From a virus, in the IMG/VR virus record IMGVR_UViG_3300023174_000226, positions 1 through 52,875 of that record: a DNA stretch of 52,875 nucleotides, one strand, 5' to 3'. The position numbers were made by a program, and so were the translations under genes. The notes under the pieces are model-generated. The model did no database searches, was not told the origin of the DNA, and saw only the letters and a program-made list of their open reading frames with translations. Of the stretch, positions 1-52,875 are shown one piece after another; position 1 is the stretch's first letter, and the number at the start of each line of letters is the position of its first letter.

Positions 1-87
1 AGCACTGGCTTGAGGGGTAACACAACCAGTAAGCGTTAAACTTAAAATTCCTGTGGCGAGTAATCTTTTGATTTTTAAATTATTCAT
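1..87 (-). CDS. putative phage lipoprotein, cut by the left window edge
   Basis: The complement of 1-87 reads as 29 open codons from an ATG at 87, preceded by a strong Shine-Dalgarno (TAAGGAGGAA, complement of 91-100). The protein begins MNNLKIKRLLATGILSLTLTGC. That is a basic n-region, a hydrophobic stretch and the lipobox LTGC, so it should be exported, cleaved before Cys22 and anchored by lipid to the membrane. The mature part starts CVTPQASA and runs out of the window, so no function can be given. It is the only leftward gene seen, with its own promoter and a hairpin leader. A surface or superinfection-exclusion lipoprotein is one guess; a cell-wall enzyme is another. Confidence 0.72.
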   Translation of the reverse strand, partial: MNNLKIKRLLATGILSLTLTGCVTPQASA

Positions 88-104
88 ATTTTCCTCCTTA
101 ACGG

Positions 105-128
105 AAAAACACCTTTTTGAAGGGTGTT
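105..128 (-). terminator. hairpin plus U-run in the lipoprotein leader (possible attenuator)
   Basis: Bases 108-113 (AACACC) pair with 123-128 (GGTGTT), extended by three weaker pairs around a 3-base loop. On the minus strand the stem is followed by five T (109-105). It sits between the predicted minus-strand transcription start (about 129) and the Shine-Dalgarno, so it looks like a leader terminator or 5' stabilising hairpin. Confidence 0.5.
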
Positions 129-135
129 CATATTA

Positions 136-145
136 ATTATACCAC
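136..145 (-). promoter_or_regulatory. extended -10 promoter for the leftward lipoprotein
   Basis: The complement reads GTGGTATAAT, the same extended -10 (TGG before TATAAT) found ahead of many rightward genes here. The expected start of transcription is near 129, just before the leader hairpin. Confidence 0.6.
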
Positions 146-170
146 GAATTAACTAAAAAGTACATATCTG

Positions 171-179
171 TGCTATAAT
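171..179 (+). promoter_or_regulatory. extended -10 promoter for the first rightward genes
   Basis: TGC followed by TATAAT at 174-179 is an extended -10 box about 27 bases before the ATG at 207. No good -35 is seen. It is divergent from the promoter at 145-136. Confidence 0.6.
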
Positions 180-206
180 TTATATACACTAACCGAAAGG
201 AAAATC

Positions 207-446
207 ATGTCTATTAACATTGATTCATATTTGGATTCAGACCAAAAGAGGTCTGTTCTATCACAAAGACTACAACAGTTTGCTGTTGAGGCTTACCAGC
301 ACCAACTAAATAAGAAGGTCGCTCACTTGGCAGAAGATGCAGAAAGTGCATCTCAATCAGAAAAGACTCTTGAACTTCTTGCTAATGCAATTAAAGTTTA
401 TCAAGATGAACTTGATGCCCTGCCAGAGCCAGTAGTAGCAGAATAA
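207..446 (+). CDS. small acidic phage protein, unknown function
   Basis: A 79-residue protein with GAAAGGAAA as Shine-Dalgarno before the ATG. It is charged, rich in Glu, Gln and Ala, with no Cys and no membrane segment. Residues about 14-75 look mostly helical and could form a coiled coil. It follows its own promoter and ends one base before the receptor-binding protein gene, so the two are co-transcribed and probably coupled. A fibre accessory or chaperone role is possible by position only. I do not recognise the family. Confidence 0.7.
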   Translation: MSINIDSYLDSDQKRSVLSQRLQQFAVEAYQHQLNKKVAHLAEDAESASQSEKTLELLANAIKVYQDELDALPEPVVAE

Positions 447-447
447 C

Positions 448-1047
448 ATGACAGTTCAACAGCAGAAAAGGGGAACAGCATCAGAATGGTCTAGTGCTGT
501 AAATGCCCTTTCTGCTGGTGAATTGGGTTATGATACAACAAACAGAATTCTTAAAATTGGTGATGGTTCAACTTTATGGGCAAGCCTAAAGGGTATAGTT
601 ATTAATGATAGAATCGAATTAACAAATACTGGAAGTGTTCAATCAATAACATCTGGTGGTTCTGGAGATGCAGTTGGTACTTCAACCCTTGCTAGTCAGT
701 GGACAACCACCGAAAATACAAATACAAATGTATTTACTTTAACTTCTTTCAATACTATAAATTGCCTTGTTTCTGGTAGATATTCTATTTCTGGTGCAAT
801 CAGGTGGGATACAAATACTACTGGAAGAAGAGGTATTTGGATTCTTAAGAATGGGGTAACAAGCCTTCACTCACAACTTGTATCTGCTGTTAGCGGAACA
901 AGGCAGAGCCTATCTATTCCTTCAATTAAATTAGCAGCAAATGATACCCTGCAACTTATAGCATTTCAAGATAGCGGAACCGCACAACCTCTTGCAGCAG
1001 GTGGAAACATACCACTTTATTTTATTGTTGAATATCTTGGACCATAG
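448..1047 (+). CDS. tail fibre / receptor-binding protein (Mtd-like N-terminus, C1q-like head)
   Basis: 199 residues. Residues 4-50 (RRG-like KRGTASEW, then LSAGELGYDTTN, LKIGDGSTLW) match the short repeat at the N-terminus of major tropism determinant and many phage fibres. Residues about 85-199 read as a beta jelly roll of the C1q/TNF type: GRYSISGAIRW, an R-x-I-x-I-x-x-NG strand, LAANDTLQL, and a terminal FIVEYLG strand. C1q-like heads trimerise and bind ligands, so this is probably the tip adhesin. It is preceded by the small gene at 207. No reverse transcriptase or variable repeat suggests diversity generation here. Confidence 0.75.
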   Translation: MTVQQQKRGTASEWSSAVNALSAGELGYDTTNRILKIGDGSTLWASLKGIVINDRIELTNTGSVQSITSGGSGDAVGTSTLASQWTTTENTNTNVFTLTSFNTINCLVSGRYSISGAIRWDTNTTGRRGIWILKNGVTSLHSQLVSAVSGTRQSLSIPSIKLAANDTLQLIAFQDSGTAQPLAAGGNIPLYFIVEYLGP

Positions 1048-1050
1048 TGT

Positions 1051-1078
1051 TTGACTTTTCTTAAAACTGTGGTATACT
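1051..1078 (+). promoter_or_regulatory. sigma70-type promoter of the ribonucleotide reductase
   Basis: TTGACT at 1051-1056, a 16-base spacer, then TATACT at 1073-1078 with an upstream TGG. It lies just after the fibre gene, about 35 bases before the reductase ATG, which has Shine-Dalgarno GAAAGGTGG near 1097-1105. Confidence 0.7.
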
Positions 1079-1112
1079 TTATACATCACAGTTATGGAAA
1101 GGTGGAAACACT

Positions 1113-3152
1113 ATGTCAGAATTTTTCTCATTTACACTCCCAACAGATTTTGTCGAAAAGTACAAATCATTGGAATCACCCTTTGGATTCTTGGATGCAG
1201 GTGGCAACGCACTAGGTGAAATTACCTTTGTTCGCACCTACTCACGAGTCAAAGATGATGGAACTAAAGAACGCTGGTACGAAGTTGTACGCAGAGTTAT
1301 TGAAGGTATGTACTCTGTACAGAAAAACCATGCAAAGGAGAACCGTCTCCCATGGAACGATTATAAAGCACAAAAGTCAGCACAAGAAGCATTTGACCGT
1401 ATGTTCAATCTAAAATGGACACCTCCAGGTCGTGGAATGTGGACATTTGGAACACCACTCACAATGGAGAAGCGTAACTCTGCTGCTTTGCAGAATTGTG
1501 CAATGGTATCTACAAAAGACCTAGATAAGAATGACCCAGGTGCCTTGTTTGCATGGGTAATGGATGCTCTTATGCTAGGCATTGGTGTTGGCTTTGATAC
1601 CATCGGTAAAGATAAGAACTTTGCTATCTATCAACCAACAGAACCAGAAGTTACTTATGTTGTACCTGATACTCGTGAAGGATGGGTAGAAGCAACTCGT
1701 TTGCTAATCAACTCATATCTTCGTGCAGGTCAAAATATCCAAAAGTTTGACTATTCAGAGGTTCGTCCAGAAGGTGCACCAATCAAGGGATTTGGTGGTG
1801 TAGCATCTGGTCCTGGTCCACTAATCAAACTACATGAAAGAATTTCTCACGTTCTAGGTTATAGAACAGGAGAGACACTAGATGCTCGTGCCATTGTTGA
1901 CCTAGTTAATCTTATTGGTACTTGTGTGGTATCTGGTAACGTCAGACGTTCTGCTACTCTTGCTTTGGGGGCAGAAGGAGACGAAGACTTCCTAAACCTA
2001 AAGAATCCAGAAGTATTCCCTGAGCGTAACTCTTACGACCCAGAGAATCCAGGATGGGCTTGGATGTCAAACAATTCAGTTTCTGCAACTGTTGGCATGG
2101 ATTACTCAAAATATGTTGACCGAATTGCTGACAATGGAGAGCCAGGTTTTATTTGGCTAGATGTTGCTAGAAACTATGGTCGCTTGGCTGATGCTCCAGA
2201 TGGAAAGGATTTCCGTGTTATGGGATTCAATCCATGTGCAGAACAGCCATTGGAATCATATGAACTATGTACACTTGTAGAAGTTCATCTAAATCGTCAC
2301 GATTCAAAGGAAGACTTCTTGCGTACATTGAAGTTTGCCTATCTGTATGGTAAGACAGTTACACTTCTTCCTACACACTGGCAACAGACCAACGGTATCA
2401 TGCAGAGAAACCGTAGAATTGGAACATCTCTAACTGGTATCGCATCATTTGCTGATGAGCATGGTCTTCCAACTGTCCGTAATTGGATGGATGAGGGCTA
2501 TAAGAAGATTCGCTTCTATGACAATAAGTATTCAGAATGGCTATGTGTTCGTGAATCAATTCGTGTAACTACAGTTAAGCCATCTGGTTCTGTGTCAATT
2601 CTTTCTGGTGCTACCCCTGGTGTTCACTGGGGTCCAGGGGGAAAGTTCTATCTAAGAGCAATCCGCTTTAGCAACCAAGACCCAATGCTACACTTGTTTA
2701 AGGCAGCAGGGTATAAGATTGAAGCAGACCTTGTATCAGCAAATACTTCCGTAGTCTATTTCCCAATTGCATCTGGACACAAGAGAGCAGAAAAAGATGT
2801 CACTCTATTTGAGAAGACAGCACTTGCTGCTACCGCCCAGAAGTACTGGTCTGACAATGGAGTTTCTGTAACCCTGTCATTTGACAAGGAAAAAGAAACA
2901 CAACATATCACTTCTGTTCTAAACATGTATGAAGGTCAGTTGAAGGCAGTATCATTCCTATCAATGGGTAATGATGTCTATCCACAACAGCCATATACAG
3001 AAATTTCAGAAGATGACTATGACTACTACATCGGTAGATTGGCAAAGATTGATTTCTCCGCTATCTATGATGGAGTAGACAATCTGGAAGCACAAGGCGA
3101 AGCCTACTGTACCACCGATTACTGTGAAATCAAGATTCCAGATAAAAACTAA
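1113..3152 (+). CDS. nrdJ: adenosylcobalamin-dependent ribonucleoside-triphosphate reductase (class II)
   Basis: 679 residues. It reduces ribonucleoside triphosphates to dNTPs using vitamin B12 coenzyme, needing neither oxygen nor a second subunit. The Lactobacillus-type monomeric pattern is visible. NPCAE holds the thiyl cysteine Cys375 and Glu377. Cys386 in ELCTL lies 11 residues later, the spacing known for the L. leichmannii enzyme (408/419). Cys129 in LQNCAM is the likely redox partner. A C-terminal Cys666-x4-Cys671 pair matches the thioredoxin-relay cysteines (731/736). No intein is seen. It is slightly shorter than the roughly 740-residue reference. It lies between two tail genes but has its own promoter and terminator, so it is a self-contained metabolic insert that depends on host cobalamin. 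Confidence 0.93.
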   Translation: MSEFFSFTLPTDFVEKYKSLESPFGFLDAGGNALGEITFVRTYSRVKDDGTKERWYEVVRRVIEGMYSVQKNHAKENRLPWNDYKAQKSAQEAFDRMFNLKWTPPGRGMWTFGTPLTMEKRNSAALQNCAMVSTKDLDKNDPGALFAWVMDALMLGIGVGFDTIGKDKNFAIYQPTEPEVTYVVPDTREGWVEATRLLINSYLRAGQNIQKFDYSEVRPEGAPIKGFGGVASGPGPLIKLHERISHVLGYRTGETLDARAIVDLVNLIGTCVVSGNVRRSATLALGAEGDEDFLNLKNPEVFPERNSYDPENPGWAWMSNNSVSATVGMDYSKYVDRIADNGEPGFIWLDVARNYGRLADAPDGKDFRVMGFNPCAEQPLESYELCTLVEVHLNRHDSKEDFLRTLKFAYLYGKTVTLLPTHWQQTNGIMQRNRRIGTSLTGIASFADEHGLPTVRNWMDEGYKKIRFYDNKYSEWLCVRESIRVTTVKPSGSVSILSGATPGVHWGPGGKFYLRAIRFSNQDPMLHLFKAAGYKIEADLVSANTSVVYFPIASGHKRAEKDVTLFEKTALAATAQKYWSDNGVSVTLSFDKEKETQHITSVLNMYEGQLKAVSFLSMGNDVYPQQPYTEISEDDYDYYIGRLAKIDFSAIYDGVDNLEAQGEAYCTTDYCEIKIPDKN

Positions 3153-3161
3153 ATAAGTAAG

Positions 3162-3196
3162 ATACCCTGTCATTAACTTGGCAGGGTATTTTCTTA
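3162..3196 (+). terminator. intrinsic terminator after nrdJ
   Basis: ATACCCTG (3162-3169) pairs perfectly with CAGGGTAT (3182-3189) around a 12-base loop, followed by a T-rich run. It closes the one-gene reductase unit. Confidence 0.85.
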
Positions 3197-3198
3197 TG

Positions 3199-3207
3199 TG
3201 GTAGAAT
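3199..3207 (+). promoter_or_regulatory. extended -10 promoter with the ATG at +1 (leaderless)
   Basis: TGG then TAGAAT at 3202-3207; the next gene's ATG is 7 bases later (3215), with no Shine-Dalgarno between. It directly follows the nrdJ terminator. Confidence 0.65.
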
Positions 3208-3214
3208 AGTAGAT

Positions 3215-6200
3215 ATGTCATCAATCTCCAACATCTATTCTGAAAAGATATTTGCACAGCATCCAATCGCCACATGGTCACTGGATGATTCAGTTGACTA
3301 TATCTCTTTGATATCAGATGCCACCAGAAATCTTAGTAGTGGCTGGACTATATCTTCTACGGATACAGCAACTTCCTATACTCCATCAACATCAGCACCG
3401 TTTGCATCAAGTGCAACAACTAAACTATTAAGTGCTGCTGGAAGTGGTTCAATAACAGCAACTAGTACAGCAACCTTTACAAACTCAACAACCTCATTTT
3501 GTATTGGATTTTATCTATATGTAGGTAGTTTAAACATAACAAGCGTAGATATTGGCTACAAGATTGGTGCATCTTCTCCAGTTTTTGCAACATACTATCC
3601 ATCTGTATATCAAGACTGGGCTTTTATTTCAAATACTTTTTTTACCAGCGTTACAGGTGCTAAAGTATATATTAAAATAAATTATTCTGGAACAGCGGTA
3701 GATAATGAATTTTGGATTAATGGATTAACGGTAGGGCATTTATCAGAAGAATTTAATCAATACTCTCTGGGTATTCAAACAACATCTTTAACAACTCTAT
3801 CATCAATAACAGGATTTACTTCACAAAAAGGTTATGAAACAAAAGACTATGGAAATAATCAATATAGTGCCTACTACTTGTCGGATGATAAAAAAATATT
3901 TGCAAGAGGTTCTACCATACCATTAGCGATGGGGTCAGATAAGTCTATATCATTTTCTTATGAAACATCTGGAACAACCTATCAACCAGCGTCAATGCTG
4001 TTTCCAGCATTTGGATTTTTAAATAAAAAAGGCAAGAATAAAGAATACACTTTTGAATTTTGGATAAAACTAAATTATCAAAAATGGACATTGCCAGACC
4101 AAGATGGTATAAGTAGAAATAAAATACTTGGACTAGCATCTGAAAAAAGTGGCAATGGGCTATATGTTTCTAATAACAGCATTATTTTACAACTTGGAGA
4201 CAAGATTGGGTATCACTATGTTGGATATTGGAATAGACCCATGTTGCTTCAAATTACATATAGTAAAAACTTTATAAAGTTATTTGTTAATGGTGAAGAT
4301 GCAATATCACTATCGCTAGAGTCAACTGACCTAGATACCCTTGCTACAGAATCATCACTAACAGACTGGATTGCAATTGGTTCAGAATATCAACAAATTC
4401 AAATAGACTCTGTATCAATATATCCTTATCAATTTTCAAACACACAAGCATTAGTAAATTTTGTCAGCGGCATCGGAACTAGAGTACCAGAAGACATAAA
4501 TTCACAGTATGACTCATCAACAGTTACAATTGACTATACAAAAGCAAACTATTCAAATGACTATAACTATCCAGAAACTGGTAAATGGAAACATGGTTTG
4601 TTAAGTAATTTTGTTGAAAAAAATAATGCCCTTTCTTCTCCAACATATTCACTACCTAACTTTATATTTACAGAAACCACATTTTCAAAAAATACTTTAG
4701 AAACAGCAAATACTGCTTTGCCTCCAACATATAATGAATTTAAATTAAAACCAATATCTACATATGATAAAACATATATAAGGTTTGACTCATTGAATGT
4801 TTTAAACGAAGCAGTAAAAGGTATCCACGCAATTTTAAAAGCACCATCAAGTGCAACCGAAAAACTTATTTTTAAATTTACAAATAAAAATACGAATAAC
4901 TATTTAAATATAACAACACAAAATAATAGCATATATTATAAATATAGTAATGATGCTGGTATAACAGAAACAACTCTTTCTGCTGCTACAACAACAATAA
5001 CAAGAGATGCAAACAATGTATTTTTTGTTGGAATAGATATAGATAAGTTTACAACAACTTATCCAGACGCAAATCTAAATAGTACTTTGTTTTCTAATCA
5101 AGATGATGTTATAGTTTATTTTGGTGGAGACGAAAATACTGCAAACACATATTTTTATGAAGAATCTGTTGTTAGGGTTTCATTCGATAATAAACGTAAT
5201 TTAAATAATTTTTCATCTCAAATTAATGCCAATGGTACTTTCATTGCCTTGCCAGCAATTTCTTGGTTATCTAAATATGACAATCTTTCAAGTTATTCAT
5301 TAATGTTTAATAAAGGTTTGGGCTTTGATATTGGTTCAGCGTGTTACTGGCAAGACTATATTCCGTTAACATTGCTTGCAAAGAAAGTGCTTGATGGTTC
5401 TAGTAATCAGGTTTACAATTTGTCATTTTTGCAATATAATATTGACTATACAAAAAATATACTATCATCTGGAACTGGAGTATCATTTTATATAAGTGAT
5501 GGTTCTGGGTTAAACAACTACATTACTTTCCAAGATATTACAACGTCTACAGGTCCCAATCTAGACCTATCATCTTTTGCAACAACTGTAGCATTAGATT
5601 CAAAAAACACAATTACTCCTTCAGGTGGTTGGTCAACAACAAAGTATGAAATAAATGACAGAACAATCATATACTTGCCACCATCTATAGATTTTACAAA
5701 ATATGCCATTGTTGTTCATTTAGATATACATCTTCCAACATCTATAATTAATCCAGTTCAAATAAAATATTTGCAGTTTGCCTCACAAGCCTTAAACACT
5801 GGAACATCTTTAAAAAATAAAATTGGAACTAAAACTGGAACTAGCATTACTCCATATTATTATACTGGTTCAGCATATGACTATACCCAAACAAATCCAT
5901 TTCTTATTGATAAACAAAGTAGTTCTTACCTAAACCTGACTCCACAATCTGGAATAAAATTAGTTGGAGATTTTACAAATGACAGGGGATTTTATGTTTC
6001 CATAAATGAAAATGCAACTGCAAACTACACACTAAGCGGAATGCAAATGTTTATTAATTATCAGTTCCCATTTACAAAAAATACAACTACAAGTAACTAT
6101 TTAGAATATCCAACACTTGGAACAATATTTTCAATAGAAACAAGAACAAAAACTATAAATTTTGTTATGGAAGCATTAGACACATCTCCAACACTATCAT

Positions 6201-6775
6201 CTTCACTAATAGCCTCAAACTCACAAAGAGTTAGATTATACACAACAACAAACTATTCATATTCTTCAGCCATCATAGATGAAAACGTATACTTTTATTG
6301 GAATGGTGAACTTGTAAAAGAAGCCACAATGACACTAAATGAGTGGGGTATTCTGGGGATTAATTTTATAGAACCACTAGATTTTAACTCATATACAGGC
6401 AAACTAGTAGTCAAATCACCAATATCTATTGACAATATATCTTTTTATTCATTATCTCAAAGCAGAATACTTAACAGCAAAAAATTAAGAACTTGGTTTA
6501 ATGTATTGAATCCAATCATTTCTAACAATACATCAAGTGCTCAATATACTTGGAACACTTGGAATAATGCTTCAGCCACTTGGTTAGATTTAAATACAAT
6601 GGGAGATAAGTCTAATCTTCCTGTTAGTCTTTCACAAATATATGACACATATGCTGGGGTTTCAAAAACAAACATATCAAATAATGAAAGCACTTCTGGA
6701 TTGACTATAACTGGTAAACATGGAGAAGTATTAGTAGGACTAATAAAACAATCAAGTATATACAGTGCCACATAA
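3215..6775 (+). CDS. large minor tail protein with LamG-like (concanavalin-type) domains
   Basis: 1186 residues, rich in Ser, Thr, Asn and Tyr, with no Cys-rich or membrane parts. The N-terminus (SNIYSEKIFAQHPIATWSLDD) resembles the start of phage LamG-type minor tail proteins. Around residues 275-410 a LamG-like beta sandwich is readable: YTFEFWIKL, NGLYVSNNSIILQLGD, LLQITY, FIKLFVNGE, and IAIGSEYQQIQIDSVSIYPY. A weaker one occurs near residues 960-1085 (FVMEAL..., VYFYWNGELV, DNISFYSLSQSR). Such domains usually bind cell-surface sugars, so this is a likely side fibre or baseplate adhesin. The mRNA appears leaderless. Asn/Thr-rich composition fits the phage tRNA-Asn and tRNA-Thr. Confidence 0.75.
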   Translation: MSSISNIYSEKIFAQHPIATWSLDDSVDYISLISDATRNLSSGWTISSTDTATSYTPSTSAPFASSATTKLLSAAGSGSITATSTATFTNSTTSFCIGFYLYVGSLNITSVDIGYKIGASSPVFATYYPSVYQDWAFISNTFFTSVTGAKVYIKINYSGTAVDNEFWINGLTVGHLSEEFNQYSLGIQTTSLTTLSSITGFTSQKGYETKDYGNNQYSAYYLSDDKKIFARGSTIPLAMGSDKSISFSYETSGTTYQPASMLFPAFGFLNKKGKNKEYTFEFWIKLNYQKWTLPDQDGISRNKILGLASEKSGNGLYVSNNSIILQLGDKIGYHYVGYWNRPMLLQITYSKNFIKLFVNGEDAISLSLESTDLDTLATESSLTDWIAIGSEYQQIQIDSVSIYPYQFSNTQALVNFVSGIGTRVPEDINSQYDSSTVTIDYTKANYSNDYNYPETGKWKHGLLSNFVEKNNALSSPTYSLPNFIFTETTFSKNTLETANTALPPTYNEFKLKPISTYDKTYIRFDSLNVLNEAVKGIHAILKAPSSATEKLIFKFTNKNTNNYLNITTQNNSIYYKYSNDAGITETTLSAATTTITRDANNVFFVGIDIDKFTTTYPDANLNSTLFSNQDDVIVYFGGDENTANTYFYEESVVRVSFDNKRNLNNFSSQINANGTFIALPAISWLSKYDNLSSYSLMFNKGLGFDIGSACYWQDYIPLTLLAKKVLDGSSNQVYNLSFLQYNIDYTKNILSSGTGVSFYISDGSGLNNYITFQDITTSTGPNLDLSSFATTVALDSKNTITPSGGWSTTKYEINDRTIIYLPPSIDFTKYAIVVHLDIHLPTSIINPVQIKYLQFASQALNTGTSLKNKIGTKTGTSITPYYYTGSAYDYTQTNPFLIDKQSSSYLNLTPQSGIKLVGDFTNDRGFYVSINENATANYTLSGMQMFINYQFPFTKNTTTSNYLEYPTLGTIFSIETRTKTINFVMEALDTSPTLSSSLIASNSQRVRLYTTTNYSYSSAIIDENVYFYWNGELVKEATMTLNEWGILGINFIEPLDFNSYTGKLVVKSPISIDNISFYSLSQSRILNSKKLRTWFNVLNPIISNNTSSAQYTWNTWNNASATWLDLNTMGDKSNLPVSLSQIYDTYAGVSKTNISNNESTSGLTITGKHGEVLVGLIKQSSIYSAT

Positions 6776-6777
6776 TG

Positions 6778-6786
6778 TGGTATACT
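6778..6786 (+). promoter_or_regulatory. extended -10 promoter, leaderless start for the pre-portal gene
   Basis: TGG plus TATACT at 6781-6786 overlaps the end of the LamG gene. The ATG at 6794 begins 7 bases after the hexamer and has no Shine-Dalgarno. This would start the head operon. Confidence 0.65.
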
Positions 6787-6793
6787 AGTGGTT

Positions 6794-7189
6794 ATGAATA
6801 TAGATGTTAACAAAGATATTGGTCAAGTCATGCCCAACCAAATTGGCAAAACAAAGGTTTCTGTAGTAGAAGAACCATTTTCTGATTATGGTATTTATGT
6901 TTGGCAGTTGCGTTCTGGCAAAGTTTTAACAGATGACCAGGGAAATGCACTAAGCATTGACTCCATGCGTGGTGACGAATCAAGAGTTGAACTACTTCGT
7001 AACGAGGCTAGATGGCTCGGATTCCCAGATGGAAGACCTCTATTCTATGCAAATGTTCGCAAGGTATCAGATGAAGAATACAGTGAGCAGATTGACCGCA
7101 TGGCTCAAGGATATATTCCTTCGGAAACAGACCTTGGTGCTATTGTTGATGCTAAAAAGACATTTGACCAATTTGGAAGTGATGACTAA
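6794..7189 (+). CDS. conserved-type phage protein upstream of portal, unknown function
   Basis: 131 residues from ATG 6794. A GTG at 6788 is in frame but would lie before the predicted transcription start, so ATG is chosen. It is an acidic, soluble protein with a patterned beta-like first half (KVSVVEEPFSDYGIYVWQLRSGKVL) and a helical C-terminus ending DQFGSDD. Its stop overlaps the portal start (TAATG), so translation is coupled. By position it could act in head assembly or DNA packaging, but I do not recognise a family. Confidence 0.75.
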   Translation: MNIDVNKDIGQVMPNQIGKTKVSVVEEPFSDYGIYVWQLRSGKVLTDDQGNALSIDSMRGDESRVELLRNEARWLGFPDGRPLFYANVRKVSDEEYSEQIDRMAQGYIPSETDLGAIVDAKKTFDQFGSDD

Positions 7190-8787
7190 TGAATTACTAT
7201 GAATATGCCAATACTCCTGCTCGCTTAGATGAGGCACAAGTAATTAAAAACGAATTTGAAGACCTAGACCCTTTTATCAAGTCTTGGGATGAAATCAAAT
7301 CATTTAGCGGAATGAACACAAACTTTAAGCGTAGAAGTGCTAGAATGTTTAAGGCTTTAGGCGATGACGCATATTTAGAATCTGCTGGTGCAGTTCAAAT
7401 GGGTAATAATGGTGCTCGCTCAAATGCAATTAATCCAGGTGTAGTATTCCGTAATGCATACGGACTATTTGATGTCATCACTCCACCATATAACCCATAT
7501 GAATTGGCAAGTTACTATGATACATCATTTGCTAACCACGCTGCTATTGATGCAAAGGTTGAGAATACCGTTGGTCTTGGATACGACTTTATTGTTTCAG
7601 ATAAGACTAGTTTGAAATTAGAGGCTGCTTCAGCAGACCAAATGGCTCGTGCTCGTAAGCGTATCGAAAGACTTAAGGTTCAACTAAAGGATTGGCTAGA
7701 AAGCCTAAACCAAGATGAATCTTTTTCATCTGTACTTGAAAAAGTATTTACAGATGTTCACACAATGGGTAATGGATATATTGAAGTAGGCAGAACTGTT
7801 GCAGGTGAGATTGGCTATATTGGTCACATTCCTGCCGCTACAATGCGTGTACGCAGACTTCGTGATGGATATGTTCAAATCATTGCCAACAAGGTAGTAT
7901 ATTTCCGTAATTTTGGGGCAAAGAATGTAAACTATATTACAGATGACCCAAGACCTAATGAGATTATTCATATTAAGGAATATTCACCACTAAATACTTT
8001 CTATGGAGTACCTGATGTAATTGCTGCTATGCCAGCATTGGTTGGAGATGCTCTAGCCACACAATATAACATTGATTATTTTAATAACAAGGCTGTTCCT
8101 CGTTATATTGTTACCTTAAAGGGTGCTCAACTTACACAGGAAGCAGAAGATAAACTATTCCGTTTTCTACAAACTGGTCTAAAAGGACAGTCACATAGAA
8201 CTCTTTATATTCCACTCCCAGGAGATACAGAGAGTAATAAGGTTGAGTTTAAGATGGAGCCTATCGAGGCTGGAGTTCAAGAAGGCTCATTTACAAAATA
8301 CCGTGAGCAGAATCGTGATGATATCCTAGTAGCACATCAAGTTCCACTATCAAAACTTGGCGGTAGCAGTTCATCAACAATTGCAGACTCACTAGCACAA
8401 GACCGCACATTCAAAGAACAGGTTGCTAGACCTGCACAGCGTAATCTTGAAAAGATTCTTAACAAAATTATTCGTGAAAAGACAGATATTCTAGAATTTA
8501 AATTTAATGAACTCACTCTTACAGATGAATTGGCTCAGTCACAGATTCTTACTAACTATGTTAAGAATCAGATTATGGTTCCTAACGAGGCTCGTGAACT
8601 TCTTAATCTACCAGAACGCTCTGAAAGTGATTCTATGATTCAGCCAACTGCTCGTCAAGCAGCAGACTCAAATGCAAATAATGCAGGTAATAGAGAGCGT
8701 GATGCACAACGCCAACAGGCTCAAGCAGATAATACTGCAACTACTTCTGGTAGAAATCCAAAGGGTGAGGGGAGACGCTCCTCTTAA
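7189..8787 (+). CDS. portal protein (HK97/PBSX-type)
   Basis: 532 residues. It forms the dodecameric ring at one head vertex through which terminase pumps DNA and to which the tail joins. Recognisable portal sequence runs through the middle. GNGYIEVGR is near residue 195. HIKEYSPLNTFYGVPD and ALATQYNIDYFNNKAVP follow at about 260-305. SFTKYREQNRDDILVAHQVPLSKLG is near 365-390. The helical stem and wing (FKEQVARPAQRNLEKILNKI) come next, then NEARELLNLPE. The C-terminal 50 residues are Gln/Asn/Ala-rich and look disordered. It is coupled to the gene before it and followed by tandem promoters for protease and capsid. Confidence 0.92.
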   Translation: MNYYEYANTPARLDEAQVIKNEFEDLDPFIKSWDEIKSFSGMNTNFKRRSARMFKALGDDAYLESAGAVQMGNNGARSNAINPGVVFRNAYGLFDVITPPYNPYELASYYDTSFANHAAIDAKVENTVGLGYDFIVSDKTSLKLEAASADQMARARKRIERLKVQLKDWLESLNQDESFSSVLEKVFTDVHTMGNGYIEVGRTVAGEIGYIGHIPAATMRVRRLRDGYVQIIANKVVYFRNFGAKNVNYITDDPRPNEIIHIKEYSPLNTFYGVPDVIAAMPALVGDALATQYNIDYFNNKAVPRYIVTLKGAQLTQEAEDKLFRFLQTGLKGQSHRTLYIPLPGDTESNKVEFKMEPIEAGVQEGSFTKYREQNRDDILVAHQVPLSKLGGSSSSTIADSLAQDRTFKEQVARPAQRNLEKILNKIIREKTDILEFKFNELTLTDELAQSQILTNYVKNQIMVPNEARELLNLPERSESDSMIQPTARQAADSNANNAGNRERDAQRQQAQADNTATTSGRNPKGEGRRSS

Positions 8788-8792
8788 AAAAG

Positions 8793-8801
8793 TGGTATAA
8801 T
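8793..8801 (+). promoter_or_regulatory. upstream promoter of the tandem pair before the head protease
   Basis: TGG plus TATAAT at 8796-8801, just after the portal stop. A second -10 box follows 32 bases downstream. Confidence 0.6.
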
Positions 8802-8833
8802 AACATTTCTATAACACTTTCATAAAAAGGGGC

Positions 8834-8839
8834 TATAAT
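8834..8839 (+). promoter_or_regulatory. second -10 box, ATG at +1 (leaderless)
   Basis: TATAAT at 8834-8839; the protease ATG lies 7 bases downstream (8847). AAGGGG at about 8826-8832 is too far upstream to act as Shine-Dalgarno for it and would lie outside the transcript. Confidence 0.6.
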
Positions 8840-8846
8840 TAGTAGT

Positions 8847-10097
8847 ATGAGTATTCAGAAGGCACATTTTGACATTGACGGAAATAATGTCCGTATCTCT
8901 ATGCCTCTTACCAAGGTAGACGCAGAACGTAGAATTGTATCTGGTTTTGCTACGCTTGATAACATTGACAAGCAAAATGACATCGTTACCCCAGAAGCAT
9001 CTCTATCAGCCTTCTCTAAGTTCCGTGGTAACATTCGTGAAATGCACCAACCAAAAGCAGTAGGTAAAATGGTGGCATTTAAAGAAGACAAGTACTTTGA
9101 CCCAGAGACAAAGAAGTTCTATCAGGGTATCTATGTATCAGCATATGTTTCAAAGGGTGCTCAGGATGCATGGGAAAAAGTTCTAGATGGAACCTACACA
9201 GGTTTCTCTATTGGCGGTAAAATGAATAAGTGGGATGATGGCTATGATGAAAAGAGCGATTCTGCTATCCGCATTATCAAGGATTATGATTTGGTTGAAC
9301 TTTCATTGGTGGATAGTCCAGCAAATCAGTTTGCCAATATACTTTCTGTTGAGAAGGTAGATGGTGTTGATACTGTTGTTGGAGAGGGTACACAAACAGT
9401 TCTAGAAAATGTATTCTGGGACAAAGAATCAGGATTGGTAACAATCTCAGAAGAAGAATCTGCTGTAAGTCCAGTAAATGGAAACCAAATGCAGAATATA
9501 GGTTTTGTTGAGAAGTCAGATAATGACAAACTTAACATGATAAAGTTCTTAGTAGATAGTGCTAAAGGCATTAATACTTCTAAGACTATTAAAAAGGAGA
9601 ATGATAACATGTCAGATGAAATCGTAAATGATAAAGTCGTAGATGTCGCTCCAGAGGCAGAAGTTGTAGTTGACGCTCCTGCTACAGAAGAAGTTGTTGA
9701 AGAGGCTCCAGTAGCCGAGCCAGCACATGTAGAAGAAGTTGTAGAAGACGTTGTTCCAGGTTCAGAAGAAGTAATTGCTAAGGCAGTTAATGAACTAGGT
9801 GCAACAGTTACAACAGCCTTTAGCGATATCTCAGCAATTATTAAGTCACTAGCAGATGCAAATGCATCACTAGTTTCTGAACTTGCTGAACTAAAGAAGT
9901 CAGTAGGTTATGTATCAGCAGCAGTTGCAGATGCAGAATCAGACTTCACAAATCTTGGAAAGCGTATCGATGCTGTTGAGGCAGACACCGCTTTCCGTAA
10001 GTCTGGTGACCTCGGTGAGGTCATTCAGGAACCAGTACTGGTGGAAAAATCAGTATGGGGCGGAAGTTTCCTCACAACATCCGATTTACTAAAATAA
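8847..10097 (+). CDS. capsid maturation (prohead) protease with C-terminal scaffold region
   Basis: 416 residues. Residues 1-170 are a serine protease of the prohead/XkdF-like type. ERRIVSGFATLDNIDKQNDIV opens the fold, His67 lies in REMHQP, Ser121 in TGFSIGG and Glu151 in DLVELSLVDSP, a plausible catalytic triad. Residues about 170-255 form a linker. Residues 255-416 are very acidic (repeated EEVVEE, AEPAHVEEVVED) followed by a helical coiled-coil stretch, as in head scaffolds. An internal Shine-Dalgarno and ATG at 9609 would make the scaffold alone. The gene starts leaderless behind two promoters and is followed by the capsid gene. Confidence 0.88.
   Translation: MSIQKAHFDIDGNNVRISMPLTKVDAERRIVSGFATLDNIDKQNDIVTPEASLSAFSKFRGNIREMHQPKAVGKMVAFKEDKYFDPETKKFYQGIYVSAYVSKGAQDAWEKVLDGTYTGFSIGGKMNKWDDGYDEKSDSAIRIIKDYDLVELSLVDSPANQFANILSVEKVDGVDTVVGEGTQTVLENVFWDKESGLVTISEEESAVSPVNGNQMQNIGFVEKSDNDKLNMIKFLVDSAKGINTSKTIKKENDNMSDEIVNDKVVDVAPEAEVVVDAPATEEVVEEAPVAEPAHVEEVVEDVVPGSEEVIAKAVNELGATVTTAFSDISAIIKSLADANASLVSELAELKKSVGYVSAAVADAESDFTNLGKRIDAVEADTAFRKSGDLGEVIQEPVLVEKSVWGGSFLTTSDLLK
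9609..10097 (+). CDS. nested in-frame scaffold protein (internal start within the protease gene)
   Basis: Inside the protease gene, AAGGAGA (9594-9600) precedes an in-frame ATG at 9609 by 8 bases, a much better initiation site than chance. Translation from it gives 162 residues beginning MSDEIVNDKVVD: an acidic Pro/Glu/Val segment then a helical region (ELGATVTTAFSDISAIIKSL onward). Nested scaffolds sharing the protease C-terminus are known from lambda C/Nu3 and relatives. I infer that the short form is made in excess to guide shell assembly and that the fused form brings in the protease. The internal site is seen directly; use of it is inferred. Confidence 0.62.
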   Translation: MSDEIVNDKVVDVAPEAEVVVDAPATEEVVEEAPVAEPAHVEEVVEDVVPGSEEVIAKAVNELGATVTTAFSDISAIIKSLADANASLVSELAELKKSVGYVSAAVADAESDFTNLGKRIDAVEADTAFRKSGDLGEVIQEPVLVEKSVWGGSFLTTSDLLK

Positions 10098-10121
10098 TTC
10101 ACTTAGGAGGTGAAAAATAAA

Positions 10122-11279
10122 ATGTCAGAAGAAATTATCAAAAATATGCCAGCAGCAACAGGTGCTGGTTATCCAAACGCAGAAGGTGCTTTCGGAGCAA
10201 CTGGTACCACAACAAACGGTACTGGTGCGTTCTCTGAGCACGGTACTTATCTAGGTAACAGTCCAACAGCAAACTTTGGTGACCTAAGCGGTCCTAACGC
10301 TGTTAACCCATCTAGAACTGCATCTCCAACTTATACAGGTACTGGTATCCTACGCCCTGAACAGGCAAGACGATTTATCGACTATGTTTGGGACGCAACT
10401 ACACTTGCACAAGATGGACGCAGAGTTACTATGCGAGCAAACACAATGGAACTTGAGAAGATTAACGTGGGAGACCGTGTTATTCGTGCTGCAAGCCAGG
10501 GTGTTTCAACATATACTAACACAGGTGCCACCTTCTCTAAGGTTGAACTAACAACAAAGAAGATTCGTCTAGACTGGGAAGTTTCCTCAGAGTCACTCGA
10601 AGATAACATCGAGGGTGCTGCTCTAGAAGACCACTTGGTTCGTCTAATGACTAATGCTTTCGGTAACGATATCGAGGACCTTGCTATTAATGGCGATGGT
10701 TCTACAGGTAACTTCCTTAGCATTATGAATGGATTCATCAACCAGGAGAAGACTAATCCAAGCCTTCAGCCTACAAACAATCCTGGAAGTGCACACGAAG
10801 TAATTAACTCAACTCTAGTTGGGTCTAATACTGCGTTCACTGACTGGACAACTGAAAGACTACAGTCACTTATCTTGGCTATGCCTCGTAGATATCGTGC
10901 TATTACCAACGGACTAAAGTTCTATGCTGGTACAGACACATTTGCGAACATCGTTAAGAACAATGCTACTGTTTACTCTACCATTGGTTCTACCGAGAAT
11001 ACTCGTAATGAATTCATTGGTGGTGCAAACCAGACTTTCGGTGGTGCACGTCAGACTCGTGTTCTAGGTGTTCCTGTTCTTGAAGTTCCTTACTACCCTG
11101 CAGGATTCGTTGACCTAACGTTCCCACAGAACCGTATTTGGGGCTTCCAGAGAGATATCACTGTGAACCGTTTCTACGTTCCAAAGAAGGATACAATTGA
11201 ATACACTGTCTTCGTTCGTTTCGGTATTGCCTGGGAAGAACTAGATGCAGTTGCATTCGCAGACGCTGCTGCAGAGTAA
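10122..11279 (+). CDS. major capsid protein (HK97 fold)
   Basis: 385 residues from ATG 10122, 9 bases after a near-perfect AGGAGGTG (10105-10112). The in-frame GTG at 10110 lies inside that Shine-Dalgarno and is rejected. The first 75 residues are Gly/Thr/Asn-rich and probably removed or flexible. The rest fits an HK97 shell protein: RRFIDYVWDATTLAQDGRRVTM, a beta stretch with KKIRLDWEVSSESLEDNIEG, GNDIEDLAINGDGS, and a C-terminal VLGVPVLEVPYYPAGFVDLTF...FGIAWEELDAVAF. Codons ending in C are favoured more than in the tail-fibre genes, as expected for the most abundant protein. A strong terminator follows. Confidence 0.92.
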   Translation: MSEEIIKNMPAATGAGYPNAEGAFGATGTTTNGTGAFSEHGTYLGNSPTANFGDLSGPNAVNPSRTASPTYTGTGILRPEQARRFIDYVWDATTLAQDGRRVTMRANTMELEKINVGDRVIRAASQGVSTYTNTGATFSKVELTTKKIRLDWEVSSESLEDNIEGAALEDHLVRLMTNAFGNDIEDLAINGDGSTGNFLSIMNGFINQEKTNPSLQPTNNPGSAHEVINSTLVGSNTAFTDWTTERLQSLILAMPRRYRAITNGLKFYAGTDTFANIVKNNATVYSTIGSTENTRNEFIGGANQTFGGARQTRVLGVPVLEVPYYPAGFVDLTFPQNRIWGFQRDITVNRFYVPKKDTIEYTVFVRFGIAWEELDAVAFADAAAE

Positions 11280-11303
11280 TCTGTCTTAGCGTTACCTTTG
11301 AAT

Positions 11304-11336
11304 GGGGGTAGGGATTTATTTCTCTACCCCCTTTCT
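11304..11336 (+). terminator. intrinsic terminator after the major capsid gene
   Basis: GGGGGTAG (11304-11311) pairs with CTACCCCC (11324-11331) across a 12-base loop, then CTTTCT-type U-rich sequence. It would set the end of the abundant capsid transcript. Confidence 0.85.
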
Positions 11337-11345
11337 ATATTTATC

Positions 11346-11354
11346 TGGTATAAT
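11346..11354 (+). promoter_or_regulatory. extended -10 promoter for the connector operon
   Basis: TGG plus TATAAT at 11349-11354, just past the capsid terminator. It serves the ATG at 11380, which has Shine-Dalgarno AGGAGGA at 11367-11373. Confidence 0.7.
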
Positions 11355-11379
11355 TGAAATAAATCTAGGAGGATTTTGC

Positions 11380-11688
11380 ATGACCGAAAATAATGAAACA
11401 ACCCCACAAGTTATTAAAAGTGTTCCAACATTAGGATATAATGGCGATGGAGTAATGGGTTCAACTACAACAACTGGTGGACTTCAAAATGAACCATCTT
11501 CTAATCAGGTTTCACAAGTACCACTAAATAAAGTAGCAATTTTTTCAAATAGAAATGTTTATGCAGATGGCTATGGAAATATTAACATGGGATACAATAT
11601 CATTGGAAATAAACATGCTGAATTTTGGCTACAACAGAAGGGTATTCGTTTGGCAACTCCAGAAGAACTAATGGAGGCGTTTGGCTAA
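11380..11688 (+). CDS. small head-associated protein, unknown function
   Basis: 102 residues from ATG 11380, 6 bases after AGGAGGA. An upstream in-frame start at 11302 is rejected because it falls before the promoter and inside the terminator. The first 50 residues are low-complexity (Thr, Gly, Asn, Gln) and look disordered. The remainder (VAIFSNRNVYADGYGNINMGYNII, then an acidic end LATPEELMEAFG) is compact. It lies between capsid and connector genes and its stop abuts the next ATG. A decoration or head-completion role is possible; no family recognised. Confidence 0.75.
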   Translation: MTENNETTPQVIKSVPTLGYNGDGVMGSTTTTGGLQNEPSSNQVSQVPLNKVAIFSNRNVYADGYGNINMGYNIIGNKHAEFWLQQKGIRLATPEELMEAFG

Positions 11689-12855
11689 ATGGAAGTTCTA
11701 AGAGTACCACCATATCCAATTTCTACTAAATGGGATGTACCAACTGCTAATGCAACATACATCTTTGAGGTAGAAGATATGGTTGACCACTCTCTAGAAA
11801 GAACTACATTAACATCAAATGCAAGTAAGCAAGTTACCTATACTATTCCACGAGCAAAGGCTCAATATGACCGTGACTTTTCTGTAAAAATTTATGAAAC
11901 AGATATTTATGGAGAAATTGTACTAGAATCAAACCTAACAATCTATCGTCCATATGTAGACCCAAATTTATTGGCTACAACAACAGCAGATATTCTTGCT
12001 TATCAGGAATATGAAATCATTGCTCGTTCTATTATTGATACCTATCTTATGGAAGGTTCTGGCAATGGTGGTGCTTTCTATAACCACAAACTTATTATTC
12101 AGCGTATAGGCGAGGGTAACGATTACTTCCCTGTATGGCACCCAGTAAACCGTGTTCTTAAAGTATACGAAAATAACGTACTTGTATACGATGCAGAAAA
12201 TACACCAATCGGTATTTCTGTTCAAAATGTTGATGTTACTAGTGGTGTTTTAACACTCACAACAACCATTACACATGGTTTTCAATCTGGTCAAAGTGTA
12301 ACGATTTCTGGAGTAACTCCAACTAAATTTAATGGAACTTTTACTCTTACTGGAACACCAACAGCAACGACATTTACCTTGGACAATACATATGTTGGTG
12401 CCACAGATAATGAAGCAATAACAACTCGTGGTGGTGTAGAATCAGTTTGGACATATCAATATAGACCATCATTAGATAACTCAGCAATTATGCGTATGGA
12501 ATTTGGTGAATATAATAGAATGGAACAAACACCACTAAATATTCTATCTGGAGTTGGAGACATTGGATATTATGGATTCTATCCTATTGCTTTCCCAAAG
12601 GGTTATGACTATATCTTTATTGTAGATGCTGGATTCAAGGCTATTCCACCAGATGTTGAAATTGCTATTAAAATGCTTATTGAGGATATCAAGTGTGGTA
12701 GAAACGATTACTACAATAGATTTGTTACAGAATACAGCACAGATTCTTTTGACGTTAAGTTCGCACCACAATTTTTGGAGGGCACTGGAAACATGATTGT
12801 TGATAAAATCCTTAGCAACTACAAGGGAACACTAATTAAACCAGGACTACTATGA
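11689..12855 (+). CDS. head-tail connector / adaptor with an inserted beta module
   Basis: 388 residues. The N-terminal 110 residues are beta-rich (IFEVEDMVDHSLERTTL, DFSVKIYETDIYGEIVLESN). The middle and end contain adaptor-like helices: ADILAYQEYEIIARSIIDTYL, and near the C-terminus AIPPDVEIAIKMLIEDIKCGRNDYYNRF, typical of the connector that docks under the portal. Residues about 175-250 are an insert (THGFQSGQSVTISGVTPTKFNGTF) related to modules in two tail proteins at 32.2 and 33.1 kb. The gene begins directly after its neighbour and overlaps the next by ATGA. The adaptor role rests mainly on position and size pattern. Confidence 0.7.
   Translation: MEVLRVPPYPISTKWDVPTANATYIFEVEDMVDHSLERTTLTSNASKQVTYTIPRAKAQYDRDFSVKIYETDIYGEIVLESNLTIYRPYVDPNLLATTTADILAYQEYEIIARSIIDTYLMEGSGNGGAFYNHKLIIQRIGEGNDYFPVWHPVNRVLKVYENNVLVYDAENTPIGISVQNVDVTSGVLTLTTTITHGFQSGQSVTISGVTPTKFNGTFTLTGTPTATTFTLDNTYVGATDNEAITTRGGVESVWTYQYRPSLDNSAIMRMEFGEYNRMEQTPLNILSGVGDIGYYGFYPIAFPKGYDYIFIVDAGFKAIPPDVEIAIKMLIEDIKCGRNDYYNRFVTEYSTDSFDVKFAPQFLEGTGNMIVDKILSNYKGTLIKPGLL
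12211..12440 (+). repeat. inserted beta module, copy A (in the connector)
   Basis: It encodes a segment of pattern T-x-THGFxxGQSVTISGVTPxxFNGTF, then a Thr-rich strand and a Gly-rich exit. The same pattern recurs at 32218-32430 and 33049-33252. It resembles FCCH-like small beta domains often embedded in phage virion proteins; the name is tentative. Confidence 0.6.
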
Positions 12856-13298
12856 TATGCGAAACAACAGACTTTGCCTACCCACTACTTGCTGATGTCT
12901 ATTATCCAATTATTGAGACTGGAGCATATGGCAATCTTAAAAAGCAATGGGTTTTAGACAGGACTATTGCTTGCTTTTTTTCTTCTGGTGGATTAAAGAA
13001 TAAGAAAGACGTTAATTCAGAAGCAAATTTAAATATAGATAATATGATTTCTGGTAGAGTTAAGAATGATTTAACTCAATCTCAAACAGATTCTTTATAT
13101 TCTATTACAAATATTGTTATTACAAATATTAGAGATATAAACGGAGTATCCATCTACAATGAATCTGCTGGTACTCGTGCTGGATTGTCAACATTGTTTG
13201 AAATAGCAACTCTAAACCCAATCCAGGGTGCCTTCGGTTCAACAGACCACTATAAACTTTTGCTTAGACGTTCTGAGAACCAGGCGGCTGACCTATGA
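12852..13298 (+). CDS. probable head closure / stopper protein
   Basis: 148 residues, start overlapping the previous stop as ATGA. The sequence alternates strands (YYPIIETGAYGNLKKQWVLDRTIACFF, IVITNIRDINGVSIYN) and ends with a beta region TLNPIQGAFGSTDHYKLLLRRSE. That is the size and place of head-closure (stopper) proteins, which sit between adaptor and tail terminator and stop DNA leaking. There is no diagnostic motif, so the call comes from gene order: adaptor, stopper, neck, terminator, major tail protein. Confidence 0.55.
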   Translation: MICETTDFAYPLLADVYYPIIETGAYGNLKKQWVLDRTIACFFSSGGLKNKKDVNSEANLNIDNMISGRVKNDLTQSQTDSLYSITNIVITNIRDINGVSIYNESAGTRAGLSTLFEIATLNPIQGAFGSTDHYKLLLRRSENQAADL

Positions 13299-13972
13299 AA
13301 GTAACATTTGATTCTAAAAATTTATTTAATGATTTAAATAATTTAGCAGAGTATTCCATTGGATTTTTAGATGGTGTAAAACTAGGTGAAAATAATTTTT
13401 TAGATAATCTTGGTCATTCTACAATTCAATTGATGAAGAACTTTATTGATTCTAATGCTAGAGTACAACCACAAACATTGCATCATGTCTATGAATGGTA
13501 TCAAACTGGCTCACCTGAAGCAAGATTATTTGATTTAGATTATACAATTAAAAGTTCTGGCTTATCTTTCAACTATAGTTTTAGTCAATCAAAGTCTTTT
13601 GCAAATGGCTCCAAAGAACCGTTTTATGACAAAGCACAAATAATGGAGTCTGGGATACCAGTAACTATCAGACCAAAGAATGCAAAAGTTTTATCTTTCA
13701 ATGATGAAGGAACTCAGGTGTTTACTAAAAATCCTATAATTGTTGCAAATCCTGGCGGTGACGGTGTTGCTGGAAGTTTTGAAAGAATTTTAGATGAGTT
13801 TTTTGGCACATATTTTCAGCAATCTTATCTATATGTTTCTGGGGTATTAGAGTATTTGAACAACCCAATTCCATACAAAACAAACTTATCTACTGGTATA
13901 AAGCAAGGAAAAAGTGTGGGTATCAAAGTTGGCTATGAATGGATATCGAAAGGTGGTAGAATAGAAGAATGA
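13295..13972 (+). CDS. probable neck / tail-completion protein (HK97 gp10-like position)
   Basis: 225 residues with an ATGA overlap to the gene before. The N-terminus is a helix (NLFNDLNNLAEYSIGFLDGVKLGENNF...STIQLMKNFIDSNARV) followed by HHVYEWYQTGSPEARLF, resembling the start of HK97 gp10-type tail-completion proteins. The middle is beta-rich, including a GIPVTIRPKNAK strand. The C-terminal helix is FERILDEFFGTYFQQSYLY, and the last part is GKSVGIKVGYEWISKGGRIEE. Assignment rests on this helix pattern plus position between stopper and tail terminator. Confidence 0.6.
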   Translation: MKVTFDSKNLFNDLNNLAEYSIGFLDGVKLGENNFLDNLGHSTIQLMKNFIDSNARVQPQTLHHVYEWYQTGSPEARLFDLDYTIKSSGLSFNYSFSQSKSFANGSKEPFYDKAQIMESGIPVTIRPKNAKVLSFNDEGTQVFTKNPIIVANPGGDGVAGSFERILDEFFGTYFQQSYLYVSGVLEYLNNPIPYKTNLSTGIKQGKSVGIKVGYEWISKGGRIEE

Positions 13973-14490
13973 CCACTACATCTATTTTGAACACACCTGT
14001 ACTATGGGTAAATGCCTATCTACAAGAAAAGTTAGAAGGACTTGGGTTTGATACAATTCCATTTTTCCCAACAACTCCATCAACCATAAATGACCTTACA
14101 GAATATTTTCCTCCAGGTGGGGTCATGTGTACATATGACCGCATGCTTCGTATGCGTAAAAGTCCATTTCCACATATTAAATGTGAAGAATTGTTATATT
14201 ATTTTTATGCTACAGCAGAAAACTCAATTATCAACATGATTAAGATAACTGAAAAGATTAATAGACTTATGGATGGTGAAGATGAGACAGCAGAAGATAT
14301 AAATGCTTGGTGTGTTGCTAAAGGTTCTATTACAGTAGAAGGTGAAACAATACAACCAAATTTTAGATTCCACAATTTCAAGGTATTCCAATTGCAAGAA
14401 ACTCGTGACATTATTAACTTTGGTACAGCCAGAACCTATGCTGGTAACAAGATAATTTTATATTATGACTACACTATGATTGATAGATAA
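13969..14490 (+). CDS. probable tail terminator protein
   Basis: 173 residues, ATGA overlap with the previous gene. The likely alpha/beta fold (VLWVNAYLQEKLEGLGF then a proline-rich FFPTTPS loop, then CEELLYYFYATAENSIINMIKITEKINRLMDGEDE) fits the tail-terminator family by length and pattern. These form the hexamer that caps the tail tube and joins it to the neck. It is the last gene before the major tail protein. No unique motif confirms it; a second neck protein is the alternative. Confidence 0.58.
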   Translation: MTTTSILNTPVLWVNAYLQEKLEGLGFDTIPFFPTTPSTINDLTEYFPPGGVMCTYDRMLRMRKSPFPHIKCEELLYYFYATAENSIINMIKITEKINRLMDGEDETAEDINAWCVAKGSITVEGETIQPNFRFHNFKVFQLQETRDIINFGTARTYAGNKIILYYDYTMIDR

Positions 14491-14507
14491 TAAAAGGCTG
14501 TTATACT
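14480..14507 (+). promoter_or_regulatory. sigma70-type promoter of the major tail protein
   Basis: TTGATA at 14480-14485, 16-base spacer, TATACT at 14502-14507. A leader of about 50 bases leads to AGAGGTG (14550-14556) and the ATG at 14565. Confidence 0.7.
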
Positions 14508-14564
14508 TATATAGAGGAAACACACGCCCATATATTTCATTAAAGAAAAAGAGGTGAAAAAAAT

Positions 14565-15299
14565 ATGGCAACTTATACAAGAGGAAACGCTGCTAACATC
14601 GTAGTCGGTGCTGCAGCAGTTTTTATTGGAAATTACGGTGTAAACGTAAACAGCACAATCCAGTCAGGTACTAACCCTGGTGGTGGTGCTCCAGATTTCG
14701 TAGAAGCAACGTCTTACAAGGATACCCTTGCAAACAACGTTAACTACACATCTGTAGGTTACACTAACAACGGTCTAGAACTATCATTCGACCCATCATT
14801 CGGTGAGGTAATGGTAGACCAAATTCTAGACGTAGCAAAGTTGTACAAGTCAGGTATGAAGGTAACTCTAAAGACTTCTCTAGCAGAAGCAACTTTGGAA
14901 AACTTGCTACTAGCACTTGCACAGCGTGGTTCTGTAAACCGTTACACTAACACTGCAACAACAGCCGCAGCAACAATTACATATACTCCAGGTACAAGCA
15001 CTGAAAACAGCACTGCACATGGTAAGTATATTGACTTGTTCTCAGGTGACCTAGGTGACTACCCAGTTGAGCGTTCGCTCATCGCAATTGGTGCTGGTCT
15101 ATCTAACATTGGTAACAATGCAACAGGTGTAGCAACAACTGACCAATCAGAACGTGTCTATGTCGCATATCGTGTTGTAAACATTAGCAACGTAACTGTC
15201 GCTGCAAAGCGTGATGCTGCAACTACATTTGATGTAGAGTTCCGTTTGCTCCCAGATGCAAATGGTGCTTACGGTAAAATCGTAGACCGCACATACTAA
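14565..15299 (+). CDS. major tail (tube) protein
   Basis: 244 residues, with its own promoter, Shine-Dalgarno and terminator, as fits a product needed in hundreds of copies. It starts MATYTRGNAANIVVGAAAVFIGNYG, followed by a Gly/Thr loop and a tube-like beta core (YTNNGLELSFDPSFGEVMVDQI, KSGMKVTLKTSLAEATLENLLLALAQ). It ends ATTFDVEFRLLPDANGAYGKIVD, the strand pattern of siphophage tube proteins. Codon choice is more C-ending than in neighbours, as in the capsid gene. It lies directly before the tail chaperones and tape measure, the standard order. Confidence 0.87.
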   Translation: MATYTRGNAANIVVGAAAVFIGNYGVNVNSTIQSGTNPGGGAPDFVEATSYKDTLANNVNYTSVGYTNNGLELSFDPSFGEVMVDQILDVAKLYKSGMKVTLKTSLAEATLENLLLALAQRGSVNRYTNTATTAAATITYTPGTSTENSTAHGKYIDLFSGDLGDYPVERSLIAIGAGLSNIGNNATGVATTDQSERVYVAYRVVNISNVTVAAKRDAATTFDVEFRLLPDANGAYGKIVDRTY

Positions 15300-15329
15300 A
15301 AATTAAATAATAACTGAATACTAATGAGG

Positions 15330-15361
15330 CTGCCCTGGGGATACCTGGGGCAGTTTCTTTT
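15330..15361 (+). terminator. intrinsic terminator after the major tail gene
   Basis: CTGCCC (15330-15335) pairs with GGGCAG (15348-15353), followed by a T-rich tail (15354-15361). The next promoter begins on the last base of this tail. Confidence 0.8.
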
Positions 15362-15369
15362 GGTATAAT
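15361..15369 (+). promoter_or_regulatory. extended -10 promoter, leaderless start of the long tail chaperone
   Basis: TGG plus TATAAT at 15364-15369. The ATG at 15375 is 5 bases away and lacks a Shine-Dalgarno. Confidence 0.68.
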
Positions 15370-15374
15370 AGACT

Positions 15375-16091
15375 ATGCCTACTAATATATATGATACAAA
15401 ATACATTTACCTTATTGATGGAACAGAGTTAGAGGTTAGTCCATTAAAGATTAAATATTTAAAAGAATTTATGGAAGTATTTGAACCAATAAAAAATACT
15501 AAAAATGATGATGAGTCTATTAAAATACTTATTCATTGTATGAAAATAGCGATGAAACAATATTATCCTAAAATTAAAACAATTGAAGATGTTGAAGATA
15601 GTATGGATTTGCCAACAATTTATAAAGTTTTAGAAATTTCTGCTGGAATCAAAATGGGTCAGCCTACAGATAGTAGTATAGACAATAGTGTACAACAAAT
15701 ACCAGTAGCACCAACAGATAATGGTTCTTGGAAAACATTAGATTTGGCTAAACTAGAAGCAGAAATTTTTGTTCTTGGAATATGGAAAAACTTCGATGAA
15801 CTAGAATCAAACATATGTATGCCAGAATTAATGGCTATTCTTGAATCAAAAAGAGAATTAGACTATAATGAAAAGAAATTTCTTGCTGCTATGCAAGGTG
15901 TAGACCTTGATGAAGCCAGCGGTAAAAAAGAAGAAGACCCTTGGGAAGCAATGAAAGCCAGGGTAGCAGCACAAACTAGTGGTGTTGGCAATGGAGACCC
16001 TAATGATATAACAGCCTTGCAAGGAGTAAAAGCACAGCAAACAGGATTTGGCATAGGCATGGGTCTTGACTATCAAGTTGTTTCAAAATAG
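15375..16091 (+). CDS. tail assembly chaperone, G-T-like fused form
   Basis: 238 residues. Residues 8-95 (LIDGTELEVSPLKI, FMEVFEP, DLPTIYKVLE, AGIKM) match the N-domain of the next gene, i.e. a G-type chaperone. After a linker, residues about 118-200 carry a T-type domain (DLAKLEAEIFVLGIWKNFDELE, MPELMAILESKRELDYNEKKFLAAMQGVDL, DPWEAMKARV), which in most siphophages is reached only by a -1 frameshift. Here both domains are in one open frame. It is leaderless and AT-rich, suggesting lower expression than its partner at 16134. It should bind the tape measure and recruit tube subunits. Confidence 0.8.
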   Translation: MPTNIYDTKYIYLIDGTELEVSPLKIKYLKEFMEVFEPIKNTKNDDESIKILIHCMKIAMKQYYPKIKTIEDVEDSMDLPTIYKVLEISAGIKMGQPTDSSIDNSVQQIPVAPTDNGSWKTLDLAKLEAEIFVLGIWKNFDELESNICMPELMAILESKRELDYNEKKFLAAMQGVDLDEASGKKEEDPWEAMKARVAAQTSGVGNGDPNDITALQGVKAQQTGFGIGMGLDYQVVSK

Positions 16092-16100
16092 ACTGTGTTA

Positions 16101-16109
16101 TGCTATAAT
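16101..16109 (+). promoter_or_regulatory. extended -10 promoter of the short tail chaperone
   Basis: TGC plus TATAAT at 16104-16109, followed by AAGGAGGA (16123-16130) just before the ATG at 16134. This gives the short chaperone its own strong expression signals. Confidence 0.68.
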
Positions 16110-16133
16110 TAATAAGAACCTTAAGGAGGATTC

Positions 16134-16457
16134 ATGTCTACAACAATTAACGAACCAAGAACTGTAGAACTACTGGACGGAACAAGTATTACTGTACGTC
16201 CATTGAAAATCTCTCTTCTACGTCCCTTTATGACAAAATTTGAGGGTATCGCAGAAGTAGCAGATAACAACGAGAAGTCTATGACACTTCTCATGGAATG
16301 TGTTCAGATTGCACTTCAGCAATTTGCTCCAGACCTAGCCAAGGATGCAAAGGCTCTAGAAGAACTTTTGGACCTACCAACCGTATACAAGATTGTTGAA
16401 GAAGCATCTGGTATTAAACTTAGTGAAGCCTCACTAATGGGTGGTTTAATCGGCTAA
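16134..16457 (+). CDS. tail assembly chaperone, G-like short form
   Basis: 107 residues, homologous to residues 1-95 of the gene at 15375. Shared positions include LxDGT, VxPLKI, FM, FE, the Cys/Ile-Ala/Gln/Pro helix pattern (ECVQIALQQFAP), DLPTxYK and SGIKL. It ends soon after the G domain, with no T domain and no slippery heptamer seen near its 3' end. It has its own extended -10 promoter, a strong Shine-Dalgarno and more C-ending codons, so it is probably made in excess. It is inferred to coat the tape measure together with a minority of the G-T form. The tape measure gene follows after 18 bases. Confidence 0.78.
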   Translation: MSTTINEPRTVELLDGTSITVRPLKISLLRPFMTKFEGIAEVADNNEKSMTLLMECVQIALQQFAPDLAKDAKALEELLDLPTVYKIVEEASGIKLSEASLMGGLIG

Positions 16458-16475
16458 TAAAGCGGTGTAAGTTGA

Positions 16476-19400
16476 ATGGCTGATATCAATTCCAATATAA
16501 AAGTTAATATAGATACGTCAGACGCTCTGGCACAACTAAAACTTTTACAGCAACAGATATCAGCCTTTCAGCAAGCAATGCGAAATGCAGGTGCACAAAA
16601 TGCTTCTGCTGCTGCTGCAATGCAGCAAAATCTTATAACCTCAATTAATGCTACTGGAAAATTCAGAGCCAACGTTCAAACAATAAAAACAAGTGCAGAA
16701 TCATTTACAGAATCTTTAGAAAAAAATAAATTTTCTATTGGAGAATACTTTAGATATGCTGGCGGTGCTTCAAAAACTTTCGGTAAATTGTTTAAATCAG
16801 AGTATGCAACTATAACCCAGGTAGCAAAAGAACGAGTAAAAGAACTACAAACCCAATACATCAAACTTGGTCGTGATGCCACAGGTGCTATGAAGGCTAT
16901 TGCTGTAAAGCCACTATCACTTGATATGACTAATCTTGCAACTAAAACACAGATTGCAGCACAAAAACAACAACTCTTTAATCAGTTAATGACACAGGGT
17001 TCTACAAGTCTTCTAAACTTTGGTAAAAATACTCAATGGGCTGGTCGCCAACTTATGGTTGGTTTTACAATCCCATTAACAATGATGGGTTCTGCTGCTG
17101 CTAAGGCATACATGCAAATTGAACAAGCATCTGTAAAGTTTAGACGTGTTTATGGTGACATGAATACAACTACAGAAGAAGCCAATAAGATGGTTAAGTC
17201 TGTACAAAGTCTTGCAAATGAATTTACAAAGTATGGTGTTGCAGTTGCAGATACTATGGATATGGCTGCTCAGGCAGCCGCTATGGGTAAAACTGGTGCA
17301 GACCTTATTGCACAAATAAATAATGCTGCAAAACTTTCTATCTTAGGTGGGGTAGACCAGACAAAGGCTTTAGAAACTACTATTAGTCTTACAAATGCTT
17401 TTGGAGTTGCAGCAGAAGATTTAGGTAAAAACATTGACTTCTTGAACGCAGTTGAAAACCAAACTACACTCAGTATTGATGATTTAACTACTGCTATTCC
17501 AAAGGCTGCCCCTGTTGTTAAACAACTTGGTGGAGATGTAAAAGATTTGGCATTCTTTATGACAGCAATGAAAGAAGGTGGAATTAACGCATCTGAAGGT
17601 GCTAACGCAATTAAATCTGGTTTGGCATCATTGATTAATCCATCAGAAAAAGCATCAAAATTTCTTCAAGGATTTGGTATCAATGTTAAAGGTATTGTTG
17701 AAGCAGATAAAGGTAATCTAAAGAAAACAGTTGTTGATTTTGCTAAAGCACTAGACACTCTTGACCCACTAAACCGTGCTCGTGCTATTGAACAAATGTT
17801 TGGAAAGTTCCAATTTTCCAGACTTTCAACATTGTTCCAAAACGTAATTGCCGAAGGTAGCCAAGCATCTCAAGTAGCAGAATTATCTAAAAACTCAGCA
17901 GAAGAATTAGCAATCTTGTCAGAACGAGAAATGAAAAAGATTTCAGATTCTCCAATGTTTAAATTTCAAAAATCTATGCAAGATATGCAAGCAAAACTTG
18001 CTCCAGTTGGAGAAGCATTCTTAAAGGCTGTAACACCAATTATTGAATTTGTAAGCAAGATTCTAGATGGTTTTAATAATCTGGGTGAAGGAACTAAAAA
18101 CTTTGTATCAATGTTAGTTTTAGCAGTAGCAGGTATTGGTCCTGTACTACTAATGACATTTGGTTTGATTGCAAACGGTGTAGCAAATATTATGAAACTA
18201 TTTACAAATATGAAAGGTTTCATTAATAAGACAACTAAGCCATCAGATATTCTTGGTGAACAAACTAGTTATATGACTACAGAACAGTTGAAGGGTGCAG
18301 CAGTTGCAGCATCTCTTGACCAAGCACATGCCAAACTTCGTCAAACATTTACCTCTGAAAAAGCAGCATTAGATGAATTAACTAGGTCATATAGACAAGC
18401 AGTAGAAGCCCAACAGCAATATTCTGGTGTTCCAGGAATACCAACAGGAAATCCAAATGCTGTTCCTAAAAGATATGCTAATGGTGTTTCTATGGTTCCT
18501 GGTCCAAGAGGTGCAGGAGATATTATTCCAGCCTTGCTGTCTCCAGGTGAAGCAGTTATACCAGCCAAACATGCACAAAAATATGCACCTGTAATTGCTG
18601 GTATGGTTGCTGGCAATCTTCCAGGATTTGAAGATGGAACTACTGGCGTTGGAATGCGTCAAAGTACTATTGGTCCACTTACTCAAAAACAAACAGAGGG
18701 TATGCTTAGAACTGGTAAATCACTTAAAGAGATTAGCGATGAAGTTTATGCTGGTCCATATGGAGCAGTTCCTCCAGAACACTATGTAAGACAGATTGAA
18801 CCAACAAGTGGGCACTCATTTCCTGCATTCCAAGTTGGAGGAATTTATGAAAAAGCAGACGGTACAAAGGTATTTGTAAAGCCACAGGTAGACCTTGTTT
18901 CAGCAATGGCAGAAGTTCGTGGAACTCAAATTGCAAGAGATGCTCATCAACTAATAACTCCACAACAAAAAATTGTTACAATGATGGACCCAACAGACCC
19001 AGAAGGAAAACGTAAGTTCATTGCACTTGAATCACAATTAAATGAACAGATTGCAAATATTTCTACATCATTTACAAAACAGCAATATATTAAACAACTT
19101 GTAGCATCTCTTCTTCGTGGAGATAAGGACCTTGGAATTGGTAATCTTGGTGGAGATATTCTTGCAGATGTTGGTACTGCAGGTGTTTTCCAAACTGCAT
19201 CTGGTAAGCGTAAACTTGGTGGCTCAATTAACTCTATGGAAGAACAAGCCATCATCAATCTTCTTGGTGTAAAGGGCGGTGCCAAGAGATTCTTTGCTGA
19301 ATCAACAGCAGAAATTGCTAAGAGTATGACACCTGCAGAATATGATGCCGCTATGAAGGCTGAAATTCAATCAGTTATGCCAAGACTTCAAACCACAATC

Positions 19401-22400
19401 GCTGGATTTGGAAACCTTAATCCAGAAGAAAAAGCGGCATACATGGCTATGCAGCAAAGACTTCAAGCAGGTATGGGTGTTGACTGGGGTAAATATCAAG
19501 CAATGCATTCTGCAGTAACTCCAAAGAAGTATGCTCTTGGTGGTATTGTTGGATATGATGGCGGAACCAATAACGTTAAGCATGAATCTGACTACACTCC
19601 ACAAGAAATTTATGAGTTGCTAAAAATTCAAGAAACTCATGCTTATGGCGAAATGAATATCAATGACCCAAAGGTTCAAGAACAACTAAAAAGAGTCTTT
19701 GCAGAATCTACTCCAGAAGACTTTAATAAGTTTAAAGTTCTTAGCAATCTTACTATAAGTTTGCCAGGTAAGTTGAATCAATTAATTAAAGAAACTAATA
19801 CTGGTGTAAGTGGACCAATATTTAGTCAAGCCTATAATGCTTTGCGTGGTAAATTAAGTAAAACTGCAAAAATGTCTGGTGTTAAAAATATGTCAGATGC
19901 TCAAATCCTTGAAGATATTATTGGAACAAGGTTTGCAGGAGAGTCATTAATTAAAGATTCAATATTTGCAGGAATAGTAGAGCAAACTATTAATGAGCAA
20001 ACTGCCAATACATCTGGTATTGGTGGTGCAGCAAATCTAATTTGGGAAAGAACAAAACAAGTTGGTACAGTTCGTCCTAAACGTGATGGTTTAGATGCAC
20101 CTAAATGGAATGATTTGATTCGAACAATGTTGCAAAATGATGAACTTGTTTTAGTTGCAGGAACCGATAAGGGATTCCCAGTTGCCCAAACTCCTTTTGG
20201 TGGTCGTTTTGGAAGAATTAAAGCAGATGGTATTGGTTCAAGTAAAACTGCCGAAGGACGTGCCCTTCGTAAATTAGCACAAGATGCAGCAAATGCTTGG
20301 GCTAGGGCAGGAAACAAATCAGCACCTTTACCTATTGTACAAGATAATAATGGAAATATGGTTCCACTAACTTGGAGAGACAATAGTGCAAAGCCAGGAA
20401 GTTTTTCAACAGATGATTTTCCTGCATATGATGATACAAGTAAAAAATATGCATCAGACTTATCTTTTGCCCCTGGAGGATTTGATGTTCTTAAAAATCT
20501 TAAATTCTTTGCTAAAGGTGGTGTTGTTCCTGGATATTCTGGAGGAACTTCAGGTGCAGTTCCAGCACCTCAAGAATTTTTACTTGCAAAACTTGGACAA
20601 TATCGTTCTCAAGTAGTTGGTTCAGATACTTATTCAAATGCCGCTGGCACAGCAACATATAGGGACAAGTCACTAGAAACATATGAGTCAGTTATTAGAC
20701 TTCATAGAGATGGACAATATACTGAAGCATATAAGAAAGCAATGAACCTATTTGAGTATCTTGCTTCTGTAGATGAAAAACGTGTAGTTCATCCAGGACT
20801 ACAAAAAACTGGTCTAAAAATGGAACAAGTTTATCCAGACCTATATTCATATGAAGATGCTATTGCTGCTTTTAAAAAGGGTGGCGGAATAGAAAAGGGT
20901 ATTGAGTGGGAGGAAACAGAGCCTATTCAACTTTCTAACGGTGGAATTATTCCTGGGTATGCTAAGGGAAGTTTTGGTATTCCTGGTATGGGACAAAAGA
21001 AGTCTTCATATTCTGATGCAGAACTAAAACACAACATTTTACTTGAACTAGTTGATTTAAAGAAACAAGGATTATCAGATGATGCAGTTATTCAATCAAT
21101 CAAATCTAATCCACAATTTGCTCTTGCATTAGCACAATCCAAAGAGGCTAGTTCTAACGGAAGAGAAAGACTAAATACAGCATCTATGGATAGGCTGATG
21201 CGTTTGAGAAGCGATGAGGCTCTTGATAATCAGATTGCTAGAAGTGCAGAGTATTTAGAACAACAGTCATTTGGGTATAAAGCAAAAAAGATAGCAAAGG
21301 CTGCCCCAGGCAAAATTGCAAATACTGCAAAGGGTGTAGCGTATGGTGCTGGAGCGTTGACAATGGCTGTTGGTTCAGCAATAGGTAAGACTGCAGCAAC
21401 TAACCCAGCAGGATTTAAGGCTATGACTAGTGGTTTAGGACAACTTGCAAAAATGGTTTTGGCAATGTTTGGACTTCATCTAAATAAGGGTGGAGTAATT
21501 CCAGGATATGCTAATGGTGTATTCTCAGTTCCAGGACCAAAGGGTGCTGGTGATGTAGTTCCTGCAATGCTGTCTCCTGGTGAGGCTGTTATTCCTGCTA
21601 ATCGTGCTGCTCAACACCGTGGACTAATTAAAGGAATGATTGCTGGTAATTTGCCAGGGTATGCAAAGGGAACTATAATTCCAGGATACGTTGATGGCAA
21701 AGATGAAGTTAAAAGAATACCAGGAATGCCAGCATCCGCAGTTACCGTTACTTCTTTCGATGCTGATAGTCAGGCTATGCTTGCAGAACAATCAAAAGTT
21801 GTTGCTTTAGAAGAAGCCTTAGTTGCAAAAAAGAAAGAAATAACTCGTTTAAGTCGTGAACAAATTGAAGAACAGATGGCTACTGAGGATAAGTCTTATA
21901 GAGAACTTATAGATAAACGAAGAGAATTTGCTGCAAAACTTGCTATGACTGATGAAGAAAGATTAAAGCAGCAGGAAAATGAAAAACGAATTCTTGAAAA
22001 AGAAGAAGTTTGGATGAATAAAAAGAATGTAGAAGAAAAGAAACAATCTGGTCTTTCTAAACTATTTACTAGAAGTAAGTTTACTGGAAAAGTTCAAGGT
22101 GCTATGTATGGTGCTACTGCTGCTGTTGGGGCAGTATCTGCTATGGGTGGTCCAATTGGTGAGGCTGCAGGTGCAGCACTTCCTGCTATTGGTGCAATGA
22201 CAGGTGCTATGTCTATGATTCCTGGTCCTGCTGGTATGGTTGTTGGTGGGTTAATGGCGGTAGCAACAATTTCAGCACAAGTAGATGCACATTTTAAAAA
22301 AATTAGAGAAGAATCCTATAACTTAGCACAGTCTATGGGTGCTGGCAATAAGGCAATTATGAAGTTTGCAGAATTTGCAAAAAAGGTTAGTGCTACTGAA

Positions 22401-25097
22401 ATAGTGGATAAACAAAGAGCAGAATCCTCTGGTCAATTTTTTAATATTGTTGCAGGTAAAAAAACATTTGGTCAATCTTTTATGGAGGGGGAATCTGGAA
22501 AAGGTATTTTAGAAAGTGTAAATGCATCGATAAAAAATGGTGGTACAGGAAAAGCATTAGAGCAAATGGCTCAACAACTATCTTCTGCAGTAGTTTCTGG
22601 AGTATTAACATCTGCACAAGCAAAGAGTGTTGCAGAAGCATTAGGTGCTAGATTAAAAAATCTTAATTTTGGAATAAAAGTTTCTGCAAGAATTAATGCT
22701 TTATTTGGTCCAAAAGGTGAAAATTTAGAAAAAGACCCAGTAAATACTAGAATTAATTTTACTAAAGGAATTGTTTCTGATTTTGTAAAAAATACTGAAC
22801 AAGGGGAATTTAAAAGTCAAGTTGTAGACGATACTTACATGGGAATAAAAGGAACAATGGTTCAATTAGTTCGCCGCAGTGCTGAAGAAAAAACAGCAAT
22901 AGGCGGTATGCTTGCAGCACAATATGAACAAATACCTCAAATTCAACAACAAGCATTAGATTCATTAGATTTACTTTATCAAAAAAGAATATCTGATGCA
23001 GAAGCAGCAGGAAAAACAGCAGAAGCAATTAGATTACAAAATGAATTTTTAGTACAACAACAAAAACTTTTAGAAAGAAATACTGCTCAAAGTTATCTTT
23101 CGTATGCCAAATTGGCAAAATTAAAAAAAGATAGTCCAGATGTCTATGACGCAGCAAAGAAAGCATCAGAAGAAGGATTTACAAAACATTTTGAAGGAAC
23201 TGGTAGAGAGGCAGAGGCTGTTATAGCAAAGAGTGCTATCGATAATCTTGGACCTGGAGCAACCGATACTCAAAGAATAACAATGAGGTCTGCAGTTACA
23301 TCCGACCAATTAGGTCTTGCTCAAGCAACAGATTTATCTAATATTTTAGGTCATACTGCTGAAGGTAATAAAAAAATTAGAGAAATGCTATTGGCAAGTC
23401 CAGTTATGGCAAATAGGGCAGCAACTTTTGCTGGAAATCTAAAAGATGAAGCAACTCAATATAAATTTTTAATGTCCATGGAAACAAAAGACCCTGCCAA
23501 AGCGGAAGCAACTTTGGATGCATTAGAATTATTTCAAAAAACAACTGGAATTTATGCAGACTCTGGGGATACAAAAATGGTAGAAATGATGTTAACTTTT
23601 GCTACAAATAATGAAGGTATCTTAAGTCAAATAAATACAGATATGAATGAGTTAGAAACTAATAAAGTAATTACAATTGATTTGATTGAGAAGTATGTTG
23701 GTGCAGATGTTGCTGGTTCAATGGGAGGTCAAAAAAGTTTTAACCTTTTGAACTATAAAACTAAAAATGAAAGAATGACATTTACTACAGAATATACAAC
23801 ATTGTATAGAATGTATGCTGCTGGAGATACAGCACTATTGGCAAGGGTTAATACTTGGCTTGCTAAACCAGAAAATAAAGGTAAGACACAGGCTGACTAT
23901 TTTGCTACTCAGGCAGATTTAACTGTTCAAACTAGAACAGCAGATTTCGCCTTTGACCCTAATGCTAGTAATGATGATAATAGTAATCAAAAAGAATCTT
24001 CTTGGTTAGACCAGTATGTTAAAACTGCTAGAGATGCTGGTAAAGCAACACAAGCATTAACAACTGGTTTTGCAGATTCTGGTGCTGCACTTAAAAAGTT
24101 TGGAGCAGCAGCACCTAAACTTAATGGTTTGTTTACACAACTAAAAGCAGCAGGTGCAAGCAATGATATTATTCAGGCTGCTCTTGGTGGAGATGAAGCA
24201 ACAACTAAAGCACTTATCGATACTAAAACTGGAAAACTTAAAGCAGGTGCCAAGCAAATTTTGGCAGGTATAAATAAAGCCATTCTACAACAAAAAGAAA
24301 TTGACTGGCTAGGACTTAATGCTGCAGAAAGAAAACAAAAATATAATGATATGTATAGTGCAGACCTCGAAGTACTCAAGATTTCTGAAGATGAAATTAA
24401 TAAACGTTATGACGATAGAATTAAAGCACTTGATACAATCAATACTCTTAATGAAAGAAATTCTGCACAACAACAAAGTACTTTAACCCTTGCTGATGCT
24501 TTGGCTAAAGGTGACATTGCTGCTGCTGCTCGTGCTGCACTAGATAAAAGAAAGCAAGACACTTCATTTGCTTTAGAGGACCAAAAGAAAAACCTTGAAC
24601 TTGCTAGAACATTAGAACTTTCAAAACTTGTTGTTGACATTAATGGTGTTCAAATGACTAGGGCTGAGGTAGAAGAAAAAATTAGAATCAATGCGGAAGC
24701 AATTACTAAGGCTAAAGCAGCAGAGTTAGAACTTGGTATTCGTATTGGTCAACTTGCAGAAAGAGAATATAGTGCAGTTGTAAATCCAGTTAAAAAGGCT
24801 ACTGGTGGATTGATTATGCCAAAGGGATATGCCTATGGTGGCGGTATTTATGGAACTGACACAGTACCTGCTATGCTTACCCCAGGAGAATTTGTGGTAA
24901 AGAAGTCATCAGTAGACGCTATTGGAATAGATAAACTTAATACTATAAACTCTGGAAACATGCCATCTGATTCAGTGTATAATTATAGTATCAATGTTAA
25001 TGTGGCATCAGGTGCTGACGCTAATGACATTGCTAAGGCAGTTATGACACAGATTAGACAGATAGAATCCCAGAGGGTTAGGAGCAATACTTACTAA
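16476..25097 (+). CDS. tape measure protein (very long, multi-domain)
   Basis: 2873 residues. It sets tail length and is threaded inside the tube, then released into the host. Residues 1-600 are the core: a helical N-terminus (ALAQLKLLQQQISAFQQAMRNAG), TPLTMMGSAAAKAYMQIEQASVKFRRVYGD, and the conserved GGINASEGANAIKSGLASLINPS and LDPLNRARAIEQMFGKFQFSRL segments. A hydrophobic stretch lies near 545-570. Beyond it, globular parts are separated by Gly-rich linkers (GGxxPGYxxG near 1023, 1348, 1489, 1672 and 1732) and three SPGE/TPGE repeats (about 671, 1680, 2791). Residues about 785-915 may hold a kinase-like domain. Another hydrophobic Ala/Gly region lies near 1875-1930. At about 1.5 angstrom per residue the tail could reach some 0.4 micrometre if all is helical; the inserted domains make that an upper bound. 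Confidence 0.93.
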   Translation: MADINSNIKVNIDTSDALAQLKLLQQQISAFQQAMRNAGAQNASAAAAMQQNLITSINATGKFRANVQTIKTSAESFTESLEKNKFSIGEYFRYAGGASKTFGKLFKSEYATITQVAKERVKELQTQYIKLGRDATGAMKAIAVKPLSLDMTNLATKTQIAAQKQQLFNQLMTQGSTSLLNFGKNTQWAGRQLMVGFTIPLTMMGSAAAKAYMQIEQASVKFRRVYGDMNTTTEEANKMVKSVQSLANEFTKYGVAVADTMDMAAQAAAMGKTGADLIAQINNAAKLSILGGVDQTKALETTISLTNAFGVAAEDLGKNIDFLNAVENQTTLSIDDLTTAIPKAAPVVKQLGGDVKDLAFFMTAMKEGGINASEGANAIKSGLASLINPSEKASKFLQGFGINVKGIVEADKGNLKKTVVDFAKALDTLDPLNRARAIEQMFGKFQFSRLSTLFQNVIAEGSQASQVAELSKNSAEELAILSEREMKKISDSPMFKFQKSMQDMQAKLAPVGEAFLKAVTPIIEFVSKILDGFNNLGEGTKNFVSMLVLAVAGIGPVLLMTFGLIANGVANIMKLFTNMKGFINKTTKPSDILGEQTSYMTTEQLKGAAVAASLDQAHAKLRQTFTSEKAALDELTRSYRQAVEAQQQYSGVPGIPTGNPNAVPKRYANGVSMVPGPRGAGDIIPALLSPGEAVIPAKHAQKYAPVIAGMVAGNLPGFEDGTTGVGMRQSTIGPLTQKQTEGMLRTGKSLKEISDEVYAGPYGAVPPEHYVRQIEPTSGHSFPAFQVGGIYEKADGTKVFVKPQVDLVSAMAEVRGTQIARDAHQLITPQQKIVTMMDPTDPEGKRKFIALESQLNEQIANISTSFTKQQYIKQLVASLLRGDKDLGIGNLGGDILADVGTAGVFQTASGKRKLGGSINSMEEQAIINLLGVKGGAKRFFAESTAEIAKSMTPAEYDAAMKAEIQSVMPRLQTTIAGFGNLNPEEKAAYMAMQQRLQAGMGVDWGKYQAMHSAVTPKKYALGGIVGYDGGTNNVKHESDYTPQEIYELLKIQETHAYGEMNINDPKVQEQLKRVFAESTPEDFNKFKVLSNLTISLPGKLNQLIKETNTGVSGPIFSQAYNALRGKLSKTAKMSGVKNMSDAQILEDIIGTRFAGESLIKDSIFAGIVEQTINEQTANTSGIGGAANLIWERTKQVGTVRPKRDGLDAPKWNDLIRTMLQNDELVLVAGTDKGFPVAQTPFGGRFGRIKADGIGSSKTAEGRALRKLAQDAANAWARAGNKSAPLPIVQDNNGNMVPLTWRDNSAKPGSFSTDDFPAYDDTSKKYASDLSFAPGGFDVLKNLKFFAKGGVVPGYSGGTSGAVPAPQEFLLAKLGQYRSQVVGSDTYSNAAGTATYRDKSLETYESVIRLHRDGQYTEAYKKAMNLFEYLASVDEKRVVHPGLQKTGLKMEQVYPDLYSYEDAIAAFKKGGGIEKGIEWEETEPIQLSNGGIIPGYAKGSFGIPGMGQKKSSYSDAELKHNILLELVDLKKQGLSDDAVIQSIKSNPQFALALAQSKEASSNGRERLNTASMDRLMRLRSDEALDNQIARSAEYLEQQSFGYKAKKIAKAAPGKIANTAKGVAYGAGALTMAVGSAIGKTAATNPAGFKAMTSGLGQLAKMVLAMFGLHLNKGGVIPGYANGVFSVPGPKGAGDVVPAMLSPGEAVIPANRAAQHRGLIKGMIAGNLPGYAKGTIIPGYVDGKDEVKRIPGMPASAVTVTSFDADSQAMLAEQSKVVALEEALVAKKKEITRLSREQIEEQMATEDKSYRELIDKRREFAAKLAMTDEERLKQQENEKRILEKEEVWMNKKNVEEKKQSGLSKLFTRSKFTGKVQGAMYGATAAVGAVSAMGGPIGEAAGAALPAIGAMTGAMSMIPGPAGMVVGGLMAVATISAQVDAHFKKIREESYNLAQSMGAGNKAIMKFAEFAKKVSATEIVDKQRAESSGQFFNIVAGKKTFGQSFMEGESGKGILESVNASIKNGGTGKALEQMAQQLSSAVVSGVLTSAQAKSVAEALGARLKNLNFGIKVSARINALFGPKGENLEKDPVNTRINFTKGIVSDFVKNTEQGEFKSQVVDDTYMGIKGTMVQLVRRSAEEKTAIGGMLAAQYEQIPQIQQQALDSLDLLYQKRISDAEAAGKTAEAIRLQNEFLVQQQKLLERNTAQSYLSYAKLAKLKKDSPDVYDAAKKASEEGFTKHFEGTGREAEAVIAKSAIDNLGPGATDTQRITMRSAVTSDQLGLAQATDLSNILGHTAEGNKKIREMLLASPVMANRAATFAGNLKDEATQYKFLMSMETKDPAKAEATLDALELFQKTTGIYADSGDTKMVEMMLTFATNNEGILSQINTDMNELETNKVITIDLIEKYVGADVAGSMGGQKSFNLLNYKTKNERMTFTTEYTTLYRMYAAGDTALLARVNTWLAKPENKGKTQADYFATQADLTVQTRTADFAFDPNASNDDNSNQKESSWLDQYVKTARDAGKATQALTTGFADSGAALKKFGAAAPKLNGLFTQLKAAGASNDIIQAALGGDEATTKALIDTKTGKLKAGAKQILAGINKAILQQKEIDWLGLNAAERKQKYNDMYSADLEVLKISEDEINKRYDDRIKALDTINTLNERNSAQQQSTLTLADALAKGDIAAAARAALDKRKQDTSFALEDQKKNLELARTLELSKLVVDINGVQMTRAEVEEKIRINAEAITKAKAAELELGIRIGQLAEREYSAVVNPVKKATGGLIMPKGYAYGGGIYGTDTVPAMLTPGEFVVKKSSVDAIGIDKLNTINSGNMPSDSVYNYSINVNVASGADANDIAKAVMTQIRQIESQRVRSNTY
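18486..18646 (+). repeat. tape measure linker repeat, copy 1
   Basis: It encodes a segment of pattern PGPRGAGDIIPALLSPGEAV followed by IPA, about 12 residues, then GMVAGNLPG. Copy 2 is at about 21517-21672. Confidence 0.75.
21517..21672 (+). repeat. tape measure linker repeat, copy 2
   Basis: It encodes PGPKGAGDVVPAMLSPGEAV, then IPA and GMIAGNLPGYAKGT. Clearly related to copy 1; a shorter relative (GTDTVPAMLTPGEFVV) is at about 24850-24900. Confidence 0.75.
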
Positions 25098-25981
25098 TGA
25101 CAACATCAGCGTATCTTTCAGGTAGAAAAAAATATAGCAGACCACAAGCAATGATGTGGGCTGATAGTGCTCCTACCATTGCCGCTAGTTCAATTTATGC
25201 AGGTATTTCAACAACAGCAAATATTACTAGTGCACAAAATACCATGACTATTTCTACTGGTAATGCTGCATTACTCAAAGTTGGTTATGCTATTACACAA
25301 AGTTCTGGTACAGGGGCATTTGGTTTAACTACGCCAATTATTACTGCTATTAATATAGGAACTGGACAGATTACCCTTTCAGTTAATCACGCTACTTCTG
25401 GAACAATGACGTTTTATGCAGGTCTTCCCATCTATCTTCCATCTGGCGAAGAGATTGGTGCATCAGCAAGTGGAGATAACTTTCTCATTCTCTCTGACCA
25501 TAACAGAAAAGAACTAAGTTTTAAAAATACTCGTATTGAAAAACGTGAACGTATGATTAATGGTCGAATGAGGTCATACCACATTGCTGACAAGATATCT
25601 TTATCTATTTCTTGGGATATGCTTCCTTCACGTTCATTTAGCACTGACCCATTGTTCAATAGTTCTGGAGTGTCAGCATTTTCACAGCAATCACCAAACC
25701 TAACAGACACCGCATATACTGTTGATGGTGGTGCAGGTGGAGTTGATATTGTTAAATGGTATGAAGACCACAAAGACCCTTTCTATGTTTATTTACAGTA
25801 TGACAGATATGATAATTTTGCTTTAGCAGGAAGTGCAGAATCAGCAGCAGACTATGATAGAATTAAAGAATACAATGAAGTAATCTTAATGTATGTTTCT
25901 GATTTTAGTTATAGCGTTCAAAAACGAGGCGGAAGTAATTACGACTTTTGGAATATTTCCTGTAGCCTGGAAGAGGTTTAA
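25097..25981 (+). CDS. probable distal tail protein / minor tail protein
   Basis: 294 residues, start overlapping the tape measure stop (TAATG). Right after the tape measure is the usual place of the distal tail protein, which begins the tail tip. The N-terminal 110 residues contain a beta module (AQNTMTISTGNAALLKVGYAI... ITAINIGTGQITLSVNH). The rest reads as mixed strands: RIEKRERMINGRMRSYHIADKISLSISWDMLPSR, then DPFYVYLQYDRYDN, and the final NEVILMYVSDFSYSVQKRGGSNYDFWNISCSLEEV, the last part being typical of actinophage minor tail proteins in this slot. The next gene starts with no gap. Confidence 0.7.
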   Translation: MTTSAYLSGRKKYSRPQAMMWADSAPTIAASSIYAGISTTANITSAQNTMTISTGNAALLKVGYAITQSSGTGAFGLTTPIITAINIGTGQITLSVNHATSGTMTFYAGLPIYLPSGEEIGASASGDNFLILSDHNRKELSFKNTRIEKRERMINGRMRSYHIADKISLSISWDMLPSRSFSTDPLFNSSGVSAFSQQSPNLTDTAYTVDGGAGGVDIVKWYEDHKDPFYVYLQYDRYDNFALAGSAESAADYDRIKEYNEVILMYVSDFSYSVQKRGGSNYDFWNISCSLEEV

Positions 25982-28900
25982 ATGTACAATAACGCTACAT
26001 TAAAAACGTATTTAGAGCAGAACTCAACAATCAAGTCACAATCGGTTGTGCTTGCTGAATGGAATATGAATTATGCAGAAAACATTGATAAGTATGGTAA
26101 TTATAAAAATAGACCTGCAGTTCCAGCAGCAGCCTCTGGTTCATATGTAAATGAAACTTCTGCAACCGTTACGCCAACTTGGTATGGATTTACTGACTCT
26201 AGCGTTGTTTCTTCTGGTGGAATATATAATGCAACAAGTGCTCCATATACTTTTGTAAACAAAAATGAAAAAGAAGAATTGCTTTATTCTTTGGTTGATT
26301 GTTTTGGTAAGTTTAGACCTCGTTCTGGAATTAATAAGTTAAGATATTTTAATAGTTATTATACTCATAATTCAAATTCATCAATGGCTAAAAGACCAAG
26401 GTTTTATATATCATCTAAAAATGATAAGTTTAAATATTGGACATCATGCAGAATCGATACTGATGGAACTATGCGTGGTGTTGCAAAGACTCTTAAAACT
26501 GGAACAGAATATTACATAGATGATGCAGCCCCATTTGTAAAATACACAAATGTTGTGCCAGCAAATAGGTTAGTTGTTAAAATGCAAACTGTTGTTGGTG
26601 AGGTAAATAATGGGGCATACAAAAATAAATCTGGTACATCTCTAACTGACCCATTTTATGAAAACCCAAGCATTACTCTTAATACTAATTTGGCTAACCA
26701 ACGCACCCCACTTTCTTGGAGAATTGAATACTTAGATAGTTCAAATAACTGGCAAACAGCAAAATCTTTTACTACTTCTACCAGAGTAATTAATGCAGAT
26801 GGCTATGTAGAACTTGCATATGGATTACATATTGGTGGAGTTCCAATTGTTCAAGATGCTACATATGGAAGTATATTTACATACTTTGGTGAACTTGTTT
26901 CTTCTGCAATGCTTCCATTATCAGCAACTAATGGAGATGGGTATTTGGTGCCAGCCAGCGGTTCGGCTGGAACGCTATATATTTGGAATGCTGGTATTTG
27001 GAATAGTTTTACCCCAACATATGACTGGTTTTTAAATTCTGAAACACTTGTAACCAACACTCCGAGGGTAACGGATATGACATTGCCACCATCATACACA
27101 ATCAGTTCAGTTACACACTATAGAGAATTCCAATATATCAAAGGCATAAGAGTTGTTGTAGACACAGTAAATAAAAAAGATACAACATTTGATTTAATTG
27201 AAATGTCTCCTAGACTAGTTGTAGACCTAACAGATAAAACAACAGACTATAGTGTAAAAAAAGTAGCATCAGATATTGGTAATACTGGAATACCTGTTGG
27301 ACAACTATTAGCATCAACAGGAACATTGAATCTATTTGACTATGATGAGGCATTTAATTATCAGAATACAGATAGCATTATCTATAATACTATATCTCAA
27401 AACATACAAATTAAGTTCTATGAATCAATTATTGATGCAAACGGTGTAGATTATCACGTTCCTCTTAAAACCATGTATGTTGAAGGATTTCCACAAACTA
27501 ACAGTGAAGATAGAAAGATTTCTTTAACGTTAAGAGATTTATATTTTTATTTTGAAACAAGCATGGCACCACAATTATTGTTAAAAAATGTTTCATTAAG
27601 TGCGGCAGTATCTATACTATTAGACTCAATTGGTTTTTCTAATTATTATTTTAAAAGAATAGACGGAGAAAACGATGATGTTATTCCATATTTCTTTGTT
27701 GCACCAGACACAAACGTAGCACAGGTTTTAAATGATTTAGCAGATTCAACACAGACAGCAATGTTCTTTGACGAATATAACAACCTTATTTGTATGAGCA
27801 AAGACTATATGATGCCAAAAACAACAGAGCGTTCAGTTGACCTTACCCTTTATGGCTCTGTAGATAGTGCTCAGAGTGGACCACTTAAAAATAGTATAAC
27901 ATCATCAAATCTTAGTAACATTATGGGTATAAGTTCTGAAAGCAACATGGTTTATAATGGTGGCAAGATATCTTATACAACAAGATATATTCAAAAATCT
28001 TATGGAACACTTCGTGAGGCTGCTTTAGTTAACCGTGACCAGGTTTGGAAATATAAACCAGTATTGCTTTGGGAAGTTGCAGGAACCGAGGCTTTGCGTT
28101 CTGTAAATGATGAGGTAGCAAATCAATCTAGTTATTCTCTTAGTGCTGTTACTTTAAATTCAGACCTTATTGGAAGTCCTCCAACAGTAAACAGTAGCAA
28201 TGTAATAATTAATAATGTCATGGACTTTGGACCATCAGTTTATTGGATTAGCAGATACAAAGGATACTTTTATGCAAATGGAGAAATTATTAAATATGAT
28301 GCAGTTCAATACAATGTAAGTGCAATTGGGGATGTCTGGATATCTAGCGTACAAGATTATCAATACTATTTTTCTAAGTTACCTTTTGGTGGAAAAATGT
28401 TTCCAACAGGAAATGTAAGAATTTATTGCGAACCATCTTACGAGGTTGATGGAATTACACCAACTATTGGAGAAGTTCTTAAGCATGGTCGTGCACAATT
28501 TGGAACAAAAATTGTAAAACATACCGCAGGTTTTGCAAGTGATAGTCATTGGACAAACTCAGCAAATGTTTATAATATGAGAATGGAAGACCAATATATA
28601 TTTAGTAATCCATATCAAAAAACAGAATATAAAGTTTCTCCAAATTCAACTCATTCAAGTGGAGATACAACATTTGTTTTAGCCCAAAATACAACAGGTT
28701 TACAGGCAGGATATTATGTTTCTGGAACAAATGTTCCTAGTGGAACAAAAATTAAAACAGTTACACATTCTTCAAGAACAATAGAATTGACTGCAGCAAT
28801 TACTGGTACTATAACAGCAAGCACAACATTGACAATATCTGATTTAAGTTTAGCAGGGGTTGAGGCTGGAAGTGCAGGAGTTATAGGTAGTACTTACAAT

Positions 28901-30589
28901 GCAAAAACTCAGGGTATAGTTAAAGATTTTCTAAATGAGTCATATTATACAGAAACATCATATGCAAAACAAAATAAAGAAAGTTCTAACTCTGGAAGTA
29001 TTCAAGCATCAGCCCTAATATTAACAGGATATCAAGGATTGACAGACCCACTTGGCGTAATATCTTATGTTGCTACAAATGATTTAGATACCGCTATTTC
29101 TACTCAAAAAATAACATACGACCATTTTGGCACAAGAATGAGAATTATTGGAAAAATAGAAAATGCAGATATTTCTAGCAATTCAACAACACAGTTGCCA
29201 CTAGGTGCAATGACTATTGGTTCTGTTAAACCAGACCAGCCAGACCAAAGTAAATATCTTGCAGGTGCAGGTGGAGGTTTGGCTATTCGTGTTGATACAA
29301 CTACTAACGTCAATAATGGATATTACTTTGAAATTTCTGCTCTTTCACAAAATAGTGTAAATACAAATAGCACAGTGGCAAAGGCTCCAGTACAAAATGT
29401 TTTCTTTTACAAAATTAGAAAAGAAGTAGGAACATCTAAAGCAATTCCAATTTTGCTATGGTCAGGTCAGGCACCGATAACAGTGGACGATGGAGATTTT
29501 GTAGGCATGGCTAGGCTAAGTGCAGAAAAGAACCCAACAGTTTTTGACCTAGCAATTGAACAAGAAGTTATTTCTAAAACAAATCACAAGTTCTATCTTT
29601 ATATTAATAATGTTTTAATGGGTACTGCAACAGATACAGACCCAATTAAAATGAGTGATAAGAATAATAAGATGGCACTATTTGTTCGTGGAACATCAAA
29701 AGTAATGTTTGAACATATTTATGCATTGGCTAATAATCCAGAATATACTGCTACCCAAAAGAAAAAAGATGCACCTTTAAGAACTATATTTTCAGATGAG
29801 ACTTCGTACAATCCATCATTTTCAAAATATACTATTAATCCAGCGGTACAGCAAACGTATCTGTCAGCAATCAGTCCATCTAGTACACCAAAATACTTAA
29901 TGTATTACGATGAGTTTGGAACTATTATGCGTGAGTGTGCCTACTTTAATATTCGTTATGACAAATCCTACCCTGCAATATATTCAAAGATTTCACCTAC
30001 CTTTAACAATTTACAAGGATATTCTATTTCAGGATTTTTACCAAATGCCTACGGTGCAGAGTTCATGGTATTCAATACAACAGATTCTGCACTAAACTTA
30101 GATGAAACAAGTGGTAACTATCTAAGAATTCAAGGACTAGCATTTACACAACAGTCGCCACACGACCTTACTGTTGACGAATATTTTTCTAAGAATAGTG
30201 ATTATTCTAGTCCAAAATTAAATAGCACAGGCACTGTAAATGCACCATCAGTTTACGACAAACAGTTTATAGATATTCAAAATAGTAGAAACACATATGG
30301 TAAAAAAGACTTTACTTTAAATGGAGTATATATTCAAAACCAAGATGCAGCAAATAAACTAATGGAGTGGATGGTTGCCAAGGTAATGAAGCAACGTAAA
30401 TCAGTTGGTGTCAGTATTTTTGCTAATCCAATGATTCAATTAGGAGACATTGTTCAAATTGATTATGTAGATACTAGTGGTTATCGTCAAATTTCAGATG
30501 TGGATGCTAGATTTATAGTATATAATATTGAATATAATCGTACAAAGGACGGTCCAACAATGAATCTTTATTTGAGTGAGGTAGTGTAA
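25982..30589 (+). CDS. large minor tail protein / baseplate hub-like
   Basis: 1535 residues, with a Shine-Dalgarno GAAGAGG in the end of the gene before. The central part includes a hub-like section (VKKVASDIGNTGIPVGQLLASTGTLNLFDYDEAFN near 420-460; IQIKFYESI; then LLDSIGFSNYYFKRIDGENDDVIPYFFVAPDTNVAQVLNDLADSTQTAMFFDEYNNL near 545-610). Residues about 880-960 carry a beta module (SSGDTTFVLAQNTTGLQAGYYVSGTNVPSGTKI). A jelly-roll/LamG-like part lies near 1090-1260 (YYFEISALSQNS, KFYLYINNVLMGTA). The C-terminus (VGVSIFANPMIQLGDIVQIDYVD...RFIVYNIEYNRTKDGPTMNLYLSE) is the classic end of tail hub proteins. It probably attaches fibres and opens the tail tip. Confidence 0.75.
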   Translation: MYNNATLKTYLEQNSTIKSQSVVLAEWNMNYAENIDKYGNYKNRPAVPAAASGSYVNETSATVTPTWYGFTDSSVVSSGGIYNATSAPYTFVNKNEKEELLYSLVDCFGKFRPRSGINKLRYFNSYYTHNSNSSMAKRPRFYISSKNDKFKYWTSCRIDTDGTMRGVAKTLKTGTEYYIDDAAPFVKYTNVVPANRLVVKMQTVVGEVNNGAYKNKSGTSLTDPFYENPSITLNTNLANQRTPLSWRIEYLDSSNNWQTAKSFTTSTRVINADGYVELAYGLHIGGVPIVQDATYGSIFTYFGELVSSAMLPLSATNGDGYLVPASGSAGTLYIWNAGIWNSFTPTYDWFLNSETLVTNTPRVTDMTLPPSYTISSVTHYREFQYIKGIRVVVDTVNKKDTTFDLIEMSPRLVVDLTDKTTDYSVKKVASDIGNTGIPVGQLLASTGTLNLFDYDEAFNYQNTDSIIYNTISQNIQIKFYESIIDANGVDYHVPLKTMYVEGFPQTNSEDRKISLTLRDLYFYFETSMAPQLLLKNVSLSAAVSILLDSIGFSNYYFKRIDGENDDVIPYFFVAPDTNVAQVLNDLADSTQTAMFFDEYNNLICMSKDYMMPKTTERSVDLTLYGSVDSAQSGPLKNSITSSNLSNIMGISSESNMVYNGGKISYTTRYIQKSYGTLREAALVNRDQVWKYKPVLLWEVAGTEALRSVNDEVANQSSYSLSAVTLNSDLIGSPPTVNSSNVIINNVMDFGPSVYWISRYKGYFYANGEIIKYDAVQYNVSAIGDVWISSVQDYQYYFSKLPFGGKMFPTGNVRIYCEPSYEVDGITPTIGEVLKHGRAQFGTKIVKHTAGFASDSHWTNSANVYNMRMEDQYIFSNPYQKTEYKVSPNSTHSSGDTTFVLAQNTTGLQAGYYVSGTNVPSGTKIKTVTHSSRTIELTAAITGTITASTTLTISDLSLAGVEAGSAGVIGSTYNAKTQGIVKDFLNESYYTETSYAKQNKESSNSGSIQASALILTGYQGLTDPLGVISYVATNDLDTAISTQKITYDHFGTRMRIIGKIENADISSNSTTQLPLGAMTIGSVKPDQPDQSKYLAGAGGGLAIRVDTTTNVNNGYYFEISALSQNSVNTNSTVAKAPVQNVFFYKIRKEVGTSKAIPILLWSGQAPITVDDGDFVGMARLSAEKNPTVFDLAIEQEVISKTNHKFYLYINNVLMGTATDTDPIKMSDKNNKMALFVRGTSKVMFEHIYALANNPEYTATQKKKDAPLRTIFSDETSYNPSFSKYTINPAVQQTYLSAISPSSTPKYLMYYDEFGTIMRECAYFNIRYDKSYPAIYSKISPTFNNLQGYSISGFLPNAYGAEFMVFNTTDSALNLDETSGNYLRIQGLAFTQQSPHDLTVDEYFSKNSDYSSPKLNSTGTVNAPSVYDKQFIDIQNSRNTYGKKDFTLNGVYIQNQDAANKLMEWMVAKVMKQRKSVGVSIFANPMIQLGDIVQIDYVDTSGYRQISDVDARFIVYNIEYNRTKDGPTMNLYLSEVV

Positions 30590-31341
30590 TGTCAAAACCA
30601 AAATCTAAACCAGACCCAGTTCCCAAACTATTTGCATATGGTGCACAAGAGGCAGTTAAAATTGCTACATCAAATTTGTTTATAGATAAAGATACTCAAG
30701 ACATAGACTACATGACTGGATTAATTTTTGAAGACATTGGCGGTATGGAACTAAGCAATCTTGTTAGATATGATGAAATAAATACTACAGAAACTGCTTA
30801 TAGCGTAGTTTCCAATACAAACAAAGTTGCAAACCAAGTAAAATTAGACTTTAACCTGTCACCGTCAAACAATAACTCTATTGATTTAAATGATTATATA
30901 AATAAAAATATTGTTAATTTAGATGTTATTGCTGTGTCTCAATCCTCTTGGGGACCAGGAGCCACTTCTGGATATAAAACTTATTATGTAAATCAAGATT
31001 TGTCTAATTATAGTATATCAAGTAATTTTAATATTACTATATCAAATATTGGAACTATCTCTGGGACGCAATTTGATGCAAGTGATATACGATTAATTGA
31101 AGTTGGAAAAGGATATTTTAAAACATATGGTGGCTATACCACTGTAAGTAAAACAAATGTTTCAGGCAAAGCCCAACTTTCAGATTATGTTCCAGTATAT
31201 TATGAATCATTGTTATATAATAATTTAATTTTTAATGAAAATTATTCAAACATTACAATAGAAATATATAACAACTATAACGAATATCAAGTAGAGGTAG
31301 AGTTTGTAGAGTATGATGACATAGAGGCAGCCGAAACATGA
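30589..31341 (+). CDS. minor tail protein, unknown function
   Basis: 250 residues, TAATG overlap with the hub gene. It is rich in Asn, Tyr, Ser and Ile, begins with a basic KPKSKPDPVPK segment, and has no Cys or membrane segment. Mid-protein strands (VVSNTNKVANQVKLDFNLSPSN) and the C-terminal EIYNNYNEYQVEVEFVEYDD suggest a beta-rich virion part. Composition matches the neighbouring fibre genes. I do not recognise a family; a structural role rests on operon position. Confidence 0.65.
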   Translation: MSKPKSKPDPVPKLFAYGAQEAVKIATSNLFIDKDTQDIDYMTGLIFEDIGGMELSNLVRYDEINTTETAYSVVSNTNKVANQVKLDFNLSPSNNNSIDLNDYINKNIVNLDVIAVSQSSWGPGATSGYKTYYVNQDLSNYSISSNFNITISNIGTISGTQFDASDIRLIEVGKGYFKTYGGYTTVSKTNVSGKAQLSDYVPVYYESLLYNNLIFNENYSNITIEIYNNYNEYQVEVEFVEYDDIEAAET

Positions 31342-31362
31342 TAGAATGGTATTGGTGAAAAT

Positions 31363-32700
31363 ATGATTACAAATTTTGGTAAAAACATGATATCCAAGTA
31401 CTTGCTTGGACAGATAGATAGTTACGCTAACTATATTGCTATTGGAACAGGTGGCATAACAGCAACAGCAACCCAACAATCTTTAAATTTTGAGGCAGCC
31501 AGATATCCAGTAATATCAAAAGGATTAACTGTAGATTCCAATGGTAATAGACAATTAGTGTTTACAGCACAGATTGATAGTTTGGATAGATTTGATATTA
31601 CAGAAATTGGTTTGTATCCTGCCGCATATGACTCATTGCTTTCAAACTCTGTTGGTAGCAAAATGCTTCTAGATTTTTCTATTAATGAGTTGTGGTCATA
31701 CAATGACGCATCAACCTACAACTCACCACTAACGTTTATATCTAATCCATTAGACTATGGGAATACTACAGGTGCACTTGATGCTCAGACGGACGGTGCC
31801 ACGACACTAAAGGCTTACTCTTTTGATGCCAGTAACTCATTTTTTAATAATTCATATTATCAAACAACAAGATTTGCAAGACATGAAAGACCAAAAATAT
31901 TAGATAGTGCATTTTTAATTCTTGGAGACATGTCAACAACATACAATACTGGAAAATATGTAGAACTAACTGGTTTTAAAAATGCAACAGATTTAGACAA
32001 TGCCTCAACATCTGTAGACGAATTGAGGGTAGCGTTTAATGTTATAAATTCTACAACATTAACAAGTCCTCCTAGTGCTGGAGTACAGTTTACAATAAGG
32101 TTTATGACTAATGATGGACAAACATATAGGGAATATGTATTTGATACAACAAATACTATAAATAGCAATACAACTTGGGTTAAAAATATCAAAAGTGATA
32201 GCACAATAAATACACATACTCCAACTGGAACAACAAATATAACTATTACCACAGCATCATCACATAGTTTTTCTGTAGGAGAAAATGTTGTTCTTAGGGG
32301 AATAACACCATCTGGATATAATGGTACTTGGGTAACTCAAACTGGAACTACAGGAAGTACACTTGTTTTAAATATTGGTTCTAACCCAGGAGCCATAACT
32401 ACTTCAGGAACCGCATCTTCTCCTAGATACCTTATTGGAAAACAAACATTAGATAAAGGAACATCTAATGGAGATTTTAAATGGTCAGCAGTCAATACTG
32501 TAAAAATTTATGCTAAAGCAAATGACTCAACTTCTAATGCAAATTATGCAATTATTTTTGACGCACTAAGGTTTGAAAATAATTCAACAACCAACCCACT
32601 ATATGGTTTAATTGGATACTCAGTTCCATTAACAAATATTGTAAAAGCCAGCGATACTCTAGGTCTTGTAGAATTTAGATTTAATCTTGGAGTGGCATAA
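31363..32700 (+). CDS. tail fibre-like protein with inserted beta module
   Basis: 445 residues. The N-terminus (MITNFGKNMISKYLLGQIDSYANYIAIGTG, then FTAQIDSLDRFDITEIGLYP) resembles N-terminal attachment regions of phage fibres. The next 180 residues look jelly-roll-like (DSAFLILGDMSTTYNTGKYVELTGF). Residues about 285-356 are the beta module shared with copies A and C. The end has a strand GLVEFRFNLGVA. A TAGAAT at 31342-31347 could be a weak promoter. The stop overlaps the next start (TAATG). Probable host-binding or tail-tip component. Confidence 0.68.
   Translation: MITNFGKNMISKYLLGQIDSYANYIAIGTGGITATATQQSLNFEAARYPVISKGLTVDSNGNRQLVFTAQIDSLDRFDITEIGLYPAAYDSLLSNSVGSKMLLDFSINELWSYNDASTYNSPLTFISNPLDYGNTTGALDAQTDGATTLKAYSFDASNSFFNNSYYQTTRFARHERPKILDSAFLILGDMSTTYNTGKYVELTGFKNATDLDNASTSVDELRVAFNVINSTTLTSPPSAGVQFTIRFMTNDGQTYREYVFDTTNTINSNTTWVKNIKSDSTINTHTPTGTTNITITTASSHSFSVGENVVLRGITPSGYNGTWVTQTGTTGSTLVLNIGSNPGAITTSGTASSPRYLIGKQTLDKGTSNGDFKWSAVNTVKIYAKANDSTSNANYAIIFDALRFENNSTTNPLYGLIGYSVPLTNIVKASDTLGLVEFRFNLGVA
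32218..32430 (+). repeat. inserted beta module, copy B (in the fibre-like protein)
   Basis: Encodes SHSFSVGENVVLRGITPSGYNGTW and following strands. Bases 32317-32337 are identical to 33150-33170 in copy C, so B and C are close copies at DNA level. Confidence 0.7.
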
Positions 32701-33824
32701 TGATTACAAAAGTATCAATTCCATTAGAAGATGTTCCATATAGTGGAGCAGACAAAAAAGTTAGATTAAGATATAGATTAGTTTCTAAAGATAAAAATGA
32801 AACATCTCAATGGTCATCTATTTATACAATAAATCCAGAAGAAGTACAGCCCATAACTGTTAATGATATTTATTCAAATCCAGTTTTTTATTCTGGATGG
32901 ACCCCAACATCGTATACGGATGAGGATAATTTGTTTATTAATTTTGATGGTGGATGGATAAATAATAAAAGATTAATTCCATACAAAAATTTTGATGCCT
33001 TTGTTAGTTGGAATTTTGCAGACTCAATTATAAATATTCCAAAACAAACTCCAACTCTTGCAGGTACAATAATAACTTTAACAACTTCTGTGACACACAA
33101 TATTAGAGTAGGTAAAACAATAATTATTTCTGGAGTTACACCAGATGCTTATAATGGTACTTGGGTAACTAAAAGTGGAACTACAGGAACAACTATTAAA
33201 ATAGATATTGGTTTTAATCCTGGTCCAATAACGATTGTTGGAACTATTGATATAGTTGAAAGATGGGGCTACGAAGTTTCAAAAAATGCAACAATTGAAG
33301 CAAGTAGTATTACCACTCCAAGTGGATATTATACATTTGCAACATTAACAAATATTGATACAAAAAATTTAAACACTCAAGATTTGATTAAAGGAAAACC
33401 AGGAAGTTTTGCTCTAGTGCCAGATAATGGAACACTAGGTGGAACTGCCACAAGCACAACAATTACAAAACTTTCAAATAACACAATAAATGTTTTAACA
33501 TATGACCCTACAGGTACAAGCCCAGATATTGTTGCTGGAACAATTGTTAGTATATCAAAATTTTCAGCAACAAATAAATCTTATGGTTATGCTGGTTCTT
33601 CGGCAGATAATGGTCAAATTGTTGTAAAAATTCCAAAACAAATATATACGGATAATAATGTTATTCAATATAAATATTACTTAGTTCCAAGAACTAATCC
33701 ACCAACACTGTTAGATACAAGTGTGGCACGAAATTATGTATATTTATCACCAAATTTAACAACAAAGCCAACATTACAAATAAGTTCATTGGACAATACA
33801 ATTGATGGCGGAAGTCCAAGTTAG
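32700..33824 (+). CDS. tail protein with FN3-like start and inserted beta module
   Basis: 374 residues. Residues 1-50 (TKVSIPLEDVPYSGADKKVRLRYRLVSKD..SQWSSIYTI) look like an Ig/FN3-type strand order, often used for weak sugar binding on virions. Residues about 117-185 are the third copy of the beta module. The C-terminal part continues with short strands and Thr/Asn-rich loops, including NVIQYKYYLVPRTNPPTLLDTSVARNYVYLSP. No enzyme motif is seen. It is coupled by TAATG to the gene before, and a leaderless promoter starts within its last codons. Confidence 0.66.
   Translation: MITKVSIPLEDVPYSGADKKVRLRYRLVSKDKNETSQWSSIYTINPEEVQPITVNDIYSNPVFYSGWTPTSYTDEDNLFINFDGGWINNKRLIPYKNFDAFVSWNFADSIINIPKQTPTLAGTIITLTTSVTHNIRVGKTIIISGVTPDAYNGTWVTKSGTTGTTIKIDIGFNPGPITIVGTIDIVERWGYEVSKNATIEASSITTPSGYYTFATLTNIDTKNLNTQDLIKGKPGSFALVPDNGTLGGTATSTTITKLSNNTINVLTYDPTGTSPDIVAGTIVSISKFSATNKSYGYAGSSADNGQIVVKIPKQIYTDNNVIQYKYYLVPRTNPPTLLDTSVARNYVYLSPNLTTKPTLQISSLDNTIDGGSPS
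33049..33252 (+). repeat. inserted beta module, copy C (in the FN3-like tail protein)
   Basis: Encodes THNIRVGKTIIISGVTPDAYNGTW and following strands, nearly the same order as copy B, with a shared 21-base identical block (33150-33170). Confidence 0.7.
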
Positions 33825-33833
33825 TGGTATAAT
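33825..33833 (+). promoter_or_regulatory. extended -10 promoter, leaderless start
   Basis: TGG plus TATAAT at 33828-33833. The ATG at 33840 is 6 bases downstream, without Shine-Dalgarno. Confidence 0.68.
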
Positions 33834-33839
33834 AGATAT

Positions 33840-34277
33840 ATGGCTACCGTACCTACACTACCGCAATTGGGACAACCAATAGATGTCCAGTATTTATATG
33901 ACATTGTTCAATCACTTATTAGCATAAATAGTGAGTTGGCAAGAAAAACTTCTGCTACCGCATATGTTGATAACGGAATAAATAAAGATTCTACTAAGAA
34001 AACATCTGACCTATCCCTATCAGCAACGACAACTAGCGTATCAACAAATCAAAAGGTGACTGTGAATCAAACAATTACTAAAGTCATTCCTTTGCAAATT
34101 TCCTTTAAGTTTCCTCCTGTTGTCACAGTAACACCAGTTTCTAAGAATAACGCCAATATAACTGTCATCATTAATAGCGTTGATAGCAAATCCGTAACTT
34201 GCACATTGATTTTTAACCAAGCAGGAACAGCAACAGTTGACCTAAATGTTATTGCTGTTGGCATTCCGTCTGAATAG
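33840..34277 (+). CDS. small tail-region protein, probably structural
   Basis: 145 residues. The N-terminus (PTLPQLGQPIDVQYLYDIVQSLISINSELARKT) is helical and could oligomerise. The C-terminal 85 residues are Thr/Val-rich strands (KFPPVVTVTPVSKNNANITVIINSV, CTLIFNQAGTATVDLNVIAVGIP), a compact beta domain like the tips of fibre proteins. It is the last gene of the tail block, leaderless from its own promoter. An exact role cannot be read from the sequence. Confidence 0.65.
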   Translation: MATVPTLPQLGQPIDVQYLYDIVQSLISINSELARKTSATAYVDNGINKDSTKKTSDLSLSATTTSVSTNQKVTVNQTITKVIPLQISFKFPPVVTVTPVSKNNANITVIINSVDSKSVTCTLIFNQAGTATVDLNVIAVGIPSE

Positions 34278-34283
34278 GATATT

Positions 34284-34814
34284 ATGGCTGCTTTAACAAT
34301 GGAGCAATACAACGCTGCCCCTGTAATTCCAGGTAGCAAGAAAGTTTGGTTTCTAAACGGAAGCCTTGTCCGTGTCTATCACATGAATAACTCTAATGGT
34401 ATAATGTCTGTTTATAATATTACACTTGACCAAATAGAAAGTTGTTTAGTTAGTGATTTTAAAAAGAATAGACAACGAGCATATACCGTAGGAGAGGCTG
34501 CAAGCCTCGTAAACAGGCATAAAAAGTATATGCCAGCCTTAATGCTAAAAGGCATTATTCCCTTCCCTATGGGGTCACAGAAGGGCGGAGAGAGGGGCTG
34601 GCAGGTCCGTTCTTACTATTCTGAATCACAGGTAAGAGAAATTCGTGATATACTTGCTTCCTACCACCACGGTAGACCAAGAAAAGATAAACTAATAACC
34701 AACGATGTGACACCTACAAAACAAGAGTTGACAAGACGTATGGGCGATGGTATACTGGTTTATACAAAGACGGATGATGGCAGATTTGTGCCCATCTGGA
34801 ATGAATCAATTTAG
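34284..34814 (+). CDS. putative DNA-binding protein (MerR-like HTH plus AT-hook-like motif)
   Basis: 176 residues. Residues about 64-130 (RAYTVGEAASLVNRHKKYMPALMLKGIIPFP, then a Gly/Arg loop and WQVRSYYSESQVREIRDIL) fit a MerR-like winged helix-turn-helix, where the second helix follows the TVGEAA turn. Soon after comes HHGRPRKDK, a GRP core flanked by basic residues like an AT-hook. That suits AT-rich phage DNA. It is the first gene after the tail block and leads the replication block, so a switch regulator or replication-initiation factor is plausible. Shine-Dalgarno is weak (AGGA at 34276-34279). Confidence 0.7.
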   Translation: MAALTMEQYNAAPVIPGSKKVWFLNGSLVRVYHMNNSNGIMSVYNITLDQIESCLVSDFKKNRQRAYTVGEAASLVNRHKKYMPALMLKGIIPFPMGSQKGGERGWQVRSYYSESQVREIRDILASYHHGRPRKDKLITNDVTPTKQELTRRMGDGILVYTKTDDGRFVPIWNESI

Positions 34815-34836
34815 TGTTCTTGAAAGGACAAAGGGT

Positions 34837-35046
34837 ATGAATAATGATGAGACTAAGGTTACAGTAGGGCTAGGCTACACGCTTAATCTGGGTAACTTTC
34901 AATCGCTTCGCATTGACTTATCTGTATCGGATAACAAGCGTAATGGCGAAACTACTAGTGATGCGTTTGAACGTGTCTATGCTTTTGTTGAAGCAAAGTT
35001 GGCTGAAAAAGTCAAGGAATCTGTAGAAGAGACAGAGAATAAGTAA
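34837..35046 (+). CDS. small phage protein, unknown function
   Basis: 69 residues from ATG 34837, placed 7 bases after GAAAGGAC (34822-34829). Longer in-frame starts at 34747 and 34801 overlap the previous gene and lack such a site. The pattern TLNLGNFQSLRIDLSVSDNKR followed by a helix (DAFERVYAFVEAKLAEKVKESVEE) is a layout I associate with small conserved phage replication-region proteins. No function is known to me. Its stop overlaps the next start (TAATG). Confidence 0.65.
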   Translation: MNNDETKVTVGLGYTLNLGNFQSLRIDLSVSDNKRNGETTSDAFERVYAFVEAKLAEKVKESVEETENK

Positions 35047-35354
35047 TGGCTGACCGCAAAGACCGCATGGCTTTGCTTAGTCGTTACAGTAAACTCCATA
35101 CTGCAAAGTACGAAGAAAAGCCTTCCCTAAATTTAAATGTTGAGCAATGGGCTGCAGATGCACTCATTGAATCTTATGGTATGCCAGAATGCTATGAATT
35201 GCTTGCATACTATTTCGATGTAGCAGAAAATCCATCTTGGAAGTATTTTGCAAATTATGCAGACCACATTGTTTACAAGCGTAAGCAAGTGCAACAAGAT
35301 AATAAAGAACGAGCAGAACGTAGACTTAAGGCGAAAGAGTGGCTAAGTGAATAA
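35046..35354 (+). CDS. small basic helical protein before DnaB; possible helicase loader or cofactor
   Basis: 102 residues, highly charged and helical. It contains a compact central part (VEQWAADALIESYGMPECYELLAYYFDVAENPSWKYFANYADHIVY) and a long basic C-terminal helix (KRKQVQQDNKERAERRLKAKEWL). It is coupled to the gene before (TAATG) and overlaps dnaB by 8 bases. Proteins in this slot in other phages often help load the helicase, but no loader motif or ATPase site is visible, so the role is inference from position. Confidence 0.68.
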   Translation: MADRKDRMALLSRYSKLHTAKYEEKPSLNLNVEQWAADALIESYGMPECYELLAYYFDVAENPSWKYFANYADHIVYKRKQVQQDNKERAERRLKAKEWLSE

Positions 35355-36567
35355 TACAGAATCAAAACTAATCTCTGCTGTATTGGCAGACAAACAAGTA
35401 CACGTTTTGCTACAAGCAAATGTGGATAATATCCTAAGAACCCATAACGACATTTGGACTTTTATCCGCAACTATTCTGAGACTAATGGTACTGTGCCAC
35501 CAGTATCTTTGGTTATAGATAAATTCCGTGACTTTGCTCCTGTGGATAGTGTTGGTGCTACCAAGTATCACCTAGAAGAACTACAAGCAGAATTTTTAAA
35601 TGATAGTCTTAAAGATGTTCTTAGAACTACTGCTTCGGATGTTCAGGCAGGTCAGGGTACTAAAGCACTAGAAGACTTAATCCAGAAGACATCAGAACTA
35701 AAAAAGAATACAGCAGTTATCCGTGACATTGATGCTACTGATATTGATTCTGCTGTTGCATACTTTGAAAACTTGGCTAGACAGCAAGAACTAGGTTCTA
35801 TTGGTATTAAAACTGGGCTACCTGGGTTTGATAATTATCTTCCTGCTGGAATTACCCCAGGACAGTTGGGTGTGTTCCTTGCTTATCCAGGAATTGGTAA
35901 GTCTTGGTTTGCTCTTTATATGGCGGTACAAGCATGGAAGCAAGGTAAGTCACCACTAATTATTTCTCTTGAAATGTCTGAGACAGAAGTTCGTAACCGT
36001 GTATTTGCTATCATGGGCGAAGGTCTTTGGTCACATCGTAAACTTAGTAATGGTCAGGTAGAGATTGCAGATTTGAAACGCTGGCATGCAAAAGAACTTG
36101 CTGGTAAACCAGAATTTCATATTATTTCTAACGACAATGGTGGAGAAGTTACACCATCAGTTATCCGTGGTAAGATTGACCAGTACAAGCCAGACCTAGT
36201 AATCGTAGACTATCTACAGTTGATGTCTCCTAACCAAAAATCTGATAATGAGACTGTTCGTATGAAGAATCTTTCTCGTGAACTTAAATTGATGGCTATT
36301 TCAGAAGAAATGCCTATCATTGCTATCTCGTCTGCTACGCCAGATGACGTTACAAAACTAGACACGGTGCCTACTCTTGGTCAGACTGCTTGGTCTCGCC
36401 AGATTGCCTACGATGCTGACTGGGTTCTAGCCCTAGGTCGTGCCACAAACTCAGATATTCTAGAGTGTGTATTCCGTAAGAACCGTAATGGCTTTATGGG
36501 TGAATTCCTAGTTCAGGTTGATTTTGACAAGGGCTACTATCGTTATAAGGATTTTGAAGATAACTAG
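35347..36567 (+). CDS. dnaB: replicative DNA helicase, DnaB-like
   Basis: 406 residues. It unwinds the fork as a hexamer. Residues 1-105 form the helical N-domain (SKLISAVLADKQVHVLL...). The RecA-fold motor follows, with Walker A AYPGIGKS at 179-186 and Walker B IVDYLQL with Asp288. Downstream, SSATPDD (about 325) corresponds to the motif that in host DnaB contains QLNR, and NRNGFMGEFLVQVDF ends the core with the arginine-bearing strand. It is shorter than host DnaB (about 450-470), mainly in the N-domain and linker. It overlaps the small gene before it, and the primase follows one gene later. Confidence 0.9.
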   Translation: MNNTESKLISAVLADKQVHVLLQANVDNILRTHNDIWTFIRNYSETNGTVPPVSLVIDKFRDFAPVDSVGATKYHLEELQAEFLNDSLKDVLRTTASDVQAGQGTKALEDLIQKTSELKKNTAVIRDIDATDIDSAVAYFENLARQQELGSIGIKTGLPGFDNYLPAGITPGQLGVFLAYPGIGKSWFALYMAVQAWKQGKSPLIISLEMSETEVRNRVFAIMGEGLWSHRKLSNGQVEIADLKRWHAKELAGKPEFHIISNDNGGEVTPSVIRGKIDQYKPDLVIVDYLQLMSPNQKSDNETVRMKNLSRELKLMAISEEMPIIAISSATPDDVTKLDTVPTLGQTAWSRQIAYDADWVLALGRATNSDILECVFRKNRNGFMGEFLVQVDFDKGYYRYKDFEDN

Positions 36568-36568
36568 T

Positions 36569-36574
36569 TATAAT
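36569..36574 (+). promoter_or_regulatory. -10 box, leaderless GTG start
   Basis: TATAAT at 36569-36574 follows the dnaB stop. The GTG at 36580 is 5 bases downstream and has no Shine-Dalgarno. No TG extension is present. Confidence 0.55.
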
Positions 36575-36579
36575 AGAGT

Positions 36580-36924
36580 GTGGAGAATATATATCACAGA
36601 CCTATTAAGAACTTTACCTTTGACGGTATCATCAAGAATGATGCTGCTATTGGAAGACTTCGTTTAGAACTTGTGAGACTAAAAGCACTTGAGATGTGTG
36701 AACTGGGGTATGTGCCAAGACTTGACATAGACCCACAGTTTACGATAAAATATAATAACGAAAAAGATTACTATGAATTTACACTTACAGTATATGGAAC
36801 ATACATAGGAAAGAATAAAGCATTATGGATACAAGGTATAGAAGGAACTCAAATGGTTCCTACTCAAAAGAACAAATTAAGCGAGTTATTGCAGGGTCAG
36901 GCATCACAATCGAATCGGAAGTAG
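36580..36924 (+). CDS. unknown replication-block protein, overlaps the primase gene
   Basis: 114 residues from GTG. The first 40 residues look helical (NFTFDGIIKNDAAIGRLRLELVRLKALEMCELGYVPRLD), followed by strands (QFTIKYNNEKDYYEFTLTVYGTYIGK). Its last 100 bases overlap the primase start in another frame, so that stretch codes for two proteins if both starts are right. The leaderless GTG supports it being real. I do not recognise it; a helicase or primase partner is possible by position. Confidence 0.6.
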   Translation: MENIYHRPIKNFTFDGIIKNDAAIGRLRLELVRLKALEMCELGYVPRLDIDPQFTIKYNNEKDYYEFTLTVYGTYIGKNKALWIQGIEGTQMVPTQKNKLSELLQGQASQSNRK

Positions 36925-37769
36925 ATTCTGATTTTATTATCTTCTGTCCTTTTCATAATAACTATCGTTCACCTGCTGGGGAAGTAGATAAAAACTCTGG
37001 ACTATTCTTTTGTTTTTCTTGTCAGCATGTTTGTGACCTTGTTGCTTTAATTATGCATACATCTGGTCGTAGTTATTTTGAATCTGTTCGTTACATTAAG
37101 TCTAAAGAAACCGAGATTGATTTGTCGTATCAGATTAATCAGACACTTGTAGAGAAACCAGACTATGTTCCATATGACGAGTTGCAAATTAAGAGATTAA
37201 ATCAACAAGCATTGGAAGCACCTAGAGCAACAAGATACTATGATGGTAGACTAATTAGTGAAGCATCTATCAAGAAGTTTCAACTTGGCTTTTCTGAGAA
37301 ACAAGATATGGTAACTATTCCTGTTCATTCACCAGATGGAATTTCTGTTGGCTTTGTTGGTCGTTCAATTGAAGGCAAGGAGTTTAAGAATACTCCAGGA
37401 CTTCCAAAAGCAAAAGTTTTATTCAATTTACATCGTGTCAAAACTGCTGGAAAAGTTTATGTAGTTGAATCATCATTTGATGCTATCCGTTTAGACCAAT
37501 GTGGTTTTCCAGCAGTAGCAACATTGGGTGCAAATGTATCCAATTTCCAAACAGACCTACTCGGAAAGTACTTCAATAACATTATTGTCATTGCTGATAA
37601 TGACGAGGCTGGCGGTAATATGAAAGATAAGATTGTTGAACGTCTTGGCTCTCGTGTTACTGTTATTAAAATAGATAAACAATATAAGGATATTGGCGAT
37701 ATGTCAGATGAAGCAATAAAAAATATTGACGAATCATTTGACAAAACTATTGCCAGTATGCTAAACTAG
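36825..37769 (+). CDS. dnaG: DNA primase, DnaG-like
   Basis: 314 residues. It makes RNA primers for the polymerase. A CHC2 zinc finger opens it: CPFH near residue 41, then FFCFSCQHVCD near 66. The TOPRIM domain has VYVVESSFDAI (Glu near 216) and the metal-binding IADNDEAGG near 257. The protein lacks the C-terminal helicase-binding domain of host DnaG (about 600 residues), so the contact with DnaB is different here. The ATG at 36825 is the only ATG before the zinc finger and lies inside the previous gene; AGGAAAG precedes it at a longish distance. Confidence 0.88.
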   Translation: MDTRYRRNSNGSYSKEQIKRVIAGSGITIESEVDSDFIIFCPFHNNYRSPAGEVDKNSGLFFCFSCQHVCDLVALIMHTSGRSYFESVRYIKSKETEIDLSYQINQTLVEKPDYVPYDELQIKRLNQQALEAPRATRYYDGRLISEASIKKFQLGFSEKQDMVTIPVHSPDGISVGFVGRSIEGKEFKNTPGLPKAKVLFNLHRVKTAGKVYVVESSFDAIRLDQCGFPAVATLGANVSNFQTDLLGKYFNNIIVIADNDEAGGNMKDKIVERLGSRVTVIKIDKQYKDIGDMSDEAIKNIDESFDKTIASMLN

Positions 37770-37800
37770 TATACCGCTAAGAAAACATAAGGAGAATATT

Positions 37801-38454
37801 ATGAGCGTAATCAAAGGGCTAAAAGATATCGGTGCAATTATGGATAAGCCTAAATATGAAAACAATGGTCAAAAGGTTCGTTGGGTCAAGTTGGCTGACG
37901 GACAATCTGCAAAGGTTCGCTTCGTTGAAGAACTGGATACAGATTCAGCAAACTACGATGAAAGTCGTGGTCTATCTGTGGTAATCGCAGAACACACTAA
38001 TCCAAAGGATTACAAGCGTAAGGCAGTATGTACACTCGATTCCGAGGGTCGTTGCTACGGTTGTGAAATGGCTCGTAAAGAGCCAAAGGGCGGATGGCGT
38101 TCACGTCTTCGCTGGTATGGTAACGTTATCGTTGATGACGGTACTGAAGCACCTTATGTGGCTGTATGGTCACAGGGTATCTCAAAGCAGTCTGCTTTCG
38201 GAAATCTCCGTGAGTATGCAATTGAGACAGGTTCTATCTCTAACCTAGAGTGGAAGATTAAGCGTAATGGTCAGGGAACTGAAACCAACTACACCTTGCT
38301 TCCAACTAAACCAGATACAGAACCATTCAACTTCTCTGGCATTGAGCCTTTCAATCTTGAAAAGGTTGTCCGTGAAGTTGCATATGCAGAGCAGGAGAAT
38401 TTCTACTTCGGCTTTGATGCACCATCTGTTACTTCTAGTAACATTGACTGGTAA
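37801..38454 (+). CDS. putative single-stranded DNA-binding protein (gp32-like)
   Basis: 217 residues with Shine-Dalgarno AAGGAG and a possible weak -10 (TATACC) upstream. The N-terminal part (VRWVKLADGQSAKVRFVEEL) begins an OB-like barrel. A Cys cluster in AVCTLDSEGRCYGCEMAR may bind zinc, as in T4 gp32-type proteins. It is followed by basic and aromatic strands (GWRSRLRWYGNVIVDD) suited to DNA contact. The end (FYFGFDAPSVTSSNIDW) could be a flexible acidic tail. It lies between primase and polymerase and uses high-expression codons, as an abundant SSB should. Confidence 0.7.
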   Translation: MSVIKGLKDIGAIMDKPKYENNGQKVRWVKLADGQSAKVRFVEELDTDSANYDESRGLSVVIAEHTNPKDYKRKAVCTLDSEGRCYGCEMARKEPKGGWRSRLRWYGNVIVDDGTEAPYVAVWSQGISKQSAFGNLREYAIETGSISNLEWKIKRNGQGTETNYTLLPTKPDTEPFNFSGIEPFNLEKVVREVAYAEQENFYFGFDAPSVTSSNIDW

Positions 38455-38464
38455 AAACTAATTG

Positions 38465-38500
38465 ATGGGGGTAGGTGGTTCGCTATCTGCCCCCATTATT
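38465..38500 (+). terminator. hairpin between SSB and polymerase genes (partial terminator)
   Basis: ATGGGGGTAG (38465-38474) pairs with CTGCCCCCAT (38487-38496), one G-T wobble, 12-base loop. The following bases are only mixed A/T, so it may be a weak terminator or an mRNA end stabiliser letting SSB exceed polymerase. Confidence 0.65.
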
Positions 38501-38526
38501 CATCTTTAACTTTAAGGAAATAATTT

Positions 38527-41500
38527 ATGAGTTATGTTGGACTGCACGTTCACACTCACTACTCGCTGTTTGATGGCATAGCGACACCACAAGAATATGT
38601 GGATAGGGCAATTGAAATTGGAATGCCAGCCATCGCAATCACAGACCACGGTTCACTATCTGGACATCGTGAAATGTATCGTACTGCTATTGAAAAGGGT
38701 ATCAAGCCAATTCTTGGTGTTGAAGGATATATTGCACAAGACCGCTTTGACCAGAGAGACAAAGAAGAACGTGAAGAGACACCCCTAGACTTAGTTTACA
38801 ATCACTTGATTATTGTTGCAAAGAATGAAAAGGGTCTTGAGAATCTAAATAAACTAAACGAGATTGCTTGGACTGAAGGATTCTACAAGAAGCCTCGTAT
38901 GGACTGGGCTTCATTAGAGAAGTATAAAGAAGGTCTTATCATTACTTCTGGATGTTTGTCTGGCTTCTTGGCTAAGGCAATTGAAGCAGATGATTTTGCT
39001 GCTGCAAAGGAACATCTACAATGGGCTAAGAAAACTTTTGGCGATGACTACTACATTGAAGTTATGCCACATAATCCACCAGAGATTAATAAAACTATTC
39101 TTGCTCTTGCAGATGAGTTTGGCATCAAGCCTATCGTTACTCCTGACTGCCACCACGCTGGACCAGACCAGAGAGAGATTCAGGAACTAAAATTAATTCT
39201 GAACACCTATTCAAATAAGATTGAGAAAGATGCTACTTTTGCTGGTAGTCAGAAGTTTGATAATTTGATGGACAAGTTGGACTACCTGTACGGTGCTGAC
39301 CGCCAGATTACATTTAGGGACTACGAGATTCATTTACTATCTGATGAAGAGATGCACAAGTCTATGGAAGCCCAGGGTATCGTAAGACAAGATATGTATG
39401 ATAATACTATTGAGATTATGAATAAGGTTGAAGATTACAACATCAAAGACCACCTAGACTTGCTACCTGCACAATACCAGAATCCAGACCAAGAACTCTA
39501 TGAACTTGCTATGGCTGGTCTTGATACTCGTGGACTAGGTGCTGACCCAACATATCACACAAGAGTTGAAGAAGAACTTCAAATCATCAAGGATAAAAAC
39601 TTTGCTCCTTACTTCCTAGTTGTTCGTAACATGATTAACTGGGCTAAGAAAGAAGGCATTATGGTTGGTCCTGGTCGTGGTTCGGCTGCTGGTTCATTAG
39701 TTTGTTATGCATTGGGTATCACTGACGTTGACCCTATTCAGCATGGTCTGTTGTTCTTCCGTTTTATCAATCCAGAGCGTAACGACTTTCCAGATATTGA
39801 TACAGATATTCAGGATTCGAGACGTGAAGATGTAAAAGATTATTTGGTTCGTCAGTATCGTCACGTTGCTTCTATTGCAACATTCCTTGAGTTCAAGGGT
39901 AAGGGTATGGTTCGTGACATTGCTCGTGTTCTAAACATTCCGTTGCCAGATGTGAATAAGGTTCTTAAACTTGTTGATGACTGGGATGACTATCTAAACT
40001 CTAAATCAACTGCTGAGTTCCGTGACAAGTATCCAGAGATTGAACTTTATGGTGAGCAACTTCGTGGTCGTATTCGTGGTACTGGTATTCACGCTGCTGG
40101 TGTGGTTACTGCTAAAGAACCTATCTTTAAGTATGCACCATTGGAGACTAGAACAACTCCAGGTAGCAAGGAACGTATTCCAGTAGTAGCAGTAGACATG
40201 GAAGAAGCAGAACGTATCGGTCTGATTAAGATTGATGCTCTAGGTCTAAAGACCCTATCTGTTATTCAGGATACATTGGCTATCATCAAGGAACGTACTG
40301 GTACTGAGATTGACCTACATGCCTTAAATATGGAAGATGCAAATGTTTATCGTATGCTATCTGATGGTTTTACTAAGGGTGTGTTCCAGTGTGAAGCAAC
40401 ACCATACACCAACCTACTTGTAAAGATGGGTATTAAAAACTTTAATGAGTTGGCTGCTTCTAACGCTTTGGTTCGTCCAGGTGCTATGAACACCATTGGT
40501 AAGGACTATGTTGCTCGTAAACATGGTAAGCAAAACATTGACTATAAACACCAAGTACTAAAAGCATTCACAGAAGAAACCTATGGATGTATTCTATATC
40601 AGGAACAAGTTATGCTTGCCTGTGTGGAACTTGGTGGAATGACAATGGCAGAAGCGGACAAGGTTCGTAAAATCATTGGTAAGAAGAAAGATGCTAAAGA
40701 GTTTGATGTCTTTAAAGACAAGTTTGTTAAGGGTGCTTCTCGCTACCTAACTCCAAACGCCTCTGAAGACCTATGGCATGACTTTGAAGCACACGCTGGA
40801 TACTCGTTTAACAAGTCTCACGCTGTGGCTTATTCAACAGTTTCATATTGGACTGCATGGTTGAAGTATCACTATCCTATTGAGTTTATGTATTCGTTGC
40901 TCAAGAATGAAAGTGATAAAGATGCTCGTACTGAATACCTGATTGAAGCAAAGCGTATGGGCATTCCTGTTCGCTTGCCACACATCAATGAATCAGATGT
41001 TGACTTTAAAATCGAGGGTAAGGGTATTCGCTTTGGACTATCATCTATTAAGTTTATTAGTGATAACATTGCCAATAAATACATTGCTGCTAGACCATTT
41101 GCTTCATACAAAGAACTAGAAGAGTTTACATTTGGTAAGGGAAATGGGGTGAACAGTCGTGCATTACAGGCTCTACGCCTTGTAGGAGCCGCTACATTCG
41201 ATGACCAACCTAGAAACGATGAAGAAGTTCGTGAGAACCTTTATGAGTATCTAAACCTGCCAGAGTTCAACACATCCATTCCACAGCACTATCACGCATT
41301 CATCAACGATGTTGAAGAGTACGAAGAAAAGGGTGCATATGTTTTGATGGGTATGATTAAGAATATCAAGCGTGGTAAGGGCTGGTCAAGAGTAGAACTT
41401 CTTGATAAGACTGGTAGCATTGGAATCTTTGATGAAGAAAATACTACCATTGAAGCAGGTAGAACATATCTTGTATTGGCAAGTGATAACAGAATAGTAA

Positions 41501-41808
41501 CTGCAATTCCAGCAGATGAGATTAAGGGTAATCCGTCTGGTTTAATTAAGATACTAAACTATCGTCAGTTGCCATACAAGGATGATGAACTATTTGTGGT
41601 ATCATTTAAGCCAAGAGTTACAAAGGCTGGTAAAAAGATGGCATCTCTCGTATTAGCAGATACTGCTAGAGATATGCACAGCGTAACAGTATTTCCAACA
41701 TCATTCTCAAAAGCATATATGAAGATTGATGAAGGTAATGTATATAAATTCTCTTTGGGTAAAACCAAGGATGGAACAGTGATTATGGAAGACGTGGAAA
41801 ATGTTTGA
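38527..41808 (+). CDS. dnaE: DNA polymerase III alpha subunit (DnaE-type, with PHP domain)
   Basis: 1093 residues, Shine-Dalgarno AAGGAAA. It is the replicative polymerase. The N-terminal PHP domain keeps metal-binding signatures: HVHTHYSLFDG (His7, His9), TDHGSL, GVEGY, HLIIVAKN, TSGCLSG, and TPDCHHAG near 207-214. That suggests active proofreading, as in actinobacterial DnaE1. The palm has GRGSAAGSLVCYALG (about 385-399), PDIDTDIQD (Asp423, Asp425) and IKIDALGLKTL (Asp570). Fingers and duplex-binding parts follow, with YQEQVM near 690 and AYSFNKSHAVAYS near 757. The C-terminus holds an OB-type section (YVLMGMIKNIKRGKGWSRVELLDKTGSIGIF). Slightly shorter than host alpha. Confidence 0.95.
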   Translation: MSYVGLHVHTHYSLFDGIATPQEYVDRAIEIGMPAIAITDHGSLSGHREMYRTAIEKGIKPILGVEGYIAQDRFDQRDKEEREETPLDLVYNHLIIVAKNEKGLENLNKLNEIAWTEGFYKKPRMDWASLEKYKEGLIITSGCLSGFLAKAIEADDFAAAKEHLQWAKKTFGDDYYIEVMPHNPPEINKTILALADEFGIKPIVTPDCHHAGPDQREIQELKLILNTYSNKIEKDATFAGSQKFDNLMDKLDYLYGADRQITFRDYEIHLLSDEEMHKSMEAQGIVRQDMYDNTIEIMNKVEDYNIKDHLDLLPAQYQNPDQELYELAMAGLDTRGLGADPTYHTRVEEELQIIKDKNFAPYFLVVRNMINWAKKEGIMVGPGRGSAAGSLVCYALGITDVDPIQHGLLFFRFINPERNDFPDIDTDIQDSRREDVKDYLVRQYRHVASIATFLEFKGKGMVRDIARVLNIPLPDVNKVLKLVDDWDDYLNSKSTAEFRDKYPEIELYGEQLRGRIRGTGIHAAGVVTAKEPIFKYAPLETRTTPGSKERIPVVAVDMEEAERIGLIKIDALGLKTLSVIQDTLAIIKERTGTEIDLHALNMEDANVYRMLSDGFTKGVFQCEATPYTNLLVKMGIKNFNELAASNALVRPGAMNTIGKDYVARKHGKQNIDYKHQVLKAFTEETYGCILYQEQVMLACVELGGMTMAEADKVRKIIGKKKDAKEFDVFKDKFVKGASRYLTPNASEDLWHDFEAHAGYSFNKSHAVAYSTVSYWTAWLKYHYPIEFMYSLLKNESDKDARTEYLIEAKRMGIPVRLPHINESDVDFKIEGKGIRFGLSSIKFISDNIANKYIAARPFASYKELEEFTFGKGNGVNSRALQALRLVGAATFDDQPRNDEEVRENLYEYLNLPEFNTSIPQHYHAFINDVEEYEEKGAYVLMGMIKNIKRGKGWSRVELLDKTGSIGIFDEENTTIEAGRTYLVLASDNRIVTAIPADEIKGNPSGLIKILNYRQLPYKDDELFVVSFKPRVTKAGKKMASLVLADTARDMHSVTVFPTSFSKAYMKIDEGNVYKFSLGKTKDGTVIMEDVENV

Positions 41809-42139
41809 TGAAGTAGCAAAAGAACTGCACGAAACCGCAGTAGAAAAAGGTTTCTGGGGCATTGCCTATAACAATGATAGCAAAGAATCTTTGGATATCT
41901 TTATGACTAAACAACTGATGATGATTGTGTCTGAAGCGGTTGAGGTTATGGAAGCAATTCGTAAGTCCAAAGGTCCAGAAGAAGTAGCAGATGAGATGGC
42001 TGACATCATCATTCGCACACTTGACCTGTATGCAGGTTTGCGTGAGTTTGAATATGTCAATGGTAGTCTCGATGATGCTTTTGAAAAGAAGACTGGCTAC
42101 AACAAGTCTAGACCAGAAAGACATGGGGTTCGTTTCTAA
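41801..42139 (+). CDS. MazG-like nucleotide pyrophosphohydrolase
   Basis: 112 residues, overlapping the polymerase end by 8 bases. The helical MazG pattern is clear: KQLMMIVSEAVEVMEAIRK (ExxE-type motif) then EEVADEMADIIIRTLDL (the E/D metal ligands). Such enzymes hydrolyse NTPs or dNTPs to monophosphates, either cleaning the pool or lowering the host alarmone, both proposed for phages. The C-terminus ends DAFEKKTGYNKSRPERHG, typical of the family's basic tail. It lies between polymerase and recA and its stop overlaps the recA start. Confidence 0.85.
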   Translation: MFDEVAKELHETAVEKGFWGIAYNNDSKESLDIFMTKQLMMIVSEAVEVMEAIRKSKGPEEVADEMADIIIRTLDLYAGLREFEYVNGSLDDAFEKKTGYNKSRPERHGVRF

Positions 42140-43146
42140 TGACAACTATTGAAGAAGCCTTAGCATCTTTAGACCCACGCATTCGTAAGCGTTTGACTAA
42201 TGGTGTTGGATTTAAAACAGAGTATCAACCTACACCTAGTTTTGGACTTAATCGTGCATTGAATGGTGGACTGCCTATGGGTAGACAAGTGTTGGTTTGG
42301 GGAAGTAAGTCTTCTGCCAAGTCTTCACTATGCTTGCAGATGATTGCTCTTGCACAACAGGAAGGAAAACTTTGTGCTTGGATTGATGCAGAGATGTCCT
42401 ATTCAGAAGATTGGGCTAAGAAACTTGGGGTAGATACAGATAACCTAATCGTGTCACAAGCCAGAACCATTAATGAGATGGTAGATGTTGGAACCAATCT
42501 TATGAATGCAGGTGTAGACCTGATTGTAGTAGATTCAATTACATCATTGCTACCTGCTATTTACTTTGAAAAGGATACAGATGAACTTAAACAGTTGGAA
42601 AACACTAAACAGATTGGTGCAGAGTCTAGAGATTTTAGCAACGCTTGGAAGATGCTTAATTACGCTAATAATAAAGTTAAGCCAACCCTTTTGGTTCTTA
42701 TCTCGCAATCTCGTAACAATATTTCTGCTATGTATACTAGTCAACAGCCTTCAGGCGGTCAGGCTACTAAGTTTTATTCATCAACGGTTATCAAGTTATT
42801 CTCTTCCGAATCAGACAATCAAGCAATTAAAGGCAAGATTGCAGTTGGCGATAAACTCATTGAAGAGAAGATTGGTAGGAAAATTCGTTGGGAGATTCAA
42901 TTTAGCAAGACATCGCCAGCCTTCCAATCTGGAGAATACGATTTTTATTTCCGAGGTGATGTTGGCATTGACAGCATTGGTGATTTGGTTGATACTGCAG
43001 AGATGATGGGTATTGTAGAGCGTACAGGTGCTTGGTATATCCTACCAGATGGAACTAAGTTGCAAGGTAGAGATAAGTTTGTTGCTCGTGTTCGTGAAGA
43101 CTTAGACCTACAGGATGAGATTAAGGCAAAGGTTATCAGTGGGTAA
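42139..43146 (+). CDS. RecA-like recombinase
   Basis: 335 residues. It should form filaments on single-stranded DNA for repair and recombination-dependent replication. After GFKTEYQPTPSFGLNRALNGGLPMGRQVLVWG comes the Walker A GSKSSAKS at 55-62, where Ala replaces the usual Gly before the Lys. DLIVVDSITSLLPA supplies the Walker B. LLVLISQSRNN (about 190) provides the sensing Gln, and a central flexible stretch (SAMYTSQQPSGGQATKFYSS) fits the L2 DNA-binding loop. It is the same length class as host RecA but lacks the full C-terminal domain sequence. Its stop overlaps the following zinc ribbon gene. Confidence 0.88.
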   Translation: MTTIEEALASLDPRIRKRLTNGVGFKTEYQPTPSFGLNRALNGGLPMGRQVLVWGSKSSAKSSLCLQMIALAQQEGKLCAWIDAEMSYSEDWAKKLGVDTDNLIVSQARTINEMVDVGTNLMNAGVDLIVVDSITSLLPAIYFEKDTDELKQLENTKQIGAESRDFSNAWKMLNYANNKVKPTLLVLISQSRNNISAMYTSQQPSGGQATKFYSSTVIKLFSSESDNQAIKGKIAVGDKLIEEKIGRKIRWEIQFSKTSPAFQSGEYDFYFRGDVGIDSIGDLVDTAEMMGIVERTGAWYILPDGTKLQGRDKFVARVREDLDLQDEIKAKVISG

Positions 43147-43315
43147 GTATACAGTTTATCCAGGTAAGTTTCCTTGCCACACTTGCAGGGTAGAAGTAAA
43201 GTCAGTAAGAGTCTATCCAGTAGAAAAACTAATTACTTGGATGTGTCCAGAGAAACATTTGAACGAAGTTAGTTTGCAAACTAAGAAGAAGCAGGACTTT
43301 GAGCGAGAGAAGTGA
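43139..43315 (+). CDS. small zinc-ribbon protein
   Basis: 58 residues from a GTG at 43139 overlapping the recA stop. The upstream start at 43115 lies inside recA with no ribosome site. The protein reads GKYTVYPGKFPCHTC, then a strand, then TWMCPEKHL. This is a CxxC knuckle and a second C-x3-H knuckle, making one zinc site, followed by a Lys/Gln-rich tail. Such ribbons bind nucleic acid or bridge proteins. Position inside the recombination cluster suggests a DNA-repair accessory role. It overlaps the next gene by 17 bases. Confidence 0.7.
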   Translation: MGKYTVYPGKFPCHTCRVEVKSVRVYPVEKLITWMCPEKHLNEVSLQTKKKQDFEREK

Positions 43316-43598
43316 AAGCAAACGCCTTGGGGCGAAACAGCACAAAAACTCTGGTAGAGGCACCCATAAGGGAGATGCTTCTTGGGAGAACTTTACTGTT
43401 GATTTCAAAGAAGTGGGAAAGTCCTTCACCCTCAATAAAGAGGTCTGGGCTAAGGCAACTACGGACGCTATTAGGAATAATAATAATCCAGCAATCGTAG
43501 TTGTCCTTGGCGATAAGGGTATTAAAACAAGATTAGCAGTCATTGAACTATCACTATTAGAGATGATACTTGACCTACTACCTTCTGATAGTGTATAA
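43299..43598 (+). CDS. small PD-(D/E)xK-like nuclease, possible resolvase
   Basis: 99 residues from a TTG start at 43299, the best in-frame start found but without a good Shine-Dalgarno. The motif series SKRLGAKQHKNSGRGTHKGD then FTVDFKEVGKSFTL matches a family of small phage nucleases: a GSGR-THKGD loop with an Asp ligand, and a D-x-K in VDFK standing for the (D/E)xK signature. NPAIVVVLGD and LLEMILDLL complete a small alpha/beta core. It could cut branched DNA or act in packaging. The enzyme class is inferred; its end overlaps the -10 box for the next gene. Confidence 0.6.
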   Translation: MSERSESKRLGAKQHKNSGRGTHKGDASWENFTVDFKEVGKSFTLNKEVWAKATTDAIRNNNNPAIVVVLGDKGIKTRLAVIELSLLEMILDLLPSDSV

Positions 43599-43599
43599 T
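43570..43599 (+). promoter_or_regulatory. sigma70-type promoter before the recombination genes
   Basis: TTGACC at 43570-43575, 18-base spacer, TATAAT at 43594-43599, inside the 3' end of the nuclease gene. Shine-Dalgarno AAGGA precedes the ATG at 43625. Confidence 0.7.
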
Positions 43600-43624
43600 A
43601 GAACTATAACATTAAGGAAACAAA

Positions 43625-43924
43625 ATGGAACAAACAACAATTGAACAGGTCAATGGTCTCACAGAGATTGCTGACTTTATGAATGATGAAGAACTGACTA
43701 CTGCTCTTACCTTTATTGCTAAGGTAATTCTTAAGCCAGATATTCCCCTTAACGTTGCACAAGTAGAAATCGTTCGTTTGCAAGCAATTGCTGCGAAGAT
43801 GTCTTTCAAAGCCACATGGCTAACTAACGTAGATAAAGGAGACAGAGCGAAAAAGAATATTTACTATACCGCTGCTGAGGCTATCAACAACCTCGTATCG
43901 GCTCTTAAATATATCACTCGCTAG
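43625..43924 (+). CDS. unknown helical protein ahead of the Cas4-like exonuclease
   Basis: 99 residues, predicted fully helical (EQVNGLTEIADFMNDEELTTALTFIAKVIL, VAQVEIVRLQAIAAKMSFKATWL, TAAEAINNLVSALKYI). It has no Cys or metal motif. It has its own promoter and Shine-Dalgarno, and the exonuclease starts 7 bases after it ends. It may partner the exonuclease; I do not recognise it. Confidence 0.7.
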   Translation: MEQTTIEQVNGLTEIADFMNDEELTTALTFIAKVILKPDIPLNVAQVEIVRLQAIAAKMSFKATWLTNVDKGDRAKKNIYYTAAEAINNLVSALKYITR

Positions 43925-43931
43925 TGTTATT

Positions 43932-44741
43932 ATGGCAAAAAATTTATTAAGTCAGGTAATGATTAAAAAGGTAGAAAGCAATCCAAACTCTAGACCATCA
44001 TTCCTGGACAAAGAAGCACTGATTGAAAAGATTAACTCTGGTTATACTGTCAATCGTGTAGACAAGTTTCAAACAAAGAAAACGTTTGCACCCAGTACTA
44101 TTGCATTCTCTCATGGAGAGTGTCCAAGGTACTGGTATTTAGCATTTGAGGGTGCAGTATTTACTGACAATGCAGATGCCTATGGTGGTGCAAACATGAC
44201 AGCAGGAACTAAGTCGCATGAACGCATTCAGTCCGCTATGAGCAATGTCCCAGGACTACTCGTTGATTCTGAATTTAAGATTACATACGACAGTCCACCA
44301 ATCTTTGGATACGGTGACGTTATTCTTAATTGGGAAGAAAAAGAATTGCTTGGCGAAATCAAGACAATGCCACACGAGGCATTTGAATATCGCAAATCTT
44401 CAGGTAAGCCAAAGGCTGGACACCTTGTTCAGTTGCTTATTTATATGAAGATTCTAAACAAGAGCAAAGCAGTTCTCATTTATGAAAACAAGAACAATCA
44501 CGAACTACTGATTTTTCCTGTTGAACTAAATGAGTATATGTATAAGTGGGTAGAGAACGCTTTTGAATGGATGAGAACAGTTCGTAAGGCTTGGGAAGAT
44601 AAAACCCTGCCTGAGAAAAATTATCGTTCTAATTCAAAGATATGCAAGACATGCCCTATACAAGCGGCTTGTGCTTCTGCAGGTTCTGGAGAGTTAAAGA
44701 TTCAATCTCTGGAGCCTTTAGATGAAAAACAAACACTGTAG
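43932..44741 (+). CDS. Cas4-like exonuclease (PD-(D/E)xK with iron-sulfur cysteines)
   Basis: 269 residues. The RecB-type nuclease motifs are all present: His96 (GTKSHERI), Asp129 (GYGDVIL), Glu142-x-Lys144 (GEIKT), and Gln167/Tyr171 (VQLLIY). Four cysteines, one early (Cys64 in GECPRYW) and three late (Cys238, Cys241, Cys247 in ICKTCPIQAAC), match the 4Fe-4S arrangement of Cas4 and AddB. It should degrade DNA ends to make single strands for the RecA-like protein. No CRISPR array or other cas gene is near, so the role is phage recombination rather than adaptation. It overlaps the next gene by 20 bases. Confidence 0.9.
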   Translation: MAKNLLSQVMIKKVESNPNSRPSFLDKEALIEKINSGYTVNRVDKFQTKKTFAPSTIAFSHGECPRYWYLAFEGAVFTDNADAYGGANMTAGTKSHERIQSAMSNVPGLLVDSEFKITYDSPPIFGYGDVILNWEEKELLGEIKTMPHEAFEYRKSSGKPKAGHLVQLLIYMKILNKSKAVLIYENKNNHELLIFPVELNEYMYKWVENAFEWMRTVRKAWEDKTLPEKNYRSNSKICKTCPIQAACASAGSGELKIQSLEPLDEKQTL

Positions 44742-45021
44742 TTGGTGCGATAAGCAATTCCAAACAAAATTATCTTATCAGATATACTGCTCTCCCGAAT
44801 GTAGGGAACAAGCAACAAGAGAAAAAATTGCTGAAAAATATCTAAGAGACAAGGTAAAGAAACGTGCTGGCAAAATTAGACTTTGTAAAAATTGTGGCAA
44901 AAATATGTCAATGTATACAGAAGAAACAATTTGTCAGGCATGCGATGTAAATCCAGACGATGTTAAAGATACTCTAAAAGAGATTAAGGATATTTTAAAT
45001 GGTAAAACTAAACTTGACTAA
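44722..45021 (+). CDS. double zinc-finger protein
   Basis: 99 residues, with GGAG 7 bases before the ATG inside the exonuclease gene. Two zinc sites are visible. The first is HCSWCDKQF with YCSPECR (residues 6-26). The second is RLCKNCGK with ICQACD (about 53-75). They are joined by a basic helix (QATREKIAEKYLRDKVKKRAGK). An acidic helix ends it. The first half resembles zinc fingers linked to phage HNH or recombination proteins, yet no nuclease core is present. DNA or protein binding in the recombination complex is likely. Confidence 0.72.
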   Translation: MKNKHCSWCDKQFQTKLSYQIYCSPECREQATREKIAEKYLRDKVKKRAGKIRLCKNCGKNMSMYTEETICQACDVNPDDVKDTLKEIKDILNGKTKLD

Positions 45022-45574
45022 AAAGCCAAAGCGTTTTTGTTCTATTGATGCAAGTACCAACAGCCTTGCTTTTGCTATCTTTGAAGATAAAAAAATCATT
45101 GCTTGTGGAAAAATTAACTTTGAAGGTATTACCACATACGACAAGGTTATGGATGCTGCTAAGAAAACTAAAGCATTCTTTGATAAGTTTGATTTTGATA
45201 CCATCATCATTGAACACACAGTATTTATGAACAGTCCTAAGACTGCTGCACAACTTGCTATGGTGCAAGGAGCATTGCTTGGGGCTGCTTCCATGTCTGG
45301 GGTAAAGAAAATTGGTTCAGTATCTCCTATGACTTGGCAGAACTTTATTGGCAATAAGAAGATAACCAAAGAAGAAAAGCATGAGATACAAAAGAAAAAT
45401 CCAGGCAAATCAGTTTCTTGGTTTAAAACTCAAGAACGAAATATTCGCAAACAAAGAACCATAAACTTTGTTAATATTAATTATGATAAACAATTGGATG
45501 ATGATGATGTTGCAGATGCTTGTGCAATTGGGCATTGGGCATTACATAATTGGGATAAGGCGTTTGGTTACTAA
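44999..45574 (+). CDS. RuvC-like Holliday junction resolvase
   Basis: 191 residues, with AAGGA before the ATG. The RNase H-like fold carries four acidic ligands. Asp17 is in FCSIDASTNSLAFAIF, Glu72 in TIIIEHTVFM, and Asp167-Asp170 with Asp173 are in LDDDDVADACAIG. It would cut four-way junctions left by recombination so that DNA can be packaged. It is longer than host RuvC owing to a basic insert (KKITKEEKHEIQKKNPGK...NIRKQR). It overlaps the zinc-finger gene before it, and its stop overlaps the small HTH gene after it. Confidence 0.85.
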   Translation: MVKLNLTKKPKRFCSIDASTNSLAFAIFEDKKIIACGKINFEGITTYDKVMDAAKKTKAFFDKFDFDTIIIEHTVFMNSPKTAAQLAMVQGALLGAASMSGVKKIGSVSPMTWQNFIGNKKITKEEKHEIQKKNPGKSVSWFKTQERNIRKQRTINFVNINYDKQLDDDDVADACAIGHWALHNWDKAFGY

Positions 45575-45729
45575 TGGCTAATAAGTTTTACACAAATGAA
45601 GCATGGCTTCGTAAAAGATTTTATCTGGATAAAAAGACACCAGAACAAATTGCCACAGAATGTGGAACAAGTGTTGAAACTATTTATGTCTATCTAGCCA
45701 AATTTGGATTAAGGAAATCAAAGAGGTAA
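45574..45729 (+). CDS. very small HTH protein before terminase
   Basis: 51 residues, ATG overlapping the resolvase stop (TAATG). It starts MANKFYTNEAWLRKRFYLD, and the second half KTPEQIATECGTSVETIYVYLAKFGLRK is a helix-turn-helix: a helix, the CGTSV turn, and a recognition helix. It ends KSKR. Such minimal HTH proteins bind DNA as accessory packaging or regulatory factors. Shine-Dalgarno AGAGG for the next gene lies in its last codons, so it is co-translated with the small terminase. Confidence 0.75.
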   Translation: MANKFYTNEAWLRKRFYLDKKTPEQIATECGTSVETIYVYLAKFGLRKSKR

Positions 45730-45732
45730 GAA

Positions 45733-46266
45733 ATGTCAATTGAAGATTTAACAGTAGAGCATCTTGATGAGATGAATAAGGTTGTGGAGAAATATCTCCA
45801 GGGTGAAGAGCCTACCCAAATATCTAAAGAACTTGCACTACCAAGACAAAAGGTAGTAGCACATATTAACCAGTGGCGTGTTATGGCTTCTGACAACGCT
45901 GCAATTCGTGCTCGTGCCAAAGAAGCCCTTGTAGGTGCAGATACACATTATAATAAACTAATTAGTAAAGCATATGAGGTTATGGATGATGCAACTACAG
46001 TTGCTAATCTTGGTGCGAAGACTGCTGCAATTAAACTTGTTATGGATATTGAAAGCAAACGTATTGACATGCTTCAAAAAGCAGGTCTACTAGAGAATAA
46101 AGAACTTGCAGAAGAGATGCTAGAGATTGAACGTAAACAGGATATCCTTGTTGGTATTCTTAGAGATATTGCAAGTGAATATCCGCAGGTACGAGATGAG
46201 ATTATGCGTAGACTATCGCAGGTATCTAAAGAACAAGAGGTAATTACAATTGTCAATGTTCAATGA
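45733..46266 (+). CDS. terS: terminase small subunit
   Basis: 177 residues. It recognises phage DNA and regulates the large subunit. Residues 8-60 include an HTH (EMNKVVEKYLQGEEPTQISKELALPRQKVVAHINQW). Long helices follow (AIRARAKEALVGADTHYNKLISKAYEVMDDA, KTAAIKLVMDIESKRIDMLQKAGLLENKELAEEMLEIERKQDIL), fitting the oligomerisation core. The C-terminus (ITIVNVQ) would contact the large subunit. It overlaps the large-subunit gene by 17 bases, the classic order. Confidence 0.87.
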   Translation: MSIEDLTVEHLDEMNKVVEKYLQGEEPTQISKELALPRQKVVAHINQWRVMASDNAAIRARAKEALVGADTHYNKLISKAYEVMDDATTVANLGAKTAAIKLVMDIESKRIDMLQKAGLLENKELAEEMLEIERKQDILVGILRDIASEYPQVRDEIMRRLSQVSKEQEVITIVNVQ

Positions 46267-48049
46267 TTTCTTTGAAGTCCTAAAAAGTAATGTATTTGCA
46301 GAAAATCCAGTAGATGTAAAAACATTTGTTGAGGGTGAAGACTATCTTGCACAACCACAGTTATCTCAAATACAATATGACATTGTTGAAGCAATGTCTC
46401 AAATCTATAGGTTAGAAGAAGTCATTGAACTTTTGGGGGAAGAAGAGGGTCGCAGATACTACAATAAGTATACTAAGAATGAAGTTATCCTACAACTTGG
46501 TAAAGGTTCTGGTAAAGACTTTGTTTCTACTGTTGCTTGTTGCTATATCGTTTATAAACTACTTTGTCTTAAAGACCCTGCTCGTTATTTTGGTAAGCCA
46601 TCTGGAGATGCCATTGATATTATTAACATTGCTATTAACGCACAACAGGCTAAAAACGTTTTTTTTAAAGGCTTTAAAACAAAAATTGAAAAATCTCCCT
46701 GGTTTGCTGGTAAATATTATGCAAAGGTAGATAGCATTGAGTTTAATAATGCTATTACTGTTTATTCTGGACACTCAGAACGTGAATCCCATGAAGGTCT
46801 TAACCTTATCTTAGCAGTACTAGATGAGATTTCTGGTTTTGCACAAGAGGTTGGAACTGGTAACGACCAAGGAAAGACCGCAGATAACATCTATAAAGCC
46901 TTCCGTGCCTCCGTAGATTCTCGCTTTCCAGACTTGGGAAAAGTAGCCCTACTATCCTTTCCACGCTTCCCTGGGGACTTTATTAGCCAGAGATACGATG
47001 CTGTTATTGCTGAAAAAGAAGTGGTAACAAAGAAGCATAAGTTTATTATGAATCCAGAATTACCAGAAGATGCAGAAGGAAATACCCTTGAGATTGAATG
47101 GGATGAGGATACTATCTTATCTTATAAGTTCCCTGGAATGTTTGCTATCAAGCGACCAACTTGGGTTGTAAACCCTACTCGTAAAGTTGACGATTTTAAA
47201 TTAGCCTTTTATACAGACCTTGGAGATGCTATGCAACGTTTTGCTTGTGTGCCAACCTATATGTCTGATGCCTTCTTTAAGCAAACGGAAAAAGTAAGAG
47301 CATGCATGACCATCAGAAACCCCATTGACCCATCTAAAAGATTTGACCCATCATTTAAGCCAGACCCAGACAAGAAGTATTTTGTACATGCTGACCTTGC
47401 ACAGAAGCACGACAAGTGTGCTGTGGCTATTGCTCACGTTGAAAAGTGGGTAAATATTCAGGTAGTTAAAGACTATCAGCAAGTAGCACCTATCGTAGTA
47501 GTAGATGCAGTAGTATATTGGGAGCCAAGAGTAGAAGGACCTGTTAACCTTTCAGAAGTTAAGCAGTGGATTCAAAATCTACGCAGACAGGGTTTTGACA
47601 TTGGAATGGTATCTTTTGACCGTTGGCAGTCATTCGATATCCAAAATGAACTAAAGCAAGTTGGAATTAAAACTGAAACTGTTTCTGTTGCTAAGAAACA
47701 CTATGAAGATATGGCTATGCTTGTATATGAGGAAAGACTTGCTATGCCAGCCATTGAGTTGCTTTATGAAGAACTTACAGAACTAAAGATTATGAAGGGT
47801 AATCGTGTAGACCACCCTAGAAAATCCTCTAAAGACTTGGCAGATGCTGTTTGTGGTGCTATCTTTGGTGCTATCTCGCATACACCTAAAGACTTAAATC
47901 AAATGGTAGAGATTCACGAGTTTAGAGATATTCGTAAAAAGACTGAAGAAATGCATGATTTTGATAAGCGTAATATTATTGAACGCAATAAGCCAGAACA
48001 AAAAGACTTGGATGCTTACTTTAAACAGTTCAACATAAATATAATGTAG
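46250..48049 (+). CDS. terL: terminase large subunit (ATPase-nuclease)
   Basis: 599 residues from TTG 46250, which lies 9 bases after AAGAGG; an ATG at 46256 in the same frame is the alternative. It cuts concatemers and pumps DNA into the head. Walker A is GKGSGKD (84-90) and Walker B is ILAVLDEIS (Asp192-Glu193). The RNase H-like nuclease has Asp382 (VHADLAQKHD), Asp457 (VSFDRWQ) and Asp529/Asp532 (SSKDLADAV). Motifs, lengths and spacing fit a complete enzyme. The next promoter begins on the base after the stop codon. Confidence 0.95.
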   Translation: MSMFNDFFEVLKSNVFAENPVDVKTFVEGEDYLAQPQLSQIQYDIVEAMSQIYRLEEVIELLGEEEGRRYYNKYTKNEVILQLGKGSGKDFVSTVACCYIVYKLLCLKDPARYFGKPSGDAIDIINIAINAQQAKNVFFKGFKTKIEKSPWFAGKYYAKVDSIEFNNAITVYSGHSERESHEGLNLILAVLDEISGFAQEVGTGNDQGKTADNIYKAFRASVDSRFPDLGKVALLSFPRFPGDFISQRYDAVIAEKEVVTKKHKFIMNPELPEDAEGNTLEIEWDEDTILSYKFPGMFAIKRPTWVVNPTRKVDDFKLAFYTDLGDAMQRFACVPTYMSDAFFKQTEKVRACMTIRNPIDPSKRFDPSFKPDPDKKYFVHADLAQKHDKCAVAIAHVEKWVNIQVVKDYQQVAPIVVVDAVVYWEPRVEGPVNLSEVKQWIQNLRRQGFDIGMVSFDRWQSFDIQNELKQVGIKTETVSVAKKHYEDMAMLVYEERLAMPAIELLYEELTELKIMKGNRVDHPRKSSKDLADAVCGAIFGAISHTPKDLNQMVEIHEFRDIRKKTEEMHDFDKRNIIERNKPEQKDLDAYFKQFNINIM

Positions 48050-48058
48050 TGGTATAAT
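48050..48058 (+). promoter_or_regulatory. extended -10 promoter of the PA14/holin operon
   Basis: TGG plus TATAAT at 48053-48058, right after the terL stop. The expected transcript start is near 48065, within the hairpin at 48062-48083. Confidence 0.7.
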
Positions 48059-48061
48059 AGT

Positions 48062-48083
48062 CTTGTTGGGCACTTCCAACAAG
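48062..48083 (+). promoter_or_regulatory. hairpin overlapping the Shine-Dalgarno of the PA14 gene
   Basis: CTTGTTGG (48062-48069) pairs perfectly with CCAACAAG (48076-48083) around a 6-base loop. The last three bases (AAG) begin the Shine-Dalgarno AAGGAGA (48081-48087). Read-through RNA from terL would carry the full stem; RNA from the promoter at 48053 would lose about three pairs. Confidence 0.6.
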
Positions 48084-48093
48084 GAGACTACAA

Positions 48094-50034
48094 ATTAATA
48101 ACAAAACCTCAAGATTTATACTAGCAATATTTTTAGCCTTTTCCTGTTTATTTTTTCCATCAACAGCCTCTGCAGAAACAAGGGCTGAGTATGATGCAGT
48201 TGTAGCAGAAGCACAGGCTCTAGTTGACGCTACCAAAACCGCTTTGACAGTTGCTCAAGAAGCATACCAGACAGCCTTGAATGAAAAGACTACAATAGAT
48301 TCCACGGTAGAGTCAAATAAAACAATTTTAGATAATGTAATTCTAGATGTTCAAAGTAAGCAATTGCTGGTAGATAAAGCACAAGTAGCCTTAGATTTGG
48401 CTAGAGAAGACTACAATACAAAATTAATTTCAGACCCTAACTGGATTAGACCTGACAAAGAAGTCACACAAACCATTGATGTTCCATATACAGTTCAAGT
48501 TCCATATACAGAGTTAGTTCCAAGAACAGAACTTGTACCGAGAACAATCCTAGTTCCTAATACAAGGATGGAGTCTTATTTAGATTATGAGCCAGTGGAA
48601 GTCACAACTCTAGTTCCAGGTGGACTTACAGCAACTTCTTACAACAGACAGGGATATAACAATGCCCCACCACTACCAACAGAAACAGAAACACCACTAT
48701 CAACTAAGAATGTTCCTAACATTGATTTTCAATGGGGCAGTGGTTTAGTTTTAAACTCTGGAAAGGCTGAAGATGTTTTAGTAAAATTTGAAGGTAACCT
48801 CATGGTTCCACAAGATGGATGGTATAGTTTTTATGCTCCAGGAGATGACGGAGTTAAGTTAACAATTGCTGGCATGAGCCTTATCAATGATTGGCGTGAC
48901 AAAGGTGGAGGTGGCAGCACTTCACAAGAAGTATGGATTAGAGCAGGTATTTTCTATCCAACTACACTATACTATTATGAAAATGGTGGTGGAGCATGGG
49001 TACAACTTTATTCAAAAATTTCTGGTGGTAGTATGCAAATTGTTCCTGCATCATGGTTTGGAGAAAGAACAGTAACAGAAATAGTATATCAACCAGTTGT
49101 AAAGTACTATGAGGTAACTTATTACACAGAAGAAACAGTTTACGATGAGGTAGTTGTCTATGATGAAATAACTTTTTATAGAGAAGAAACTAGATATAGA
49201 AAAGAAGATATCATTATTATTGTTCCAGATGAGGATGCTACTGCCCCACTAATCAATGACCCAGGATTGCTGTTGGTTGTTGGCATAGCACAAAATAACT
49301 TAGATGAAAAACAATCTACTTTGTTATTTGCAATATCAGATAGGGAGAAACTGCAACAGGATTATGAGTCATCTTTGTTAGTTCAAACAGAAAAAGCAGG
49401 TATAATTGAAGTAGCATCTCAGGATGTAATAACAAAACAGGAGGAATTAGTTGCAGTCCAACAAGAACTTGACTCCATTCCACCTTACGAAGAGCCAGCA
49501 CCTACACCTACGGAGACCAAGGAACCTGTTGAAAAGCCAACAGAAGTTATCCCAGAACCGCTACCAGACCCAGAGCCGCCAGTGTCCCCCGAACCCAATC
49601 AACCTGAGTTACCAGTAGATGTAGCCACGGTAGACCCACAATCACTTTCAAATGAACAAGTAGCAGAACTTATATCTGTAGCAAATGAAATTCTAAATAA
49701 TTCAGAACAAGGCTCACCAGAATATGAACAGGCTCTTGACGCTCTATTTGTAGCAGCCCAAGCAGATGACATTGTAATCTCTGAAGAACTTGCAGCCATT
49801 CCAGGAGCAGCAGCATTGGTTGGTGCAATTAACTTTATGGGTAACGTTGGTTCTGACATGTCTCCAAAAGTAAGAGAAGAATCTAAAAAGATTGTTGTTA
49901 CAGCAGTTGTTGCTGTTGGAGCAGCAGTCAACGCAGCAACAGGAGCAGCACTTTCTGCAGCAGCACCATCAGCCGCAGCATCTGCATCAGCAGGTGGCTC
50001 AGGTGGAACATCAAGTAGAAGGAGGAACGATTAA
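48094..50034 (+). CDS. secreted, membrane-anchored PA14-domain protein with an AUU start
   Basis: 646 residues if it starts at ATT 48094, 6 bases after AAGGAGA (48081-48087). No ATG, GTG or TTG occurs in frame between the upstream stops (48055, 48058) and a TTG at 48244, which would discard the signal peptide. From ATT, residues 1-27 are a clear signal peptide (KTSRFILAIFLAFSCLFF, cleavage after ASA). A helical region (about 30-105), Val-Pro-Tyr/Arg-Thr repeats, a PA14-like sugar-binding domain (about 182-308: GLVLNSG, GWYSFYAPGDDGVKLTI, NDWRDKGG) and Tyr/Glu-rich repeats follow. Then come a helix, a Pro/Glu stalk, an Ala/Val membrane-like segment near 600-635, and a basic end. It precedes two holin-like genes; a role at the cell surface during lysis, release or exclusion is inferred. 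Confidence 0.72.
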   Translation: MNNKTSRFILAIFLAFSCLFFPSTASAETRAEYDAVVAEAQALVDATKTALTVAQEAYQTALNEKTTIDSTVESNKTILDNVILDVQSKQLLVDKAQVALDLAREDYNTKLISDPNWIRPDKEVTQTIDVPYTVQVPYTELVPRTELVPRTILVPNTRMESYLDYEPVEVTTLVPGGLTATSYNRQGYNNAPPLPTETETPLSTKNVPNIDFQWGSGLVLNSGKAEDVLVKFEGNLMVPQDGWYSFYAPGDDGVKLTIAGMSLINDWRDKGGGGSTSQEVWIRAGIFYPTTLYYYENGGGAWVQLYSKISGGSMQIVPASWFGERTVTEIVYQPVVKYYEVTYYTEETVYDEVVVYDEITFYREETRYRKEDIIIIVPDEDATAPLINDPGLLLVVGIAQNNLDEKQSTLLFAISDREKLQQDYESSLLVQTEKAGIIEVASQDVITKQEELVAVQQELDSIPPYEEPAPTPTETKEPVEKPTEVIPEPLPDPEPPVSPEPNQPELPVDVATVDPQSLSNEQVAELISVANEILNNSEQGSPEYEQALDALFVAAQADDIVISEELAAIPGAAALVGAINFMGNVGSDMSPKVREESKKIVVTAVVAVGAAVNAATGAALSAAAPSAAASASAGGSGGTSSRRRND

Positions 50035-50213
50035 TGAAAAAATTTTTAAATGACCTATTGGGTCAAGCATGGACACTCCTTGGTATGTTTGTAGCATGGC
50101 TGGTTCTTGAGGGTTCTGCAAAAGAAGTTGTAGGATATGCCATCATTGGAACATCTGTTCTATGGATGATTACTTATCCACTTAGAAATCCAAAAGACAA
50201 GGAGGAAGAATAA
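50034..50213 (+). CDS. holin-like small membrane protein
   Basis: 59 residues; AAGGAGG (50019-50025) 8 bases before an ATG that overlaps the PA14 stop (TAATG). Two hydrophobic segments are seen, AWTLLGMFVAWLVLEG and VVGYAIIGTSVLWMITYPL, with a charged C-terminus RNPKDKEEE. Short proteins with two membrane spans beside an endolysin are typical holins. Either this or the next gene, or both, should set lysis timing. It is coupled by TAATG to the next gene. Confidence 0.7.
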   Translation: MKKFLNDLLGQAWTLLGMFVAWLVLEGSAKEVVGYAIIGTSVLWMITYPLRNPKDKEEE

Positions 50214-50506
50214 TGAGACTATTTGGTAATGTATTTATGCGTATTGTTGCTACCTTTGTTGCTTCTGCACTTGGTGTAGTTGGTGCTGGTAGCGTAGCAA
50301 GCGGTATTAGTGGTGTCGAGATTCCTATTTGGTTTAGTGCTGTAATGGGTGGTATCTTGGCAGTAGCAAAGGTAGTAGAGTTACTAGCCTTAGCATTCCT
50401 TGAAGATGGCAAACTATCTCGTAATGAGATTAATGCTGCTTTCCGTCAGACTATTGCTCTTAAAGATGTAGCACAAGACGAAGAGACATCTAAGCCTAAG
50501 AAATAA
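50213..50506 (+). CDS. second holin-like membrane protein
   Basis: 97 residues with two hydrophobic segments: VFMRIVATFVASALGVVGAGSVASG and IPIWFSAVMGGILAVAKVVELLALAFLEDG. It ends with a charged cytoplasmic tail (KLSRNEINAAFRQ, DEETSKPKK). The IPIW...AVAKVVE pattern resembles holins of actinophages. It overlaps the previous holin-like gene, so the two may form a holin/antiholin pair. A large terminator-like hairpin follows its stop. Confidence 0.75.
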   Translation: MRLFGNVFMRIVATFVASALGVVGAGSVASGISGVEIPIWFSAVMGGILAVAKVVELLALAFLEDGKLSRNEINAAFRQTIALKDVAQDEETSKPKK

Positions 50507-50507
50507 C

Positions 50508-50536
50508 TTGACAAACCCCTTTCGGTAGTTTATAAT
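50508..50536 (+). promoter_or_regulatory. consensus sigma70 promoter
   Basis: TTGACA at 50508-50513, exactly 17 bases, TATAAT at 50531-50536: the best sigma70 match in the window. The -10 lies in the loop of the hairpin at 50513-50561. Confidence 0.85.
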
Positions 50537-50561
50537 AGATATAGACCTGAAAGGGGTTTTT
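50513..50561 (+). terminator. terminator-like hairpin with a promoter in its loop
   Basis: AAACCCCTTTC (50513-50523) pairs with GAAAGGGGTTT (50549-50559), ending in a T run. GGT/ACC can extend the stem inward. It follows the holin operon. The right arm also holds the Shine-Dalgarno GAAAGGGG (50549-50556) of the next gene, so read-through RNA would mask it while RNA from the internal promoter cannot. Confidence 0.65.
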
Positions 50562-50563
50562 CT

Positions 50564-50803
50564 ATGTCAATGACTTTTGACGAATGGCTACAACATGGCT
50601 TAACACAAGGATGGGTTGGTCCTGCTGTATGCAGTACACACGATGGAATTCCTACCACTAGAGATGAAGATTTAGAGTGGGAAACTGGAGACCCATGCAT
50701 CCATGTATTGAGATTGTATGAAGATGAAGCAACCAAGTTGGCTGTGGAAGAAAATCATGCTCCGTCTGTATGGCGAGCAACAAATAGTGGTTACACTGTA
50801 TAA
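50564..50803 (+). CDS. small conserved actinophage-type protein, unknown function
   Basis: 79 residues. Pattern: TFDEWLQHGLTQGWVGPAVCSTHDGIPTT, then WETGDPCIHVLRLYED and VEENHAPSVWRATN. I recognise this layout (a Trp-rich start, VCSTHDG, DPCIHVLRLY and the NHAPSxWR end) from actinobacteriophage genomes, where it has no known function. Cys, His and Asp residues could bind a metal. It is made from the promoter in the hairpin loop, with GAAAGGGG 7 bases before the ATG. Confidence 0.8.
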   Translation: MSMTFDEWLQHGLTQGWVGPAVCSTHDGIPTTRDEDLEWETGDPCIHVLRLYEDEATKLAVEENHAPSVWRATNSGYTV

Positions 50804-50812
50804 TTAAATAAT

Positions 50813-50885
50813 TGGGCATTAACTCAGTTGGCAGAGTGTTCGACTGTTAATCGAAATGTCCCTGGTTCGAACCCAGGATGCCCAG
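50813..50885 (+). tRNA. tRNA-Asn (anticodon GTT)
   Basis: A full cloverleaf: acceptor TGGGCAT/ATGCCCA, D stem ACTC/GAGT, anticodon stem TTCGA/TCGAA with loop CTGTTAA, T stem CCTGG/CCAGG with loop TTCGAAC, discriminator G. It reads AAC/AAT, codons heavily used in the Asn-rich tail genes. Confidence 0.93.
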
Positions 50886-50982
50886 CAGAGACCAGACACG
50901 CAGACTTAGATTCGGTGGCTTAACAGAAATACTAGTAAAGACTGTTACAGATGTTGTTCCTATCTGGGTTGTCAAGGAGCAT
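50886..50982 (+). other. spacer between the tRNAs, no gene seen
   Basis: 97 bases with no open frame of note and no T-arm (GGTTCAA-type) sequence. It has short pairing possibilities only. It is probably trimmed away when the two tRNAs are processed. Confidence 0.5.
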
Positions 50983-51054
50983 GCCACCTTAACTCAGCGG
51001 TAGAGTGCCATACTTGTAATATGGAGGTCAACAGTTCAAATCTGTTAGGTGGCT
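50983..51054 (+). tRNA. tRNA-Thr (anticodon TGT)
   Basis: Cloverleaf: acceptor GCCACCT/AGGTGGC, D stem ACTC/GAGT, anticodon stem CCATA/TATGG with loop CTTGTAA, T stem AACAG/CTGTT with loop TTCAAAT, discriminator T. It reads ACA, a very common Thr codon in these phage genes. Confidence 0.93.
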
Positions 51055-51062
51055 CCGATGGA

Positions 51063-51071
51063 TGTTATAAT
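51063..51071 (+). promoter_or_regulatory. extended -10 promoter of the endolysin
   Basis: TGT plus TATAAT at 51066-51071, just after tRNA-Thr. It leads to Shine-Dalgarno GAAAGGAAG (51105-51113) and the ATG at 51121. Confidence 0.68.
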
Positions 51072-51120
51072 AGTATTACTATGAACATTCATAGAATACA
51101 TCTTGAAAGGAAGTATTATA

Positions 51121-51567
51121 ATGACAGAAAAAGTTGCAGTTTATAAAGAACCATTTCCAAAGGCAAAGCGTGGAGATGGCTTTAAGAACATGGCTTCATA
51201 CCGTAAGCACCCACACCGTGGTGTTGACTGGTCAGTAGCCGCACATAGTCCAATTAAGGGAATTACTGGTGGACATGTTATGGTAACAAAGTGGACAGAC
51301 GTTCTTGGAAACATTGTTATTCAGTCTACATATGACAAGCATTTCATTCTTTATGCACACCTTGCAAAGCCATCACCTCTAAAGGTTGGCGATGAAGTTG
51401 TTGCAGGAGTGACAGTGATTGGTGAAGTAGGTGGCGGTAAGGATACACCTAGCGGTACAGCCAGTACTGGGGCACATCTCCACGTCACATATGGAACAGT
51501 CCAGGACCTAGTATCAGCAGACATCAGCAAACTTGCTGACCTGTTTGCAAAACTAGACGGAAAGTAA
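51121..51567 (+). CDS. M23 (LytM-type) peptidase, probable endolysin
   Basis: 148 residues from ATG 51121, 7 bases after GAAAGGAAG; an in-frame TTG at 51103 overlaps that site and is rejected. Zinc peptidase motifs are complete: His32-x3-Asp36 in HPHRGVDW, His80 in LYAHL, and His119-x-His121 in GAHLHVT. Surrounding strands (GHVMVTKWTDVLGNIVIQS, SPLKVGDEVVAGVTVIGEVGG) fit the LytM fold. It cuts peptide cross-links in peptidoglycan. No signal peptide or wall-binding domain is present, so it needs a holin to reach the wall. The zinc-ribbon gene follows after 3 bases. Confidence 0.88.
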   Translation: MTEKVAVYKEPFPKAKRGDGFKNMASYRKHPHRGVDWSVAAHSPIKGITGGHVMVTKWTDVLGNIVIQSTYDKHFILYAHLAKPSPLKVGDEVVAGVTVIGEVGGGKDTPSGTASTGAHLHVTYGTVQDLVSADISKLADLFAKLDGK

Positions 51568-51570
51568 ATC

Positions 51571-51747
51571 ATGCCCACCTATAATTTTAAATGCCCAGGT
51601 TGTGAAAAAACAATACAAGAGGTAAGACCTTTTGAAGATGCTGACAAAGAATTACTTTGTGATGCTTGCAATATTGCAATGCATAAGGTATACTCAGTAG
51701 GAGCAATTAAATTTAATGGTGGAGGGTTTTACTCAAATGACAAATAA
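51571..51747 (+). CDS. FmdB-type zinc ribbon protein
   Basis: 58 residues, start MPTYNFKCPGCEKT, then LLCDACN, and an end IKFNGGGFYSND. This is the FmdB-family pattern: MPxYxFxCxxC, a second CxxC, and a C-terminal F-x-G-x-GFYxxD. Members are presumed regulators or zinc-binding adaptors of unknown action and are frequent in actinobacteria and their phages. It overlaps the next gene by 11 bases. Confidence 0.82.
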   Translation: MPTYNFKCPGCEKTIQEVRPFEDADKELLCDACNIAMHKVYSVGAIKFNGGGFYSNDK

Positions 51748-51958
51748 CCTAATCGAAGAAAAACATTGGACACTATCTGCATTGGATAGATGTGATGCGT
51801 GTGGTTCACAGGCTTATGTTCATGCATTAGGAACGACAGGCGATTTGCTTTTCTGTGCTCATCACTACGAGGGTATTCTGAGTAATGAGAAGGCACAGGA
51901 AGCAATGAACCGATTTGCTTATCAAATAATTGATGAGCGAAAACAATTGGATGAATAA
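51737..51958 (+). CDS. DUF7455-like zinc protein (actinobacterial type)
   Basis: 73 residues from ATG 51737; the in-frame start at 51716 is inside the previous gene and is not needed. The core HWTLSALDRCDACGSQAYVHAL, then GDLLFCAHHYEGILSNEKA, matches the actinobacterial family with LTxxDRCDxCGxxAxV and LLxCxHH. The CxxC and CxHH should bind one zinc. The family's job is unknown, but its near-restriction to actinobacteria and their phages points to the host group. A TM-protein gene follows after 2 bases. Confidence 0.82.
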   Translation: MTNNLIEEKHWTLSALDRCDACGSQAYVHALGTTGDLLFCAHHYEGILSNEKAQEAMNRFAYQIIDERKQLDE

Positions 51959-51960
51959 TT

Positions 51961-52371
51961 ATGGAATATTTTTTGGGTTGTTTATTTACCTTAACAATGA
52001 TATACGTTGTTGTTGGGTTATTAAGACAACCAAAAAATAAAATCATAAATAGTATAGTTGTTCATACACAATCAAAATTACACGAAATGGTTAAAGATTT
52101 TATACTAATCAATACCAAACCATTAAAAACACAGGCAACTGAATATTTTGAATCAAAGCATATACTTGTAGTTCGTAATGAGAATAATGTTTATTGGATT
52201 CAGGATAATGTTTTTTATGTTGCGGATATTGTTAATGGACAAGTTGCTGAAGAAACTAAAAAAAGGGTTGACACAAGCAACATGAATAAGGTAGAATTAG
52301 ATAAGATAAGTTTTATCGTTGATAAACTAACAGAAGGAAAAAGATATGATAGTGGGAATCCAGGGAAGTAA
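51961..52371 (+). CDS. membrane protein with one N-terminal span, unknown function
   Basis: 136 residues. Residues 1-22 (MEYFLGCLFTLTMIYVVVGLL) form a single membrane anchor followed by a basic stretch (RQPKNK), so the rest should face the cytoplasm. The body has helical and beta parts (HTQSKLHEMVKDFILINTKPL; HILVVRNENNVYWIQDNVFYVAD) and a helical end. It starts 2 bases after the previous stop and overlaps the next gene by 26 bases. No family recognised. Confidence 0.68.
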   Translation: MEYFLGCLFTLTMIYVVVGLLRQPKNKIINSIVVHTQSKLHEMVKDFILINTKPLKTQATEYFESKHILVVRNENNVYWIQDNVFYVADIVNGQVAEETKKRVDTSNMNKVELDKISFIVDKLTEGKRYDSGNPGK

Positions 52372-52696
52372 GAACTTCAATGATTACAATGTATTCCTAA
52401 GAGCCATGGGTGTGGCTTTGTCTAGCCTACCCGAAGGAGATACTGATATTCTTGTTGCCTCTGCTGGACCGTTGAACATTAATAATATGGGTATGGAGTT
52501 TGTTAATATTTCAGAACGTAGCCTAAAGGCTCGTGGTATTAAGATTAAACTAATTAAGATTCCACCAAGTTGGATTAAGGACAATATTCATAACATTGAA
52601 TACTTTGCCTATTTTAGTAAACCAAAAGAGCCTGTGTCTGACTTGGTAGACCTTGCTGAAGCAAAAGATATTGAAGTTGGCGTTTATCGCTACTGA
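52346..52696 (+). CDS. putative SLOG / DUF2493-like Rossmann protein
   Basis: 116 residues. The start MIVGIQGSKNFNDYNVFLRAM has a beta-turn (GxQGSxxFxDY) like the nucleotide-binding loop of the SLOG superfamily. ILVASAGPLNINNMGMEFVN supplies the second loop, and SERSLKARGIKIKLIKIPPSW and FAYFSKPKEPVSDLVDLAEAKDIEVGVYRY continue an alpha/beta fold. SLOG proteins bind nucleotides or nucleotide-derived signals, some in anti-phage or counter-defence roles. The family assignment is from loop patterns only. It lies before another small conserved gene cut by the window edge. Confidence 0.6.
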   Translation: MIVGIQGSKNFNDYNVFLRAMGVALSSLPEGDTDILVASAGPLNINNMGMEFVNISERSLKARGIKIKLIKIPPSWIKDNIHNIEYFAYFSKPKEPVSDLVDLAEAKDIEVGVYRY

Positions 52697-52709
52697 TAGA
52701 AAGGTGATT

Positions 52710-52875
52710 ATGCTAATTAAATCACTAGAGAAAATGGAAACAATTGTAGAAAACAATAAGTTTCTATCGTGGGATGGCTGGACAGTTCTAGAACTGAGAA
52801 AGTCTGATATGGCTTGGATGAAACCAAATGCCAAGTTCATCAATGACGAGTGGTACATTGCCAATCGTTTTGATG
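52710..52875 (+). CDS. small conserved phage protein, cut by the right window edge
   Basis: 55 codons are visible from ATG 52710, after Shine-Dalgarno GAAAGGTG. It starts MLIKSLEKMETIVENN and continues FLSWDGWTVLELRKSDMAWMKPNAKF then DEWYIANRFD, open at the edge. The WDGW...WMK...W pattern is one I associate with small unknown actinophage proteins encoded next to SLOG-like genes. Function unknown. Confidence 0.72.
   Translation, partial: MLIKSLEKMETIVENNKFLSWDGWTVLELRKSDMAWMKPNAKFINDEWYIANRFD

Follow-up and report, generated by a model that had tools for sequence, protein, structure and literature searches.

Only a few cellular genes are known to have conserved near-cognate start codons. One of these, infC, starts with ATT in Escherichia coli and with ATC in Streptomyces (PMC5472188), while in Staphylococcus aureus it starts with AUA (PMC13009471); these AUU, AUC and AUA starts are repressed by IF3 (PMC5472188, PMC13009471). 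Streptomyces sigR has a GTC start that is likewise repressed by IF3 (PMC5472188). For S. aureus, PMC13009471 puts the output of near-cognate starts at about 10% of that of AUG, and it cites the AUU start of E. coli pcnB as limiting expression. The relatives of the mechanism considered here (infC, pcnB, sigR, cvfC1 and ccpN) are all cellular, and no relevant precedent for AUU starts in phages was found in the open-access papers searched.

The window analyzed here is the whole of a 52.9 kb phage record, IMGVR_UViG_3300023174_000226 (52,875 nt). An AUU gene of 646 amino acids sits between terL (46250-48049) and a holin-like two-helix gene (50213-50506); its features are collected in Table 1. It shares with infC the start class, which is kept across divergent relatives with AUG avoided, but infC is cellular and self-regulating, whereas the phage gene encodes an exported protein and has its own promoter and a 5' stem. 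The actinobacterial sigR also uses a non-canonical start for control; however, this start is GTC, the product is a cellular sigma factor and the control was shown experimentally, whereas for the phage gene we infer it. In the available part of PMC13009471, S. aureus cvfC1 (AUU) and ccpN (AUA) resemble the phage gene in that a near-cognate start, conserved among relatives, is offset by a strong (extended) Shine-Dalgarno (SD) sequence and gives about 10% of AUG output, but both encode cytoplasmic cellular proteins, and that part mentions no promoter-proximal stem. According to the same part, AUU also keeps the pcnB product low, although pcnB is a single cellular gene and not a multi-protein module.

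Table 1. Features of the AUU gene and its leader (positions in the window)
Feature	Position	Strand	Basis
Promoter-like site: -35 TCAACA, 17 nt, extended -10 TGGTATAAT (48050-48058)	48030..48058	+	10/12 matches, TG before -10
5' stem-loop, 8 bp (CTTGTTGG / CCAACAAG), loop GCACTT	48062..48083	+	Perfect inverted repeat, 48062-48069 / 48076-48083
Shine-Dalgarno AAGGAGA, 6 nt before start codon	48081..48087	+	Sequence
ATT start codon	48094..48096	+	Relatives, protein alignment, leader and protein censuses
Putative exported PA14 display protein, 646 aa	48094..50034	+	Reading frame, relatives, AlphaFold2 model
Sec signal peptide, INNKTSRFILAIFLAFSCLFFPSTASA, then E	48094..48174	+	Sequence; in-frame purifying selection
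Predicted mature N-terminal end, ETRAEYDAVVAEAQ			
First coiled-coil stalk, residues 30-109	48181..48420	+	AlphaFold2 model, pLDDT about 90
PA14 domain, residues 188-318	48655..49047	+	Pfam PF07691, E 3e-10; Foldseek
Second coiled-coil stalk, residues 391-460	49264..49473	+	AlphaFold2 model
C-terminal segment GSDMSPxVREE, hydrophobic helix and basic tail; putative membrane anchor	49849..50031	+	Common to genes with different bodies

Downstream lie the holin-like gene, whose small hydrophobic product has the PHROG label 'nuclease' (E 4e-20), and, at 51103-51567, a gene for an M23 endopeptidase; they likely form a lysis region headed by the PA14 gene. Genes for tRNA-Asn(gtt) (50813-50886) and tRNA-Thr(tgt) (50983-51056) lie between these two, and a perfect consensus sigma-70 promoter (TTGACA, 17 nt, TATAAT; 50508-50536) is found upstream of a 79-aa frame at 50564. 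Elsewhere in the window, a 103-nt repeat (18472-18574 and 21505-21607, 75% identical) inside a 2873-aa tape-measure-like gene encodes GPxGAGDxxPAxLSPGEAVIPA motifs, and two similar strong hairpins at 11302-11334 (GGGGGTAG...CTACCCCC) and 38465-38497 (GGGGGTAG...CTGCCCCC) are likely terminators. The terL gene is closest to those of Streptomyces phages (about 54%), a similarity that is no more than a hint of an actinobacterial host; from the kind of metagenomes in which the AUU gene occurs, we read its phages as probably infecting freshwater bacteria. Cellular genomes contained no close relative, the only PA14 match being one of 31% in a Caldilineaceae MAG, and neither the PA14 protein nor its C-terminal segment turned up in cultured phages.

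Three observations of an earlier sequence-only reading concerned the start of this gene: the frame lacks ATG, GTG and TTG from its upstream stops to 48244, a signal peptide is encoded at 48094-48174, and an ATT at 48094 follows an SD sequence. All three were borne out. In-frame stops TAA TAG lie at 48055-48060, inside and just past the -10 box, 11 codons without a canonical start separate them from ATT 48094, and the first ATG, GTG or TTG in frame after the stops is TTG 48244, well within the mature protein. An alignment of start codons in 28 near relatives from the viral collection, a check which that reading had proposed, gave ATT in 27, ATA in one (L014) and ATG, GTG or TTG in none. Since these 28 separate contigs agree, an assembly error is ruled out, as is a polymorphism creating an ATG. 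Among PA14-family genes, 60 of 61 had no canonical in-frame start upstream. Across an alignment of 20 diverse proteins, ATT shares its column with the ATG or TTG of relatives, and the signal peptides of relatives L064 (ATG) and L080 (ATT) are almost identical. For codons 2-20, pN/pS in the ATT frame was 0.30 and 0.19 in two clades, compared to 0.5-2.4 in shifted frames, indicating that these codons are under purifying selection as protein. By this comparative evidence, ATT 48094 is the initiation codon of the 646-aa PA14 gene, that is, a codon other than ATG, GTG or TTG occupies a conserved initiator position.

The start class is kept well beyond the near relatives. A census anchored on the protein, covering 80 distinct 5' regions from PA14-family genes, in which L010, L024, L139 and the ambiguous L032 were assigned by eye, found ATT in 56, CTG in 6, ATA in 1, ATC in 1, TTG in 12, GTG in 1 and ATG in 3; by class, 64 begin with ATT, ATA, ATC or CTG, 13 with TTG or GTG and 3 with ATG, the ATG count including L032-L034, where a TTG five codons in and preceded by AAAGG may be the real start. 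By comparison, of 193 further genes that have an SD sequence and encode 200 aa or more, taken from the window and from seven long relatives, 162 start with ATG (Fisher p 3e-38 against 3/80). A leader-anchored scan after GTCTGCnAGGGGG that allowed any NTN (pattern B) recovered 61 distinct starts, namely 33 ATT, 24 ATA, 4 ATC and none of any other kind, the third base thus being any but G. Pattern B alone is an unbiased NTN test, as patterns A and C admitted ATN only, and the automatic calls were off by one or two codons in about 12 leaders (GTA, TTA etc.), which by eye are ATH. The AUA-start members include L143:7974, L149:6526 and L159:3152. This large comparative set supports the earlier suggestion that the weakness of AUU is a deliberate feature comparable to that of infC; the tie to initiation-factor levels that the same reading raised is plausible.

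A general use of AUU by these phages was rejected, as ATG dominates their other genes and a scan for further genes with a conserved AUU start, run on the window together with the seven long relatives, gave none. A weak start as a trait of all exported proteins was also rejected, because other signal-peptide genes on the same contigs (MTSLKKPLIA..., MNSFKKIA... etc.) start with ATG. The leader composed of promoter, stem and SD sequence was found once per genome where it was recognised; given this single leader and the ATG starts of other genes and other exported proteins, a weak start is typical neither of the phage at large nor of its exported proteins. A second exported family lies directly after terL (MTSLKKPLIAIASAV... 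/ MNSFKKIA...; L098, L099, L102, L108, L115 and others) and has ordinary ATG starts and no leader stem. Judged from these genes, several phage proteins are exported from the infected cell.

The promoter element TGnTATAAT is kept in relatives, including those where the upstream DNA is not terL, and its position suggests that the transcript likely starts at about 48064-48066, 6-8 nt past the -10 box and inside the 5' arm of the stem. The cores of the stem covary (GTTGG/CCAAC, GTTAG/CTAAC, GTCAG/CTGAC, GTCAA/TTGAC and GTTAA/TTAAC), and among 37 distinct 5' arms the complement was present in the arm's own leader in 78% of cases, compared to 15% after the 3' halves were swapped. The short leader alone folds better than shuffled sequences (z -2.95 in the window; mean z -2.55 over 93 leaders), whereas a 101-nt context does not (z -0.56). 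Spacing from the GGAG-type core to the start codon was 6.8 +/- 1.3 nt over 93 distinct leaders. The 5' stem-loop and SD leaders of Bacillus subtilis aprE and E. coli ompA stabilise their mRNAs. The stem described here may be similarly placed at the 5' end, directly before the SD sequence; it covaries and begins a few nt past the -10 box, the transcript start being predicted from the promoter. Those leaders, however, give high expression from AUG, while here the stem is joined to a near-cognate start.

The product looks, from its sequence, like a putative carbohydrate-binding, membrane-anchored display protein. Its PA14 domain matched PF07691 (40.4 bits, with a curated cut-off of 24), and Foldseek matched this part to sugar-binding PA14 domains of adhesins (E about 1e-7). 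In the AlphaFold model, whose mean pLDDT of 72 and pTM of 0.31 leave the overall arrangement uncertain, a signal helix and a long coiled coil are followed by the PA14 domain, which beta stalks surround, and by a second coiled coil. PA14 adhesins such as MpAFP and RTX adhesins and yeast flocculins are similar by Pfam and fold, but the present protein is phage-encoded and has coiled-coil stalks and a C-terminal hydrophobic segment.

Genes with AUU, AUA or AUC starts (AUH genes) have the leader and signal peptide in common and carry different bodies: in some, PA14 is combined with coiled coils or follows 'DDPLTVAA', and others have beta-rich domains of another kind or long PT- or A-rich stalks. 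Complete AUH genes end in a related segment, in which (G)NxGxDMSPxVREE... precedes a hydrophobic helix that leads through a Gly/Ser stretch to a basic tail; the C-terminal motif test missed ten near-cognate genes where the stretch examined was too short or the contig or frame ended early. One member, L143, combines a non-PA14 body and long Thr/Ala- and Pro/Thr-rich stalks with the shared C-terminal GSIGADM segment. A leader of this kind, with the stem GTCAG/CTGAC, also precedes five genes with an ATG start (L082, L083, L087, L091 and L093). They represent a different version, and the two of them that are complete lack the C-terminal segment. A link between the weak start and the C-terminal anchor is only suggestive, because L064 and L184 have ATG and anchor together. 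The leader and signal peptide constitute an expression module that is conserved and apparently mobile, used by a family of exported phage proteins.

Several other readings of the start region were considered. The ATT could be an internal isoleucine codon, with translation beginning upstream at another non-canonical codon or entering by frameshift from an upstream frame. The near-cognate set is indeed almost exactly that of the three isoleucine codons, a fact that also counts against our proposal, and in leader group B the proportions of ATT, ATA and ATC (33/24/4) are similar to those of interior isoleucine codons (1320/853/191), as selection on an internal isoleucine would give. We nevertheless find this reading very improbable: an in-frame stop occurs within the leader of 71 of 134 near-cognate genes and abuts the start codon in 15 of these, as where TAA immediately precedes ATT in L015 (TAA-ATT), L016 and L021; the SD spacing is optimal for ATT; spacer length varies, with frame kept only downstream; and the leucine and methionine codons CTG, TTG and ATG occupy the same column among relatives. 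Initiation at a downstream canonical codon (TTG 48244 in the window), where gene callers limited to ATG, GTG and TTG place the start, such that no signal peptide would be made, can be given next to no credence. It would delete a signal peptide that is under purifying selection, and the first downstream canonical codon varies in position from 3 to 145 codons in.

The sequence-only reading had further proposed that a hairpin pairing with the first bases of the SD sequence holds expression down together with AUU; on this view the stem-loop would conceal the SD sequence, as a switch or thermometer does. Its inverted repeat is present and the stem covaries, and SD bases A81, A82 and G83 are able to pair with 48062-48064 in the window, as most of the SD sequence does in L015 and L017. 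The lock itself is not supported and seems quite unlikely. Across 93 leaders the SD sequence was mostly free in 36 and mostly paired in only 12, so that sequestration was rejected as a conserved feature. Rfam 15 contained no family above its gathering threshold (one chance-level match, 20 bits with a threshold of 60). Moreover, as the predicted transcript start lies in the 5' arm, the pairing bases 48062-48064 are probably largely missing from this promoter's transcript. The conserved stem probably has another role, such as protection of the mRNA 5' end, which would suit it better than an SD lock. It is also conceivable, although we think it unlikely, that AUU is a real but unregulated start, a weak codon that is tolerated, passed on by descent and offset by the strong SD sequence. 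AUU is common to closely related sequences, and promoter and stem point to a good mRNA supply. Against this, a PA14-domain tree, many branches of which have weak support and whose domain seems to recombine, requires at least 13 switches from one start class, strong or weak, to the other, yet AUG is still rare; the codon drifts among ATT, ATA, ATC and CTG and hardly to ATG; and the same phages do start their other genes with ATG.

We therefore favor, with good confidence, the reading that this gene, which has a promoter of its own, retains a start of the AUU/AUA/AUC class because AUG would overproduce the protein or remove control by IF3. In the proposed mechanism, a host-type extended -10 promoter would make a short-leader mRNA whose 5' end folds as a stem-loop; a strong, well-spaced SD sequence would then set the ribosome on AUU, which initiator tRNA would read with a third-position mismatch. 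The product would be an exported and probably membrane-anchored stalk bearing a carbohydrate-binding PA14 or other domain. A dedicated mRNA, protected at its 5' end and equipped with a strong SD sequence, would be combined with an output throttled at the start codon. A ribosome-ready mRNA with a weak codon would be an odd way merely to make little protein, which suggests control at initiation. The comparisons show the start position, the conservation of its class, the near-exclusion of AUG, the promoter-stem-SD module and its single use per genome. Low output would be expected from the near-cognate starts of S. aureus (about 10% of AUG, PMC13009471); the examples of infC and Streptomyces sigR suggest that the start would respond to IF3, and the stem may stabilise the mRNA. 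The TTG and few ATG versions that persist indicate that stronger starts are tolerated in places.

A more speculative extension, which we regard as possible but doubtful, is that host IF3 serves the phage as a sensor. By analogy with infC, an AUH start would block synthesis of the surface protein as long as free IF3 is abundant and allow it once the IF3:ribosome ratio falls in infection, and infC-type control would have been adopted and passed between unrelated display proteins as a module of promoter, stem, SD sequence, AUH start and signal peptide. No phage-encoded IF3 was found on the window's contig, which may be a fragment.

Gene finders limited to ATG, GTG and TTG truncate the AUU gene or misplace its start, masking the export of its product. 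IF3-dependent or dose-limiting initiation in a virus is now directly testable by simple reporters. In a large set of uncultured phages, the start of one gene keeps to the AUU/AUA/AUC class and AUG is nearly excluded, which amounts to a repeated evolutionary test of start strength, and the comparative data suggest that weak, possibly regulated synthesis of this exported protein is actively preserved in the phage family.
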